A stretch of DNA of 64,000 nucleotides, from NCBI GenBank assembly GCA_964020085.1, contig OZ026604.1, positions 30,013,618-30,077,617 of the forward strand. Direction: 5' to 3'. Source of the DNA: Micromussa lordhowensis (taxonomy: Eukaryota; Cnidaria; Anthozoa; Scleractinia; Lobophylliidae). Positions within the stretch are counted from its first letter, which is position 1; each line of letters starts with the position of its first letter. A program made the translations under genes and the position numbers. The notes beneath the pieces were generated by a model that searched no databases, was not told the DNA's origin, and saw only the letters and a program-made list of their open reading frames with translations. Below are positions 1-64,000 of the stretch, in pieces.

Positions 1-59
1 ACTCATGTCCAATACTGTCGCATAGAGTCCATCCGACAAAACAACGTTCTATTTGTTGT

Positions 60-400
60 CGATCGGGAAAGTTCCATTTGATTAGCGAGAAGTGGACAAA
101 GTGCTGTCGATTCGATCGACTCGTTCGATTTGTCAAATGGAAAAGTTTACTATCGATTCGACAGGTGCGGTCGTCGATCGGACAATTGCATCGATCGGAA
201 AATTGCATTTCGTTAGCGAGAAGTGGACAAAGTGCTGTCGATTCGATCGATCCGTTCGATTTGTCAAAAGGAAAAGTTTCCTATCGATTCGACAAGTGCG
301 GTCGTCGATCGGACAATTGCATCTCATTAGTGACAACGGCGACCCGGTGCATGATTGTCGAATCGATCGATTCGTTCGATTGGTGGGAATGGTTATTTCA
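60..400. repeat. satellite 1, about 131-bp unit, 2.5 copies
   Basis: The phrase TTAGCGAGAAGTGGACAAAG occurs at about 82 and 213, giving a 131-bp period; a third, diverged copy follows near 325. Each unit carries a TCGATTCGATCGATTCGTTC core. That core is the reverse complement of the core of the satellite at 3405-4420. Open frames here come from the repeat and not from a gene. Confidence 0.85.
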
Positions 401-464
401 TTGTCGATTTCACATTAAAAATTTGTCGAACCGGCGGATACACTTGAATGACGACTATAAACAA

Positions 465-895
465 ATGTACCGCAAAAGCGTGGGCGACAACAAACAAGAA
501 CAAGCCAAAACAAGAACAAGCCTAATATGTATACCTCGTTCTCTAAGCGTGGGCGACAATATGACCCGTGTCGGGCGAAAGAAATTAACAATCCAGGGAC
601 CCGTTTGGAGACAATAGCAAAAGCGTGGGCGACAACAAACAAGCCTAATATGTATACCTCGTTCTCTAAGCGTGAGCGACAATATGACCCGTGTCGGGCG
701 AAAGAAATTAACAATTCAGGGATCCGTTTGGAGACAATAGCAAAAGCGTGGGCGACAACAAACAAGCCAAATATGTATACCTCGTTCTTCATAAGCGTGA
801 GCGACAATATGACCCGTGTTGAGCGAAAGGAATTAACAATCGCGAAAGCGTGTGCGACAATAGCAAAAGCGTGCGCGGAATTAACAATCTAAGAA
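465..895. repeat. satellite 2, 123-bp unit, three copies
   Basis: TATGTATACCTCGTTCT recurs at about 526, 649 and 772, an exact 123-bp spacing. The unit contains GCGTGGGCGACAA and GAAATTAACAATC words that also recur singly to about 890. Because 123 is divisible by three, repeated 41-residue frames stay open on both strands; I read these as by-products. Confidence 0.85.
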
Positions 896-1559
896 AACTG
901 CCCTAAGATACAAGCGTAATAAAGCAACAATTCACCAGGTTATGTAATAGTCGTTTTTTGCCAGCGTTTATCGGTCGATTACACGAACTTTTTAAAAGGG
1001 AGTGTAACGCTCTCCAGGTTATGTAATAGTTGTGTTTTTGCCAGCGTTTATCGGGCGATTCAAGAACAGTTCTAGTCCTTTGCTTTCGTGTTTTTAGCAC
1101 CAGGAATGTTTATGTATTAGATCCTGGCTAATCCCGGAGTTAATTAACAGAGAGGCCTCTTAACATATGATTCTTTTATTCTTTAATTATAATGGTATAG
1201 TATTGTGTCCATAACAAAACTGTAACTATTTAGTCTGTCCATAGAAATTTACTACAATAGCATTTCCTTATTGCTATGTTTACAGAGCCCTAATTTGATT
1301 AATAAATTGAAATGAGACTGAAGGATATTCCTGTTGAGCATTTAATTCTACAGCTTAATTTTTTTATAGTATGAAGAATTGTCAATCTGACCGCATTGCA
1401 TATGCTTTAAAAACAAATAATTGGAAATTTTATATCTGGAACAATCAACATTAACTTGTTAAAATGTTTTGTTAATATTCACTCTACTCAATGGACCACT
1501 TGACTTGTGGTAGTGTTGCTAGATATCTCAGTCAAAAGCTTCTTTTATCAGGTCTTATG

Positions 1560-1645
1560 TAGTTATTATAGCATTATAGCCTTGTAACCGAAAAACCCTT
1601 GTAGGGAGTTACAATAAAGTATGTATGTATGTATGTATGTCTGGG
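1560..1645 (+). repeat. retroelement-like 3' tail with (GTAT)n
   Basis: The sequence ACCCTTGTAGGGAGTTACAA followed by TAAAG and then a GTAT tetranucleotide run looks like the 3' end of a SINE or LINE with a microsatellite tail. The upstream body is not recognisable. Confidence 0.45.
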
Positions 1646-1688
1646 TTAATATGCCTTACTGATGCAACAATTTCTGAACCACATTCCG

Positions 1689-1689
<1 letters not shown>

Positions 1690-1759
<70 letters not shown>
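1690..1759. repeat. (TAA)n microsatellite
   Basis: About 23 uninterrupted TAA triplets, followed by GACTTTATTTATCC. This could be the reversed tail of a retroelement. Confidence 0.9.
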
Positions 1760-3404
1760 GACTTTATTTATCCAGGGTAGCACGTAATAGCCACAGGCTG
1801 ATAAACTTGAACTAAAGTAACATATGGTAACTGAAACCTAACCAAAAATATACCTGAAAACAAATCCAAGGAGCTAATAGAAGCAACAAAGAAAATACAA
1901 CAAAATAAAGTACATCATTTTTTTAACTCGCCCATTTATTTGTAAATGTTAATTTCAAGAATGTTAGGCTATAAATTCACCTTTAAATTGAGGGAATGCT
2001 GAAACACCATACTTAGTGAAATTAAACCATAAAGGAACAAGGATAGTTGGGATTGAAAAAAGGACAAGAATCCAAAAAAGAAACTGGACAAATTTAGGCT
2101 ACACTTTTCAAATGCACAAGCCTAATGCAGCTCCTTTCATTTACCAGGATTTGTAAAGTAGATCTTGGTAAATTTTGTTGCAGCAACATAATCACTTAGA
2201 TGAAAGAACCAGACTATTATTAAAAAAGGATTCACACAAATCTGTAGCCCCTCTCAAGTCAAGTCATTTAACAAAAAAGTAATACTGTTTTCACCAGCTT
2301 CTCCAATAGCTGTTTTAAGTAAATGTGCAGAATCGCAAGTGCGTTGACAGGCCATACAACCATAGCATAAACAATTAGCAAAGCACTAAAATCGCCGGTG
2401 TGGAGAAGCACCTTCACATGCAAGAAATAAACTGGTGTTCACAAAAAGTTATCAAAACGGAATGGAATTGGCGTGAGAAATCCACCTAAGTGATTGGTCT
2501 TCAGCAAACAAACCTGTCTAACTGGTACTCTGGAGTACAAATACCACATGAACGTGTTTTGGGCATCATATGCACTCAATGAGGTGCAGTGGATAAAAAA
2601 AAATTATTATAGACATCTCACCTTACAAATGATTTACACATAACATGGGGCTGTGCCTTTATCATGGCAACCTTATTTTATTATACCATTTATTATAAAT
2701 GATCAGTTACTAAAAAAGAAGTCAAGATGCCCAAACTAAGCTAAAACAATTGAAAAAATCACACAATAAATCAAACTTCGACAATAGCAATGTTTTTATT
2801 ACTTCCAAACACCATCTGACAAAATATATCGTGTTAACCAGCACAATATAATTTTTCTGCCAATATATGAAGTAAAAGAATTCTTTCATATAGCATAGCT
2901 TATTGAAATCTGCCTGACCTATCCAGGCATACATATCGCGAAAAGTTTATCGTGTTGTCTTTAATTTGCAAGAAAAGGTAGTTCAAACCAAAATTTCACG
3001 CAATTCTATCAAGTAATCCACAATCTCAAAAGCAGTTACCTGAAAAACCTACCAATAAATGCGTGACAAATTACACAATACTTTCTCGATTTTTGAACCT
3101 AACAGACCTTATTCTGTGACGCGCTTTTCTCAGAAACAACAAAACAACAACATCAAGCCTTGGAAGATTCACGCGAGGCTTGGGGGGGGGGGGAAATCCC
3201 AGTAAAACAAAAATAAAGTAGACAATGCAACTTATAAATTAAAAAAAGCGGTACAACGATCCGAAGGAACCCAAGTTGGACTCGAATCCTTATAATTTTG
3301 CTAAACTTACGCTATACTTTCGCCATTACTTCACGTCACAAATTTCTACTCTGTTGCGGCCATCTTGATGCGAACGGAAATTTACGCCACGTGATCACTA
3401 GTTT

Positions 3405-4420
3405 CCGATCGAATATAAGTATTCTCCAATTGACAAATCGACCGAATCGATCAAATCGACAAAAGTTTATGGGGCCCTTCATAAACGACGATATTTTTCT
3501 CTGGCTCGCTAATGACATGCAACAGTCCAATAGAAAGCTGCACTTTTCCAATCGAATATAAATAGTCTCCAATTGACAAATCGACCGAATCGATCGAATC
3601 GCAAAAGTTTATGGGGCCCTACTACTACAGCGATATCTTTCTAAGTTTAGCTAATGATATGCAGCATTCCAATAGAAAGCTGGACTTTTCCAATCGAATA
3701 TAAGTATTCTCCAATTGACAAATCGATCGAATCGACAAAAGTTTATGGGGCCCTACTACTACAGCGTCTAGCTAATGCGATGCAGCTGAGTCCAATGTAA
3801 GCTGGACTTTTCCAATCGAATATAAGTATTCTCCATTTGACACATCGAACGAATTGATCGAATCGACAAAAGTTTATGGGGCCCTACTACAACAGCGATA
3901 TTTTTCTAAGTCTAGCTAATGACATGCAGCAGTCCAATGGCAAGCTGAACTTTTCCAATCGAATATAAGTATTCTCCATTTGACAAATCGAACGAATCGA
4001 TCGAATCGACAAAAGTTTATGGGGCCTTACTACAACAGCGATATTTTTTCAAGTCGAGCTAATGAGATTCAGCAGTCCAATGGTAAGCTGGACTTTTCCA
4101 ATCGAATATAAGTATTCTCCATTTGACAAATCGAACGAATCGATCGAATCGACAAAAGTTTATGGGGCCCTACTACAACAGCGATATTTTTCTAAGTCTA
4201 ACTAATGAGATGCAGCAGTCCAATGGTAAGCTGGACTTTACCAATCGAATATAAGTATTCTCCATTTGACAAATCGAACGAATCGATCGAATCGACAAAA
4301 GTTTATGGGGCCTTACTACAACAGCGACTCAGCAGTCCAATGGTAAGCTGGACTTTACCAATCGAATATAAGTATTCTCCATTTGACAAATCGACCGAAT
4401 CAATCGAATTGTTATGACCC
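3405..4420. repeat. satellite 3, about 143-bp unit, eight copies
   Basis: CGAATATAAGTATTCTCC recurs near 3410, 3553, 3695, 3817, 3960, 4103, 4245 and 4363. Spacing is 142-143 bp, with two shortened units of 122 and 118 bp. Units contain CGAATCGATCGAATCGACAA and AAAAGTTTATGGGGCC. The core is the reverse complement of that in satellite 1 at 60-400, so the two arrays are related and inverted. Confidence 0.9.
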
Positions 4421-5423
4421 ATCTTCCAATGGATTCTATTTGACAGTATTGGACAACCCTCACTGTTTCCCTTTGGGTCAGTCTTTAAAAGTGCTTAATA
4501 ATCTGTTCTATTATCCCTTGTTCTCTTTCTGTACTTTCTTTAGCAGAGTAGTACTCTATTCTCTCAGCGTACTCTTTTTTTACTTCTATTTGTTCACTCT
4601 CTTTTGTTTTTTGCGATCAATTTTAAGGTTTTACCCTTGGTGAATGCCAAAATTGAAAAAACATGAACCTTGTCACGAACGCATCTTTTCCATTGCAGGG
4701 TCCAGCAGCTAGATACATGCAAAACATTGAGTTGCAAAAGGAAGTGGATAAAACTGCACGAACCATGACGACCCGCAAGCCCTAGATACTTGTCGCTCGG
4801 TCATTTCAAATGACCGAACTTTGATCTCGACTAAAGGAAAGACAATAGAAGCTGGTGACAGATCTCTCGGCAAGAATCGCGTAAACGCTGTGGTAATTAA
4901 ACGCGTAATATCTCTCACACGTCAACGGTTTGGTAATCTGTGAAACCCGAACTGGGCGATTAATCCCAGCCATCTGTGCAATATAGATAACACGTCAACT
5001 TAAACAATCCCAACTCAGAGGAAAAGCGATTTCCGTGATAACATTTCAAAAAATTGTTTTCGTGCGGCCGGACCTTAGCGAAACCTGGCTGGTCCTGGTT
5101 AACTATCCCAATGACCTTTTAATCCTTTGGTTTTTGGCTTGGCGATTGGTACGCGTGATATCAAGTAATTTTCTACCACGCTAGTGTGGTTTACACATTT
5201 CCTTTGATTGTTCTGCTCGATATTATACGTGGAAAATATAGAAAAGTTAAAACGTCCATGATGCAAATCATTGAAACCGACTGTCCTGAAAGATTGAAAG
5301 TACCCTTCCCAGTGTAGCAGGTCGAAATGTCCAGCCTGATTTGGGTCGTAAATGCTTTGGAAAACCGCATTTCCGGTCACTCAATGCTGATGTAATCGGC
5401 TAAACAAAACCACCGCGGAAATG
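4421..5423. other. intergenic, no recognised feature
   Basis: Short frames on both strands lack splice context or recognisable domains. The stretch lies between satellite 3 and the zinc-finger gene and may include upstream regulatory DNA. Confidence 0.4.
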
Positions 5424-5431
5424 TATTTAAA
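5424..5431 (+). promoter_or_regulatory. TATA-like box of the zinc-finger gene
   Basis: TATTTAAA lies about 45 bases before the ATG at 5475, so any leader would be very short. This is a sequence match only. Confidence 0.3.
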
Positions 5432-5474
5432 CAGCTAGCAGATCAGGGTATCAAGGCTACTCGCTTATCAAACA

Positions 5475-6927
5475 ATGTCGGTTTATACGGTGGATTGCTT
5501 GTCCTGTAAAAAAGTATTCAAGACGCTCTACTCGTTGAGTAAACACATGAGGGAACGCCATGAAATCGAGAATGAATTGTTACCCGCGTTTAAAGACCAG
5601 GAAGGAAAAATGGCGAGTGTTCCAAAACCACGCGACCGACTGCCTCAGCAAATGTTGCAAGGATACAAGATGTGGATTGCCGGCCTGGTGGAAAGGATAA
5701 ACTCCACGTTTCATCCTCGTCTTCCAGGTAAACATTCTGCATACTGTAATTACTTTGTACTGTAAAACTAATGCTAATATCATGCATGGATTACTGCTTT
5801 GCTGTTAAACAGCAGAGAATATTCCTTGTGAGGGAATCGAAATGTATTTTTTCACCCGCGATTTCTCAAGCATCTTTCAGGTTTTGTTAGCGCAAGATTG
5901 TTGCGAAGTGCGAAAATGGCCTCAAGCTTTTAATTACCTATAACTCCTGTGAGGAGGTTTTAAATACTCGAGAAAACAACCCTTGTCAAAAAACAAAACT
6001 TTTATTTGAAATGATGGCTCCCGGAGGAGTCATTTCGAGGATGATCCAGCGGTGCACTGATGGTTTGTCTGAGACACAAGATGCAAACACAGGCACAAGT
6101 TCTCTTCATTTACTCTTAACTGTATCTCCCATAAGACAAGTTTGTTTATGCACCCGCCGTTTTCTTCTTATGTACACAGCATGGTACTGCTATGGAGAAA
6201 AAAAATAATTGATAGGCCATAGGAGAGTGATGAAAGGATAGGATTTGAGATATTTAATGTAATTCTTTGTCAAATGTACTACTGAACTGCTCTGAGTTAA
6301 GTAACAGAAATGAATAACCCTATCTGGGAACAGCAAGGTCACAACTAAGACATCACTGATTGCCCTGAACCCCTCACCCACAGGCAGTTATGCCAACATC
6401 CCTCTTATTTCCTGTCATTTAAGACATTTTCCTCTTTTCTAGGGAGATGGATTAAAATTGATTGCCATCAAGTACCAAAGGCATACTTTGAGTACCTTAT
6501 TGGGAGAATAAATGCTCAATTGAACTCTGTGCGAGAGGTGTGCCACAAAGCACAGCCCTGTTACCAAGCCTCTACAATGAAGCTTTCATATAAAATTTGG
6601 TGCCTGGACAAACTTTTGGATGCACTAGAGGAACAAAACTTGGCATCCCTAAACACAGAAGTGTTATTCTCGGGAAATGAGATGTGCGAAGAAGAGGAAG
6701 GAGAAGAAGGCTTGTCTGCGGAGGAAGAAATAAAGAGGGCAAAACAAAGGGTTTATGTTCCTGGACAAAAAATGAAAAGGCCCTCATCAAAGTCGTCATT
6801 AATTGTTGGGTATGGAGAGGGAAGAGCCACACGAGAAGTTGAACTTATATGGTGGCCAAACTTGTACACTCTAACTGAGCATGGCCAAATGGTCCTGAGA
6901 ATGTATATAGAAAAATGCAATTTTTAG
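5475..6927 (+). CDS. C2H2 zinc-finger protein, two exons
   Basis: Exons are 5475-5727 and 6443-6927, joined in phase (CCAG|GTAAAC donor, TTTTCTAG acceptor), giving 245 aa. The N-terminus has one C2H2 finger of the form C-x2-C-x12-H-x4-H (CLSCKKVF...HMRERH, about residues 9-30). Exon 2 has no domain I can name. It carries a helical Leu/Lys-rich part, an acidic run (EMCEEEEGEEG) and a basic segment (GQKMKRPSSK), and ends in YIEKCNF. Both exons and the splice sites look intact. The gene is convergent with the RAG1-like gene: its stop lies only 258 bp from that gene's stop on the other strand. A role in DNA binding is inferred from the finger alone. It could be a host gene or a companion ORF of a mobile element. 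Confidence 0.72.
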
Positions 6928-7185
6928 TAATATCATAACATGTGCAGTTCCTAAAAATATCTCATATCCACTGTTAGATGGTCAATTGGAAATTCTGAGA
7001 GGGAGAGGGTTGAAAAGGTAAAAATTGTAACTAAATATATATACAAACTTCAACTCAAAATTTCTGGAGGGACTGAGGGTTCAAACCAAAGAAACCTAAT
7101 TTGTGGATATTATGGATATTTTCTGGAATCACACAATGATCAATATAAATATAATTTAGATACACCCAATGCTGTACACTGACCT

Positions 7186-8834
7186 CTACTTTTTCCATTG
7201 AACAATAAGAGCCATTAACTCTTTCCTCAAACAGGCCATGTTCGTGAATGTCCACTGAAATGACAGAAGGCAGTTTCTGCTTTTTATGATATCTCTCACG
7301 GAGAGAATCACACCAACACCACAGCTCGCAGATCCCTCTCCAGTTCTAGTTTGATGCGGCATGTTGAAGCATGGTAAAGGGAGATCTAGTTTGGGTTGGT
7401 TCCAATTTTCCTCTTGGAAACTGTTATTGTGGGAGAGAAGCTCAAAACCAGTTAGCATGTTCTTAACAACCACTAGAATGTCTCTTGGCTGGTAAATCTT
7501 GAGTCCATCATCAAAATAAACAGTTCTATTTTCTACATCGAAGCACAGTAATCCCCAGTGTTGTGGTGAATCAAAATGAAAAGGTGACAAAATGTATGTG
7601 GCATCTTGCACAGCACAGTGGCCAAAGAAGGGCATCACCATTTGGCTGAAGTACCGTGGTCCTTGTTTTGCCCAGGTTTGGCTGTACGATGAGAGGTACA
7701 CTAGGTTAGTGGGCTTGCTGTCCTCGAGAAATTTCAAACATACTGTGTCTATAGTGAAACCATTCACATAGCGTTCACAAGCTAGAGTGCTAAAGTCAGT
7801 AGCATCCATAATGCACGTGCCTTGTCTAATAACCTCCTCATTAGGCCTAGAATTCCACAGTACATCTCTGACTTTGGTAAGGTCTGAAACAGAGCTGCTG
7901 TTGTTTGCAAGCCACCTTTCTTCTTCTCTGAAACTGACAGCTTCTGAAGCTAGACTACACATAGTCTGATATAGACCAACTGATTCTTTAGTGAAAGTTC
8001 CTAGTCTGCCCATAGTCACTGTAGCTTTGTCATCTTCATCCCCATCATCAGGTCTGTCAACAGTAATAGTCCCCACAGTTCTAGTACCTGACAGTTCTTT
8101 CAAAAGCTGTACAGCATGTGTCACTGCACTTTCTGCTGGACGAAGATTGACTAGTAGTGGGTCACTGACCTCATTTGGGCTCTGAACAAGCTTAATATCT
8201 TGCTTTGAGATGAAGACAACTTCAGGAAGTTTCAAACATGCTCTTTCCCCACGAGTAAGAACATTGAGATTTTCAAAAATCTCTTTACTTTGGGCTACAT
8301 CATCAGCTTTTAATTGGTCTAAGTGGCAGCTGTTGTTACTGTTCTGCAGAATTGATGTTGCCATTGCTGTGGCTGTGCACTTGCTGCTGCTTTGCTGCTG
8401 TGTAGTTGCCTCTGCTGTAGTTACTGGTGCCACTGGGGTAGTGTTGCTGCCATGCTGCTGTGTTGATAACTCTGCTGCTTTTTTTGGCATGTGTCTGGCT
8501 GTGCTGCTGTCATCCTGTTGTGATGATGCTGTCTCTTGTGCTGGTGCCACTCCAGGAGTGTTGCTGCTTTGGTGTTGTGGTTCCGTGCCTGGTTTGCCGC
8601 CACTTTGTTTAAAATTTGTTTCCCACTCTTCGTGGTTGTAATCTATGAGTGGAAATTGGCCAGGTACCACCACACAGTGCTTTGTCATCTCTGTATACTC
8701 ATATTCACAATAATCTGGACCAAACAGATTAGTAAATAGCTCGTCCATTTTTCCAATCCATTTTCTATCTTCTTCACTCCAAGCCATTCTTTTAGCTTTC
8801 CAGCCACACCCTCTGTAGTAGAACAGCTTCTCTC
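7186..8834 (-). CDS. exon 14: Ulp1/SENP-like C48 cysteine protease domain
   Basis: This terminal exon encodes residues 919-1467. After FYYRGCGWKAK comes a low-complexity linker rich in Gln, Ser, Thr and Ala (about 1005-1085), then the protease. Triad residues are in place: His in SPQHWGLLCFDV, Asp in VYFDDGL and Cys in GSASCGVGVIL. In Ulp1/SENP enzymes this fold cleaves SUMO or a related modifier from Lys. The usual oxyanion Gln lies somewhat further upstream (PHQTRTG), so the exact loop is unusual. Proteases of this fold occur in some transposons (for example Kaonashi-type MULEs), but I do not know of one on a RAG1-like core. Confidence 0.8.
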
Positions 8835-11800
8835 CTGAACGAATAAAGTTAATAAAGTAAAGAATTTGCATACTTTTAATTGCATTTTTTCGATGTAAAG
8901 AAAGGAATTTTCTGTTATCAGGTCTTGGGGTTGACACTTTTCATCAAGACAATTTAAGACAAGATTTTTATCATCAATGCCTGTTTGAAGGTATGACTGA
9001 CTCCTTGGGAGGTCTCCTTTAAGACTAGCCTATCTCTAGACAATCATGTATATTACCAGTTGTAATGGACTGTCTAGCCTCTCTGAATGCTCGCCTCATA
9101 TCAAGTAGCATCTCTGTGTAAACATGGGTGAGGATTTGGTCCACTATAGCATAGGAAAAAAGCACAATTATTAATAATAATTTTTAATCTTGCTACTTCA
9201 ACATCATTTGTGTGAAAATTTACACAGGAATCTCAAATTACCTGAGGAAGTACTGCTTGATGAGTCGTGAGAGGTTGCTCTTAAGTACAGCAGCCTTTGG
9301 AGCTTGTGTCCAGCCTCGTAACCCTGGTTGGACAAGTGGTGTAATGAGCGATGCATCCGAAAAAGCATTGGTACATGCTCCACAGTGAGGTGGCCATAAT
9401 CACCTGTACCAAGGCTTGTTCCAAACATCTCTAACAGAAGGAACCCCCACTCCTTACACTGAAAAATTGAACATTACAGTCAACAACAAAGTCTGTAGGA
9501 ATTGGTTCACTAAGGAGAGATACACTTTCTTACAAAGTTTGCATGTCACATGCAGTAAAGGAAAATCTGATACAGTATTTGTCATTAGCATAGTGATACA
9601 GTTAGAGAGAGCTACAGCAACATTAGTCCTGGCTATTGAAAGGGCATAACAAGCTTCATTACCACAAGGAATTTGAGCCCAATGTATGGAATTATTTTTT
9701 TGCGATTGAAATCCAATTTCTCCTCGAATATTACAGCCAAAGATCCAAAACCTTTGAACACAAATTACTAAGTTTCACAAGCTCTTGAAACATTTGTACA
9801 GTACTAGTCAATCCATGTACTATGCATAATTCCCTCACACAAAGGTGTCTGTTAAGGAGGATGCACATGTGTGCACATGTTCTGCGCATCACACAAAGCA
9901 TGGTTTAACTTGTCTAGTACATGAATTATAAGTATTTTAAAGTGGTCAATCTTCAATCAAAAGAATAGGTATCACAAACCTTAACATCAAAAATATCAAT
10001 GAGATGTTCCTCATCTTCCTTGAACTCTTTATCCCTCATAACATATGCAATTTCTTTCCACAGTGAACACACCTGCAATTAGTATAATATTATAAGGGTT
10101 CAAAGTTAAAAGGCAGGCCCTGAAAGTATTGTGAAGTGAAAAAGCCTGCATTTAGTTAACATTGTGATAGAGATTTGGAAATATTATTATACCAAAATTA
10201 TTTTAAATTTCTGATGAGTACTTCATAATGATTACTATTTAAATACTCTTTTTTGTATAGTGTAATTTGCAGTACATTAAAAATTAATCAGTGAACAGAA
10301 ATTAAATGCAATAAGCCTAACCTTGATTAAAAATTCCTTTGTCAATGAGCCTGCATAGTAACTTAGTTCGATGTTGGTCTGATCCACTTTCTTTGACTTC
10401 TTCCTCTTATCTTTTTGGCCTTTTTTTGACTGCATAGGCCTGTAGAGTTGTTTGAATTGCATTTCAACATCTTGCTGTTTTTCTTTCCACTGGGTCATCT
10501 GCAATTCAAGCTCCTTGCTTACAGCTGTATATATAATAGCAAAAATAAATCATTTCAAATAGGTCCTATTTAAACACAGGCAACTGCAATATCCAGCATT
10601 CTATTGCATCCATGTAGCTGAATTCAAGCAGGTGAATATGTCAGTTTACATATATTACCAACTTTAATGACCAAAGGGAATAGGAATAATGGTTCATATA
10701 CAAAAAGTGTGACATGTGAAAGGTTATAAATTAAAAAAAGTATAACCCATTGTAATACCTGAATTTGGCAAGTAAATTTCTTCTAGTCTGGTGCCAAAAT
10801 CACGGACAAAAATCCCACTTTCCATCATTTCCTGATAGTACTACAAGATAAAAGATAAAAAAAGCTTCAGGCAAATCCACCGCAGAATAAAAGGGCAAAG
10901 GTTGATCTTTCATTTCTATTCTCTAGCCACACAATAGCAGCCCTGAGAGCGACACCACATGGCTCTTTGCGTCCCCAGTGAAACAATAAAATGATGGAAG
11001 AGATCTGTGTCCATTTCATCCACGACATAATGACCATTGAAATTGGCTTGGTAACCTTGTCATGTTGGCAGACCAAGATTCACAGGGGTACTATACCACA
11101 ATTCGTCAACCAACTTTATTGTAACACCTGGAGTCCCCTCATGTCAAATCTACAATGCAGCATTGTCTCAAGCACACAATCAAAACTGCACAGCATCGTG
11201 TTTACAAAAATTCAAAATAAAAATCGTGCAAAATGTGTTGTACATTCGACCAGTAACAACACCCAGATATATGATTGTGATTGTCATTTTACCATTTAAT
11301 GTTTATTTTGTCAGGTTAAAGAAATAATGTACAGGAGATCACAACAGAACAAAGAGGACATAATGGCACCTTTTGTCGTGTCTCACAAAATGCAATTTTG
11401 TTAAGGATGCAGAGTTTGGCCGCCTCGGGGTCCTGGAAATGGTCAGCTAGTTTTTTATTAGGAAGAGACTCTTCCACGATTTCTTCAATAGATGCCAATA
11501 GCTGCCGTTCAGTGTTTCCTGAAAACATGATTAGAAAGATTGTGTCTATTTGTACTTGAAATATTTACAAAACAGCCCTGTTTACAGGAGACCTCATCTA
11601 TACAACCACATATTTATCAAAGCCATTCCACTCGGGGCAAATACATGTATGCATTTTGAAGGAGAGACAGGTAACCAGAAAACAAATCTTGAGTAGCATG
11701 TCATGTCACAGAACAGGTATTTCCTTTGCAAATTCAGTACCAAAATACAGTATTAATTACATACAAATTACATGTACAAAGTGATTAGGTTATTGTACTG

Positions 11801-14800
11801 GTCTTACACAAAGCAGCCATGAAAGCTGACTCTCCCCTAAGAATAGGGCTGTTTGTTCATACAGGCAAATTTGTTTTTATATCATTAAAATATTTTATTT
11901 TGCTCTCATTGTGTGTTACTCTACAGTACCTTTCCCTGTACTATTCCATATCCTGTGAAAGTATTACATCGAACTGTATGAGGCGTGTCACCCGCCAGTT
12001 CTGATGGACTAAACATTAAGCTGCGTGATTATTTCTTTTGCGTTACATCGAACTGTATGAGGCGTGTCACCCGCCAGTTCTGATGGACAAAACATTTCAT
12101 TAGTATTGCTAATAGATTATCTATTTCATATTCATGTTACATCAAACTGTATGAGGCGTGTCACCCGCCAGTTTTGATGGACAAAACATTTCATTATTAT
12201 GGCTGATAGATCAACTATTTCATATTCATGTTACATCAAACTGTATGAGGCGTGTCACCCGCCAGTTTTGATGGACAAAATATTTCATTAGTATAGCTGA
12301 TAGATTAACTATTTCATATTCATGTTACATCAAACTGTATGAGGCGTGTCACCCACCAGTTTTGATGGACAAAATATTTCATTAGTATGGCTGATAGATC
12401 AACTATTTCATATTCATGTTACATCAAACTGTATGAGGCGTGTCACCCGCCAGTTTTGATGGACAAAATATTTCATTAGTATGGCTGATAGATCAACTAT
12501 TTCATATTCTTGTTACATCAAACTGTATGAGGCGTGTCACCCGCCAGTTTTGATGGACAAAACATTTCATTACTATGGCTGATAGATCAACTATTTCATA
12601 TTTCATATGAATATTCACCAATATTTACTTCGCCTTCGGCGAATAATTGTTAAATAACTATTCCTAATTATAATAGAAATTATGATTTTAGGGTAACCTG
12701 AACAGGAGGCAAAAGACACATTATTTCGTCCGGGAGCTGTTCCTTGTCCAGGTCTTAACTTCACAGTGATCCTATCTGCCTTGAAGTTGGCTGGACCATA
12801 ATCAGAAAGTTTGGCATTGCATTCTGGAAGTGAGCCAATCTCATAGGCCAGCAAACCAACACTTTTCAGCAGTTGCTCACTGTTTCTCATCTCACAGTGC
12901 AAAGCACAAAGACTCATGGTAGAAAGGTCCTCATCAAGGAGGCATGTTAAATCATCTCGCAACCCTTTAAATCTATAAAATAGTTCATTGAGGATTAATT
13001 AAATGAAGGTATACCTATGGTGGTGCCCGTCAGGTAAAAAACAAATGACATCAAGCAGAAATATCCAGCCATATGACACATTTTTTCTACTGAACAAATT
13101 GTTTATTTACGACCATTAACTAACTATATATTATAAATCATTAAGGATGTTTTTAATTAGTTGTTCATGGTTATACTACAATGGTTAAATAAGAAATACT
13201 GACAATGATATCAGCAGGACCATCTGAATACATCCTGTGATTTATTTCGCACACATTTTCTAATATACATTTATTACATTACCCGCCAATGTTTGCCTTT
13301 GTTTGACTGAAGTGTTCCAGACAGACTTCATGCATCCCTAAATCACAATCACATGCCTATTACAGCAAAAATAATATTAAGAATGGATACATCTATTTTA
13401 TTTTGCTTCAAAAAGTCAATAAATGAGGGGACCAGTCAAACAGTCACTGGAGGACCACCAAAAAATATTGTGCAAAATGTTGTATTTGTGTTAGCTGGAC
13501 ATCATTTAGCTCTTATTAATTGAGCAGCAGGTCTGTATGGGAGAATCCTGACCGAGGTCGTAAGTACAAACCGAATGCACCGAGGTCAAGATGATCCTAC
13601 ATAGACCAACTTAACTCGGTTAATAAGATGTTTAATATATGGCAAAAACAAGAACAATTAAATTTGTTTAATTTAACTGGTTTGTACTAACTGACATTCT
13701 GCTTGCAAACAGCGATCAGCCTAATGTGTTGCAACTCAATATCTCACGAGTGAGCGGTGCTCACTCGTGAGATATCAAGTGGAACACTCAAAGATAAAAT
13801 TCATATCCACGCGCAGGCATGTAATATCCTCTATTTACAGTATGATGGCTCAATTCTGCTTTCAAATGAGCCCTATACTACCCTTTTAAGTATGAACATT
13901 GAAACATTACCTGGTAAAACTAGAACAGTTTCAAAAGATATCTAGGCACATTCTTATATTTGGACATTTCAAACTTAAATGTACAATCAAAAAACTTACT
14001 CTCAGTGCCAGGCAGAAAATGCAGAACTCTAGAGCAAGGCCTTGTCCACCAAGCTGAAAATCCTCATCGTCGATCTTTGCCATCAGGAGCACCAAACCTT
14101 TGTAATCAAGGGTAACTGTATACAAAACAAATTGACTCAGTTTAATAACTGAGCAGTTTTCAATGCAGTCTATAAATACAGTAATTGATTTTGCATTACT
14201 GTGCAGGTTGATTAGAAATAGTTTAAATTTTATAACACCAACGACTAACTGTGGCTTGCTTGAAGGTATTTTCATGCCTGATTAATTTATATCAAGTTCT
14301 GATTACAGTGTAGTTCTCAGAGTTGTTTGCTTCTATTAATTGCAGATTGGCAGAAGTTATTCCTTTGGTTTTGCTAGCTTTGGCAACATTAGACACCTAG
14401 TGCTATTCAGTATGCCTCTATATGCACTGTCTTGGTTACTACAATGCAGTTGTTAATGTAAAAATTATCACTTTCAAGTTAAAAAGCTAAGAAAAAATTG
14501 TTCGGAAGGAAAAGTATATTTTTAATGTGCATAAATAAGTGTCCCCAATTACTGAACTAATAATGATTAATAAAGGAATTTTAATTTTTTTTTCAGATCC
14601 AGTACCCTTAAAGCGTATACGATAGTGTTTGCCATCCACTTTAATCCCCATCTTTTTTAGCTTGTCCTTCTGCTTGTTTAAATTTAAGAACAGCTTCCTG
14701 AGTTCTTCCCTTGAAAATGCAAGATATACAAATAATAATAGGCTAACGTATAGGTGAAGATTCACAATCATTAATAGCCCTCCAACTTATAGTCTTAATT

Positions 14801-17251
14801 AAAGATGGTTAGTTTAAAATAATCTTTGAAACAGAAGTTTGTGTAGTCAACATGATCTCCCAAATACTATTCACCAACTGCCAGCAACTTAATGCACACA
14901 AACATTCTAATGACAAATTCACTCATAATAAATTATTGGTTTCATACCCTTTTATTGAAATTTGGGTTTTTATTGTCTGCTTTCCACATCATTGCAACTA
15001 TAGCAAGTAGCATATAAGAGGATTATAAGATTTGAAACAGATCAAAGTCGTCCATCCTCATTGCCAATAAGGGTCAACTACTAAGCCCGAACAATATACT
15101 GTCAAAATGTTATTATTAATTTTTTTCAAAATTATGCACAGCAAGATAATTAAAATAGCTTAAATGTGGTTCTTCCCTGCAGTGGAAAGGTGTAAATTAC
15201 CTCTTTTCCTTACAGTTGGCAATAGCCAGAGGATAAACTGATTTTGCACTCTGAGAGGACCGATGTTTAGCATCAAGGGGAACAATCCCAACTGCAACTT
15301 GATCTTTGCCTGTAATATAATAGAATGTATAAGATGATGATCCATGCAGCCATTATTAGTTTTAGAAAGATTGACATGTTCTTTTTAATGAAAGCAAAAT
15401 AATTTAAAATAGCCATTCAGTTACCAAAGAAAGGGCGTCCATCAACTTTAAGATTGAAAACAATATCATCAGGAAGTGAGCCATGTAGACGCATCTCTCT
15501 GATGATCCAGACAGTCACATTTTCCAGGTTCACCTCATAACCTGGAACTTCATCAGGCAGACTTGCCACATCCACCAATGTTCTTGTGACATTGAATAGA
15601 CCCTTTCGCAATGCAGCAATGTTGTTTTTAATAGGGATGATGGGTTCATCTGATTTTTTCTAGAAAAATTAGTATTTGTACCAAATACAAATGTCAAAAA
15701 TTACTATTAAAATATCTGATTTCCAACACAAATATCAAATTATAACGACAGGACTAGCTCTGGCTGTCCTCCATGGAAAGGTGTTTGCCCATCAATTAAA
15801 ATGATACAAGTGAACTTAAACCAGGCTGGGGCCAGCTAACTAAATAAACTACATTATACAGGTGTCCAGCATCATTGCATAAAAGGTGTGTTCGATTAAC
15901 TTAAAATTTGGTACGAGCCCATTAGCAATGTCAGGTTTGGACCAATCATATATGCAAAGAAAAAACCTCTAAAAGGAATCAAATAGTTAAGATATCATTG
16001 ACGTCACCTATTGTTATTAATATGCAAACCAGAGAACTATTGGCTGGTGAAACAAATAATTCTTTTGTTTAACGTTTTGAACATTTAATAACAAAAACAA
16101 TGTTTGTAAACAAATATCTTCCCTATAGTCAAAGGCAATTATTAACATGGAAAAAGCACAAAAGTATTTAATCCACTATTCCTTGAGTTTTAATCAGCTT
16201 ACATCATGAAAAAACTTTACTCAAGCCTCTAGCTACTTACCCCAGTTCTTCCAAGTTTAGTCAGATTAGTCAAGTCTTGCCAACTACTGTCAGACAGTCG
16301 TGACTTGAGCTTGAACAGCAGGTAAATCCAGTCAGGGACCCTCATACACTCGACTCTTTTGTCCCAAACTTCTTCGGACAAAAGCTTTCTGAAAGACTTT
16401 TGGACGCCCTTTTCTTTGGCCATCACATCAAATACGGCCCTGACTGTCTCCTGGGCATCGCTACCATCTTTCCCTGTCATGAGACAGCATTCTCCGAGCA
16501 CAGCGCCCAGCGTATCCCCGCTTTCTTCGCACACTTGGCTGATGCTTTTCATAATTGCGGTTGCAGCCTCTCTCACTTTTCTTCTTTTGCTGGGTGGGGA
16601 GAGGTCATGGTCAACTTTTAGCTGCTCGATGGACCTTTTCTTCTTCGGAGCTGGTTTGGCCAAAGCATCCGGACTTTGCACTATTGGCGGGCTTTCACAA
16701 TTTGGCGGGCTTTCACGATTTGGCGGGCTTCTTCCTTCGGGCAGTCTTGGTGTGCTTGGTGGTGTCGGAATATCAATGCCTTCGTGCTTTCTAGGCTCGG
16801 AATCTATAAACACCCCTTCCTGGCTTTGCATTTGGGCCAATTTTCCGCTCTCGTCCTCAAGAGAATTGCAGTGTAAGCCACGGGAATTGATCGAAGATAC
16901 GACCGCTTTGAAGTAATCAGAGTTCATGAAATGGCAACTCGTCCACGATTTCAATCGCAGAATTCCGAGTAGAAGGCCGAAGGCTGACGCCACATAAACT
17001 TTTTCGCTGCTTCGATGCGAGCAAAACCAGCGGAAAGACGCGGCGGTTCCATCTTTGCCGCGCAAATTCTCTAGGACTACTTGCTTGTATTCTTCGGTAA
17101 ATGTTTGCGCAGACACTGTAGAACAAAAAACGGATGGTTTTGAAGAGCACAAATTCGAATTCAAGGCGTACCAGTTCTTCTCTGGGTCTAACTGAGACGA
17201 AAACACTTGATGTAACAGCAATGAGCTTGCAGTCGCGTCTGTGCTCGCCAT
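7186..17251 (-). CDS. RAG1/Transib-like protein fused to a Ulp1 protease, 14 exons
   Basis: Exons (minus strand, 5' to 3'): 17251-16241, 15659-15425, 15309-15201, 14709-14606, 14115-14000, 13356-13283, 12972-12698, 11518-11370, 10840-10759, 10524-10322, 10072-9980, 9458-9242, 9143-9057, 8834-7186. All junctions are GT-AG and in phase; the joined frame is 4404 nt (1467 aa) without a stop. Order of parts: a Pro/Ser-rich N-terminus; an RNase H-like core with Asp in LKVDGRPF (410) and TLDYKG (490), CxxC at 518-521 with His 534 and 540, ALHCEMRNSEQ (573-583) and GYEAGHKLQR with Glu 865; a Gln/Thr-rich linker; and a C48 protease (His1344, Asp1360 or 1361, Cys1423). The core motifs resemble RAG1 in order and wording. 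The function is unknown. Many introns and intact active sites suggest a retained gene, but I saw no terminal repeats either way. Confidence 0.8.
9242..9458 (-). CDS. exon 12: candidate catalytic Glu of the RAG1-like core
   Basis: The exon encodes a block reading YGHLTVEHVPM, FRMHRSLHHLSNQG, then GYEAGHKLQR and LRATSHD. The pattern G-x-E-[AS]-G-[HN]-K-L-x-R matches the RAG1 segment around its third active-site residue (GNESGNKLFR). The Glu is residue 865 of the spliced protein. Splice sites are TTTTTCAG at the acceptor and TCAG|GTAATT at the donor. Confidence 0.65.
11963..12606. repeat. 94-bp tandem array, seven units, each with a stem-loop
   Basis: TTACATCRAACTGTATGAGG starts units at 11963, 12043, 12137, 12231, 12325, 12419 and 12513. 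The last six are exactly 94 bp apart. Each unit contains a potential hairpin with outer arms around AACTG and CAGTT and an inner GGCG/CGCC. The array lies in intron 7 of the RAG1-like gene. Confidence 0.9.
12698..15659 (-). CDS. exons 2-7: RNase H-like core and zinc module
   Basis: These six short exons carry the first half of the candidate DDE core. Exon 2 ends in LKVDGRPF, and exon 3 continues with QVAVGIVPL and VYPLAIANCKEK, which looks like successive beta strands. Exons 4-5 join across YRIRFK|VTLDYKG, giving the second Asp. Exon 5 ends with CIFC and exon 6 opens with ACDCDLGMHEVCLEHF, making a C-C-H-H set. Exon 7 holds ALHCEMRNSEQLLKSVG and a later AYEIG. RAG1 has a matching order: a DG motif, FRGTGYDEK, CTLC with two His, and ALHCDIGNAAEF. 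The comparison is from memory and by eye. Confidence 0.65.
13739..13775. repeat. perfect hairpin with 17-bp arms
   Basis: ATATCTCACGAGTGAGC is followed by a 3-base loop and its exact reverse complement. It lies in intron 5 of the RAG1-like gene and is probably a tiny foldback (MITE-like) element. Confidence 0.8.
16241..17251 (-). CDS. exon 1 of the RAG1-like/Ulp1 gene
   Basis: I start at the ATG at 17251 (MASTDATASS); an in-frame GTG lies 15 bases upstream, with no ATG visible there. The exon codes for 337 aa and ends GGG|GTAAGT. It begins with a compact region of hydrophobic and Cys residues. A Pro/Ser/Glu linker with a repeated NRESPPNCESPP motif follows, then a basic stretch (APKKKRS) that could be a nuclear localisation signal. 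Last is a helical region ending in a tryptophan-containing LFKLKSRLSDSSW segment. No RING or known N-terminal RAG1 domain is visible. Confidence 0.7.
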
Positions 17252-17709
17252 GCTTGCAGCGTCCACGGACCGAATATCTGTCGAGGCATCGAGCTAACTT
17301 TGTATATGGTTTTGAAAAGGGCGCCATGGGTTATAATAATTCCATATAAAGCTTAATCCAATTATGTCCTTTGTGTTCAGGTTTTAACTACGGGCAATCT
17401 ACGGGCAATTTTTCGTGTTTACACTTAGCCAATCTCTGGCCAGCGGTCACTCGTTTCCGCTGACCAATATTGCGAAGTACGCGCGTGTGACAGGAAGGGA
17501 CGGGTTGCGGGTGACGCCCGGGCGCAAATTATACATTGGTGACCAAAATATCTTGGGCTGCACCGTCACGCAATTAAAAATGTAATTCGAAAACCATTCA
17601 GTGAGTAAACTCAATAAATTATAATGTTATAGGAGATGAATAATTAAGACACTTCGCCAGTTTTAGGTCTGTACATTTTACCGATCTTCAAATATTTGTC
17701 GAAATATTT

Positions 17710-17748
<39 letters not shown>

Positions 17749-18706
17749 CTCTAGGGGACACCAACATGGCGGCTGGAAAATAGTGTAAACATCTGGAACT
17801 TACTTTGGCTATCTGGGCCGCTGATTATCTGAACTGACCAAGCAAACAGAAATAAGCACTTTTCCTAATACATGAACTTCTAAAAAGGCTGAAAGTCCCA
17901 AGATAAGTTAGTATATACTTTTCAAAAACAAGTTCATAGCTTTACGATCACCCACCGCCGTGACTTTGAAATAAATAACAAATATGGTAAGTATTTCCAA
18001 ATTATACAATAATTTTATTGTCGCTCGTCGTCTGCCGGCCACCTCCGTACATTTTCCACATCTTTTTTTTTCTCATCTTCCACATTAAAAAGAAAAGAAA
18101 AAAAATAATTAAAAAATAAAACAAATGTAAATTTTTGGAACATTGTCACTTGTGTCATTTCTTTTTTTCTGCATTATTTTAGTTTCTTTATTCCTTTATT
18201 TAGGTCATTAATGATATATTTAGAACAGAAACTCTCTGCATACAACAGGTAGGAGAGAGAGCTTAATGTAATAAATATTATTATTATTATTAATATTGTC
18301 ATCATCATCGTCTTTATCATTTACATTATCATCATTATCATTAGTGACAATTTATTTGACATCAACAATTTTCAGGTGCAAAGGCCTTTCGGTTATTACT
18401 TATAATTATATATTGGTTGTTCTTGAGGGCTAGACAGACAACTCTTCGTTAATCAAGCCAAAACACTTCAGAAAACGAAAAACGACACGAACTTCTCTTA
18501 AAAAAACAACAACAACTGCTAGCCCTAAACCGTCAAATCTACCCGCGATAATGCTACGGGCAACTTAAATTAAAAATGTTTCTGAGCGCGAGCTATTTCC
18601 GCATCACGCCACTTCTGTAGCTGTAACTGTCTTCTCAACAGTGCTTTTACAATACTGGTTTTAGAAAATAATAGTCTTAATATTAAGGAATACACTGTGA
18701 TGCAAA
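17252..18706. other. intergenic between RAG1-like gene and kinase gene
   Basis: This should contain the promoter of the minus-strand RAG1-like gene just above 17251. A short inverted repeat (AGCCGCCATGTT ... AACATGGCGGCT) lies near 17738-17775. The rest is AT-rich, with simple ATT/ATC runs near 18280-18350. No gene is recognised. Confidence 0.5.
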
Positions 18707-20017
18707 TCAAAGGTGAATAGCAGCAATTGTAGTCAGTAATTGGTCCAGATCAGCTCTATCGGAAGGAGCTTCCATTGTTGCAGATTTTACTACAACTCGA
18801 ACACTGTGATAAAATCCCATGACTTTAGACACAGCCTTCAGCATTCGTCCCAAAGAGTATACGTCACTGGATGTACTGTACTGTCGGTATTTTAATACCT
18901 CCGGAGCCAAATAGCTTTTCCCGTGTTCATGCGCTCTCTTTCTGTTAGCGAAAGGTGGAAAACTGACAGAAGCTTTCCTACTCTTGCCGAAATCGATGAG
19001 GATAGGAGTGCATCTATTGGAATCTGCTCTGCGTTCGAGGACAACATTATTAGCTTTGATATCGTTGTGGAGGAAACCTCTTGAATGGACATGCTTCAAT
19101 GCAGAGCAAATCTCAACAAAGATATCAAGACATTCTGGACATGTGATGATGTTCGAGATCGCCGCATGATGAAGAGTGCTACTTGTGCCATTTATACCAT
19201 GGAACTGTGTGACGAGACAAAGTGGCTCTTGTGTTGTGACGACACCTACAATCATAGGTAGTCTTTCATGGTCACCAAGTGCAGTGATCACCTCTGCCTC
19301 GTGAATTAAATCCCTTTTGGCCCTTAGCTTGTCCTCTGTTGTATCGCTGTAAATCATCTTCTTTACGACTACGTCAATTCCCCTGTAACGGGCAGAATAG
19401 CACTGACCGTAGCTTCCACTGCCAATTCTTTCTTGATTCAAATAATCGATATGTTGGGGATTTAGTTCTTTTAGTTCTAATTTCGTCTCCTTCACAACAA
19501 GCTGTTTCTTGACTTTCGGTATTGTGGGCCTTGACGGACAAGGCAATACTTGTTGTATTTGAACGTGACTGGAGACCGGCTCAGATACGTCCTTGTCAGC
19601 TTTGTGTACAATGTGTGGAGTTTTGGGTCGTTTAAACTGAGAGGTACTCTTCACCGACTTTCTGCGGGACTTCTCTTGAGCCAGGCGCAACATCAACGCG
19701 CTTCTCGAGTGCCAAGATTCCGTTTTCGTGGGAACATTTTTCGTATTTTTCAATTCTGAGTTAACCACCTGTGAAATACTTCGATTCGGCACAATTCGAG
19801 AGGATGAAGCTGCCTTCTGTTGAGCGACTACAGGAGTTTCCTCGTGGTTATGTGGAATCACATGATCTCCTTGAGTCGAAGGTGATTTAACCTTTGCCTT
19901 TTTGGCCTCGCGCTTTCTCTTTTTCCACTCCCTTCGGTTTTTTCGTTTTTCTTCTGTCGTATGCTCGCGCGATTTAACTATTCGTTTTTCCCGTTGAAAG
20001 CGGTCTGCAGTGTCCAT
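18707..20017 (-). CDS. single-exon protein kinase
   Basis: The reading frame is 436 aa from the ATG at 20017, chosen for its GCTATGG context; an upstream in-frame ATG at 20092 would add 25 residues. The N-terminal 190 aa are basic and low-complexity (KRKNRREWKKRKREAKKAK), probably nucleolar or nuclear targeting. The C-terminal kinase domain has all the key motifs: GSGSYG glycine loop (199-204), VVVKKM with the ATP-binding Lys, HNDIKANN catalytic loop (Asp319), DFGKS (Asp342) and APEVL (371). The catalytic loop reads HND, where most kinases read HRD. The domain ends early, about 60 residues after APE, so the C-lobe is short. Family assignment below Ser/Thr or tyrosine-like kinase is not possible here. 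The lack of introns among intron-rich neighbours suggests a retrogene or an invertebrate expansion. Confidence 0.85.
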   Translation of the reverse strand: MDTADRFQREKRIVKSREHTTEEKRKNRREWKKRKREAKKAKVKSPSTQGDHVIPHNHEETPVVAQQKAASSSRIVPNRSISQVVNSELKNTKNVPTKTESWHSRSALMLRLAQEKSRRKSVKSTSQFKRPKTPHIVHKADKDVSEPVSSHVQIQQVLPCPSRPTIPKVKKQLVVKETKLELKELNPQHIDYLNQERIGSGSYGQCYSARYRGIDVVVKKMIYSDTTEDKLRAKRDLIHEAEVITALGDHERLPMIVGVVTTQEPLCLVTQFHGINGTSSTLHHAAISNIITCPECLDIFVEICSALKHVHSRGFLHNDIKANNVVLERRADSNRCTPILIDFGKSRKASVSFPPFANRKRAHEHGKSYLAPEVLKYRQYSTSSDVYSLGRMLKAVSKVMGFYHSVRVVVKSATMEAPSDRADLDQLLTTIAAIHL

Positions 20018-20092
20018 AGCTAAACAGATGCTAGCTACTGCTGAGTAATGACATCTCCAGATATGGTATGAGACAAGAGAGACAAGAGACAA

Positions 20093-21217
20093 CTTTTAAT
20101 ATTACATTTTTGTACATAATACAGTACTGACAGACCTGGCACCGCAGGTAGCGGAAGAAAATCGAGGCGGGCCAGGAAGAAATGCATGCGTACTCGTCGT
20201 TAGTCACGTTTCTAAGCAATGAATAATTTCACAAGATATTTATTGTTCTCGCGCTTTTTATTTGCGGGTAAGAATTACAGATCTAGAGATCAAGACAATT
20301 ACAGAGGTCAGAACATTTGAATGTTTGTTATTGCCGGCTCCGAGATACACGTTGAAAGTCTTAAGTAACCATGTCTTTTGCTAAGGCGCCTTGAAAAACG
20401 TTTTACGATCGCACGCAAGTTCATTGTTAGCTGCGAAACTCTTATAAGCAAGCAAGAAGTGAAAAGAGAGTTACTTAGTGTTGCCGCCAAATACATGCAC
20501 TTTTTAGACTGCTGGCAGTCTGTTTTTCTCTCGCAACCGCGCGCTAAACACTCGTCCGCGAGACCTTCGTAGAAAGAAAGCCGTGCAATCTAACATGCAC
20601 CGTGTGTTTTGTTGTTTGTCGGCTGTCACTTTATTACTAGTAGCCGAAAGAGTCCCGGTGGGAAAATGAATGCCGAACTCTCAAGGGAACTCAAGAATAT
20701 TTCGAAATAGGGGAAGTCCGAAGTAACTGATATTATATCACTGAATAACAAATCCAATAGATATGGTTTTGAAATAATATGGGGAATTCGTAATGGGGTC
20801 AGACAGTAGAAGCAAGCCGTGCATATTAATACTGGAACTCAATGTTAATTGAAAATCTGTTTCAACTCCGATTTTTAAAGTGTCAATTTTTCGAACATTG
20901 GCCGGCTTGTTCTCGTTTCAATTCGCAAAGCGCTTCGCAAAATTATTGTTAAATAAAATAGAGAAGCGTGCACTTCAATGAGTCGATTGTTTTTCCTTTG
21001 TATCCTACGACATCCATATGCTCTGGCTTCTATCGCCGCGCGAGTCAGAAACTTCAAGCGCCGGATGTATATTTTTGGCTCAAACCAAAGCGTTGACACT
21101 GGCCATCAAGATCAAATTTTCCCTACGCTCTATGATTGGCTTAACGAGGAAATCAATTAATTAGATTTTGAAATACTTAATTTGATCAATGTTAGCGTCT
21201 GTAGCAACGATGGCTTC
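20093..21217. other. no recognised gene
   Basis: Upstream of the kinase, this would hold its promoter. Several short frames are present without splice support. Confidence 0.35.
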
Positions 21218-22368
21218 ATGCGGCGAGCCAAAAAATACTCTATGCGGGTCCTCATGGTAGAGAAACAGGAAAGACAAATAGAGGCCCTGGAGAGTCAAGT
21301 CGGTGTCACTAATCCTGGGCGTTTGGCGAGGTCCAAGGTAGGTAGTGTTAATACCACTGACATTGACTGGATAACTTTCATCTAGACTTTTAGCTGTCCC
21401 ATTCTGGATCTCGAGAGCACTCGCTAAATCAGCGGCGAGACTGACGAAACCTGACGTGAATGAGTCGAGCGAGTTGAGCGGGGTTGAAGGAGTGACTTCC
21501 CCCCAGTCCCGTCTTGTTTTTCTCTCCTCGTTCCAGTGTTGCTGAGCTGTTTTTGGGTAACACTCTCGACTAGCATGCCGAAAGTGACCGCGAGAAGTCT
21601 ACCTATATAATCCCTCTTTTCAAACGAATCATGGCTATTAGTTACAACTTTGTAAATGCGACCTTTTGTGAAAAGCTGCCTAGGTTTTCCCTGCACTTCC
21701 ATATCGAGCTGACGGAGTTCTTATCTGAGTTGCTTTCGTGGCAAACTATGGGATTGTAAGGTGGCTGACACCGATTTCTAGTACTTTTTTAAGCATCTAT
21801 ATACTTTGGAGGATGGATAGTTACTCTCTTTGTCAGGTGATAGCACAATAGTGGTATCAAACAAATGCCTAGCCATCGGTAAACAACCTATGGCAATTTT
21901 CTTGACATCATAGGTTGGTTACTATAGCTATAGTAAAATCTTTCAGAAATATCCCTAAATTTAGCTTATAGTAATGTAATAACTCAACATCGAGCTCAGT
22001 GACCCCTTATTTTTATCAGTTGAACAGTGATAAGTTTTGGAGATTTCGTGGAAAAGGTTTCACAGCTACTCTAAATTTTCGAAACTTTAAGGTAGCTCTG
22101 AATCCACCCTACAGTTTTATATTTTGCAATACGATGTATCTTGACTGATCAAAAAAAGGGAAAATTCTAAATAAATATGAAGGCCTGTATTTGAGTCACT
22201 CGCGTCAGAACTCTTTTCATAAACAAAGAAAGGAAATAGGTGACGTCATTTTCATTTTGTTTTCCAGGTTTATATAAGGAGGCACTGGAAGTCAGCTGTT
22301 ATCATACTGTTGTGCCTAGTCGTGTCGGTATTGGCAACTATAGTTTCTCTCTCCACTATGCGCTCGAG
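21218..22368 (+). CDS. possible two-exon start of a type II membrane protein
   Basis: A frame from the ATG at 21218 runs 40 codons (MRRAKKYSMRV ... GRLARSK) to a GTAGGT donor at 21338. A second block starts after TTTTCCAG at 22268, in the same phase, and encodes VYIRRHW followed by a hydrophobic run (AVIILLCLVVSVLATIVSL) to a GTATGA donor at 22369. Together they would give a basic cytosolic tail, a short coiled-coil-like segment and one transmembrane helix. I cannot connect them in phase to the MACPF exons downstream, and the 3' exons are not found. TATATAAGG at 22271 could instead be a TATA box, making the second block a leader. Confidence 0.3.
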
Positions 22369-22426
22369 GTATGACGTTTATTACAGTCACCTAACTTAAC
22401 AAAAACATTTGGTCGACCTGTTTGGG

Positions 22427-22571
22427 TTATTGACCAAGCTTGTTCGCTTGTTTTGGCCGAGTTCTTTTTTTTGCGTGTTTATGGACCTCGACTCCGTCTC
22501 AGTCCATAAACACGCAAAAAATGAACAAGGCCAATATCAAGCCATCTTGACCGAACAAGCTTGGTCAATAA
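22427..22571. repeat. foldback repeat, 20-bp perfect outer arms
   Basis: TTATTGACCAAGCTTGTTCG and its reverse complement bound the segment; inner arms around TTTGCGTGTTTATGGAC pair as well. MITE-like. Confidence 0.8.
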
Positions 22572-22576
22572 AGGAT

Positions 22577-22724
22577 TTATTATATGGCTTTCGGGGAAAT
22601 TTTTCTGGCGGGACAAGGCGGGTAGTCCCAAGTGGGCAAGATGGCTCCATCTTGCCCGCTCGGGTAGCCAATACAGCACAGGATTTGATTCACCTTGCCC
22701 GCTCGCCGAGCTAGCCATGTAATA
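22577..22724. repeat. short inverted-repeat element, TTATTATAT ends
   Basis: The ends are TTATTATATGGCT and AGCCATGTAATAA. The interior has a GGCGGGACAAGGCGGG-type GC-rich part. The ends resemble those of the element at 30013-30341. Confidence 0.55.
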
Positions 22725-24114
22725 AGCCTACTTAACGTATCTTCACCTTATATCTGCCTACAGTTTTAAATCGAAAAAGGGAAGGTGTCTTGGTTCACCA
22801 ACCTCGTTCCCAGAGCCGTTTCAATGAGCAGTTCACACAACACGTACATCACTGACTCACTGCTCCTCTTCACCACAACTAAATACCGTACTCTGGAATT
22901 ATTAAATACAGATTTCATTCAGCTGCAGCTATTGCATTAGGGACCTTAAGCAAGCCACGACGCCAACGACAACGAGAATGCCACCAAACAAAAAGTTTAA
23001 GGGTTAAAGGATCGGGGAAAAAGTCAAAAGGTATTGTCATCCCTGTAGCTCGCACGGTTGCGATAGCCTACACTGAGTCTGGCTTGAGGAATAACGGAAA
23101 ATTTAGTACGTACTTATATTCGGCATTTTAATGATGATAGGTATGCTAGTTCTTCGGAGCAATCGCCTCAGAAGTCGTCTCTAAACCTTGAGATGCCGCT
23201 AGGACAAGGGCAAGGCGGCAAATCTTCCCTTAACTTTGGTAAGTAGAGTCTGGGGAAAAGCGAGAAGATCAGGGGGCAGGGGTGGAGGAGACCGCGTTGA
23301 TGAACTGCTGTCAGGTTTTAATTTTGTTCTCAACCTGCAAGGACATCTGAAATATAGGGAACGTGACGGAGAGAGGGAGAAAGAATTGTTCAAAAATGGC
23401 CTAATTTGACTTTTACGTCTACAATATCACTCTCTTTTAACGATTTTTTGTACGGAAATGTAAAAAGAGAAGGTTAATATTGTGTATATTTTTAAAATGC
23501 ACGTTGAAAAGGTCAGACTTAGGGTTGAATGTAAGCAGCGTTGTCTAGGAGATGCAAAGAGAATTCAGGGTTAAAATAATTAATTCATACCAAGACCTCA
23601 CAATCAAACGGTCGAGAAACCAGCCAAAAGAAATCGCTTTCCATTTTTTTTTTAAAGATCACGATGTTTTTTTATTTTTCCAGACATGTTTCATAATGCA
23701 AATAGTATTTGGAAAACAATTGGAATTTATATCAACCTAGCGAGGCATGCATAATTAATTAATTATATTAGCATGTCAAACTTTTACGAAAGAGGGCGGA
23801 AATGATGGCAATACCTGCATAACTGTTAATTAGTACTGACAATTATTGCACAGTCCCTGGGGTTTCACGTTGGTATCTAGTTGTCGTTGGTTTGCCTGTC
23901 CTTAAGATCTCCGGGTCTATGGCAGAGCAGACTCAACCAGGCTGGACAGGTCTGGGTGAGGAGTCAGACGAAAGACACTGGTAATACAAGTTGGGGTTTG
24001 CCGTAAGGCTGGTAACCCTACCCCGAAAAAAAACACAAAGAGGCCTACACCAGGAAGATGTGGCACCGCGCAGAAACAGCGCACGATTTTGAGCAATGTT
24101 AGAAGATCAAAGGT
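22725..24114. other. no recognised gene
   Basis: Unannotated sequence between foldback repeats and the LINE remnant. Part of the last few hundred bases may be the LINE 5' region. Confidence 0.35.
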
Positions 24115-25425
24115 GGCTGCTGGAATGTACCCGCCATGTATCAAGCCGGCAAGGTGGCTCAAGTCGTAAAGGAGATGGACAAGTACAAAATGGACATCAC
24201 CAAGATAGGTGAAGCCAGATGGACAGGATTAAGAATGATGAAGGAAAGATCTGGGTACACGATGATACTCTCTGGACGAGAGGAGAACCAACACTCAAGC
24301 GAAAGAAGCGAAGGCATTGATGGAATGGAAGCCACCGGGGGAAAGACTCATTATGGCTAGACAACTTTAAGTTGCTTTAACACTGCATCCATAGAAAACG
24401 CTAATGAAGCGAAGAAAGATGTTTCTACGACCAGCTACAACAAGCCATTCAAGAGGTACCATCGCATGATGTGCTGCGTGTGATTGAAAATTTTTAACGT
24501 TTGCGTTAGAACGATAATGGTGGCCTTGACAAAATTATTAGGAAGAACGGGTTTGGTAACATCAGCAAAAACAGACACAGGCTCTGCAACCTGTGTGAGG
24601 AGAATAACAGTGATTCCAGCAAAGAGAGCTTCACAAGATGGCATGGACACTCCCAGACGGTTAGACACACACCCAGATGGATCATGTTATCATTCAGAAA
24701 AGGTGAAGCAAACTCTCTCTAAGATGTGAAATCAAAGTTCCGGAGGCCAAGGCAGCATTTAAGCTTCAACTCAAATACGGCTTCCAAGTTCTCCAGGGAG
24801 ATTGGTAGAACCCAGTCTGAGCAGTTTTCTTCGACAGTCAGAGAAGCAGGAGGAGATCCTGGAATTCAGAAGAACGAAGAATGGATAAAAAAAAACAGAC
24901 GAAAGAGCTGAGATAAACTCAACAAGATCAGAGAGGGTGAAAGACCACTGCAGGAAGAAATACCGAGAGAGGTGAAGACTATCGTCAGGATGCTGTACTA
25001 CCACTACTAAGCCCAGGTCATCTGCCAAAAACAGTTGATAGAGCCTTTCTCCATCCAAACCAGTGTAAAGGAGGGTTGCATACACTTCCCGGTCTTCAAG
25101 AACGCAGCGAACGATCAGAGGCATCCTGGATGGATTCTATCCATGGCCATATGCTTGACGACCTTGATTTTGCAGATAACATCTCCCTTAAGCCCACCGC
25201 CGCATAGACATACAGGCCTAGTATCCACAGCCGCTATGTCTGGCAGCACGAAGAAAACCAAGCCAGCACATACATGAGAATGACGCACCGCTCAGGCGTA
25301 CCGATCGTCCTGCGTGGAAAAGTATTCGAAGAAGTCAAAATGTTCACGTACCTTAGCTCCAAGATGACCACTGATGGAGATACAGAGTCCGAGATGAATG
25401 CAAGGCTCTCCAAGGCAGAGGAAGC
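24115..25425 (+). mobile_element. decayed non-LTR retrotransposon (APE endonuclease and RT)
   Basis: Reading in shifting frames, the segment has an endonuclease-like piece (KVAQVVKEMDKYKMDIT, GEARWTG) near 24135-24290. Next comes an RT-like piece (SVKEGCIHFPVF near 25060, and LDDLDFADNISL near 25150, matching the FADD box with the last Asp changed). A late domain follows (FEEVKMFTYL, TTDGDTESEMNARLSKA) at 25325-25420. Stops and frame changes show it is dead. The pieces look like the RTE or a related clade. No target-site duplication was found. Confidence 0.8.
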
Positions 25426-25857
25426 TGACGAATGTTATGGACTGGGAAGAACCGAAAGACAAGAAGAAGTGGCGGTATCTGGTAATGATCTTATGCACAA
25501 AATGGCACGAAAAGCGTTGAGCTGAGCTGAGCCCTGTTGGTTAGCCGACATCCCAACTTACGTTTTTCAATAGAGAAAGAAATAGATCATGTGTTGCCCT
25601 TTTATAACCGATAATACTGACCTTGTTCTATCGTCACTAGTACCTTCCGAAATTAATTAACTTTCATGCGCTTACTTAACAATTAATATAGTTTTGCACC
25701 TTTGTCATTAAAAAAAGCATCGTGATCTTTTCAACCAACAAAAGCCTCACAATCACTACTGCAGCGTCCTTTTCATCTTCTTAAGTTAAAATGAACTTAA
25801 TTTTTTTCATTTTATCTGCTACCATACACTTATACCTCTATCATTTTACCATCAGGA

Positions 25858-28442
25858 GTGCGGTTAGACTCTCGGCTTCAAGAATGCCAAGAAGCTCATT
25901 GGAAACGATCATTTCCAGATCTTGATTACGCATTCTTTGGGTACGATGTCTTAAAAGGATATCCATTGGCATCAGGGCATGATCCTGGCTTCACTCACCC
26001 AATCTTTCTGTCAAAGTATTCATCTGGCAAGCAGACCTCTGACTGTCGCTACAGTGTTCCTGAAGGGCTGATCGTGGTACCTGATGTGTCGTGTGTAACC
26101 TCGTTTTCGTCCAAAGTGATTCGAAACAAAGTGGAAATGTCCTCGTCTCTTGGCGCAGCAGCGAACGTTGAAGGTGCGTCTCCAAGAAAATGCACCTTTC
26201 CTAGTTTAACCGCGCCAAAATTAACTTCGAAAGCTTTTTCTGGACAAAAAGGAGTAATTATGAATCTTGACAACCGTTATAGAGAAGTGTAGATAACATC
26301 ATGTTATTTCTAGAAATTAAAATGATCATCCCTTGATCTAGTATGGAAGTCAATGGCGTTGTCGATTGTTTTAAATGCGACCTTAACGTAGTTCTAGTTT
26401 TAACTTATTCGCCACCAATCAAAAGCTTAAAAACTGATCTGTTTTGCTTGCTTGACGCATACGTAGATTAAATTATAACCAATTACAGTAAGGAGCGGGG
26501 AGGCTTCCATAGTGAAAGAAATTTTGCCTTTTGGCCTTTGGAATATAAAATCGATCTCTGCACAATTAACTAATCATCTTTAACAAATTCAAGAAAGTGA
26601 TCAAAGCTTGGGGGTTAAAAACTAATACTAATATGAAATGATTTTCCTTAGGAGGTGGATGGGGCTTTAAGGTTTCCGCCAGCGCAAGCTACAAAGAATC
26701 CGTTGCCCAGATGTCGTCAGGGGAGTACCTATACATAATTTCACAGGCGCAGTGTCGTTATTACTTTAGCAAACTCGATGCCACCGATCCACCGCCATTT
26801 CATCCAGGGTTTGTGAGCTGGGCGAAGAAACTGGCTTCCTCAGATGCTGATCAAGGTGATCTCGTTCAGTTCATAGAGTACTTTGGAACTCATTACGTGT
26901 CAGAAGTGACCTTTGGAGCACAGTTCATGAAACAGCATAGAGTCAGCCAAACGAAATATGAAGAACTGAGAGAGAAGGAGATAAGTGTAGAGGCGCAAGC
27001 CAGCTACTCCGGTCTTTTCAGTGTTGGGGGAGGGTTCTCATTGGATTCTAAGCAGAGATCCGCCGTTTCCAACTTTCAAGAGTCCGTGGAAACCAGCACT
27101 ATCACTGTGGGAGCCGCTCCTCCTAGTAATGGTGACGCTATGACTTGGGCCTCGTCTGTTCAGGAAAATCCAGTTCCAACAAAGTACTCTCTATCACCCG
27201 TCTATGACCTTTTTACTGAAAGGTACGCCAAACATCTTCCTGGAATTGATCTGAACGCCATGCGGGAGAGGCTGATTAACACTTCCAGGAATTATTGTCG
27301 GATTTTGAAAGAAAAGGGACAGATAGATTCATGTGATAATACCATTAATCTGGGGACAACTCTTCAAGGCGTCGATGTACACTCATTTGGTAAATATTAT
27401 TACTCGGTTTTGTACTTGGTTATTATAAATAGTAGTATCATTGTACCCTTCCTTCAGTGTAGCCACGTTCTTGTGTGAAAAACGGCAGATCGCCTCCCTG
27501 AGCAGTCAGACAGCGATTAAATATGAAAAAAAAAACTTGGTGATCGAACTATAAAACAATTATTGAACAATTGTTGAACTCCATCTGTCAGTGTCTCGCA
27601 GATCAATTATATGACAAAATCATTGAGTCTAAAGTCGAGCCCAGATTGAGAAGAGGGGATGGTAGAAATCGTTCAGAGAAAGGAGTAGGAGGGGAGGGCC
27701 TGCTAACCTAAATCTTACAACGTTTCTCAGGTAAGAAAATATTCAAAAGCAACCAATACACAAGGCTTAGGCGAAACGTCCTACATGTATCTTACAAGGG
27801 AGTATCTCACTCTTCCAATTTAGTCTTTTCCGTTTGTCTCGCTTAAGAGTTTAGTAAAACGAATTGAGGCTTAAGGCTAAGGGTTTCCAAGGCATAAAGT
27901 ATTGTCATGGTAACCAAGACTCTCTTCCTTTTTATGTTCAGGCTACAGGTATTTGTCAAACGTAGACGAGGCAGGGTGTCGAGCTAGTTGCCTTCTGGAA
28001 GACGCCTGCCTTGCAGTCACCTCGGACACAAGAGGCTGCAAACTTCTGGACGCAAAACCGAGATGGGTCGTGGGCAGTTCGACTTCCAAAATAGTCGTGT
28101 TCTTGCCACGGTTACAGCGAGAAAGGGGCACTCTTGTTTTCAAAGACCTGAGGGTCAAAACGCCGCTCCGAGATGGCTGTTAACATAACGGCATGCAATG
28201 CGTCTTGTTCCCAAGACGCCTTCTGTGCAGCCTTTGTCTTCTGTACGCCTTCTGTCACAGGAAGCTGGTGTGAGACCTCCAAGAATTGCTTGCTGTATTC
28301 CAAACAGCAGGTCGCAGCTGTTGAAGAAGATCAGTATTCCGAGATGTATTTTGTATGGAAAGATTACGCTCGCGTTACAGACAACGCCCAAATTAACAGA
28401 CGAAAACGTAGAATAATACCAGACGAAAAGAAAGATGTGTAA
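25858..28442 (+). CDS. MACPF-domain protein, at least three exons, frame break in the last
   Basis: Coding blocks are about 25858-26173, 26652-27389 and 27942-28442, with in-phase GT-AG junctions (GAAG|GTGCGT, CCTTAG|G, TTTG|GTAAAT, TTCAG|G). The first block opens the MACPF fold (DLDYAFFGYDVLKGYPL); the second holds the signature YFGTHYVSEVTFGAQF and a Gly-rich GLFSVGGGFS strand. The third is cysteine-rich with two related repeats (GCRASC..DAC and ACNASC..FC), resembling apple/PAN-type tails, and ends with a basic RRKRR. Family knowledge: MACPF proteins oligomerise into membrane pores; in cnidarians they occur in immunity, development and venoms, so toxin use cannot be assumed. The start exon and signal peptide were not found; the LINE sits upstream. 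Near 28170 the frame changes between the two cysteine repeats. Confidence 0.75.
26652..27389 (+). CDS. main MACPF exon
   Basis: 246 aa open throughout. The Y-F-G-T-H signature is at about 26881. Downstream lie the second membrane-insertion region and a short Cys-containing linker (SRNYCRILKEK, QIDSCDNT). The exon carries the most diagnostic part of the gene and shows no damage. Confidence 0.85.
27942..28442 (+). pseudogene. cysteine-rich tail exon of the MACPF gene, interrupted frame
   Basis: The frame entered from the splice site (GYRYLSNVDE...) stops at 28183. A second frame, open through 28442, overlaps it from about 28173 and carries the second cysteine repeat and the basic C-terminus. 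Both halves look like coding sequence, so this is either a frame-disrupting change in the genome, an assembly error, or a very small unseen intron. The rest of the gene shows no damage, so the whole locus is not necessarily dead. Confidence 0.5.
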
Positions 28443-29859
28443 CTGGCTTTAACATAAATGACGACTCCTGCGAATCCAGGATGTTTTCGGGGGGGGGGGG
28501 AGGTGGGGGTGGTACCTTGGAGTTGTCAGAATCAAATAACTGAAAACTGTTGCATCAGAAATACAAGCAATGAAGCAACTATTTTAGCTTGTAACTACAA
28601 TGAGGTATATGTCCAGAGTGTTTGCCTAATTTCGATTCGGCCATAAAGTTCGCATATTTTTATTTTTTAAGGAGTTTTTGCTTCTCCAAAAGGTGGTTGG
28701 CTAGCCACCTGATTCCCCCCCCCCCCCCTAAATCCACCACTGCCTGGGTCATTAAGTCGTTATTATGGAATTATCTTTGTTTGTCTTCTTTTGTAGTGTT
28801 AACAGGATGTAGAGATTGTTTAGTTTTTCATCAAACTACTGTATATCGCTCAGTTTACAAGCAAGTTTTTCAGACATTTTTCATCTGTTGGGCAAATAAT
28901 GTTCACCGCAATTATTATGGGTTTTCTTGAGAGATCGAGAGGAAATACACTATTTGAGAAGAGACCAAATGTCTGATAATTAATCGAAAACCACTGATTT
29001 TCTCAGTTCTCTCATTTCTCAATTATCAGGTTTTTCTCAGGCGTTATGACAATAAAGTGTTCAGACTCATAAATTTCTAAGCTTGTTTAAGGACTTTTTC
29101 TAATGTCAGAAAAGAAAAAGAAACCTGAATGTAGTGATTGATTATTAAATTGATTAAATTAGATTGATTAAATTCTCCAATGCAAACCTAGCAATGCTAC
29201 GAGGAAATTTTAAACATTTCTTAAAATGAATCTCTGTACGTAGACTCGTAAAGTTTTCGTTTTTTTTTAAGATTTTTCTTATGTTATGAAAGAAAGTGAA
29301 TTTAAATTTGGTGACTTAAATGATTTTCTTTGTGCAGGATGAAAATTACGAAAAATTGTTGATATTGCATGACATGGGTAAAAAGGTCCATTCGTGTCGT
29401 TGGAGAAACAGGAAGGAACTTACTTACTATTCATAATGTAAGTTTTTGTATTTTTAGCATTATAGTCAATAGTTCCTTAGAGTATTTTAGTCTAGTTTTA
29501 AACACGATTCCTAGGAAGACCATGAAAAATGATACGATTTCGTGTATAAATAAAGATTGATGATGATGATGATGATGAAGTGACACATATGCCGTCTCGG
29601 GGGTGAGAGGGGGGGGGAGGAGTTCATATCCATGTTCCCTTGAAAATCTATTTTTTCTCCCTTGTTCCATGATTTTAAATTCCATTGTTCCCTGAACGTT
29701 TTAGCAAGTTCCCTTTAATAGCAGAGATACCCCTTGTTCCCTCATATCAATCCTTAAAATACCCCCGTCCCCTTGAAATGAATGATCATGTTCCCTTGTT
29801 CTCCAAAACCCCTGAGAACCTCCTCTCATCACCGTGGCGTATACTGAAAATACATACCT

Positions 29860-30008
29860 CTTACTAACCGAGTTCGAGGGCCCAACTGTAAGTTACGGAC
29901 AGAGTTTTTCCCCCATCGATTTAAGGCCCAAGCGCGAAGCCATAAATCAATGGGGAAAAACGAGGATCCGTAACTTACAGTACGGACCGAGAAAACGAGG
30001 TTAGTAAG
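29860..30008. repeat. imperfect foldback element, CTTACTAACC ends
   Basis: CTTACTAACC at the left matches GGTTAGTAAG at the right. Inner arms CTGTAAGTTACGG and CCGTAACTTACAG pair as well. MITE-like. Confidence 0.7.
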
Positions 30009-30012
30009 ATAT

Positions 30013-30341
30013 TTATTATATCTCTACTGTGTGTCTCACGGGTTCGGGAACGATTTCTATTCACGCGGAACGGCCTCAAATAACTCACCTCGAAAACAAA
30101 CCGAGTCAATTTAAAAAATCGTTAATTGACTCTTAAGTCGTTAGCAGGGTTTAATACACAATTTCAGAAGTAAAAGAAAGTTTTAAACTTTTACTTGCTA
30201 AAAACATTAAGAACACTTGGCGATAAATCAAGAAACTTTTTGGCAACAAAAGCAGCTTCAAATTTTAGCGGGCCGTACAGTAGAATACGGCCCGCTAAAT
30301 TGACCAATCAGAGTGCGCCTACCAGCTGAGAGATATAATAA
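30013..30341. repeat. inverted-repeat element with TTATTATATCTCT ends
   Basis: The left end TTATTATATCTCT and right end AGAGATATAATAA are exact reverse complements. An internal hairpin (GCGGGCCGTA ... TACGGCCCGC) lies near 30269-30297. The ends resemble the element at 22577-22724. Confidence 0.65.
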
Positions 30342-31148
30342 AAGCCTTTACAAAATAAGAGAAAATGCGTCTACGTAAAAGGCTACCTTCTGCTCGAGTT
30401 GAATGTATCCAGATGAAAAAGGTTTTGGTCACAAGGAAGTTTTCATTTACTGCACCAGGATTTATTTAGTTGATGAAGGGTACAAAAAAAATTCCATTCT
30501 CGTCCCCAGACGCCACGCCCCTAAGAGGTTTGGTGCTTACTAAAAGGAGCATGGGCTCTAGAATCAAGAGTGATGTGGGACGTTTAACGGACCAATATGT
30601 TTTTGAGGGGGTGGGGGCAGGGCAACTTTCTGGGGCATGATTTTTTTTCTTTTGTGCCGGATTTTTTGTTGGGCAATAGCTTGTACAAGACCATCAAAAC
30701 TAGGAAGCAGTTGCTCGATTTTTTTCCCATGGCTCTCCTTACACGATTTTACTTTCCGGCAGTTTTTGCTGTGCAGCAATATATTTTTTTGGACGCCCAA
30801 GTTAATCAGTTTTTGTTGTACGTTGTCTAAACGAGAGAATAATAGAACGTTTCGTGTTTTTATCACAAAACAACAAATTTTATTAAAAGCTTCAAGTTGC
30901 AAGTTTATTAAATAACATACCGAGTTTACACAGCTGATATCCACTTCATCCGCAAATAGCAAAAAATAATAATCTACGGTAGGGTGAAGTGAAGAATAAA
31001 TATCAGATATTCATTTCGACAAAAAGACTTTTGAGGACTCGTGTACGCCTCGGGTGACTCGTGGTTTCCTCGTGCCTTGCACAACTGCGTGTGTGCCATG
31101 TGATCTATTTCCTGGAGCCGCTTTTGTTCTTAGGCTAGATGAATGAAA

Positions 31149-34100
31149 TCACTGGAAGGTTATGAGGTATTCGGGGTAGCACTGATTATCAAAGAAAACG
31201 ACAAAAATGTTAGGATTTTCACACTGATCCACGACAGAATCGTACAGCACTTCTGGTCTCACAGGGTCCTTAGCTGGAGGTACAAGCATAGTAAAGTATC
31301 CAGTGCAATACTGACCAACCAGGACCCGGGCAAGGTACATGAAGCGATTTCCACCTGGATGCCCTGCATACCGAGATGAATAAGAAGCATCTTTGGCAAA
31401 ATACACACCACGCCCAAGAGTTCCTCCTACAAAAGTGATCCAGACAATAACTTACAAACTTAAAACAAAAAACACCTGTACTGCTTTAAAAGGTTAAAAG
31501 TGCTGACCACAATGGCAATTTGACAGCATCACCTTGTGCCTGTGAAACTCATTATTATATCCCTACACAATTTCTAGGAAAGGACAGGCCAGTGGCCCGT
31601 CAGCCAGGTTTTTGCAGCATGAAGTGACTAGGAATATTTCTACTCCCCCTCCCCCCCCCCCCAGATGGGATGCTAGTCCATTGCGGGGTTACTCTCAGTA
31701 TTAAACATGACGGTACCCATTTATACACCTGACTGGAGAAAGGCACTGTGAGAGTAAAGTGTCTTGCCCAAGAACACAACACAATGTCCCCGGCCAGGGC
31801 TCGAACCCGGAGTGCTCGATCCGGAGTTTAGCACACTAACCAAGAGGCCACTGAGCCTCCACCAATTTTTAAAAAAACTAGAGCAATATGCCACCATGTT
31901 GTTTGGGTAATTAACTGTTAACTTTATAGTCAGCAATATAATATAAAGTAAATTGGTCAAACCTACATTAGCTTCAATGTTTCAGGAAAGGTGAGTGCTT
32001 TTAAGCAGTTAAAACTGTTATTTTGATGGAATTGCTCAAAAAAGGGACCATATTTATAACTACTATTGGGATTATAATGTTCATCGTCGCTTTTGCCAGG
32101 TTGAATACTAACTCCCTGCAGCTCACCATGGAGTCTACAGAAGTTCCGGTTGAAACCTTGTGCATTGATACAGCTGACATTTTCTCCTCTGGTTCCATGG
32201 AAGAGTTGTCGTTCACTCTCAACTCCTCCATTGTCTTGGTCCATTTTCTGTTTTTTCAACATGTAAGTCTGATAAAGATGAGGATTTTGTATTCGTTCAA
32301 TTTTCTGGACATTTAGTGTACTTGCAGTGGCTTGCAACTTGTCCATGACATCTTGATACTCCGAGGAGTCTGAAGATAGCTGCACTGTGTGTACAGTTGT
32401 GTTAGGATGTGGCATTGGTGCCCAGTTCTCAGGAAAAAGAAATCCTGGTGGAAGACGAAGTGGTAAATTATGATAATTATTAATACTTAGCCAAGTAGGC
32501 TGACTGAAAGAGTGTGTATAATTAATAAAACTTAATAAAAAAAATTTTATTTTTTGAAACCCTTTCAAAACCCTTTCTTGGCAATACAGCAGAACCCCCC
32601 CCCCCCCCCCCTTTATGGCCATGTCGTTATTACGGCCACTTTTCGTCCCAGTAAAACACTAACAAAACTCCATTCATAAAAAATATTGGGACATAAAATG
32701 TGTAAAAACATGTCATGTCATTGTTTCTATGGTTACGAAAGAACTACCTCTTGAGATACCTAAAACTAAATGAACTTTAGTTGTAAAGTGATACAAAACA
32801 CTGTATCAGCAGTACAATATTCAATACATAAATATTTCAGCTTATAGGATGCTGTTGTGTAGCCATAACATCATTTGATACCATGCATGTCACTGCATGA
32901 CATTAAGGGAACAGGCTGGGGCTCAAAGCCCCTGCAGGGGGGAACTCCCATATAACAAGGACAGGAGGGTGCTCATTATACCTTTTAGGGGGTTAAAAAG
33001 TAGTTTTGGTACCTCTTAGGGTATTCGGCCTCAAAAGGAACATAGCAGGAGCTTTTAATTTATTTTTATTGTAAATTTAACCTATTTTCACTGCACAAAT
33101 TATAAGCCATAGGAAAACACAAGCAATAAACTATAATTGTGTAGTTCCTGAAAATATCCATACCTCCCCCACAGAAGGGATTTTTTGGTTTTATGGACCC
33201 CCCTCCCCTCCCCCCTCACCACCAGGAAATTTCAATCTCTTCTGTAGGAAGAGTATGGATATTGTCTGTACCTGTGCATTACAAAATGAAAAAAAAGAAG
33301 AGCCCTGAGGAAGGACTAGAAAGGAACACTAAGACAAATCAAAGAAAAAACTGTTTCAATACAGTGTCAATTAACATCAAAGAGTAGCCTGTTCCAGGCT
33401 CTTGGTAGCTGGGGACGAGCGAAAACGAGCGAGAAAAAAACGAGGGAGGACCAAGGCGAGGAGCGGCGGGAGAGCCTGCAAGACTTTCTTTAACGACCCT
33501 CTTCTGGTATAGCAGGAGCTGCTATACCCTCTGATTGGTCAATTTTGACAGTACTGTCAACACTCTGGCGGTTACCTCATATCTTGTCAATCCAAGTTTA
33601 CCATCTCGCAATCAACTTGATAGCCAGGTCTCTGGACTCAAAATTGACCAATCAGAGGGCATAGCAGCTCCTGCTATACCAGAAGAGGGTTGTTAAAGAA
33701 AGTCTTACAGGCTCTCCCGCTGCTCCTCGCCTTAGTCCTCCCTCATTTTTTCTCGCTCGTTTTCGCTCGTCCCCAACTACCGAGAGCCTGGAACAGGCTA
33801 ATCAAAGAGCTACTATGATGCCCAGAGTAACATTTGGGTCGTCAGGATCAGGATCATAGTTCTTGCATTTATATAGGTCTCTGCATCATCTCTTGAAGCA
33901 TGACAGGCTGTTACAGTACCTTTTAGGGTATTGAGTTGATAAAAAAAATATGACAGGAAATAATATGTTGGTTTAGTATTAGCACCCACAAAAAGCAGGA
34001 TGTTAATACTTCTTAGAACTGGGTCAAATACTGTACTTCACATGAGCCAGACCTAATGACAGTTTGGGTTGACTCAAATACATAAAAGAACACCTGTTCG

Positions 34101-35028
34101 AGTCAAACGTTGAACTTAATTCAGTCACACTAAACAAATAACAAAAGTGATCTTGTTGGTCAGTGGTTTTTCAAGGTAAAGTCAAAATGGCACCTTTAGT
34201 CCTTTGATTATGCGTTTGGTTTGACTCATGTGAAGATCGGCGTTTCACACAAAGTTGGTCTTCAGGCATTCTTCACGGCTGGCCAGACGTGAAGAACGCC
34301 TCAGCCACTCCAAATAAAATCAGTCAAACTTAATTGGGTCAAATGTCAAACTTCACATAAGCCTCATCGATTGAATTGGGCTCAGTTCATCTAAAGTACG
34401 GCGTTTGACCCGGGCCTTAGGGTATCTTTTTAAAATTTCCAACAAGCACCACCCAGGGGTGGATCCAGGGGGGTGGATTGGGTGGCTAGCCACCCCCCCT
34501 TCGGAGAAGCCCACCATAAAAATCTAATTTGTGAAAAAAAGGAAATACATGCATGGGTCCCAAAAAATATAGAAATAGTTTGGTGGCCGACTGTATCAGC
34601 CACCCCCCATTAAAAAATCCTGGATCTGCGCCTGACCACCGTACTATTCATATGGGATTCCCTCTCTTGGACCCATTTTAACCTTCAATGTACATGTAGG
34701 TACGGATAGGTGTGGATTGTCAATGACTATTACCAGTACAAATATTAAATCACAAATAACCTGCAGGTTGATCAGCAGAGGATCCCAGCCACTTCCTGGT
34801 TAGTGTTATGTGATCACCAGTCTGCTGCCCACGGCCAGTTTTAGTCATCAAGTCAATAACAAACACTTCTCCTTGTAGAGATACGTGTACTATGGGTTCA
34901 TCATTGTCGTATGCCATCTCAATCTTTTCGTTTGCTTCCTGATCACATAATATTTTAGTCCCATGACTTTCAAAACTCCATTCTGCGTTCACTAAATCTG
35001 GAGCGGTATGCGGTCTTCCACCAAGCAT
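31149..35028 (-). CDS. short WWE-PARP protein (PARP locus A), three coding exons
   Basis: Exons are 35048-34761 (ATG at 35028), 32444-32127 and 31426-31149; phases agree and the product is 287 aa. The N-terminal exon is a WWE domain (AEWSFESHG, KIEMAYDND, GEVFVIDLMTKTG). WWE domains bind (iso-)ADP-ribose. The next two form a PARP catalytic domain with the His in RQLFHGTRG, the Tyr in GVYFAKDASYS and the end QCYPEYLITF, as in PARP14-type mono-ADP-ribosyltransferases. The first exon also has an upstream acceptor (TTGCAG|GTAACAAAG), so a noncoding 5' exon is likely; CCTGAAG|GTAAGC near 35637 is a candidate donor. Introns hold a SINE, a MITE and other repeats. It lacks the macro domains of locus B. 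The layout is nearer PARP11-like proteins, but the catalytic part matches B. Confidence 0.8.
31575..31862 (-). mobile_element. tRNA-derived SINE
   Basis: Reading the minus strand from 31862, an A-box-like GGCTCAGTGGCCTCTTGG is followed by a B box (GGGTTCGAGCCC). After these comes a tRNA-unrelated body (TTCTTGGGCAAGACACTTTA and GTGTATAAATGGGTACC). It lies in the last intron of PARP locus A. I recognise the body as a type widespread in invertebrate SINEs but do not name a family. Confidence 0.75.
33385..33800. mobile_element. MITE with TAGCCTGTTCC ends and 9-bp target duplication
   Basis: The arms of about 170 bp are near-perfect inverted copies, from TAGCCTGTTCCAGGCTC on the left to GAGCCTGGAACAGGCTA on the right. 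ATCAAAGAG flanks the element on both sides (33376-33384 and 33801-33809). The length is 416 bp. A 9-bp duplication fits Mutator-like elements. It sits in an intron of PARP locus A. Confidence 0.9.
34445..34640. repeat. dispersed repeat, GGATCCAGG/CCTGGATC ends
   Basis: GGTGGATCCAGGGGGGTGG at the left and TCCTGGATCTGCGCC at the right form inverted ends. GGCTAGCCACC and GGAGAAGC words recur near 28680-28740, so it is a repeat family. Confidence 0.5.
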
Positions 35029-35048
35029 AATGTTGAAAGCTTTGTTAC

Positions 35049-36387
35049 CTGCAATAGCACGTAATTAGATGTTACATGCACATCATTTATTTCAATATCC
35101 ATCAGCGCATTCCATTTCGAGCCGGAAGTGATTCGTCAATTTGTGTTTGAAAACAACCCAAGTTAATATGCCAAAAAGCGAGAAAAATGTATTCATACTT
35201 ATTGAATGATCTGAAGAAACTATTAAGGTGCAGAGGGAAAAATGACAATTCTACGTGCATCACAACTTTCGAACATTTGATCATGGACTAAAAAATTGTA
35301 AAAATAGTTGTTTACATCACTTTGTCTCACCAAATAAAATGTCTCGCAAACTCGGAGCGAAAGCCAGTGTATGAACAACAAAACATAGCAACATGGCTGA
35401 GGAGTACTAAGGAATACATAAGATAGATCTACGTACGGAAGTTAGGGATGAAAATCTTCCTGTTGTTATTATACTGTGATATAGATAGATCGAGCGAGAA
35501 GGCAGCTTGAGTAGCTTTTCATTAACGAATGACGCAATCAAGCGCGCGTTAAAAACCACATACCACAAAACAGGCATGGAAATACGTTGTTAATGTATAG
35601 AAACTTGAACTAATATAAAAACAGTCGCTTACCTTCAGGTTTGGCAATCAATCGAAGGCAATTAAACTAAAACCCTGAGGGACCAGGCAATCAAGGAAGT
35701 CAGGCAGCTACATGTAGATTATGTTTGTGGTCCTACCTGACCTGACGTCATGATGGAATAATGAAAAGCAGGAACTGTGGAATAACGGAACGGCAGCAAA
35801 TCACCCGAAATCCTAAAACATGGAATGATAGAACGGTGGAACGACGGGAAATTACCCGAAATCCAAAAACATGGAATGACGGAACGACGAAAAATCACCC
35901 GAAATCCTAAAAGACGGAATGAAGGAAAATCACCCGAAATCCTAAAAGACGGAACTATAAATCCCGTCTTAGGCTAAAGACAAATGTTAAGTCCAATACT
36001 TTCCTTTGGTACATTAAAGGGGGAGGTGTTAGGGAAAGTAAAAAAAGAAACTGTAAAACAAAATCGCCCTAAAAGGCACAGGTTATAATATCATGTTGTT
36101 AGAGTTAATGTAACTTGAGAGACATGCATCCAGAGGACTGCAGTTATTTCTCATTTATTGCCATACTAGGCCAACCGACCAACAAAAAAAACTAATTGAT
36201 TCTTTTTAACTGCAATATTAATTGATAAATGATATATCTGCAGCAGATATTGCATTTATCATGTCAAGTTCACAAGCTATTGTGAATTGATTGAATGCTC
36301 TCGGCCAATCAGATTTTTCATAGTGAGTCTGATGTATAATAATAATAATAATTACCGGTAACTGATATAACGGACTGTCACTAACCC
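35049..36387. other. upstream region of PARP locus A
   Basis: No coding exon is recognised. A possible noncoding first exon ends at CCTGAAG|GTAAGC near 35637 (minus). Short ~50-bp repeats with GGAATGAYGGAA and ATCACCCGAAATCC lie at about 35800-35950. Confidence 0.4.
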
Positions 36388-36597
36388 TCTTTAGCTCCCT
36401 TCACCTTCCTCTTCAGTGTTATTTGTTCACCGGTTATTTGTCCGTGACCAGTGTTTGTTTTCAAATCGGATAACAAACTGCTCTCCACGTAAAGATACTT
36501 GCACTCTGGACTCATCTTTACTGCACGCCATCTCAAGCCTGGCGTTGGCTTTCCGACCAAAAACAATTTTACTACCACGTATTTCATAACTCCATTC
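36388..36597 (-). pseudogene. decayed WWE exon related to PARP locus B
   Basis: About 60 bp (36470-36532) are identical to the WWE part of locus B at 41811-41873, and homology continues to a donor-like end at about 36389. One extra base near 36469 shifts the frame inside the WWE domain. The 5' side ends abruptly at 36597, where SINE sequence starts. It is a recent duplicate exon that has lost its gene. Confidence 0.85.
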
Positions 36598-36599
36598 CT

Positions 36600-36880
36600 G
36601 ATATGAGGGAGGCAGCGTGGACTCGTAATCCAGCGGTCCCGGGTTCGAGTCCCGCTCTGGCCACTAGCTAGATTTGTTTCACGGTACGCCCGAGTTCAAA
36701 TCCTCGGTCACACTTGTAAATAGCCAACAGGTCTGCCTCCGGCCAGTTGGGATTCTTAACAATGTTATGTTTAATTTGAATTATTTGTTTCAGCTGTTTG
36801 AGTGGCATGCCTGTGAACTAGCTTGGTGTAGCTAAGTGCATGTTCCACTATAAACAAACATTTGACATTTGACATATCCT
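36600..36880 (+). mobile_element. tRNA-derived SINE, 5' truncated
   Basis: An anticodon-arm-like TGGACTCGTAATCCA and a B box (GGGTTCGAGTCCC) are followed by a second GAGTTCAAATCC motif. A body (CTGCCTCCGGCCAGTTGGGA) and an ACATTTG tail end the element. The A-box half is missing. It interrupts the WWE pseudo-exon. Confidence 0.8.
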
Positions 36881-36972
36881 CATTTTGTCAAATACCAGCT
36901 AAGATGAAACGATAAATGTGAACGTTAGGACTTTGAGCGTTAATTGCGTTCATTACATGGTTACCCATGACA

Positions 36973-37127
36973 CTCTATTCACAAATGGCTGCCAATTAAA
37001 AATTATTTTCTAACCTCGTTTTTGAGTTGATAATTCAAAATAATTTTTACTCTCAAACGAGGTTAGTTGGGCTAATGTAAATGCATACAAAATAATTTTA
37101 AACTGGCATCCATTTATGAATAGGGTC
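36973..37127. repeat. foldback MITE
   Basis: Outer arms CTATTCACAAATGGCTGCCA and TGGCATCCATTTATGAATAG pair with few mismatches. The AAAATTATTTT/AAAATAATTTT parts pair, and an inner hairpin TAACCTCG...CGAGGTTA lies at 37013-37067. Confidence 0.75.
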
Positions 37128-39425
37128 TAAATGGCATTAAATTAGGATAACAAAGGAGACATACCAAGAAGGTCGTCTGTTTGGTAATATAATTGCTGCG
37201 AGCCTTAGCGGGTAGCAACGCTAATTTTGACAGAGTCTAATAATATGACCGCGCGAGTCCTGGGCACTTTATATCCGAAGCTACTCTCGATTCGGTTTTT
37301 CGTTGGCGATGATTTTCAGTAGCTGCAATATGCAGAGTCAGCGGTAGCTGTTGCCAAATTGTGCGTGCTCACGCCGCATATAGTCCTTCTTTCTTTCTTG
37401 TTACCGGCATAGGTGGCGAGGAAGTTTTCGCGTTAACTTTTTACTTCTGCTACGGATTTCCCATGTCAAAAGCAATTTTACCAGTCGCTGGAAGTATTCA
37501 TTAAGGTGACGAACGATTAATTATCATAAACTGTTTGCCTCACTTTTTATTGTTACTGTAAAGTACAAATACCTGTGAAAGGGTTAAAGAAAATTGACCA
37601 AGTTGACTTGAGCTAACTTTGAGGTGCCTAGATATGGTGCTTCTTGTGTTGATAGTTCATGTTATTTGTTAACAAAATTTGGATTAAGCAAAATTGACAA
37701 AGCCGGCGAATTTAGCTAACTTTGAGTTGCCTGCATATCTTGCGTTGTATATCTAATTTTATGCTAGAAGTTTATGTTACTTGTCAGCAAACATGATAAA
37801 ATTAACATCGATTGTAATAACGGCGACTCTGACAGAGGCAATTATATCATTCTTCAACCTAAATCCAAAACAAAATTATACAAAAAGGGTTAAAATCACA
37901 GGAACAATTCATCTTTATCATCTTTATTACTTTTTCAGCTACCTCGCACCACTCGAACTTGCTCTTAGTAATTACTAGTACTATAAGCTATGATCAGCTT
38001 GAAATTAACTCCCGTAGCGAGTTTATGAAGCTGACAATTTCAGCGCTATCTAGTCTTTCCGGAACTCTAACGAAGGGCTTACGACGGTCAAACAATCCCT
38101 AAACCCATTCTTATTTTATAAGAATATAATTTATAAGAATGTCACGTCATTGCTTATTCTTCATCAGGCATTTATATTTCCCCTATAAATGTTCATAAAT
38201 ATACCCAATGACCTATAGAGAAAAACGATAAAGATCTCTCCTCGGGGCGGACACAGGATTTTAGAGAAGGGGTTCGAAACACGCACCACCGAACGCGGTT
38301 CCCTGTAAGGTGGTCTGGGGGCTTCGTTCCCCGGAAAATTTTTAAAATTGATCGAGGTCCTCAAAAATGGAATCTCCGGCATTCTGAGACCAAGTCGGCG
38401 TATTATAGTGTCTCATTTTTTTTAATTTAGGGGACTCGATCGAATCCCCAGAACCTCACCCCTAGATCCGCCCCAATCCCCGCTCACGCAAACAAAGGAT
38501 TCAAGCCATTGTAGCCAGTGCTTTAATTTGCTAACTTGTATAATTCAATATTGAATACTAAATTTCCTATGATTTCAAGAAAAGTGATCTCGCGTTTTGA
38601 ACCAGCTTAGATGCGGCTGAAGTGTAAGAGAGTTAAACTCATTGGTAAATCACCCCAGGCTCCAGAAATACTCGCGGGGTCTGGATATAACCGATTCTGT
38701 GACGCACGAAGTTTGGTCACGTGTACAGCGCAAGCGGTTTTACTCGCATTTTTGTTCTCCAAAACAGCATCTTCGCTTCGGGCGTGATACGTTATACGTA
38801 AGAGAACTGGATAATATGTCTAAAAATAACTTTACAGGGATGTCCTTGGGAATAAGGCCCATCTATGTGGACGAACTCTCTTACCCATTCTCCGCTCTCG
38901 GCCAACTCTGAACTCGGTTCTTCAAGCTTGTGTAAACGTTAATTACAGATCTTTTAAGGTGATCATTTTGGAGACTTCTAGTTTAGATTCGCTACTTAAG
39001 AAACAAAAATCGGTCAAGGAAAACATATTGATGGAACTCTTAAATCAGCTACAAAGGTATTGGTTTATAACATTCAAAACACCATAGTCAATGTTTGAGA
39101 TGAATTGCACTAACATTCACAAATTGCAAGTATTCAGAAACTCGAGAAAATGTACTAGCGATTCAAGGTTCTTCAGTTAAGAATCTGTGTACTTGCGGCT
39201 GTGGTTACCACTTTTAGATGCTCTATCACTCTCTAGGAACTCGTTCCTAAGCTCCATCTTGTTTCTTAAGTAACCAACAGCTAAAGGGGTTAACACAAAA
39301 ACTCTAAACCCTATCGAATCAGAATCTATTTTGGAGAGCCTTTGCTGGCACATCTCAAAGTTGTACGTTGGTTTTCAGGTGTATTACAAACAAGTTCAAG
39401 CTGAGTTAACAGAAATATAAGATAA
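37128..39425. other. intergenic between PARP loci A and B
   Basis: No gene is recognised. It contains the inverted-repeat element at 38238-38475 and otherwise AT-rich unique-looking DNA. Confidence 0.45.
38238..38475. repeat. inverted-repeat element with GGGGCGGA ends
   Basis: The left end GGGGCGGACACAGG and right end CCTAGATCCGCCCC are imperfect inverted copies. Related wording (GGACGGATCTAGGGGTGGGG, AATGCCGGAAATCCCATTTC) occurs near 55826-55945. Confidence 0.6.
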
Positions 39426-39700
39426 CTAAAAGGTTATCAGATACTCAGGATAACACTGGTTATCAAAGAAAACCACAAACATGCCGGGATTTCCCATCCG
39501 GTCTACCACGGAATCGTACAAAATTTCCGGCTTAGACGGGTTTTTGGGCGGGGGTACGATCATAGAAGATTTTCCAACGCAAAACTGCCCAACCAGGACT
39601 CGGGCAAGATACATGTAGCGACCCCCAACACCACCCGCAGCGTATCCAACTGAATACTGGGCGTCTCTGGCAAAGTACACACCTCGACCAATGGCGGTTC
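39426..39700 (-). CDS. terminal exon of PARP locus B: second half of PARP domain
   Basis: 92 aa starting GTAIGRGVYFARDAQYS (active-site Tyr), then YLARVLVGQFC, SKPEILYDSVVD and the end YPEYLITF. The C-terminal position that is Glu in poly-ADP-ribosylating PARP1 is here in a hydrophobic YLIT context, as in mono-transferases. Confidence 0.88.
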
Positions 39701-40233
39701 CTGGGAAAACAGGAAAGATACACTTAAGCAATGGATGAAAACTACAAAACCTATAGGCATTAACCTCAAAAGCTCTTTCGCCGCGCATAGTCATATGAAA
39801 CCATCTATCCTACCCTAGACCTATCCCAAGAAACATTGTTTCACATTTCTTAGGAGCCCATCACCCGGAGACTCACATCTCCCATATTAACCCTGTGAGT
39901 CAACCCTTTCCCCGTATCTTTTTATTTTTAGAAACAGCTCTAGCGGGAGTTTTCACACGAGCCCCTTTTCATAGCCAATCCTATACGAGCTAAGATTGCC
40001 CTTTGTTATAACAAAGACTGGGATCCACCTTTGAGCGCTATTTGCTTTTTTAGTCGCCGAAAGAAGATATTTCGCGGAAAACCAAGAGACCTCAGCGGTA
40101 CGGTAATTACAGTGGTAGGAGGTTCACTGTTCCATGTTATAGTACGTAATGAGGCTCTGGATGATGGGCTCCTCTTTTCAGATCAAAGATCCTCTAACAG
40201 GCTCTTCTGTCTCACATACGACACTTTAATAAA

Positions 40234-40274
<41 letters not shown>

Positions 40275-43200
40275 TATAATTATTATAATTATTATTATCA
40301 TTATAATACAAATGTATTCAATAATGTTAGACTAAGATTTTTTAATTTAGTTGTTTCTTTAGTAATTTTTAATAATTGAGTTTTTATTTATATCAATATA
40401 CATGTTTATGGAAAACGAGAATGATAATGATAGTTTCTCAAATGTTCTTTTAGCTTTTTTTAACTTGTAAGTGATTTATTGTGAAGTTTTAATAAAGTTT
40501 TATTATTTATTATTATTATTATTATTTTAAATTTTCATCTTTTAATCGCTACATAACGGACTGGAATAGTATTCCATCAAACATTATGCATGCGTCTTCA
40601 TTGAGTCCTTTTAAATCCTATCTTTTAGATCATTTGTGTCAATTTTAAAATAAGGTGTGATTCGTTTGGTTAGCTTTTTCTTTCTCTCTCTTTTCTTAAT
40701 TTTAATTTTTATAGATATTTAATCAAGGAGAATATTCTTAGTATGGGAATTTAGTTTCCCCCAACCATTTTCCTGTCATATCTTTGTAATTTTATTTCTA
40801 TTGTACATATATTAGCATGACAAAGCATTATTAAACTTAAACTTTAATTATCTCACTCACCGTGGACTCCACAGAAACTTCTGTTGAATCCCTGTGCGTT
40901 GATATGGCTGACATTTTTAGCGTCGGTTCCATGAAACAACTGCCGTTCACTATTTCCCCCGGTATCTTTATCCATCTTCTGTTTTCTCACCATGTAAGAC
41001 TGGTACAGATGAGGATTTTGCACCCGCTCGATTTTCTGAACATTTATTGGGCCAGTGGTAGCTTGCATTTTGCTCAAGACATCTTGGTACTCGGGGGAGC
41101 CTGGGAGAAGTTGTACTTTATGCACAGTCATCTCAGAGGGTGGCATTGGCGTCCAGTGCTTAGGAAGTGCAATTCCTAGAAGTTTATAAAAAAATACTAT
41201 AAAAATTCAAAATTATTTTGTTTCCAAAGGCAAAGAAATTTATTCGCTAACAAATGAAGGGGGTTAGGTTATCATTTAAATTGGAAGTGATAAACGCAAA
41301 CAAAAACTAACAGTTTTTTGAAATGGTTTTAGTAACCTTGAGCTTTTCTCAAAAATTATATTGGTAGCCAGAGAGGAGTACGTTCAGTGAAAATTATTCA
41401 GGAGATTGAAAGCATTTACCATGAGAGTGTGGTGAAGAGCTGAAACTGTAAGAAATCTGAGACCTGTGGAAGGACTATCCTCTTCTATGATGGGCAGATT
41501 TAAAAGCTTGGAACAGAGCGTTGTTAAACACTGGACTAAGGACAAAACAGAGTGATGAAGAAATCAACCAACCTTCCACTGCCGTGACTGATTAAAAGCA
41601 AATTTACCTGAATTGTAATAACTGTCATAAAACTAATCAGGGATGGTCATGCGGTTACTTTGACAACAGAAAATAGAGACGTGCATGGTTAACATGTATT
41701 TTCCACGAATAAGGGATTCTTTACCAACCTTCTTCAGCTCCCTTCACCTTCCTGGTCAATGTAATTTGTTCACCGGTTCGCTGTCCGCGGCCAGTTTTTG
41801 CCTTCAAATCGATAACAAACTGCTCTCCACGTAAAGATACTTGCACTCTGGACTCATCTTTACTGCACGCCATCTCAATCTTGGCGTTGACTTTCCGACC
41901 AAAAACCATTTTACTACCACGTATTTCATAACTCCATTCTATATTCCTTGACACCAGCTGCGCCTGTTCTTCCTCCTGGTTCTTCTTTGTTCTCTCGCTA
42001 ATCTCTTTCCAGATCTCGCCGACCATTCCGGACACTGCAGTCGGTTGACCCCGTACGATAATGCGGTCAACATCAGCCTCGACTACAAGTTTGACGTCAC
42101 GGTCCTCGGCTTTTCTTCTCAGACCGGTGATCTGTTTATTAGAAAGTTGACTAATGACATCATTTTCGACTTTCTCAGTTGTACAAGCTTCAGAGAAACC
42201 TTTCTTCAAAGATTCCACGGCTTTTTCCACTCCAGCCTTTTTCTTGCCAATGACACAAATTCGCACAGAGTGGTCCAGACTCGCTTGTTGTATTGCACTT
42301 CTTACACGCATTCTTGGCTGGCCAGCATCTATCTCGTCTGAAGATGAGTCGCTTTCTTCTTCGTCCAAATCTCGCATTGGGTTTCTCTGCTGCTCCTGCA
42401 AAAAATCCTGCATCATTTGAGCTTGAAATACAACCACTCTCACTTTGCGAACACTCTTACAGCTGCCACTGAAGTTCTTGAGCGCTTGAAACGTTATCTG
42501 AGCCGAGTCTGCCGCGGCCAAACCATATCCACCGGTACCAACACTTGGAATTGAGATCGATCGAAGGTTGTTTGTGTCTGCAACACGAAGACCCTCTTCC
42601 AAACATTGCTGAAGATGCTGTTTATCGGAAGAGCCTGGAATTATGTGAATGATGTGAGATACTTGTAAGTTCCCGCCACTGGTCACCACAGCTTTGCCTG
42701 CAGACTGCTTGCCCAGCTGGTTACACTCTTGTTGCACCTGTGGCCCGCTTTTGTTTGCTATCGCTTTACTTAATTCGCCAGCGTTATTCATGTTCATATC
42801 TGTGCTGTTGATATTCATGATGGCGTCGGTTTTCTCTTGAGTTAGATCACTATTTACGACCTCCACACTAAAGCGGAGATCCTTACCAATGTGTGAAGCC
42901 ACGCCTCCACTAGAGTACCTCTGGTGCTCTTGCTGAAATGCCTGCAGCATTTGATGTTGGAAGACCACTATCCTAACCTTACGAACGGTGTTGAAACTTC
43001 CGCTAAAGTTGCCAAGAGCTTGAAATAACAGACTGGCCGAGTCTGCACCAGACATGCCGAATGCTCCAGTTCCAATTGCTGGGATAGAAATGGACTGAAG
43101 ACCTTTTGTTTCCGCAAGACGAAGGCATCTTTCCACGCACTGCTGCAGATGATCTTTTCTTGCAGAGTCTGGGATCAAGTGAATGATGTGATGTGCTTGC

Positions 43201-46200
43201 AAATTCCCTCCACTAGTAATCACCGCTGATCCACCCGACTGCTGTCCCAACTGGTTGCACTCAGCCTCCACTTGGGGACCACTTGCTTGTTTCACTGCCT
43301 TGCTCAAGGCACCGGCAGACACCATATTCATGTCTTTGCTATTTATATTCACAATGGCGTCTGTTGTCTCCTGGCACAAGTCACCTTGCAAAACCTCGAT
43401 ACGCACAGGCCCCGTTGAGACTGGCACCCTTCGTCGGAACTTAGCACGAATATTACTAAACAACCCTCTCATGGTGTAGGCAGGTTTGTGCTTGGCTCTC
43501 AATTTGTCCATCTCTAGTTTGAAGGCAGCAGTTAATGCCTGATCTCCCTGGAACACGACAAATCGAATATCCTGCAAGCTAGAAGCAGGATTGTTTTGGC
43601 AAAAGCTGATCGTTTCTTCTAACATGATTCTTGAGGCTGCATCCTGCGGGAAGCCGAGTTTTCCGGTGCCTATTACCGGAAATGCAATGGACCTCGCTCC
43701 AAGCTGTTCGGCATTCTGCAGAGACTTTTGGACGATGGCACGTAGAGTCTAAAGCAGAAGGAAATGGGACAAATTGGCCTTGAAAGTGGACTGTACAGTA
43801 ACACTCCACTAATAGCTAAATGCAAAAATATCTAACTTTTTTTCATTTCGTGGCGGGATTGTTATCTGTCATGATCTTCCCCATTGGTATTTTACCACCT
43901 TGAAAGATTGGGACAAACAAAGAAACCTGTAGAAACACTCGCCTGCATGTTTATTCAACCTAACGTCTTATCGTGTTTTCATAACTCCACAGAAACACGA
44001 AAAGTGTTTTCTACTTCTTAAATGTTACTCCAAGTTTTAAGAAGGAACATTATTCATTCGGCAAATATACCTACCACATCTCCTTGGCCACCCTGCCACT
44101 GGGAACAGTTTGTGTGGATCACGTGGTTGGTCAAAGGTAAACCAGAATTGACAGTAATGTCTCCAACTTTTGGATTTGCCATTGCAGGAACACCAGCATT
44201 GACAATCGCTTGATAGGATGCTCCGACTGAACTGACCAGTACATCAGCCTGCAATTCAAGTTTTTAAAATTAATTCTGGAAGAATAAACGGTAAAAGTCA
44301 CTCAACACATATGGCTTTATTAGCCAACGCTGAGAGCGTGGAGAAAATCTAGCAATTCCCTTACGGGTTAGGGAGGGCGGAATGACGATCAAGCGCCTTA
44401 TGTTAGACTTATCGGCTGAGCGACTTACAAATCCCAGTGAAGTTGGGATCACAGGACCGTTGGCTAATTCCACTGCCTCCAAGCTACAGACGATCTACGT
44501 CAATCGTACGCGTTCTTGACAGAAACTGATCACTAACGTAATTGAACACGACAAGCCGAAACCATTATTCCCCAGGGGGAGGCTACTCTCAGAAAAATTG
44601 GGTGGGTGTGAGCGGCTCGCTTCCCAAAACCCCTGCGCTATCTAAGTCCACTGAAAATCTGCGATTTCCCCCACGTGACCAAACATTCGATTTAAGACTT
44701 GACCCTTAAATCAATACCCTGTTTCAGAACAGCCTTATAATTAGCTTCCTAGCTCAGACCGATGTTAAAGGCATTGCGAAGGGTTGTAAAGTACAAAGCT
44801 TAATCCAGAGCGGTTTTCAATTGAGTGTCGTAAAACCAAAACCAAGTAATAACTCTAACCAATCACAAAGGACATAGACAACAGAGTAAACCAATCAAAA
44901 CTTCAAGGAACTACATGTAGCTGACGCAAAGCGCGGGAAAAAACTGTTCGAACGAGCCACGATTGGTTTTGGTTTTACTTCTGATTGGATGAAAGAGTGG
45001 CGCGAGTTTTTTTAAGGCAATCGTGAGGCGTAGGTAAGTGCAAAACCAATTACTTTTCGACACACAAAATTAATAAAAACCGCTCTATGTAGGGAAAAAA
45101 AAGACGGTTAACAACAGAGTGCGCTATTTATGTAACACTCAATTTTTGGTTGAAGAGCCCGTTTTAGTTAATGAAGAACAAAAAACAATCAAAGAACTAG
45201 TTGATTGAAATTATCTTATACTAAAGGAGAGCTTACAAACGTTTGTCAGTTCTTATTCCAAATGGGATTAAGTGAGTGACGGTAGACCAAAATTAAATAA
45301 GACAGTCAAGAAATAAGGAGTTTCCTGAAATCTGACAAGGTGAAACTGAATTAATAAGTCGAGGTCGTGAACTTCCGGGTAGCTGTCATGATTGATGACT
45401 CGCTGACAACTAATCAACACTAAGAATGGGGAATCCTGGTCCGGGGGGAACTCCCAAATGACAAGGTCGGGGATGGTGGACGCCTCGCTTAGAGATATGA
45501 ATCAAGAACTTTGGTCTCTTTATGGCGTTCATGACAAAACGACGCTATTTTAAGCTGTCAAAGTACTTTTCAGCTGCAGGTGGACTAGGCTCGATTTCCA
45601 GCCGCTGTTCGGGAAACGAGCCCGCGCTCCTCCCCTCTTTTCGGGGAGGAACGTAGACCGGACACGAGAGAGCGGCGGAAATCGAGTCTAAGGGTGGACT
45701 CGTTTTTAGGCTTAATTCAAATTTTCTGACGAGCATCCCTGACGATATTACATATACATCTTGGGAGTACCCCCGGAAAGTCTGGGCACTGAATAGTGAT
45801 CAAGCAGTTTTGCTCTTCACACACCTTCTCCGTCTCAATATTTCCAGGTCTCCATGATATTTTGTGGCCTTGAGTCATCACCAAGGTAAAAGCATCAGGC
45901 CCGCTTACAGCAGCGTCGTCCTCATCACCATCATCTACATCACTGTCGTTATCGTCACTTCCAGAAGAAGCCGAATCTACAGCCGCTGCTTGGCTGCGCG
46001 AATCATCCCGCCTTTGGCCAAAATTCTTCTGGACTTGTATCGCACAGCTGTGATCCTTTTCTACTGATTTCACAAGACGATCTCCTTTACCACTTTCAAA
46101 GTACTTCCGGAGGCCTGGCTGTTTCACGTCAAATGTTTCAGACGCAGTATCCTTTATGAGAGCGTCAAGCTTCCTTCTCGCACGAATCAAGCCTTCTTTG

Positions 46201-49200
46201 TTTCCAGAAATGTCAAAATCATCATCGCCTTTTCCTTTTTTAATCTTCACTTCAAAGTCTTTCAGCTGATTTTCAATGGAGCGTAAATCTTGCTGACGAA
46301 GCTCGGCAAGATACCTTCTGAAAATCTGAGATGAACATACAAACCGTTCATCCCTGATACAGTTGCTTTCCAAGAAGGTAGAAAGCTTCTTCATCACGTC
46401 AAGTACGTCATCCCGGAACCCAGCCACGTAGGTGTCATTCCAGTTGTTCCTATGGACACGGACAGCTGTTTCAGTGTTGATTTCGTCACACAACGTGCGC
46501 CATTCTTTTGATTTCAACAAGTATTTGCTCTTATCATCCACTTGGACTTTTTCTTCCAACATCAGCTTGTTCACGAGTGTCGCGGCATTGTCCGCATGCG
46601 CAGCTGACGTGCCCACAATCCTGGCGTCTTTGTCGATGACGAACACTGCTTCCACATTGTTGTTTTCCAACTCACTTTTCACTTTCTTTAACCCTTCGTC
46701 CGAGCCTAAAACTTCTAAGATACGGTCGGATAGAGTCAAAGTCTTTTCAACCATGTCCGACATTTGTTTGTAAAACTTCATGGTTGCTTCAGTAAACTGT
46801 GCCTGAGGACCTTCAAAAAATATTTCTTCACCTTCAGTGTCCAACTTGATCTCCAGCTCCTTGTTCTTGTCTTGAAGTTTCTCAACAAACTTGATCTTCT
46901 TCAACAGAATTAAGCGTTCTTCAGGAACGTTTGGCACTTTTTTCTTCAGGTAGTTTTTTCTGGTCTCCTCTCGGTATACCTCTTCAAGTTTAGATTTCAA
47001 CTTCTCCTCGCAATCTTTCACATCTGTGCTCAGAGAAACAATTCTGGCAAGAAACGAATCATCGATAAGTTTGACCAGCGGAGGATCTACTCCTAAGCAG
47101 GCGCGAATGCTGGATAACTGTGCCACCACGGCTCCCCAGAAATCCTTGTTGACTTGAACGTCACCCTTCGCAAATTTGTCGAGGTAATTTTGTACTTCAT
47201 CAATGATCTCTGACTGCCACGAATCACTTTCGTCTCCTCCTTGGTACACTATTACAGCCATTTTGTTGTTCGGTTTCCAGGTAATTTCACTCTTCCTTGC
47301 GGCCAGGGAATTGCTCAGTTGATCACGAAATGCTGAAGTGGTGACGAATTCCATTACATCCGGGTCTACAGCTATGTGCAACTGCTGCGTATCCGCTTTG
47401 GACTGCTGGCTCATTTGAGTTTGATCGGTGCCGCCTACAGTAGCCTCCAGTCCACCTGAATCGTCTGGCACGTCACCTTCCTCGTTTTCGAGAAACTCAT
47501 GGTAAATTCTGATTGACAGCTGCGCTTGATTTAAGACATGTGGTTTTTCTTCATATCTGGCTAAAACTCTCTCCATATCTGTGAACGAAAAAAATCAAAT
47601 ATCTATACCCGAATTACCGTTCAATGACTTCAACGATAAGGCGGGGGTAAACATGAATAGGCGTGAAATTTGAAGTGATATAAAAAAGGAAATTGTTAGG
47701 ATTAAGATGGGTTGGAAACACTACCACACAGTTGACCCCCCGCAAAAGAGAGCCCCTGGTTGCTAGGGGACTGTTTGGTATCCGTCTACTAATTCTTCAC
47801 TTCAAATTTCAATTTTCCAAATCCATCAAATCTTCAACATTTCATATTTTCCTCAATTTAACCTATCCTTTGAGAAAAAACATCTCTTTCCCAAAATGCC
47901 CCAAAATCACCCAAAAATTTACACAAAACCGCCAAACAGTGGTTAATGAGATAAGCAGAGAGATTTAGTGTCGCTTGAAACGTGACCGAGATATTGGCAG
48001 AAAGGCCGTGTTAAGCGACGTCAAAGCAGCCTTCACGTGTACCCCTGCCTTAAATAACTTAGAAACAAAATTCCTTTCATTTCTGCGTTTACTTTCAGAA
48101 CCTCAAAGAAGTAAAAAAGGGGAGGGGCACGTTTTTTAATAAAATGTTTAGTTGAGGCTATCCCATGGCCGTGAGGCCGAAACTGTTGCAGTCTTTTTTT
48201 TTCTCTCGTAGAGACTGGAAAAAGGTATGGGCGCGCCAAGCACTTTCCTCCATGCCCTTCGCGTTCACAGATACCGTAATGATTCGATTAAGCGCAATCC
48301 TTCCAATAAGCGCCCCCACCCTTCGAATGTGTTTTTATCAATAAGTGCCCCTATTCCAATAAACGCCCCCATTCTGATAAGCGCCCCTATTCTAATATCA
48401 TAATATTACAGCGCCCTCAGAGTACCTATCAACGGAGGTACACACCGTCTTAAAGTTTTGTTTTGAATTTTCGGTTGTTTCGCCCCCAAAAAAGTAAGCG
48501 CCCTGTCCCGAAAAAGCTTCCTCCCTTGAGGAAACAAAAAGTTAATAGGCGCCTCGGGCGCTAAATCGGACCCTGAGAGAAATGACTGGCCACTGGCAAT
48601 CTACACGGACTCTAGGTATCCTGTCTTAAGAGTTGTGAAAAAAAGACTGCTAAACGTAGCCCTTTAGTTAGAATTGTGTTACAAACCTCTCGGATCTTCA
48701 AACACAACCACAGCTCTACCACTTTTTGGTACGTAATGTACGGTTTTCACAGGACCGCCACTGTTTCTTCGACTTTCGAAGTGTAGCTCAATGGCATCAT
48801 GGGTAGTATCATCCGAAATGCCGCTGACGACAATGCTTGTACAGACAGGAACTTGTTCGATGATAATCTTTGCTGAATTTAAGCCTCTTTTTTCGCCTTT
48901 GGTCTTGATTCTACTGAAATCTAATATGAATAAAAACATACCAGGGAAATTCATGTCGCCTTCCTTTAAAAAAAAACAACTGAAGCTAATTTTAAGGTGG
49001 CTGAAAACAGTTTCGAGTACTTTCCAAGACTTATATTTTGATGGGCCATTATTTCGAAAATTTAACGTTGCTCTGAACTCCCTTCGCAGAATGATATTAA
49101 ACTTTGCAAAAAATTACATTTTATCATGCTGACTACAATTCAATAATAAAAAATGTTGGTCACCAAGGTCGTTTTTGAGTTGTAAGCGCTTAAAGCTAAA

Positions 49201-52200
49201 ACTAAGGGTGTTTTTAGCAGGTTGTACTGTTGCTATGGTCACCAGTGATTGGGAAGTTTTTTTGATGCCATGATTTTGACATCAACCGATATAAGAGTGG
49301 TTATAATGACCCATCAAACTCTTGGAAAGTATTGGAAACTGTTTGGAGCCACCTTAAGTATAACTAAAAACAGACCTTTTTAGCTTTGGTGGTTTGTTGT
49401 CCCATTTCAGACCATGTGATGATACTCTTGAGAATTCTTGCTTTTAAACTTTCAAATCGTTGCGTGTATGAGTGAACTAAAAGAAAAATTCTCTAGAGAA
49501 TATCACGTGGTCTGTAAGAAAAGAATGCAAAAAAACTTAAAGAAAACTCATTTACTATAATTACATTGGAGACTGATAGTAGAATGTTCCCTTGGTATAT
49601 CATACGTTAGTATTCAAAACAATAGCAAAGCGCGCGAGTGACGTCATGACTCAGACAAGACTCAGACAAACAAACTGGAATGGCGGACGATTTTCCTGAA
49701 ACACTTTCTAAAACAGCCGGTGTTCCTAAAACACATTTTCGAAACGAAAACTTCACATAAATCCCCTCTAGTTCTCTCAGAGTACGCTGATGTTGTATGA
49801 GCCTCGTGGGGGATATAATCATTTGCATTCTATTTTTAGGCCTCGCGCGCTTCGCTATTTTTCATAAAATATTTGTGTGACTGTACATCGTGCTCGTGCT
49901 GCAGAAATATTTCCATGCGTGGAAGTACTTTGAGGAAAAACAACATTGACCAATGTTCATTTCTTTGCAGAGGAAATTGAAGGTAAATCAGCTTACCTGT
50001 TCAAGGCGACTCCCTTTGGAAAATAAAAGATGACAGGCTGAAATAGGCTGTCAGTAAGAGAAATAATGATACAAAAGAGAACTCCAAATGAACTGTGAAA
50101 TGACTTACCTGTTATGTCACTGGCCATTGTTATCAGGGCTTTATCGTTTCTCAGCGTTACCTCCTCCACCTCTCCACCGCTCATTACTTCGATAAAGTTC
50201 GTCACGCACTCTTCGGTAGTCGACGCACTCAGCCCACAAACGAGTAACTGATTCCGCTGAAATTGAGACTGTTCTTTTGCATTTGATCCAGCCTGACCAG
50301 CGGTCTGGTCACCACTCTCCGCGACACTCGACAAGCTCTCCGCACGCCTCATCCCTCCCCGACCACGCCCTCTGTTACCACTATCCCGAGGCCTCCCACG
50401 GTTTCCTTGAGAGCGTCTGTTTGGATTATCTCCCCCAAAGGGACCCAGTAGAGAGTCGTCATTGGCTCTGCGTCTCATCGCATTGCTGTCGGCGAAGTCA
50501 GACGGTTGCAATGGAGTTGCAGTTCTTCCACGAACTTCCCTCCTTCGTTGATTCTGGCCTCCTCCTCTCTCTGTATAACGCTGCCTTTGGTTGAATTGAA
50601 GCTGATCATCACCATAAGAAAACTGATCGCCATAATGGAAATCTTCGCCAGGTGTCTGGAAATTACTGCCTCTTCCCCTGTAGCCTCGAGCCCTGTTCTT
50701 TGGCTTCGGTTTCGGTGGTTGACCTCGACCACCCCGATATCCCTGTCCTCTTTGAGATTGGAAGGCGTCCTCGTAACCAAAGCCACGATCCTGAGGTAAT
50801 CCCATATAATTATCTCTGAAACCTTGGTAGTCGCTTTGGCCTTGTGCAAAACCGCCTCTGGGAACTCCCCTTGGTGCTCCACTTGGCCTTCCTCTGAACC
50901 CTCCTCTTTGCCTTGCATTTTGACCTCGATTACCTTGGCAACCGCCCCTGCTTTCCGCCCTGATGTCGTCAAAGCTACGTCTTCTCGAATCGCGTATCTC
51001 TCCATGTTCCTTGGGCATGTCATTGTCGCTTGCAAATCTACTTCTCTTCTTTTTTCCTCGGAAATTCTTCGGCTGATCAGCTCCTCTAGACCTTGTTTCC
51101 TCTCCGGCACCTGACAGAGGTTTGGCTTCCTCTGGGTTTTTGAATATGTCCGACGGATTTTCCATATCTTGAAATTCCTGTAGCCGCTGACTTGCTATTC
51201 CAACGTTTCCATTGACATCGTCGCGATTTAGAACTCTTCTGATTAGGACTGGTGGTAAACAGCTGAAGATTTCTTCAAGCTTTTTTATTTTTTCTTCCAT
51301 CTCCTCGGGGTCTTCGTCTTTTACGTTCGTGCTAGTAGCAGATGAAAACTCCGCTGTCAAATTGTTTTCAGCCTTCCCTTCCACATTGCCATCTTCTGAC
51401 TCAACAAAGCGACTGACGTCAAAATCATCTTCCTCTTCTCGGAAATCTTCGTCTTCTTCGTCGTTTTCTTCAAAGCCATCCTCTGTAAATCAAAGTTTGT
51501 CAGTTAAAATATGTTTTTGTAACGTGATGGTCACTCATATACATGTGTGAAAAAAATCAAAAATCAAAATCATCTTCAATCAAAAGAAAGGTAACCTTGG
51601 TAATGATCAAAAACTAAAAAAACCTCGATCAGATCTTTGAGATTGTCGAAAATTGAGACAGAACAGGCGTCATGTGACTGAATTCCTCTAGAAATCCCGA
51701 GGGACAAAGGGATCCCACGCGTTAGACTGTGTCTCTTTCATATCGGCGCTCGATGTTTTAAAGAGATGGCTGTTCGGCCATTATGTTTTGGTTTTTATTG
51801 CGTTTTGATTACATAGCACAGTGCATTCGTCTGTTTACCAGTCAGTTTTTGGGCCACTGTACTGTTGTCAGCTCGACATTTTACCGATTATGATAATTAC
51901 GATGTGATGTGACGTACAGACTGAATATGTTCATGAATAAATATTTTGGAGATAATTCTTTCCTCAAGGTATTAGATGTATTTATCAAAACTTGATGGCT
52001 AGTATCAAGGTTTATTTTGGATGTTTTAGCCGTCACCTAATTAAGTAAAAATGATAGCAGTTTCAGAAAATAAAAAATTCGGTTTCGGATACGTTACTTC
52101 CGGCTTGAGAAATAAATTTCCCCTCCACAAACTAAGGGGATTACCCTTTAACGGGGGCGACAAAACGACGTTACTTTTAAATAATACATACGAGAAAAGA

Positions 52201-52557
52201 AGGGAAAACTAAAATTAACAACGAGCATTGCGTGATTTTCAAATTTTAAACGCTTAGTCCACGCAGAACGTTACAATCATTACGGGAACTGGGTAGTTCT
52301 TGAATGTATTCTATAATGCAACGAAAACATACTGACAATATACTGTACAGAGCTGACTGACACAAGCGAAATAAATCCCTTTTGTAGCTTAAAATAGTTT
52401 AGCAAACCTTTCAGCAAAATCAAAAGTAATATCTAACCAAATGTCCGCTCACTGCACTGCTGTCGAATAATTCTATTGCATGGCGAAACACATATAACTA
52501 CATTCTTACATGACCTTCGAATTTCACTCACTTACTATAATAAGTAGTGTTGTCCAT
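39426..52557 (-). CDS. PARP14-like multidomain protein (PARP locus B), eight exons
   Basis: Exons: 52557-52536, 51482-50109, 48920-48687, 47578-45825, 44248-44075, 43748-41729, 41175-40861, 39700-39426. All are in phase, giving 6168 nt and 2055 aa. Domain order: acidic start; CUE-like helical segment (73-111); RG/RGG-rich tract (about 130-400); RRM-like modules (415-465 and 466-560); KH-like helical/strand region with an acidic tail (to about 1110); three macro domains (about 1110-1260, 1290-1440, 1460-1620); WWE (about 1785-1860); PARP catalytic domain (1860-2055). The PARP part keeps His in RQLFHGTDA, Tyr in GVYFARDAQYS and ends QCYPEYLITF. PARP14-class enzymes mono-ADP-ribosylate targets; macro domains bind or remove ADP-ribose. 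The start is the ATG at 52557 in a 22-base coding exon with GTAAGT after it. The CUE-like and RGG parts are unusual additions to the PARP14 plan. Confidence 0.88.
40229..40300. repeat. (TTA)n microsatellite after a retroelement-like tail
   Basis: TTTAATAAAGTTATTATT and further TTA repeats, in the last intron of PARP locus B. A second, shorter run lies at 40500-40526. Confidence 0.85.
40529..40648 (+). mobile_element. 3' end of a LINE ORF2
   Basis: A short open piece reads TDWNSIPSNIMHASSLSPFK and then SYLLDHLCQF before a stop. This is the typical C-terminal motif (WNSLP...SLxxFK) of LINE reverse-transcriptase proteins. The rest is lost. It lies in the last intron of PARP locus B, antisense to it. 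Confidence 0.7.
40861..41175 (-). CDS. exon 7 of PARP locus B: first half of PARP domain
   Basis: It starts after TTCTAG with ALPKHWTPMP and includes VQKIERVQNPHLYQSY, MVRKQKMDKD and the NAD-binding His in RQLFHGTDAKNV, ending NRSFCGVHG|GTGAGT. The same exon, with the same phases, occurs in loci A (32127-32444) and C (56209-56541). Confidence 0.88.
41729..43748 (-). CDS. exon 6 of PARP locus B: macro domains 1 (end), 2, 3 and WWE
   Basis: The exon opens with the end of macro 1 (IAFPVIGTGKLGFP). It has two more full macro domains: one with VLQGDLCQETTDAIVNI and SIPAIGTGAFGM, one with VVNSDLTQEKTDAIMNI and SIPSVGTGGYGL. The two share about half their residues, which suggests internal duplication. 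The NAAN motif typical of active ADP-ribosyl hydrolases reads NINSKD or NINSTD, so binding is likelier than hydrolysis. A KH-like stretch and a WWE domain (IEWSYEIRGSKMVFGRK, GEQFVIDLKAKTG) follow. The donor is GAAG|GTTGGT. Confidence 0.85.
45586..45690. mobile_element. MITE with TAGGCTCGATTTCC ends
   Basis: Ends TAGGCTCGATTTCC and GGAAATCGAGTCTA are near-perfect inverted copies with CCGCT/AGCGG further in. The flanks CAGGTGGAC and AGGGTGGAC match at 7 of 9 positions, compatible with an aged 9-bp duplication. It lies in intron 4 of PARP locus B. Confidence 0.75.
45825..47578 (-). CDS. exon 4 of PARP locus B: KH-like region and start of macro domain 1
   Basis: Residues about 544-1128. It finishes the RRM-like module (MERVLARYEEKPH ... 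LSIRIYHEFL) and then has several alternating strand/helix blocks with Lys and Glu, resembling the KH-like repeats of PARP14. An acidic run (GSDDNDSDVDDGDEDD) precedes the first macro-domain strand (GHKISWRPGNIETEK). I end the exon at GAGAAG|GTGTGT, which joins in phase to ADVLVSSVG in exon 5; the frame stays open about 100 bases further but without macro similarity. Confidence 0.75.
48280..48545. repeat. repeat with recurring AATAAGCGCCCC motif
   Basis: Variants of ATAAGCGCCCCCA recur at least five times between 48290 and 48500, and GGCGCCTCGGGCGC ends the block. It lies in intron 3 of PARP locus B. Confidence 0.6.
48687..48920 (-). CDS. exon 3 of PARP locus B: RRM-like module
   Basis: 78 aa with an RRM-like layout: strand TSIVVSGISDD, helix HDAIELHFESRRN, strand VKTVHYVPKSG, strand GRAVVVFEDP. 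Such RRM-like modules stand at the N-terminus of PARP14 and PARP10. Junctions are TATTAG|AT and GAGAG|GTTTGT. Confidence 0.75.
48996..49353. mobile_element. TTAA-flanked MITE
   Basis: Ends GGTGGCTGAAAACAGTTTC and GAAACTGTTTGGAGCCACC are imperfect inverted copies; TTAA stands directly outside on both sides (48992-48995 and 49354-49357). It lies in intron 2 of PARP locus B. A related left end is seen near 21759 and a related right end near 61735. Confidence 0.75.
50109..51482 (-). CDS. exon 2 of PARP locus B: CUE-like, RGG tract, RRM-like start
   Basis: It codes for residues 8-465. The part KLEEIFSCLPPVLIRRVL ... NGNVGIASQRLQEF fits the CUE/UBA pattern (short helix, Phe-x-x-Leu-Pro, then a Leu-rich last helix), which in other proteins binds ubiquitin. 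The following 270 residues are rich in Arg, Gly, Gln, Asn and Tyr with many RG, RGG and RGR motifs, typical of RNA-binding or condensate-forming regions. The exon ends with an RRM-like first strand (NQLLVCGLSAST) and EEVTLRNDKALITM. Confidence 0.75.
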
Positions 52558-54214
52558 TGCCGATGAAACTGTAAAAATCTCTCTCCAATGGCTTTAATAC
52601 CGGGGAAAGTTCTAAATGGAAGCGTGGAGTTACATTTTAGTAACTTTGCAGAAAGTGAAACTTACCATAATGACAATATTTATAACATTATAAACGTAAT
52701 GCCAAAATTGAAATCAACGTTTAACCCGGCCTCGCCAACAGTCGTTCCCGGAAGGTTGACCGGACAAATAGCTACGGCTTCATGAGTCTTAATCACTTCT
52801 GCAAGCGTGTTAGTGAAACTAGTAAGCATATAATATATTTGTTACAGAGGAAACAAATTCATCTGCTTCGTTCGTATTAAAGCATATATATATCTAGTGA
52901 ACACAAAGCGACTTGATGATAAAGTAAGGCTAAAATCTTCCTTACAGATCCTTAATAACTTACCTCTGATCTGTATAAACTTGCAACTGGTCGGTTTTAA
53001 TACTTCTTAAGAAAGAAAACCAACCTAAAATTTGCCGTGTTGCAGTTTCACTTTGGGTTTTTGAATGAAATTATCGTCTGGAATAGACACTTCCGGCTTT
53101 CTAGGAAAAATACCAGGACAACAAGAGACTGGGAACGAGCCAAGTCACTATAACGGCAATCGACTTCCGCTTCCCTCTAATGAAGAAAAAAAACCTGTCT
53201 TTCTAGTATTTACAGTATATTGGGCAAAGTATGAGCCTAACTGAGAATGACAAAGTTAAGAACAAATTTAGTTTCTGTTTGTTATTTAGAGAAAGGGGTT
53301 GAAACTGGCAAAATCCACTAGCTGCCCAGAAGTGTACAATACCTCGACCTCCTCAAAAATAGAATTAAAATCACAACCAGAGGGTGCTATAGCGGAGTCT
53401 TTGTTCACACTATTTGCATTACTGTCATAAACGCTTCAATCTCTGACTGAGCTATAATGTTCAGCTTTCAATATTGAGATAATGAGAGGGTATGGAACGA
53501 AGAACTTCGGAGCCCGGTGTATTAATCCCCTTGTTCGTGACACGGATTTAAAAGCTCAAACTTTTGCAACGAATGTATGGTCCTAGTGTGGACCCATAAG
53601 CGCTTTTGCCTCCCAGAAATGTTGCTGTTTTTAAAACCACAATGATATAAAAAAATTATTAAAAATGTCGGGAGTCAGTTTTTGTCTTGCATGAGGTTTC
53701 GTCACGAGACTATGGTTTCATCTAAGGTCGTATGCTATCAGCGGAGGTCCCCTATGTTTATTCAGAGATAGTTTCCTTGAGATAAAAAGATGAAAAGAAA
53801 AGTGAAGATACACGGTAAAAAAAGGTCCAACACAAGTCTGGGAGAACGCAGGATGACAAAACGTTTAGCGCGAGTTACGGGATTAAAATACTTCGACGGG
53901 AGCGGGATCTGCTCATTTTAACACTCGGGATGCGGGATAGTTTTAAAATTGACAGCAGGATGCGGGAAGAAAAGCAGTAAATCGTACCGGGTTTTGGACG
54001 TGACGAGTAGAACTGCGACTTTAACCGGGCGGGATCGGGATAAACAGTCTGATTGCGGCGGGTTGGCGGGATTGAATAGTAGCGGGATGCAGGATTGATA
54101 AACCAGTAAGAGTAAAACGTACGTAAGCTTTATTTAATGAGAGTGACACCAGTGGCATGTATACAAAATGGAAACTGTTGACGCTTTTCAATAAAATATC
54201 ACTAATTAACCACA
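52558..54214. other. intergenic upstream of PARP locus B
   Basis: This should contain the locus B promoter just above 52557. No gene is recognised. Confidence 0.45.
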
Positions 54215-54218
54215 TTAA

Positions 54219-54570
54219 GGCGGGGGTCCACCTGAAAGCCGTATTTTGGCTTGGTATTATGTTCTTAATGCAAATATCTCGTTTACGTTTCAAGCAATCA
54301 AGAATCTGTTCACTCATTACACACATCTATGTTTTGCGCCGTTTTGTAAATTTTTTGGTGATTTTTAGGTTTATTTGGAGACAGATAGTTTTTCTCAAAG
54401 GATTAGTAAAATTTATGGAAATAGGAAATTTTGAAGATTTGGTGTTGTTTTAAAATTAGAGTTTGAAGTTAAAAATTGATAGATACATGGTGTTCCATAA
54501 CCTTTTCTCCCCCTTTCAATCTCTCTTTAAACTTCCTCAAATTTCACTTTAATTCAGGTAAACCCCCACC
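54219..54570. mobile_element. TTAA-flanked MITE with GGCGGGGGT ends
   Basis: The left end GGCGGGGGTCCACCTGAA and right end TTCAGGTAAACCCCCACC are imperfect inverted copies, and TTAA flanks both sides (54215-54218, 54571-54574). A related left end occurs at about 47640. Confidence 0.75.
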
Positions 54571-54574
54571 TTAA

Positions 54575-55095
54575 GGCCCTGTTTACAAGGAGAGAGGGTT
54601 ACCCTAGCAAGCGGGTTACCCTAGCACGCACACATTTGTTCTTATTTTCTTCGTCGTGTTTACAAGGCGGCCAGGGTTACCCGGGTAGGAGGGTTACCCT
54701 ATCTACGTGCTAGGGTTACCCTAGCAAGCGGGTTAACTTTTTCCCTTGTAAACACTCCAGGTAGGGTTAACCCGCCTACCCGGGCTATCTCTATTTTGGC
54801 CCTCAAAAGCAAAATATGATCACAATACCGACAAAATCAGCGAATTATGACCCAGAAAACATCAAGTTCTTTCACAGTTTGTCATAAGTTTGCTTTGGAA
54901 ATAAATTATTTTCCAGTTTTGTTATCTGTTCGTGCTTTATTTGCAAGGTTACCGAAGCGTAACAAGCGTAAAGTTGTCTCGGGCAGTAGGGTTACCCTAC
55001 CTGAAAATTTTGCTTGTAAACCCGGGCTATCTTTTAACCCTCTTGCTAGGGTTACCCTGGCAGTAGGGTTACCCTACCTGCTTGTAAACAGGGCC
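54575..55095. mobile_element. PIF/Harbinger-like MITE with internal AGGGTTACCCT units
   Basis: The ends GGCCCTGTTTACAAG and CTTGTAAACAGGGCC are perfect 15-bp inverted repeats. TAA flanks both sides (54572-54574 and 55096-55098), the 3-bp duplication of PIF/Harbinger elements. The interior holds about nine copies of the near-palindrome AGGGTTACCCT in two clusters near the ends. Confidence 0.85.
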
Positions 55096-55505
55096 TAACA
55101 AACTTCGAAAGTTTGACAAAGTTGATACATAAAAGTGTGAGCCCTGAAGGCCGACCTTGACAAATATAAAAGCTACAAATACTACTTACAGTGTAAAAAA
55201 TAACTTGCGATAGAAATGACTTCATTCGATATCATAAGAGACATTACTGGTAAACTAAATAGCATCAGTAAAAATTAAATCAGTTGATTAAAACGCGTGA
55301 TTAAAACGCGTGAGTGGTATTGTACTTTGCCGTGATTTTAGTGAGAGAATTTTCCAGACAATTAGCATTACCACCGCAAGGAAGATAGGTCATTACATCT
55401 ATAAAGCAAATATCATGCCCGAGCATTATATACGCGAATTGCCGTGGTGAAAATGTGCCACCAATTTTGCAAAAGTAACTCAATAAATTGACGTTATTTT
55501 CCATC

Positions 55506-58500
55506 CTAGAAAGTAATAAGATATTCCGGGTAACATTGATTGTCATAATATGTGACAAAGATTGAAGGGATCTTCGTGTCATCCACCATGGAATCAAACA
55601 GGATCTCTGGCTGCTCGGAGTTTATGGGCGGAGGCTTCTTCATGCTCGAGCTCCCTTTACAATATCGCCCAACCAGGACCCGGGCGAGGTACATAACCCT
55701 CCGACGGCCACCAGTGAAGCTCACTGAATATGAGGCATCTCTGGCAAAGTACACTCCGGCTCCGTATAGAGCTCCTGAAGTATAGACGTAAACATGATTT
55801 TATTCTGTATCTACTTTTAGATTCTGGGACGGATCTAGGGGTGGGGGCTCTGGTGTTCAGTCAAACCACCTAAAAATCGAGACACTACAACACGCTGACT
55901 TGGGCTCAGAATGCCGGAAATCCCATTTCCGAGGACCTCGATTTTAAACTTTTTTCCGGGATGCTAGCCTGTGTACAGCTGCCCCTCCCCTCAAAAAAAT
56001 CGGGGAGGGGGCGGCTGTACACAGGTTGGCATCCTCCCGACCCCCCTTCGGCCTTCGGCGCTCCGTATCTCGAATCCCATTCTTTAAAATCCTGTATGAG
56101 TCCCTGAGATTCGTGGGAATGTGCAACCCACACTTGAAAATGAAATAGATGATTCAATTCTCGTTGTTTCTAAAACTTATCATTGACTGAATTCCATAAA
56201 TTCCTCACCGTGTACAGATCCTGTAAAACTCCGGTCAAATCCCTGAGTGTTAATTTTCGTAACGTTGCGTGAATTTGTCCCATGAAACAATTGCCTCTCG
56301 TTGTTCACATGAGGGTTGTCACGGTCCATCTTTAGTTTGCGTAGTTGGTAAGCCTGGTAGAGATAAGGATTTTGGATTCGCTCGATGCTTTTGATTTTCT
56401 CGAAATGAATGGTTTTATGAAATTTGTTCTCAACCTCCTGGTACTCAGCCGACGAGCTCGATAGTTCTATCAGATGAACGGTGACATCATCTCCCTTGTT
56501 ATCACGTGGTGTCGGTGTCCAATTCATAGGCAGCACGTTTTCTGTGGACCAGTAAGAAACGATACTACATTAAGAACAGGCCCCAGTTGTTCGTGTTGTG
56601 TTCAAACGCCCAAATAACGAGGCTTTCAGTGGATTAAAACGGCCGACCGAACTTTATTGTAACTAACCTACAACTACATTATACATGTTTACTTGATTAT
56701 TTATATCAAGCGTCCGCCCGTGAGAATCGCGTGTTTACAAAGACGGTATTGCGTAACCGCACATACTATATTACGTAACCGCACATTCTAACGGTTCCTA
56801 TTGGATTCCTATTGTTGATAAATAAATAATTAACACTATAACAGTTCGAAGACTACTCTCATCGTTGGTGACACGGGCAACGCTATCCGGGCTACCAATC
56901 CTAGTTTGTCTTAAGTGTGCTCTAAGCTAAGAGATTATAATCATATACTCTTGTCTAAACAAGTGCGGGTTTTCATCTATTATGCTATCAACTGAGCCAT
57001 CATAAAGAGTATAAAAGCGCAACTTGAAGTGCATGTCATTCCAGTTCGAGACTCATTGCTAAACCTTCTGTGTTTTCATCTACTCTCGAATTCAAACAGA
57101 ATAAAGCTTTTTACATTTTATTTCTTGTCTCGTGAAATCTTTTGTTACCTCTTCTCCACAGATCTTGTTCCTCGAAGTTCTTCTTTGCCTTTTTGGTTAG
57201 CTGAGCCTGTTTTGGTGGCAACGGTGGAGGAATTCTCAGCTGAGCTTGTTTTGGTGGCAAAGGCGGCGGACATGTGAGCTGAGCCTGTTTTGGTGGCAAA
57301 GGTGGCAGAATTGTGAGCTGTGCTCGTTTTGGTGGTAATGGCGGCGGTATTGTTAGCTCTGCGCGCGGGGCGGATGTTGAGGGCATTGGCCATGCAAGTA
57401 GTGGGGATGGTGAGGACGTTTTTTTTTTTTTTGTTGTAAATGTGGTGGGGATGCTGAGGATGTTTGTTGTAAATGTGGTGGGGATGGTGAGGATGTTTGT
57501 TGTACATGTGGTGGGGATGGTGAGGATGTTTGTTGTACATGTGGTAGGGATGGTGAGGATGATTGTTGTTCATCTGGTGAAGCTGTTGGCGGAGCTGACG
57601 TATCCTTCGGTGTTAGTGACGCTTCTCGCAACTCCTTGAAGCTCTCATTGTATTCTGTTAAGTCAAAAGATTGTAAAAAACATTTTTTTGTTATAATTTC
57701 TACTCCTACTAGATCAGTGATGTATACTTAAAAAACTCTCGGGAACAGAGTGCATTGCCGCTGTTTGCTGACTTTAATTGTCAATCCGCGGAGGAGGAAT
57801 AATAGGCAACTGGCAACAAGTGGCCGTACAGTCAGAACAAATCGCTCATATCTTTTAGATGTAAAATCACAGGTGAATTCTTTAGTTGTGGAGCAGAGTC
57901 AAACATCGGTTATTAAGGCAACTAGCTCCTCCCGGTCTGACTTTGTTATCATCCATTTTCCATTCGTAAAGGCAAATAATTATCTCAGCAAAATGGCGAG
58001 CTTTTTTCTAGTCCCAAGATTTATAACATTTAGCTTCCAGTGACAACAGGGGAAAAGACGGCCGTTAAAATCTACAAACAACGCTCCTCAAAACTGCTCA
58101 AATATGTTAAAAACTCGAAACTTACCACTGATTTTCAATCAAATATGAAACCGAAAGTCGCCTGCTCTTTTTTTGCGTTCCGCTTTACGATTGAATTATT
58201 TTCTCTTCTCTCTCGTTTTCCTCGATCCATGCAAAAACAACCTCTCCTGTTCAAAATACGATCGTTTTACGAGTATCGGTGTAATCCTTACTGAAAGATT
58301 TCGGCGTCAATTTTCCGTTTGGGTGCCTTCTTAGCATTTGGAAAAGGACAAGACCTTTGCTTTTGTATATATTAGCTTACAATTTGTTGTCAGAAAAACT
58401 TCGAAATGTTCCCAGAAGTTGTGGTATATAAACAAACAGTTACAACCTGATAACAGCTATCAATCAGAGGTAACTATAGACAGCATTGCTTATCCTCGAT

Positions 58501-59258
58501 AACCTAAATGTTTCTTAATAAAAGGTCTCAAGGTCTCAAACATCAGATCTATCTGAAAACACAAAAAATGTACATTTTTCTCAAACTTGCCTTAATCTTG
58601 TTTACAGACCATAGAGCTTTTTCATGGAATCGGGCAGAGAGATTTTCCTAGAAGAAACTGTCAGTCAAATTGGCCAACTGATGATGTTTGTACGTTTTGA
58701 TCTAATTTTGCTCATGTCGCAAGTTAAAAAACATCCTTTTAGCGAAATGTAAGTTTCGAAGGCCCGGCAGTTTCGTTTTTATAAAACCTTTGTAGTACTA
58801 ATAAGTTCAGAAGTCAAGCCGTTTTTCTTATCCACGCTAACGTGGTTTTGCCGCAGGTTTTACAGTAATTTTGACCGCAATTTTTAATTTTATCGTGACG
58901 TTTGCACATTTGTAAATGTATTTTACATTGCTTAAAAACAATTCTCGGAAATTAAGGTCGTGTATGCGCATGCGCGTGATCGACCTGAAACAAACAACCA
59001 GCGAAATATAGCAAATAGGATGTAAAATAAAATGTGAGTTAGCCGGGAACCTTTTAAAATCTTGAAAAAAATCTTTCGATATGCGAGAGCCTTCCCGTTA
59101 GCCATTTGGTTGACTAATTTAAATTATGTAGACTGATTCTTACCATTTGGTTTCCGCCAATTTGGATCTGGTGCTGGTTTTTGCGGAACTGATGCCTTCC
59201 TTGCTGTTGTCTTGGTACACAGGGTTGCCTCAGTTTCCTCATTCGTCTCAACCGTCAT
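55506..59258 (-). CDS. proline-rich PARP protein (PARP locus C), four exons, poly-A frame problem
   Basis: Exons: 59258-59144 (MTVETNEETEATLCTK..., ending NWRKPN), 57654-57149, 56541-56209, 55774-55506. Exons 3-4 are a complete PARP catalytic domain: ENVLPMNWTPTP, His in RQLFHGTNS, Tyr in GVYFARDASYS, end QCYPEYLITF. Exon 2 is low-complexity: repeats of SSPSPPHVQQT in its first half and of PPPLPPKQAQLT in its second. The two halves are in different frames; the change falls in a 14-A homopolymer (57419-57432). The exon is one base short of the phase needed to reach the next exon. This may be a real slip, an allele or an assembly error. No WWE or macro domain is seen. The proline-rich segments could bind SH3 or WW modules (inference). 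Confidence 0.65.
55826..56110. repeat. nested inverted-repeat sequence in the last intron of locus C
   Basis: An outer repeat begins GGACGGATCTAGGGGTGGGG and resembles the element at 38238-38475. Inside it lies a hairpin (TAGCCTGTGTACAGCTGCCC ... GGCTGTACACAGGTTGG) at about 55965-56031. Confidence 0.55.
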
Positions 59259-60116
59259 CTCTCCAGGATTTCGTTGAAAATTTATTTAGATTTGTAATAT
59301 CACGCCTAGAATTGAGCCAGCTTATTCTACAATCGGAACAGGTTACGGCAGCGAAATGTGAAATTTAATAATGAAAATTTGATTTAGCTCTCCGTTTCAA
59401 TATTCCTTTCTTGAAGCGAATAGCTCGAATCTTCGACGAGTTGCGATGCGATGCGACGCGGTTCGAATATGTTGTATGTGGGGATTATTTGCCTGGATAT
59501 AAAACGCCACACAGCACGTGACGGTCATTCCTCAATTTGAATACAATACGTTCCATATTTACGTCTCTCCTTTACACTTCCTGTCCGACAAAACATTAGA
59601 TTTATCTGTCTGTCAAGTCCAGATATATTTTCATGCATTATTTTCATCATTTTGTTATGTAAAAAACCGTCGCTGCTTCTATGTGCGTTTCATATATTCA
59701 ATTATGCACCTGTCATAGCTTAAAATATACATCAGCAAAGGAGAGATGAGCTTTGATCAGCGTTGAAAATATAGCAGCGCTAGTCGGTTAGCGACCAAAG
59801 GCGATCAGTAACGGCTGAACCTCTATCTCCGAGAAACGTTTTGAAAAAGAACAATGTCTTGTCGAGGTTGCATGGTTCGTGTGTACTACAGGCATATACT
59901 CTCGATCGATACCCTTGATGGACATCCCGATTGATACTCGGTCGACACTCGATCGACGCTTGATCAACAGTCGGTTGACAGTCGGCGAGTGTCGACCGAC
60001 TCATAGGAAACGATCGGCTGTCGACTGTGACGTCGAAGGAGTGTCGATTGAGTGTCAACCGAGGTGTCGATCGAGGTATCGATGGAAGTATCGATCGACA
60101 CCCGACCGCGGATGCC
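59259..60116. other. upstream of PARP locus C, with a GTCGA-rich repeat
   Basis: The likely promoter of locus C lies just above 59258. The stretch 59899-60108 is built of irregular GATCGACA/TGTCGACC words (satellite-like). No gene is recognised. Confidence 0.5.
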
Positions 60117-60120
60117 TTAA

Positions 60121-61646
60121 GGTGGCTCACTAGTCAAGTACATATATGAAAATCTGAAGATTTTGCCTGACTTGAGGAGGGGAGGGGGGTATTTAAAAGC
60201 TCTATTTTTCTGCAAATATTTTGGTTGAGGGACTGAGTCTGGCATGCATATTTAATGTATGATGGCAGCTGGTCACGTGACCTTACTCAGCTCATTATAA
60301 TTCACTTTCGGTTCGGCGGAATCGTGTGTAGCATTAATGTAATTTGGGGCAAAAATTGGACCAAATTTCATTATTTTGGGACATTTGCTGGTGCCAGAGC
60401 TCATCATTAAGGGCTGAGATTGCTTAAACCTTGCCAATTCCAAAGAACTGTTTATTGGCACTGTGAATGTAACAAACTTCGACCAGATGCCCGATTGCAG
60501 CTACTGGCAGTTTGTTATTCATGGACAAGGGGCCAAAAAGCAAATGAGCCTTGTCTCACCAGGCTTCAACTGGCAGATATGAAAGTTTCAATCAATTGTG
60601 GAAGTGACTGGAAAACTTTTGGTGTGTTATTGAAGCCTGGTCAGAGACTTATATAAAAATATCCATTTGGTTGGAGGTAGGTCTTTCCCGCTCAAAGAAC
60701 ACTCTAATTTCCCAGGATGCAATGCGGTCAGATTTCTGCTCGTTGGCTGCTTGGTTGAGATTGCTGACAAAAAGGAGCTATTTAAGCTCTTGCTGGACTT
60801 TTTTGGCCGAACTTTCCAGTTGAGTTGGAAGCAGAAGAGTTGTTTTGTAATGATTTCCCTGTGATTAAATGACTGAGTTAATGAAGGATGTGTCCAGACT
60901 GTTTGTTTGTGGGGTAAGATTTGCATGAAATCCATGTAGTGTTTTGCAGCCGGTATGTAGTTTTTCTGCAATATCTATTGTCTACATTTTCGGCGAAAGA
61001 GCACAGTGCTGCCATCTATTTTCCTCCACTGTTTCAGTGCAAAACAAATACTTCTGAACTAGAATTGCTTACAGAAATGATAAGACCAAGCCTGGAGAAT
61101 GTTTTTCTCAACCCTATACAGTTTCGAATGTTCAGACGTGCATGGAAATGGTAGCTAGGGACATCCTTAATGTTCCATGCTTTTAATATTTCCAGCTTTC
61201 TGGGCCTCAGGCTGAAGGTTGATGAACACTCTATGCAATGAACTAAAATAATGCTTATCTGGCAAATTCTTTTGCTACAGCAGGCAAAACACTGGTGCTG
61301 TGTATTGTCCAAAAAGGTCTGTTTTTGCAAATTTCAACTTTCCAGATTTTTTTCTCTGCAAGTATTGAATGCCAGCCAGCCATTTTAGTTGATTGCATAG
61401 ACCAATCTAAATGTAATCTGCAAAAAATGGTTTCTTGCCTGTGTGACTTATCGTTTTCTCTCAGTTACTGCTACAAGGAAAGCACCCTCTGAGACACCAT
61501 ACCAAGGCTTGTACTGTTACCGTGGCAACAAGACACCCAAACATCATTGTGTTTGTCATCATTCATAGCAACTAGTGTCATGATGTTGGTTTTGTCTAAT
61601 TTAGTTGCATTTTTATGTCAAAGGTCTTTTTGACTAGTGAGCCACC
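60121..61646. mobile_element. 1.5-kb DNA element with 17-bp inverted ends and TTAA duplication
   Basis: The left end GGTGGCTCACTAGTCAA and right end TTGACTAGTGAGCCACC are perfect inverted repeats, flanked by TTAA at 60117-60120 and 61647-61650. TTAA targets are typical of piggyBac-like elements. Internal frames are short and I see no transposase, so it is probably non-autonomous. Confidence 0.85.
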
Positions 61647-61765
61647 TTAAGTACAAGTGCTGCTGCTAGAAAGTGTTAGAAACTGTCCCAGCCGCTCTCC
61701 GCTCTGGCTGCAAAAAACTGTTGGAAACTATTGCAAGCCACCTTAATGATTCTCGTGTGTTGATT

Positions 61766-62034
61766 CTAAATTGTAATAAGATATTCCGGGTAGGATTGAT
61801 TGTCGTGGTATACGACAAAAATTGAAGGATCACTTGTGTCATTCACCATAGAATCAAACAGGATCTCTGGCTGGTCGGTGTTTATGGGCGGAGGCTTCTT
61901 CATGCTCGAGCTGCCTTTACAATATCGCCCCACTAGGACCCGGGCGAGGTACACAACCCGATGACTGCCACCAGTGTAGCACACTGAATACGAGGCATCT
62001 CTAGCAAAGTACACTCCTGCACCGTAGCGAATTC
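61766..62034 (-). CDS. terminal PARP exon (PARP locus D), rest not in window
   Basis: This 269-bp exon has the same length and phase as the last exon of locus C and shares most residues with it (YGAGVYFARDASYSV, GSSSMKKPPPIN, PEILFDSMV). It starts after ATATCAG and ends YPEYLITI. The half-domain with the HGT motif is not found between here and the window end. Either a long intron continues past 64000, or this is a solitary duplicated exon. With the foldback element inserted nearby, it may be a fragment. Confidence 0.7.
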
Positions 62035-62489
62035 CTGATATAATAGACGATAACAAATAAATTAGTGTCAGTACTTATAGAACTCATACTCAGTACTCGT
62101 AGTACTCTCATGGAAAAATACAAAATGAAAAAGCTTCATTGGAGAGCGGGGTATTGCTATCTGACACTGTGCTTAAGGGCAACTTCGTTTTCAAGGCGCT
62201 TAAGTTCACTTCCAGGGAAGGGAAAAGTGCCCTGGAGCGAGGTTGACTGCTCGTCCCGTCATTTTATGAGGAAGTCTCCTTACCTTTCTCAGGGAAATAA
62301 AAGGCGTATTATATACTCCAACATTTTTTCTTTAGTCAGTGACTTTCTTGGTAGAAAATACGCTAGGGTTAACATTTTCATTGTTTTAGAACAAATTTCT
62401 TTGTTCATAGTGCAAGCCCTGACTGGTGATTTAAGTGCATTATGGGCGTGGCCAGCTAATACGGCATTTACCTAAATCACAAGTACAAA

Positions 62490-62599
62490 TAGCCTCCTAC
62501 GCAGACGCTCCTTGGGCTCGTCACGCAATCTTCCTTCCCCACGTTTGTGGGGGAGGAAGAGTGCGTGACGAGCCCAAAGAGCGTCTGCGTAGGAGGCTA
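62490..62599. mobile_element. 110-bp MITE with TAGCCTCCTACG ends and 9-bp duplication
   Basis: TAGCCTCCTACGCAGACGCTC and its reverse complement bound the element; the arms continue for about 50 bp with few mismatches. AAGTACAAA flanks both sides (62481-62489 and 62600-62608). The TAGCCT...AGGCTA termini and the 9-bp duplication match the element at 33385-33800. Confidence 0.92.
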
Positions 62600-62649
62600 A
62601 AGTACAAAGGGCTTTTCTGGTGTTGTCCACACTTCAAACGTAGTGACGC

Positions 62650-63701
62650 CACAGGCAGACCACTCTATGTGTTCGTGGTTTAATATAGAGAATGTATGAG
62701 AGTTATGAATAAAGCTCTGAAAATTGCATATTTAAATCACATCTCGGCCTAAATATCCCAATAAAGTTAATGAAACCATGATCGACTCATGTATGGTGTT
62801 TTTTCGCCTTCCTGGGCCGTCTAAAGCGTCTTACAACGAAATTACTTTTGGCCGGTTACGGTTAGACATAAGAAGGAGACAAGGCATGCAACTTCGAGGC
62901 CGTCAGCCCCGACCTCCTCCACTTCAAATTGGAATTAACGCAAAAATACTGAAAATCTCACCTGAATGGCGACGAATCTTGATAGATGAGTTTTTCCTCT
63001 ATCTCTTCGCCGAATTTCAGCTTCATCCCTCCAACAGTTTCCGAGAAAATCGACGCTGAAGTCATAAATACAGCTTTCTCAATATGATCGGTGCCAAACT
63101 CAACGACCAAAGGAATTCAAGGAATGCAGGCCGTTTCAAATCTACCAATCAGCGCTTGGCTTCCCGCGGCAGCCCGCCGCGGTTCAAATCCCCAACCCTG
63201 CATTGGTAGATTTGAAACGGCCTGCATTCCTTGAATTCCTTTGGTCGTTGAGTTTGGCACCGATCATATTGAGAAAGCTGTATTTATGACTTCAGCGTCG
63301 ATTTTCTCGGAAACTGTTGGAGGGATGAAGCTGAAATTCGGCGAGGAGATAGAGGAAAAACTCATCTATCAAGATTCGTCGCCATTCAGGTGAGATTTTC
63401 AGTATTTTTGCGTTAATTCCAATTTGAAGTGGAGGAGGTCGGGGCTGACGGCCTCGAAGTTGCATGCCTTGTCTCCTTCTTATGTCTAACCGTAACCGGC
63501 CAAAAGTAATTTCGTTGTAAGACGCTTTAGACGGCCCAGGAAGGCGAAAAAACACCATACATGAGTCGATCATGGTTTCATTAACTTTATTGGGATATTT
63601 AGGCCGAGATGTGATTTAAATATGCAATTTTCAGAGCTTTATTCATAACTCTCATACATTCTCTATATTAAACCACGAACACATAGAGTGGTCTGCCTGT
63701 G
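62650..63701. mobile_element. 1052-bp foldback element, two 500-bp near-identical arms
   Basis: The segment is symmetrical about 63175.5. The arms 62650-63149 and 63202-63701 are inverted copies with at least one mismatch (the 93-codon frames in the arms differ by one residue), around a 52-base GC-rich loop containing CCGCGG...CCGCGG. GTGACGC stands directly outside on both sides (62643-62649, 63702-63708), a 7-bp target duplication. Termini are CACAGGCAGACC and GGTCTGCCTGTG. No transposase is present. Confidence 0.92.
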
Positions 63702-64000
63702 GTGACGCTATTCTTGCTGTCTACGCAAGACATACACATAAACAAATTTTATTGGGCCTTCCCATTGGGGTTTAATATATATATTGAAATGACAAAAATA
63801 TCTACAGTTTGATGACAAAGACAAAGGACACTATCTTGTGAAGTCGATTGAAAACCATAAAAACAGGTATTGATCGAGACGAGAAAAGGTCACTCCAAAA
63901 AACGCATATTTTTTTTGTCAACACTGATAAAAACCTCGCACTAAGTTTAGGCACTCGCTGAAGTTTCAGCCTCTATAGTGCAGGTTTTCCTTACGAAATT

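Follow-up and report, generated by a model that had tools for sequence, protein, structure and literature searches.

A coral DNA transposon whose transposase joins a RAG1-like core to a putative SUMO-type protease domain

The element and its genes

The window, by which we mean the whole stretch of 64,000 nucleotides of the coral Micromussa lordhowensis (contig OZ026604.1) that was analysed, contains a transposase gene, a convergent gene for a C2H2 protein and a protein kinase gene (Table 1). The transposase gene is part of a multi-copy DNA transposon of ca 16–19 kb, and is not a host gene. A preliminary description had placed the feature at 7186..17251, with 14 exons joined in phase into 1467 codons. 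The same exons were recovered here on the minus strand, from the ATG at 17251 to the stop at 7186, with 13 GT-AG introns and a single frame that encodes 1467 amino acids plus the stop. These coordinates are those of the transposase gene, while the whole feature runs from about 4764 to 20890.

Table 1. Features of the element in the window
Feature	Position	Strand	Remarks
Left end, downstream of the transposase; imperfect terminal inverted repeat CATGACGACCCGCAAG	4764..4779	+	same boundary in 3 copies
Subterminal palindrome GGTCATTTCAAATGACC	4799..4815		in C2 at equal distance from the end, nearly identical sequence
ORF2 exon A, C2H2 zinc finger	5475..5727	+	convergent with transposase; second-lineage likeness
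ORF2 exon B	6443..6927	+	ORF2 total 245 aa
Transposase exon 14	7186..8834	-	RGCGW block, linker, Ulp1/SENP-type domain (H1344, D1360, Q1413, C1423)
Transposase exon 13	9057..9143	-	gene model
Transposase exon 12	9242..9458	-	H840-x4-H845 and E865 (GHLTVEH...GYEAGHKLQR)
Transposase exon 11	9980..10072	-	gene model
Transposase exon 10	10322..10524	-	gene model
Transposase exon 9	10759..10840	-	gene model
Transposase exon 8	11370..11518	-	gene model
Tandem repeat, intron 7	12042..12602		94-bp unit, 6 copies; also in C7, C580 and C323b copies
Transposase exon 7	12698..12972	-	ALHCEMRN (H575)
Transposase exon 6	13283..13356	-	gene model
Transposase exon 5	14000..14115	-	D490 (TLDYK), C518-x2-C521
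Transposase exon 4	14606..14709	-	gene model
Transposase exon 3	15201..15309	-	gene model
Transposase exon 2	15425..15659	-	D410 (VDGRPF)
Transposase exon 1	16241..17251	-	N-terminal part, common to homologues
Protein kinase gene	18707..20017	-	single exon, 436 aa; Pkinase E 8.5e-30
End of match to sister copies	20880..20890		right side of window copy

Twelve of the 13 exon junctions are crossed without gaps by 5 to 12 homologues, out of the 9 to 14 that reach each of them. At the remaining (13th) one, a gap is seen in 8 of 8 homologues, by eye a difference of about one residue where the GCGW block follows. An earlier choice, a 15-exon model of 1474 amino acids, was dropped and the 14-exon model preferred because in the homologues the ITTG region leads straight into FYYRGCGW. 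Several of the comparisons (among them the shuffles, chains, row counts, selection, the ALHC exon count, one hhalign comparison and the D-region and Zn-region profiles) were made with the 15-exon protein or exons, which are the same as the 14-exon ones up to residue 918 and are numbered seven higher past it. As the preliminary description had it, the protease belongs to the same gene, since the last exon carries both it and the GCGW block; this block is also found in the homologues P0002 and P0005, both of which lack Ulp1.

The element copy C7 has no exon indels, and its single stop is the terminal one. Between the window and C7, residues 1–932 (15-exon model) differ by 14 silent and 14 replacement changes (P 8e-4), which indicates purifying selection, while in the protease exon the numbers are 5 and 12 (P 0.28), where purifying selection is not significant. 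The 11 named homologues in the set of 14 are all anthozoan.

ORF2, the C2H2 gene, has a counterpart in a second lineage of the element (C2, C10 and C13). Exon A is 53% identical to it over 88 amino acids, with splice sites that are equal by eye, and gives zf-C2H2_6 matches with E 2.4e-4 and 1.1e-4, below the gathering score. For exon B the identity is 53% over 184 amino acids (E 3e-67), and this exon is found at 98% in C7, C580 and C323a. The kinase gene is also present in C7, frameshifted at its end, and a related kinase lies within the second lineage. In RAG1L-RAG2L the second gene is likewise convergent with the transposase (excerpt of PMC7204232). The partner in the coral element is, however, a C2H2 protein, and no RAG2L (kelch, PHD) was found among the ORFs scanned, which covered part of the small ones: there was no kelch match, and the only PHD match, in exon 1, was at chance level (E 0.22).

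The left-end boundary is sharp and identical in the window, C580 and C7 copies, which have three different flanks. Inverted-repeat searches inside the window alone gave no TIR because the window copy lacks the right end, namely the final 206 bp and the right inverted repeat that C7 and C323b have; the TIR was found by comparing copies. In the second lineage, C2 and C13 each carry 15-bp inverted repeats ATGAGGAACCGCAAG at their two termini. CATG is found on both sides in all three copies whose two ends could be seen, namely C7, C2 and C13. It is these common sharp ends in different flanks, together with the inverted ends and CATG of the second lineage, that identify a transposon. Outside CATG, just C2 shows a two-base repeat (AG), and CATG could be a 4-bp TSD or belong to the ends. 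On its downstream side C13 is bordered by a fragment of the element, so that its site is not an ordinary one. The subterminal palindrome was not found within 500 bp of the opposite end in either C7 or C2.

The exon with the ALHC motif was matched at 34 genomic places, a count made by hand with 70 of 700 candidates scored and which may include haplotype duplicates. Some copies are ca 97–99.7% identical, so that fairly recent activity is plausible, and hence also an assay.

The transposase core

The motif positions given in the preliminary description hold: D410 (DG), D490 (LDYK), C518 and C521, H575 (ALHC), H840/H845 and E865. Among the aligned rows, D490, C518 and C521 are conserved in 15 of 15, H575 in 13 of 13 with a residue there, and H840, H845 and E865 each in the nine that reach the position; D410 is present in 12 of 13 rows with a residue, with Q in P0005. 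The two histidines that had been paired with CxxC need to be revised, since the pair that matches the zinc ligands of RAG1 is GHLTVEH (840/845), and not HEVCLEH beside CxxC, which is not conserved in P0002 and P0005. The order DG, D, CxxC, ALHC, H-x4-H, E is that of RAG1, Transib and TransibSU, and the glutamate lies exactly 20 positions past the last histidine in both the coral protein and mouse RAG1. The published signature of the CMCT (CACTA-Mirage-Chapaev-Transib-RAG1) transposases, D, D and E, with C(2)C, one more H and H(3-4)H lying between the second D and E (excerpt of PMC12730594), is found in the core with the spacing H-x4-H. Most CMCT lineages have 5′-CA..TG-3′ termini, and TSDs in the clade are of 2–5 bp; in the coral element the base before ATG is C at four of the five upstream ends and A at the other (C323b), while the base after CAT is G at all five downstream ends.

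Judged by its sequence, the core is RAG1-like. The 38-residue segment with H, H and E, aligned to RAG1 without gaps, has a score that is reached by none of 20000 shuffles. In an all-against-all window scan against mouse RAG1, the best three ungapped diagonals are collinear, and their chain scores 90.9, compared to a mean of 49.2 for shuffles (sd 6.6, maximum 77.9, 0 of 2000 reaching it). Chains against other RAG1 cores score 87.7, 81.3, 76.5 and 76.7, the last two just below the top mouse shuffle. This likeness was measured against RAG1 proteins only.

Standard profile searches see the likeness only faintly. PF12940 (RAG1) matches two of seven separately scanned E-region fragments (E 0.018 and 0.020) at the correct place of the profile, and in the Pfam fragment scan the window's own E-region fragment gave no match to it. 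The best score, 13.6 bits, is below the curated cut-off of 25 (control P0094, 1255.7), and unrelated families do equally well or better in the same scans (Med15_N 0.0013, RVT_N 0.017, Nmad5 7.4e-4). The hhalign comparisons with RAG1 are weak (P 0.0025, 0.051 and 0.0067; probabilities ≤12%), the D-region and Zn-region profiles do not exceed shuffles when used alone, and a PDB search with family profiles found no RAG1 or Transib chain. The window exons scanned and the 14 homologues gave no match to the Pfam transposase and integrase profiles (KDZ/Zisupton, Ginger, hAT, Mutator), and the sole TNP-like match sits in an additional stretch at the N-terminus of P0003. KDZ/Zisupton, an initial guess, was ruled out, with no profile match whatsoever.

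The core had been called RAG1/Transib-like, and while the collinear chain and the shuffles bear out its first half, membership in Transib is not supported, the RAG1 profile matches being below the cut-off. The heptamer motif of Transib ends is CACWRTG, whereas the coral element ends in CATGAGG or CATGACG, which is not heptamer-like, and none of the three copies whose two ends could be seen shows a 5-bp TSD. Transib ends resemble RSS (excerpt of PMC4411706).

The C-terminal domain

The catalytic set of Ulp1/SENP peptidases (C48) is H-D-(Q)-C in this order, and H1344, D1360, Q1413 and C1423 follow it, so that the His, Asp and Cys previously described as intact are present. The alignment to Ulp1 spans the His-Asp half, while Q1413 and C1423 are presumably the remaining members, assigned by the motif. 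Homologue P0001 matches yeast Ulp1 (1euv) with E 5.5e-5. The joining of a RAG1-like core to a Ulp1-type domain in one protein is supported. The domain is divergent compared to known C48 peptidases: the Pfam gathering score of 20.7 was missed by homologues at 18.5 and 19.1, and the window exon gave no match. The protease residues are conserved in the window, P0001, P0004 and the C2/C10/C13 lineage. In the sister clade (P0002 and P0005), a different domain with Cys, His and Asp motifs (NTCPIDN..., QHY..W..YDG) is found in place of Ulp1; that of P0002 has no Pfam or PDB match. By eye only, the C-termini of P0002 and P0005 can be read as USP-like.

A C-terminal protease-type domain sets the protein apart from RAG1, Transib and TransibSU, as does the lack of a RAG1 profile match above cut-off. 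Ulp1-bearing transposases have been published for Mutator, among others. CACTA/EnSpm elements have CACTA ends, and no Pfam CACTA match was obtained for the coral element. The CACTA-ULP1 elements of grapevine (Vitis) and rice are similar to it in being CMC-clade elements of 10–25 kb that encode a Ulp1 domain, but differ in their plant hosts, Tnp2-type transposase and, in several families, 3-bp TSD (excerpt of PMC2528002). Ginger1, of which a Ginger1-Ulp1 form is described, is an animal element whose transposase ends in a protease of the Ubl type, Ulp1 or OTU but not both (PMC2836005); the coral family likewise has one of two C-terminal domains (Ulp1 or the other one with Cys/His/Asp motifs), but Ginger1 has a DDE core of the Gypsy-integrase type, and the coral element gave no integrase match. 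The preliminary description knew of no protein with both domains. As far as these excerpts go, this holds for a core that is this RAG1-like, and not for transposases with Ulp1 in general, which are already known. No description of the RAG1-like combination was found among the literature matches listed, which comprised titles and starts of abstracts, most subscription journals and Repbase lying outside.

Interpretation

At the level of sequence, this is a multi-copy element with short inverted ends, terminal CATG, three genes and an intact transposase frame. We consider it probable that the window holds a right-truncated copy of an autonomous cut-and-paste anthozoan transposon, with a RAG1-type transposase and a SUMO-type protease. 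The preliminary description had left the choice between a transposase with its own deSUMOylase and a host gene; the sharp-ended copies in different flanks fit the former, with the deSUMOylase being putative. A host gene domesticated from such a transposon would agree with the intact 1467-residue frame, the many introns and the missing right inverted repeat of the window copy, but is very improbable, given that almost identical copies lie in different flanks at several places and that the second lineage shares the mobile architecture.

The likeness to RAG1 could also have arisen by chance, or by convergence on a generic RNase H/zinc site. The profile–profile scores are weak, and the P values are based on shuffles, with a window length chosen by the analyst and motifs known in advance. 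We regard this as unlikely, as the scan over all windows gave three motif blocks in order, while the control chains are ordinary: 52.7 for reversed RAG1, 37.7–47.0 for the non-core parts of four RAG1 proteins, 46.7 for a kinase, 35.7 for a TNP-like fragment and 42.4 for the C-terminus of P0002. To the alternative that the core is of CMC type (CACTA, Chapaev, Plavaka or other), with the common 2C-3H-DDE and not specially near RAG1/Transib, we give about an even chance. The fusion would then be another CACTA-ULP1, of the kind known from grapevine and rice, and the PlavakaB termini, CATCA..TGATG, point in the same direction. Against this, RAG1 alone among the named Pfam transposase and recombinase families gave a match to the core, a weak one seen in 2 of 8 fragments, an argument that is thin because HMMER filters discard most weak matches. 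A CMC-type core would refine, rather than exclude, the transposon explanation.

For an autonomous transposon with a RAG1-type transposase, a mechanism can be proposed. The transposase would bind the element ends, perhaps with the zinc-finger protein assisting it at the subterminal palindrome, and would cut by means of a predicted RNase H site of the RAG1 type (D410-D490-E865), which a predicted zinc site (C518/C521/H840/H845) would hold together. Insertion would take place at CATG. The putative SUMO-type (Ulp1/SENP) cysteine protease may act locally, its most likely role being to strip SUMO or a relative from transposase, silencing or repair proteins at the element.

More tentatively, and with considerable doubt, the element may stand for an undescribed lineage of transposons closely related to RAG1/Transib as a near sister, with a RAG-like plan, a C2H2 partner replacing RAG2, CATG insertion, an exchangeable ubiquitin-like-modifier protease and a kinase. 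RAG1 descends from transposases, and the steps by which the RAG plan arose would be easier to put in order with relatives that lie outside Transib/RAGL and have a convergent partner gene. If the near-sister reading is true, the family would provide an independent out-group for how RAG gained its partner and regulation. As the Ulp1-type domain is swapped in the sister clade, the family also offers a natural experiment on what leads transposases to gain, time and again, enzymes that remove SUMO or ubiquitin.

Gene structure and the protease domain

The transposase gene of the window has exactly the 14 in-phase exons and 1467 codons of the preliminary description (see the table). Homologous proteins were found both with query residues 330-960 (five at E <= 0.001, 8000 candidates scored) and by profile search (twelve at E <= 0.01), giving 14 different proteins, 11 of them anthozoan (Actinostola, Exaiptasia, Oculina, Acropora and Paramuricea; P0010, P0011 and P0014 are outside this count). 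The annotated Actinostola protein P0003 joins to this core an RNase H domain of TNP-like type (PF21787, E 2.7e-13), and its gene model may fuse two elements.

Genes of the element in the window
Feature	Coordinates	Strand	Description
Transposase gene	ATG 17251, stop 7186	minus	14 exons, GT-AG introns, one frame, 1467 aa
ORF2	5475-5727 + 6443-6927	plus	245 aa; two exons, convergent with transposase
Protein kinase gene	18707-20017	minus	single exon, upstream of transposase in window and copy C7

Twelve of the 13 exon junctions are crossed ungapped by 5 to 12 homologues, of the 9 to 14 that reach each of them. At the last junction all eight homologues show a gap, by eye of about one residue where GCGW comes next. 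The last exon contains this GCGW block, also present in the Ulp1-less homologues P0002 and P0005, together with the protease, and a single gene thus carries core and protease, as had been proposed. The annotation has P0001 (Actinostola) and P0004 (Exaiptasia) as single proteins that span core to protease; the P0004 gene model lacks the exon carrying the first Asp.

P0001 matches yeast Ulp1 (1euv) with E 5.5e-5, and the window domain alone with E 0.0017 over its His-Asp half. The Pfam C48 profile gives 18.5-19.1 bits on homologues (cut-off 20.7) and no match to the window protease exon. The reported integrity of His, Asp and Cys was borne out, H, D, Q and C being conserved in the window, P0001, P0004 and a second lineage of genomic copies (C2, C10 and C13). 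P0002 and P0005 form one group in the core tree (88/90, not starred). In place of Ulp1 they share a different C-terminal domain, perhaps another cysteine peptidase, that contains Cys, His and Asp motifs; the P0002 version has no match in Pfam or PDB. The motifs read NTCPIDN and QHY...W..YDG. This alternation resembles Ginger1, which carries OTU or Ulp1 but not both (PMC2836005).

Likeness of the core to RAG1

The core motifs, ordered by eye, are D410, D490, C518-C521, H575, H840-x4-H845 and E865, and in mouse RAG1 the Glu likewise lies 20 positions past the last His. A 38-residue ungapped H-H-E profile scores RAG1 at 52.3, compared to 33.3 for the best of 20000 shuffles. When all 28-residue windows of residues 395-960 are compared with the RAG1 core, the best three separate diagonals (838-338, 450-66 and 570-193) are collinear in order, although singly only 838-338 is significant (1 of 1500 shuffles, versus 85 and 102 of 1500 for the other two). 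The best three-window chain scores 90.9, while 2000 shuffles give a mean of 49.2 (sd 6.6, maximum 77.9), reversed RAG1 52.7 and seven further real sequences 35.7-47.0. Against four more vertebrate RAG1 cores the chain reaches 87.7, 81.3, 76.7 and 76.5.

A family HMM run against the RAG1 core as sole target gives E 2.6e-6 (calculated for that one target). The E-region profile scores RAG1 slightly higher than all 2000 shuffles; with the D-region and Zn-region profiles alone RAG1 does not rise above shuffles. The RAG1-like core of the preliminary description is supported by the collinear diagonals and by a chain above all shuffles, but profile methods lend it less: hhalign is weak (P 0.0025, 0.051 and 0.0067; probabilities <= 12%), PDB profile searches with the family did not find RAG1, and PF12940, the Pfam RAG1 profile, stays below its cut-off. 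Of seven E-region fragments scanned one by one, it matches two (E ~0.02, profile positions 558-621), neither of them the window's own, and unrelated families equal or exceed its scores on single fragments. Common descent within the CACTA-Mirage-Chapaev-Transib-RAG1 clade is likely; the comparison was with RAG1 cores rather than with CACTA, Chapaev or Transib sequences, and special closeness to RAG1/Transib is a possibility.

Copies, ends and accompanying genes

A transposase with its own protease and a host gene derived from one had both been considered. Judged from its genomic copies, the gene is part of a transposon: the window, C580 and C7 copies begin at an identical base (4764) within three different flanks. 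Elsewhere in this 581-Mb assembly, further copies have the transposase exons in common, as far as readable. C7 has all of them, free of exon indels and premature stops. In C580, exons 1-3 are missing (contig end); it has two replacement changes and, from alignment coordinates, a 5.3-kb insertion in exon 11 (window 9989-10004), possibly a retroelement; a 16-bp stretch is repeated at its borders. Of the two partly masked C323 stretches, C323a begins at exon 8, and exon 6 of C323b carries a 4-base insertion. Sixteen genomic matches, five of them at 99-100%, are found with a 501-base probe taken from the end of the gene, and the ALHC exon matches at least 34 places by hand count (70 of 700 candidates scored), which may include duplicates on unplaced contigs.

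On the opposite side C7 and C323b extend 206 bp beyond the window copy, terminating in ATGAGGAGCC. In the second lineage, 52% identical over 160 aa in the last protease part, ATGAGGAACCGCAAG marks the upstream ends of C2, C10 and C13 and also closes C2 and C13 downstream; the comparison stopped short of the downstream end of C10. C directly precedes four of five upstream ends (A in C323b) and G directly follows all five downstream ends seen; CATG thus flanks both sides of C2, C13 and C7, the three copies for which the two ends were both seen, and may represent a 4-bp duplication or belong to CA..TG ends. The element measures ~16.3 kb in the window lineage (missing 206 bp added), ~17.6 kb in C2 and ~18.8 kb in C7, including its insertions. 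Just past the downstream end of C13 the flank is again element sequence, 99.9% identical, which calls for caution: it may be nested, duplicated or an assembly effect. Intron 7 holds six copies of a 94-bp minisatellite (12042-12602), also present in other copies, whose unit includes TATGAGGCGTG, faintly like the terminal repeat.

Between window and C7 the transposase shows 19 silent and 26 replacement changes (dS 0.020, dN 0.0075). Constraint is evident for its first part, since residues 1-932 of an earlier 15-exon model, identical up to residue 918, have 14 of each (P 8e-4 against neutrality, binomial on site numbers), versus 5 and 12 in the last exon (P 0.28). For the protease, it is the residues conserved across lineages alone that point to constraint.

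ORF2, which the preliminary description does not mention, lies in the stretch that separates the left end from the transposase stop. In the second lineage each of its two exons has a counterpart of 53% identity, and the splice sites agree. The ORF2 protein carries a single C2H2 finger (E 2.4e-4 and 1.1e-4, both under the gathering threshold). The pair recalls RAG1L-RAG2L in gene order and convergent direction, but the ORF2 protein is not RAG2. The kinase gene, frameshifted near its end in C7, has a second-lineage relative 27-28% identical over ~470 residues but downstream of the transposase, which suggests that it moved or was captured twice.

Novelty and proposed mechanism

The preliminary description knew of no described protein with both parts. 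Ulp1-bearing transposases of Mutator, Ginger1 and CACTA are already published (PMC2836005, PMC2528002); one with a RAG1-like core, convergent zinc-finger gene and kinase was not found among the literature matches listed.

The transposase would bind the inverted ends, perhaps assisted by ORF2 at the subterminal palindrome 4799-4815, and cut by a RAG1-type site, with insertion at CATG, while the SUMO-protease-type domain would act locally. SUMO conjugation aids transposon silencing and repair in animals, so the simplest benefit would be to strip SUMO from the transposase or at the element; the kinase may likewise target host factors.
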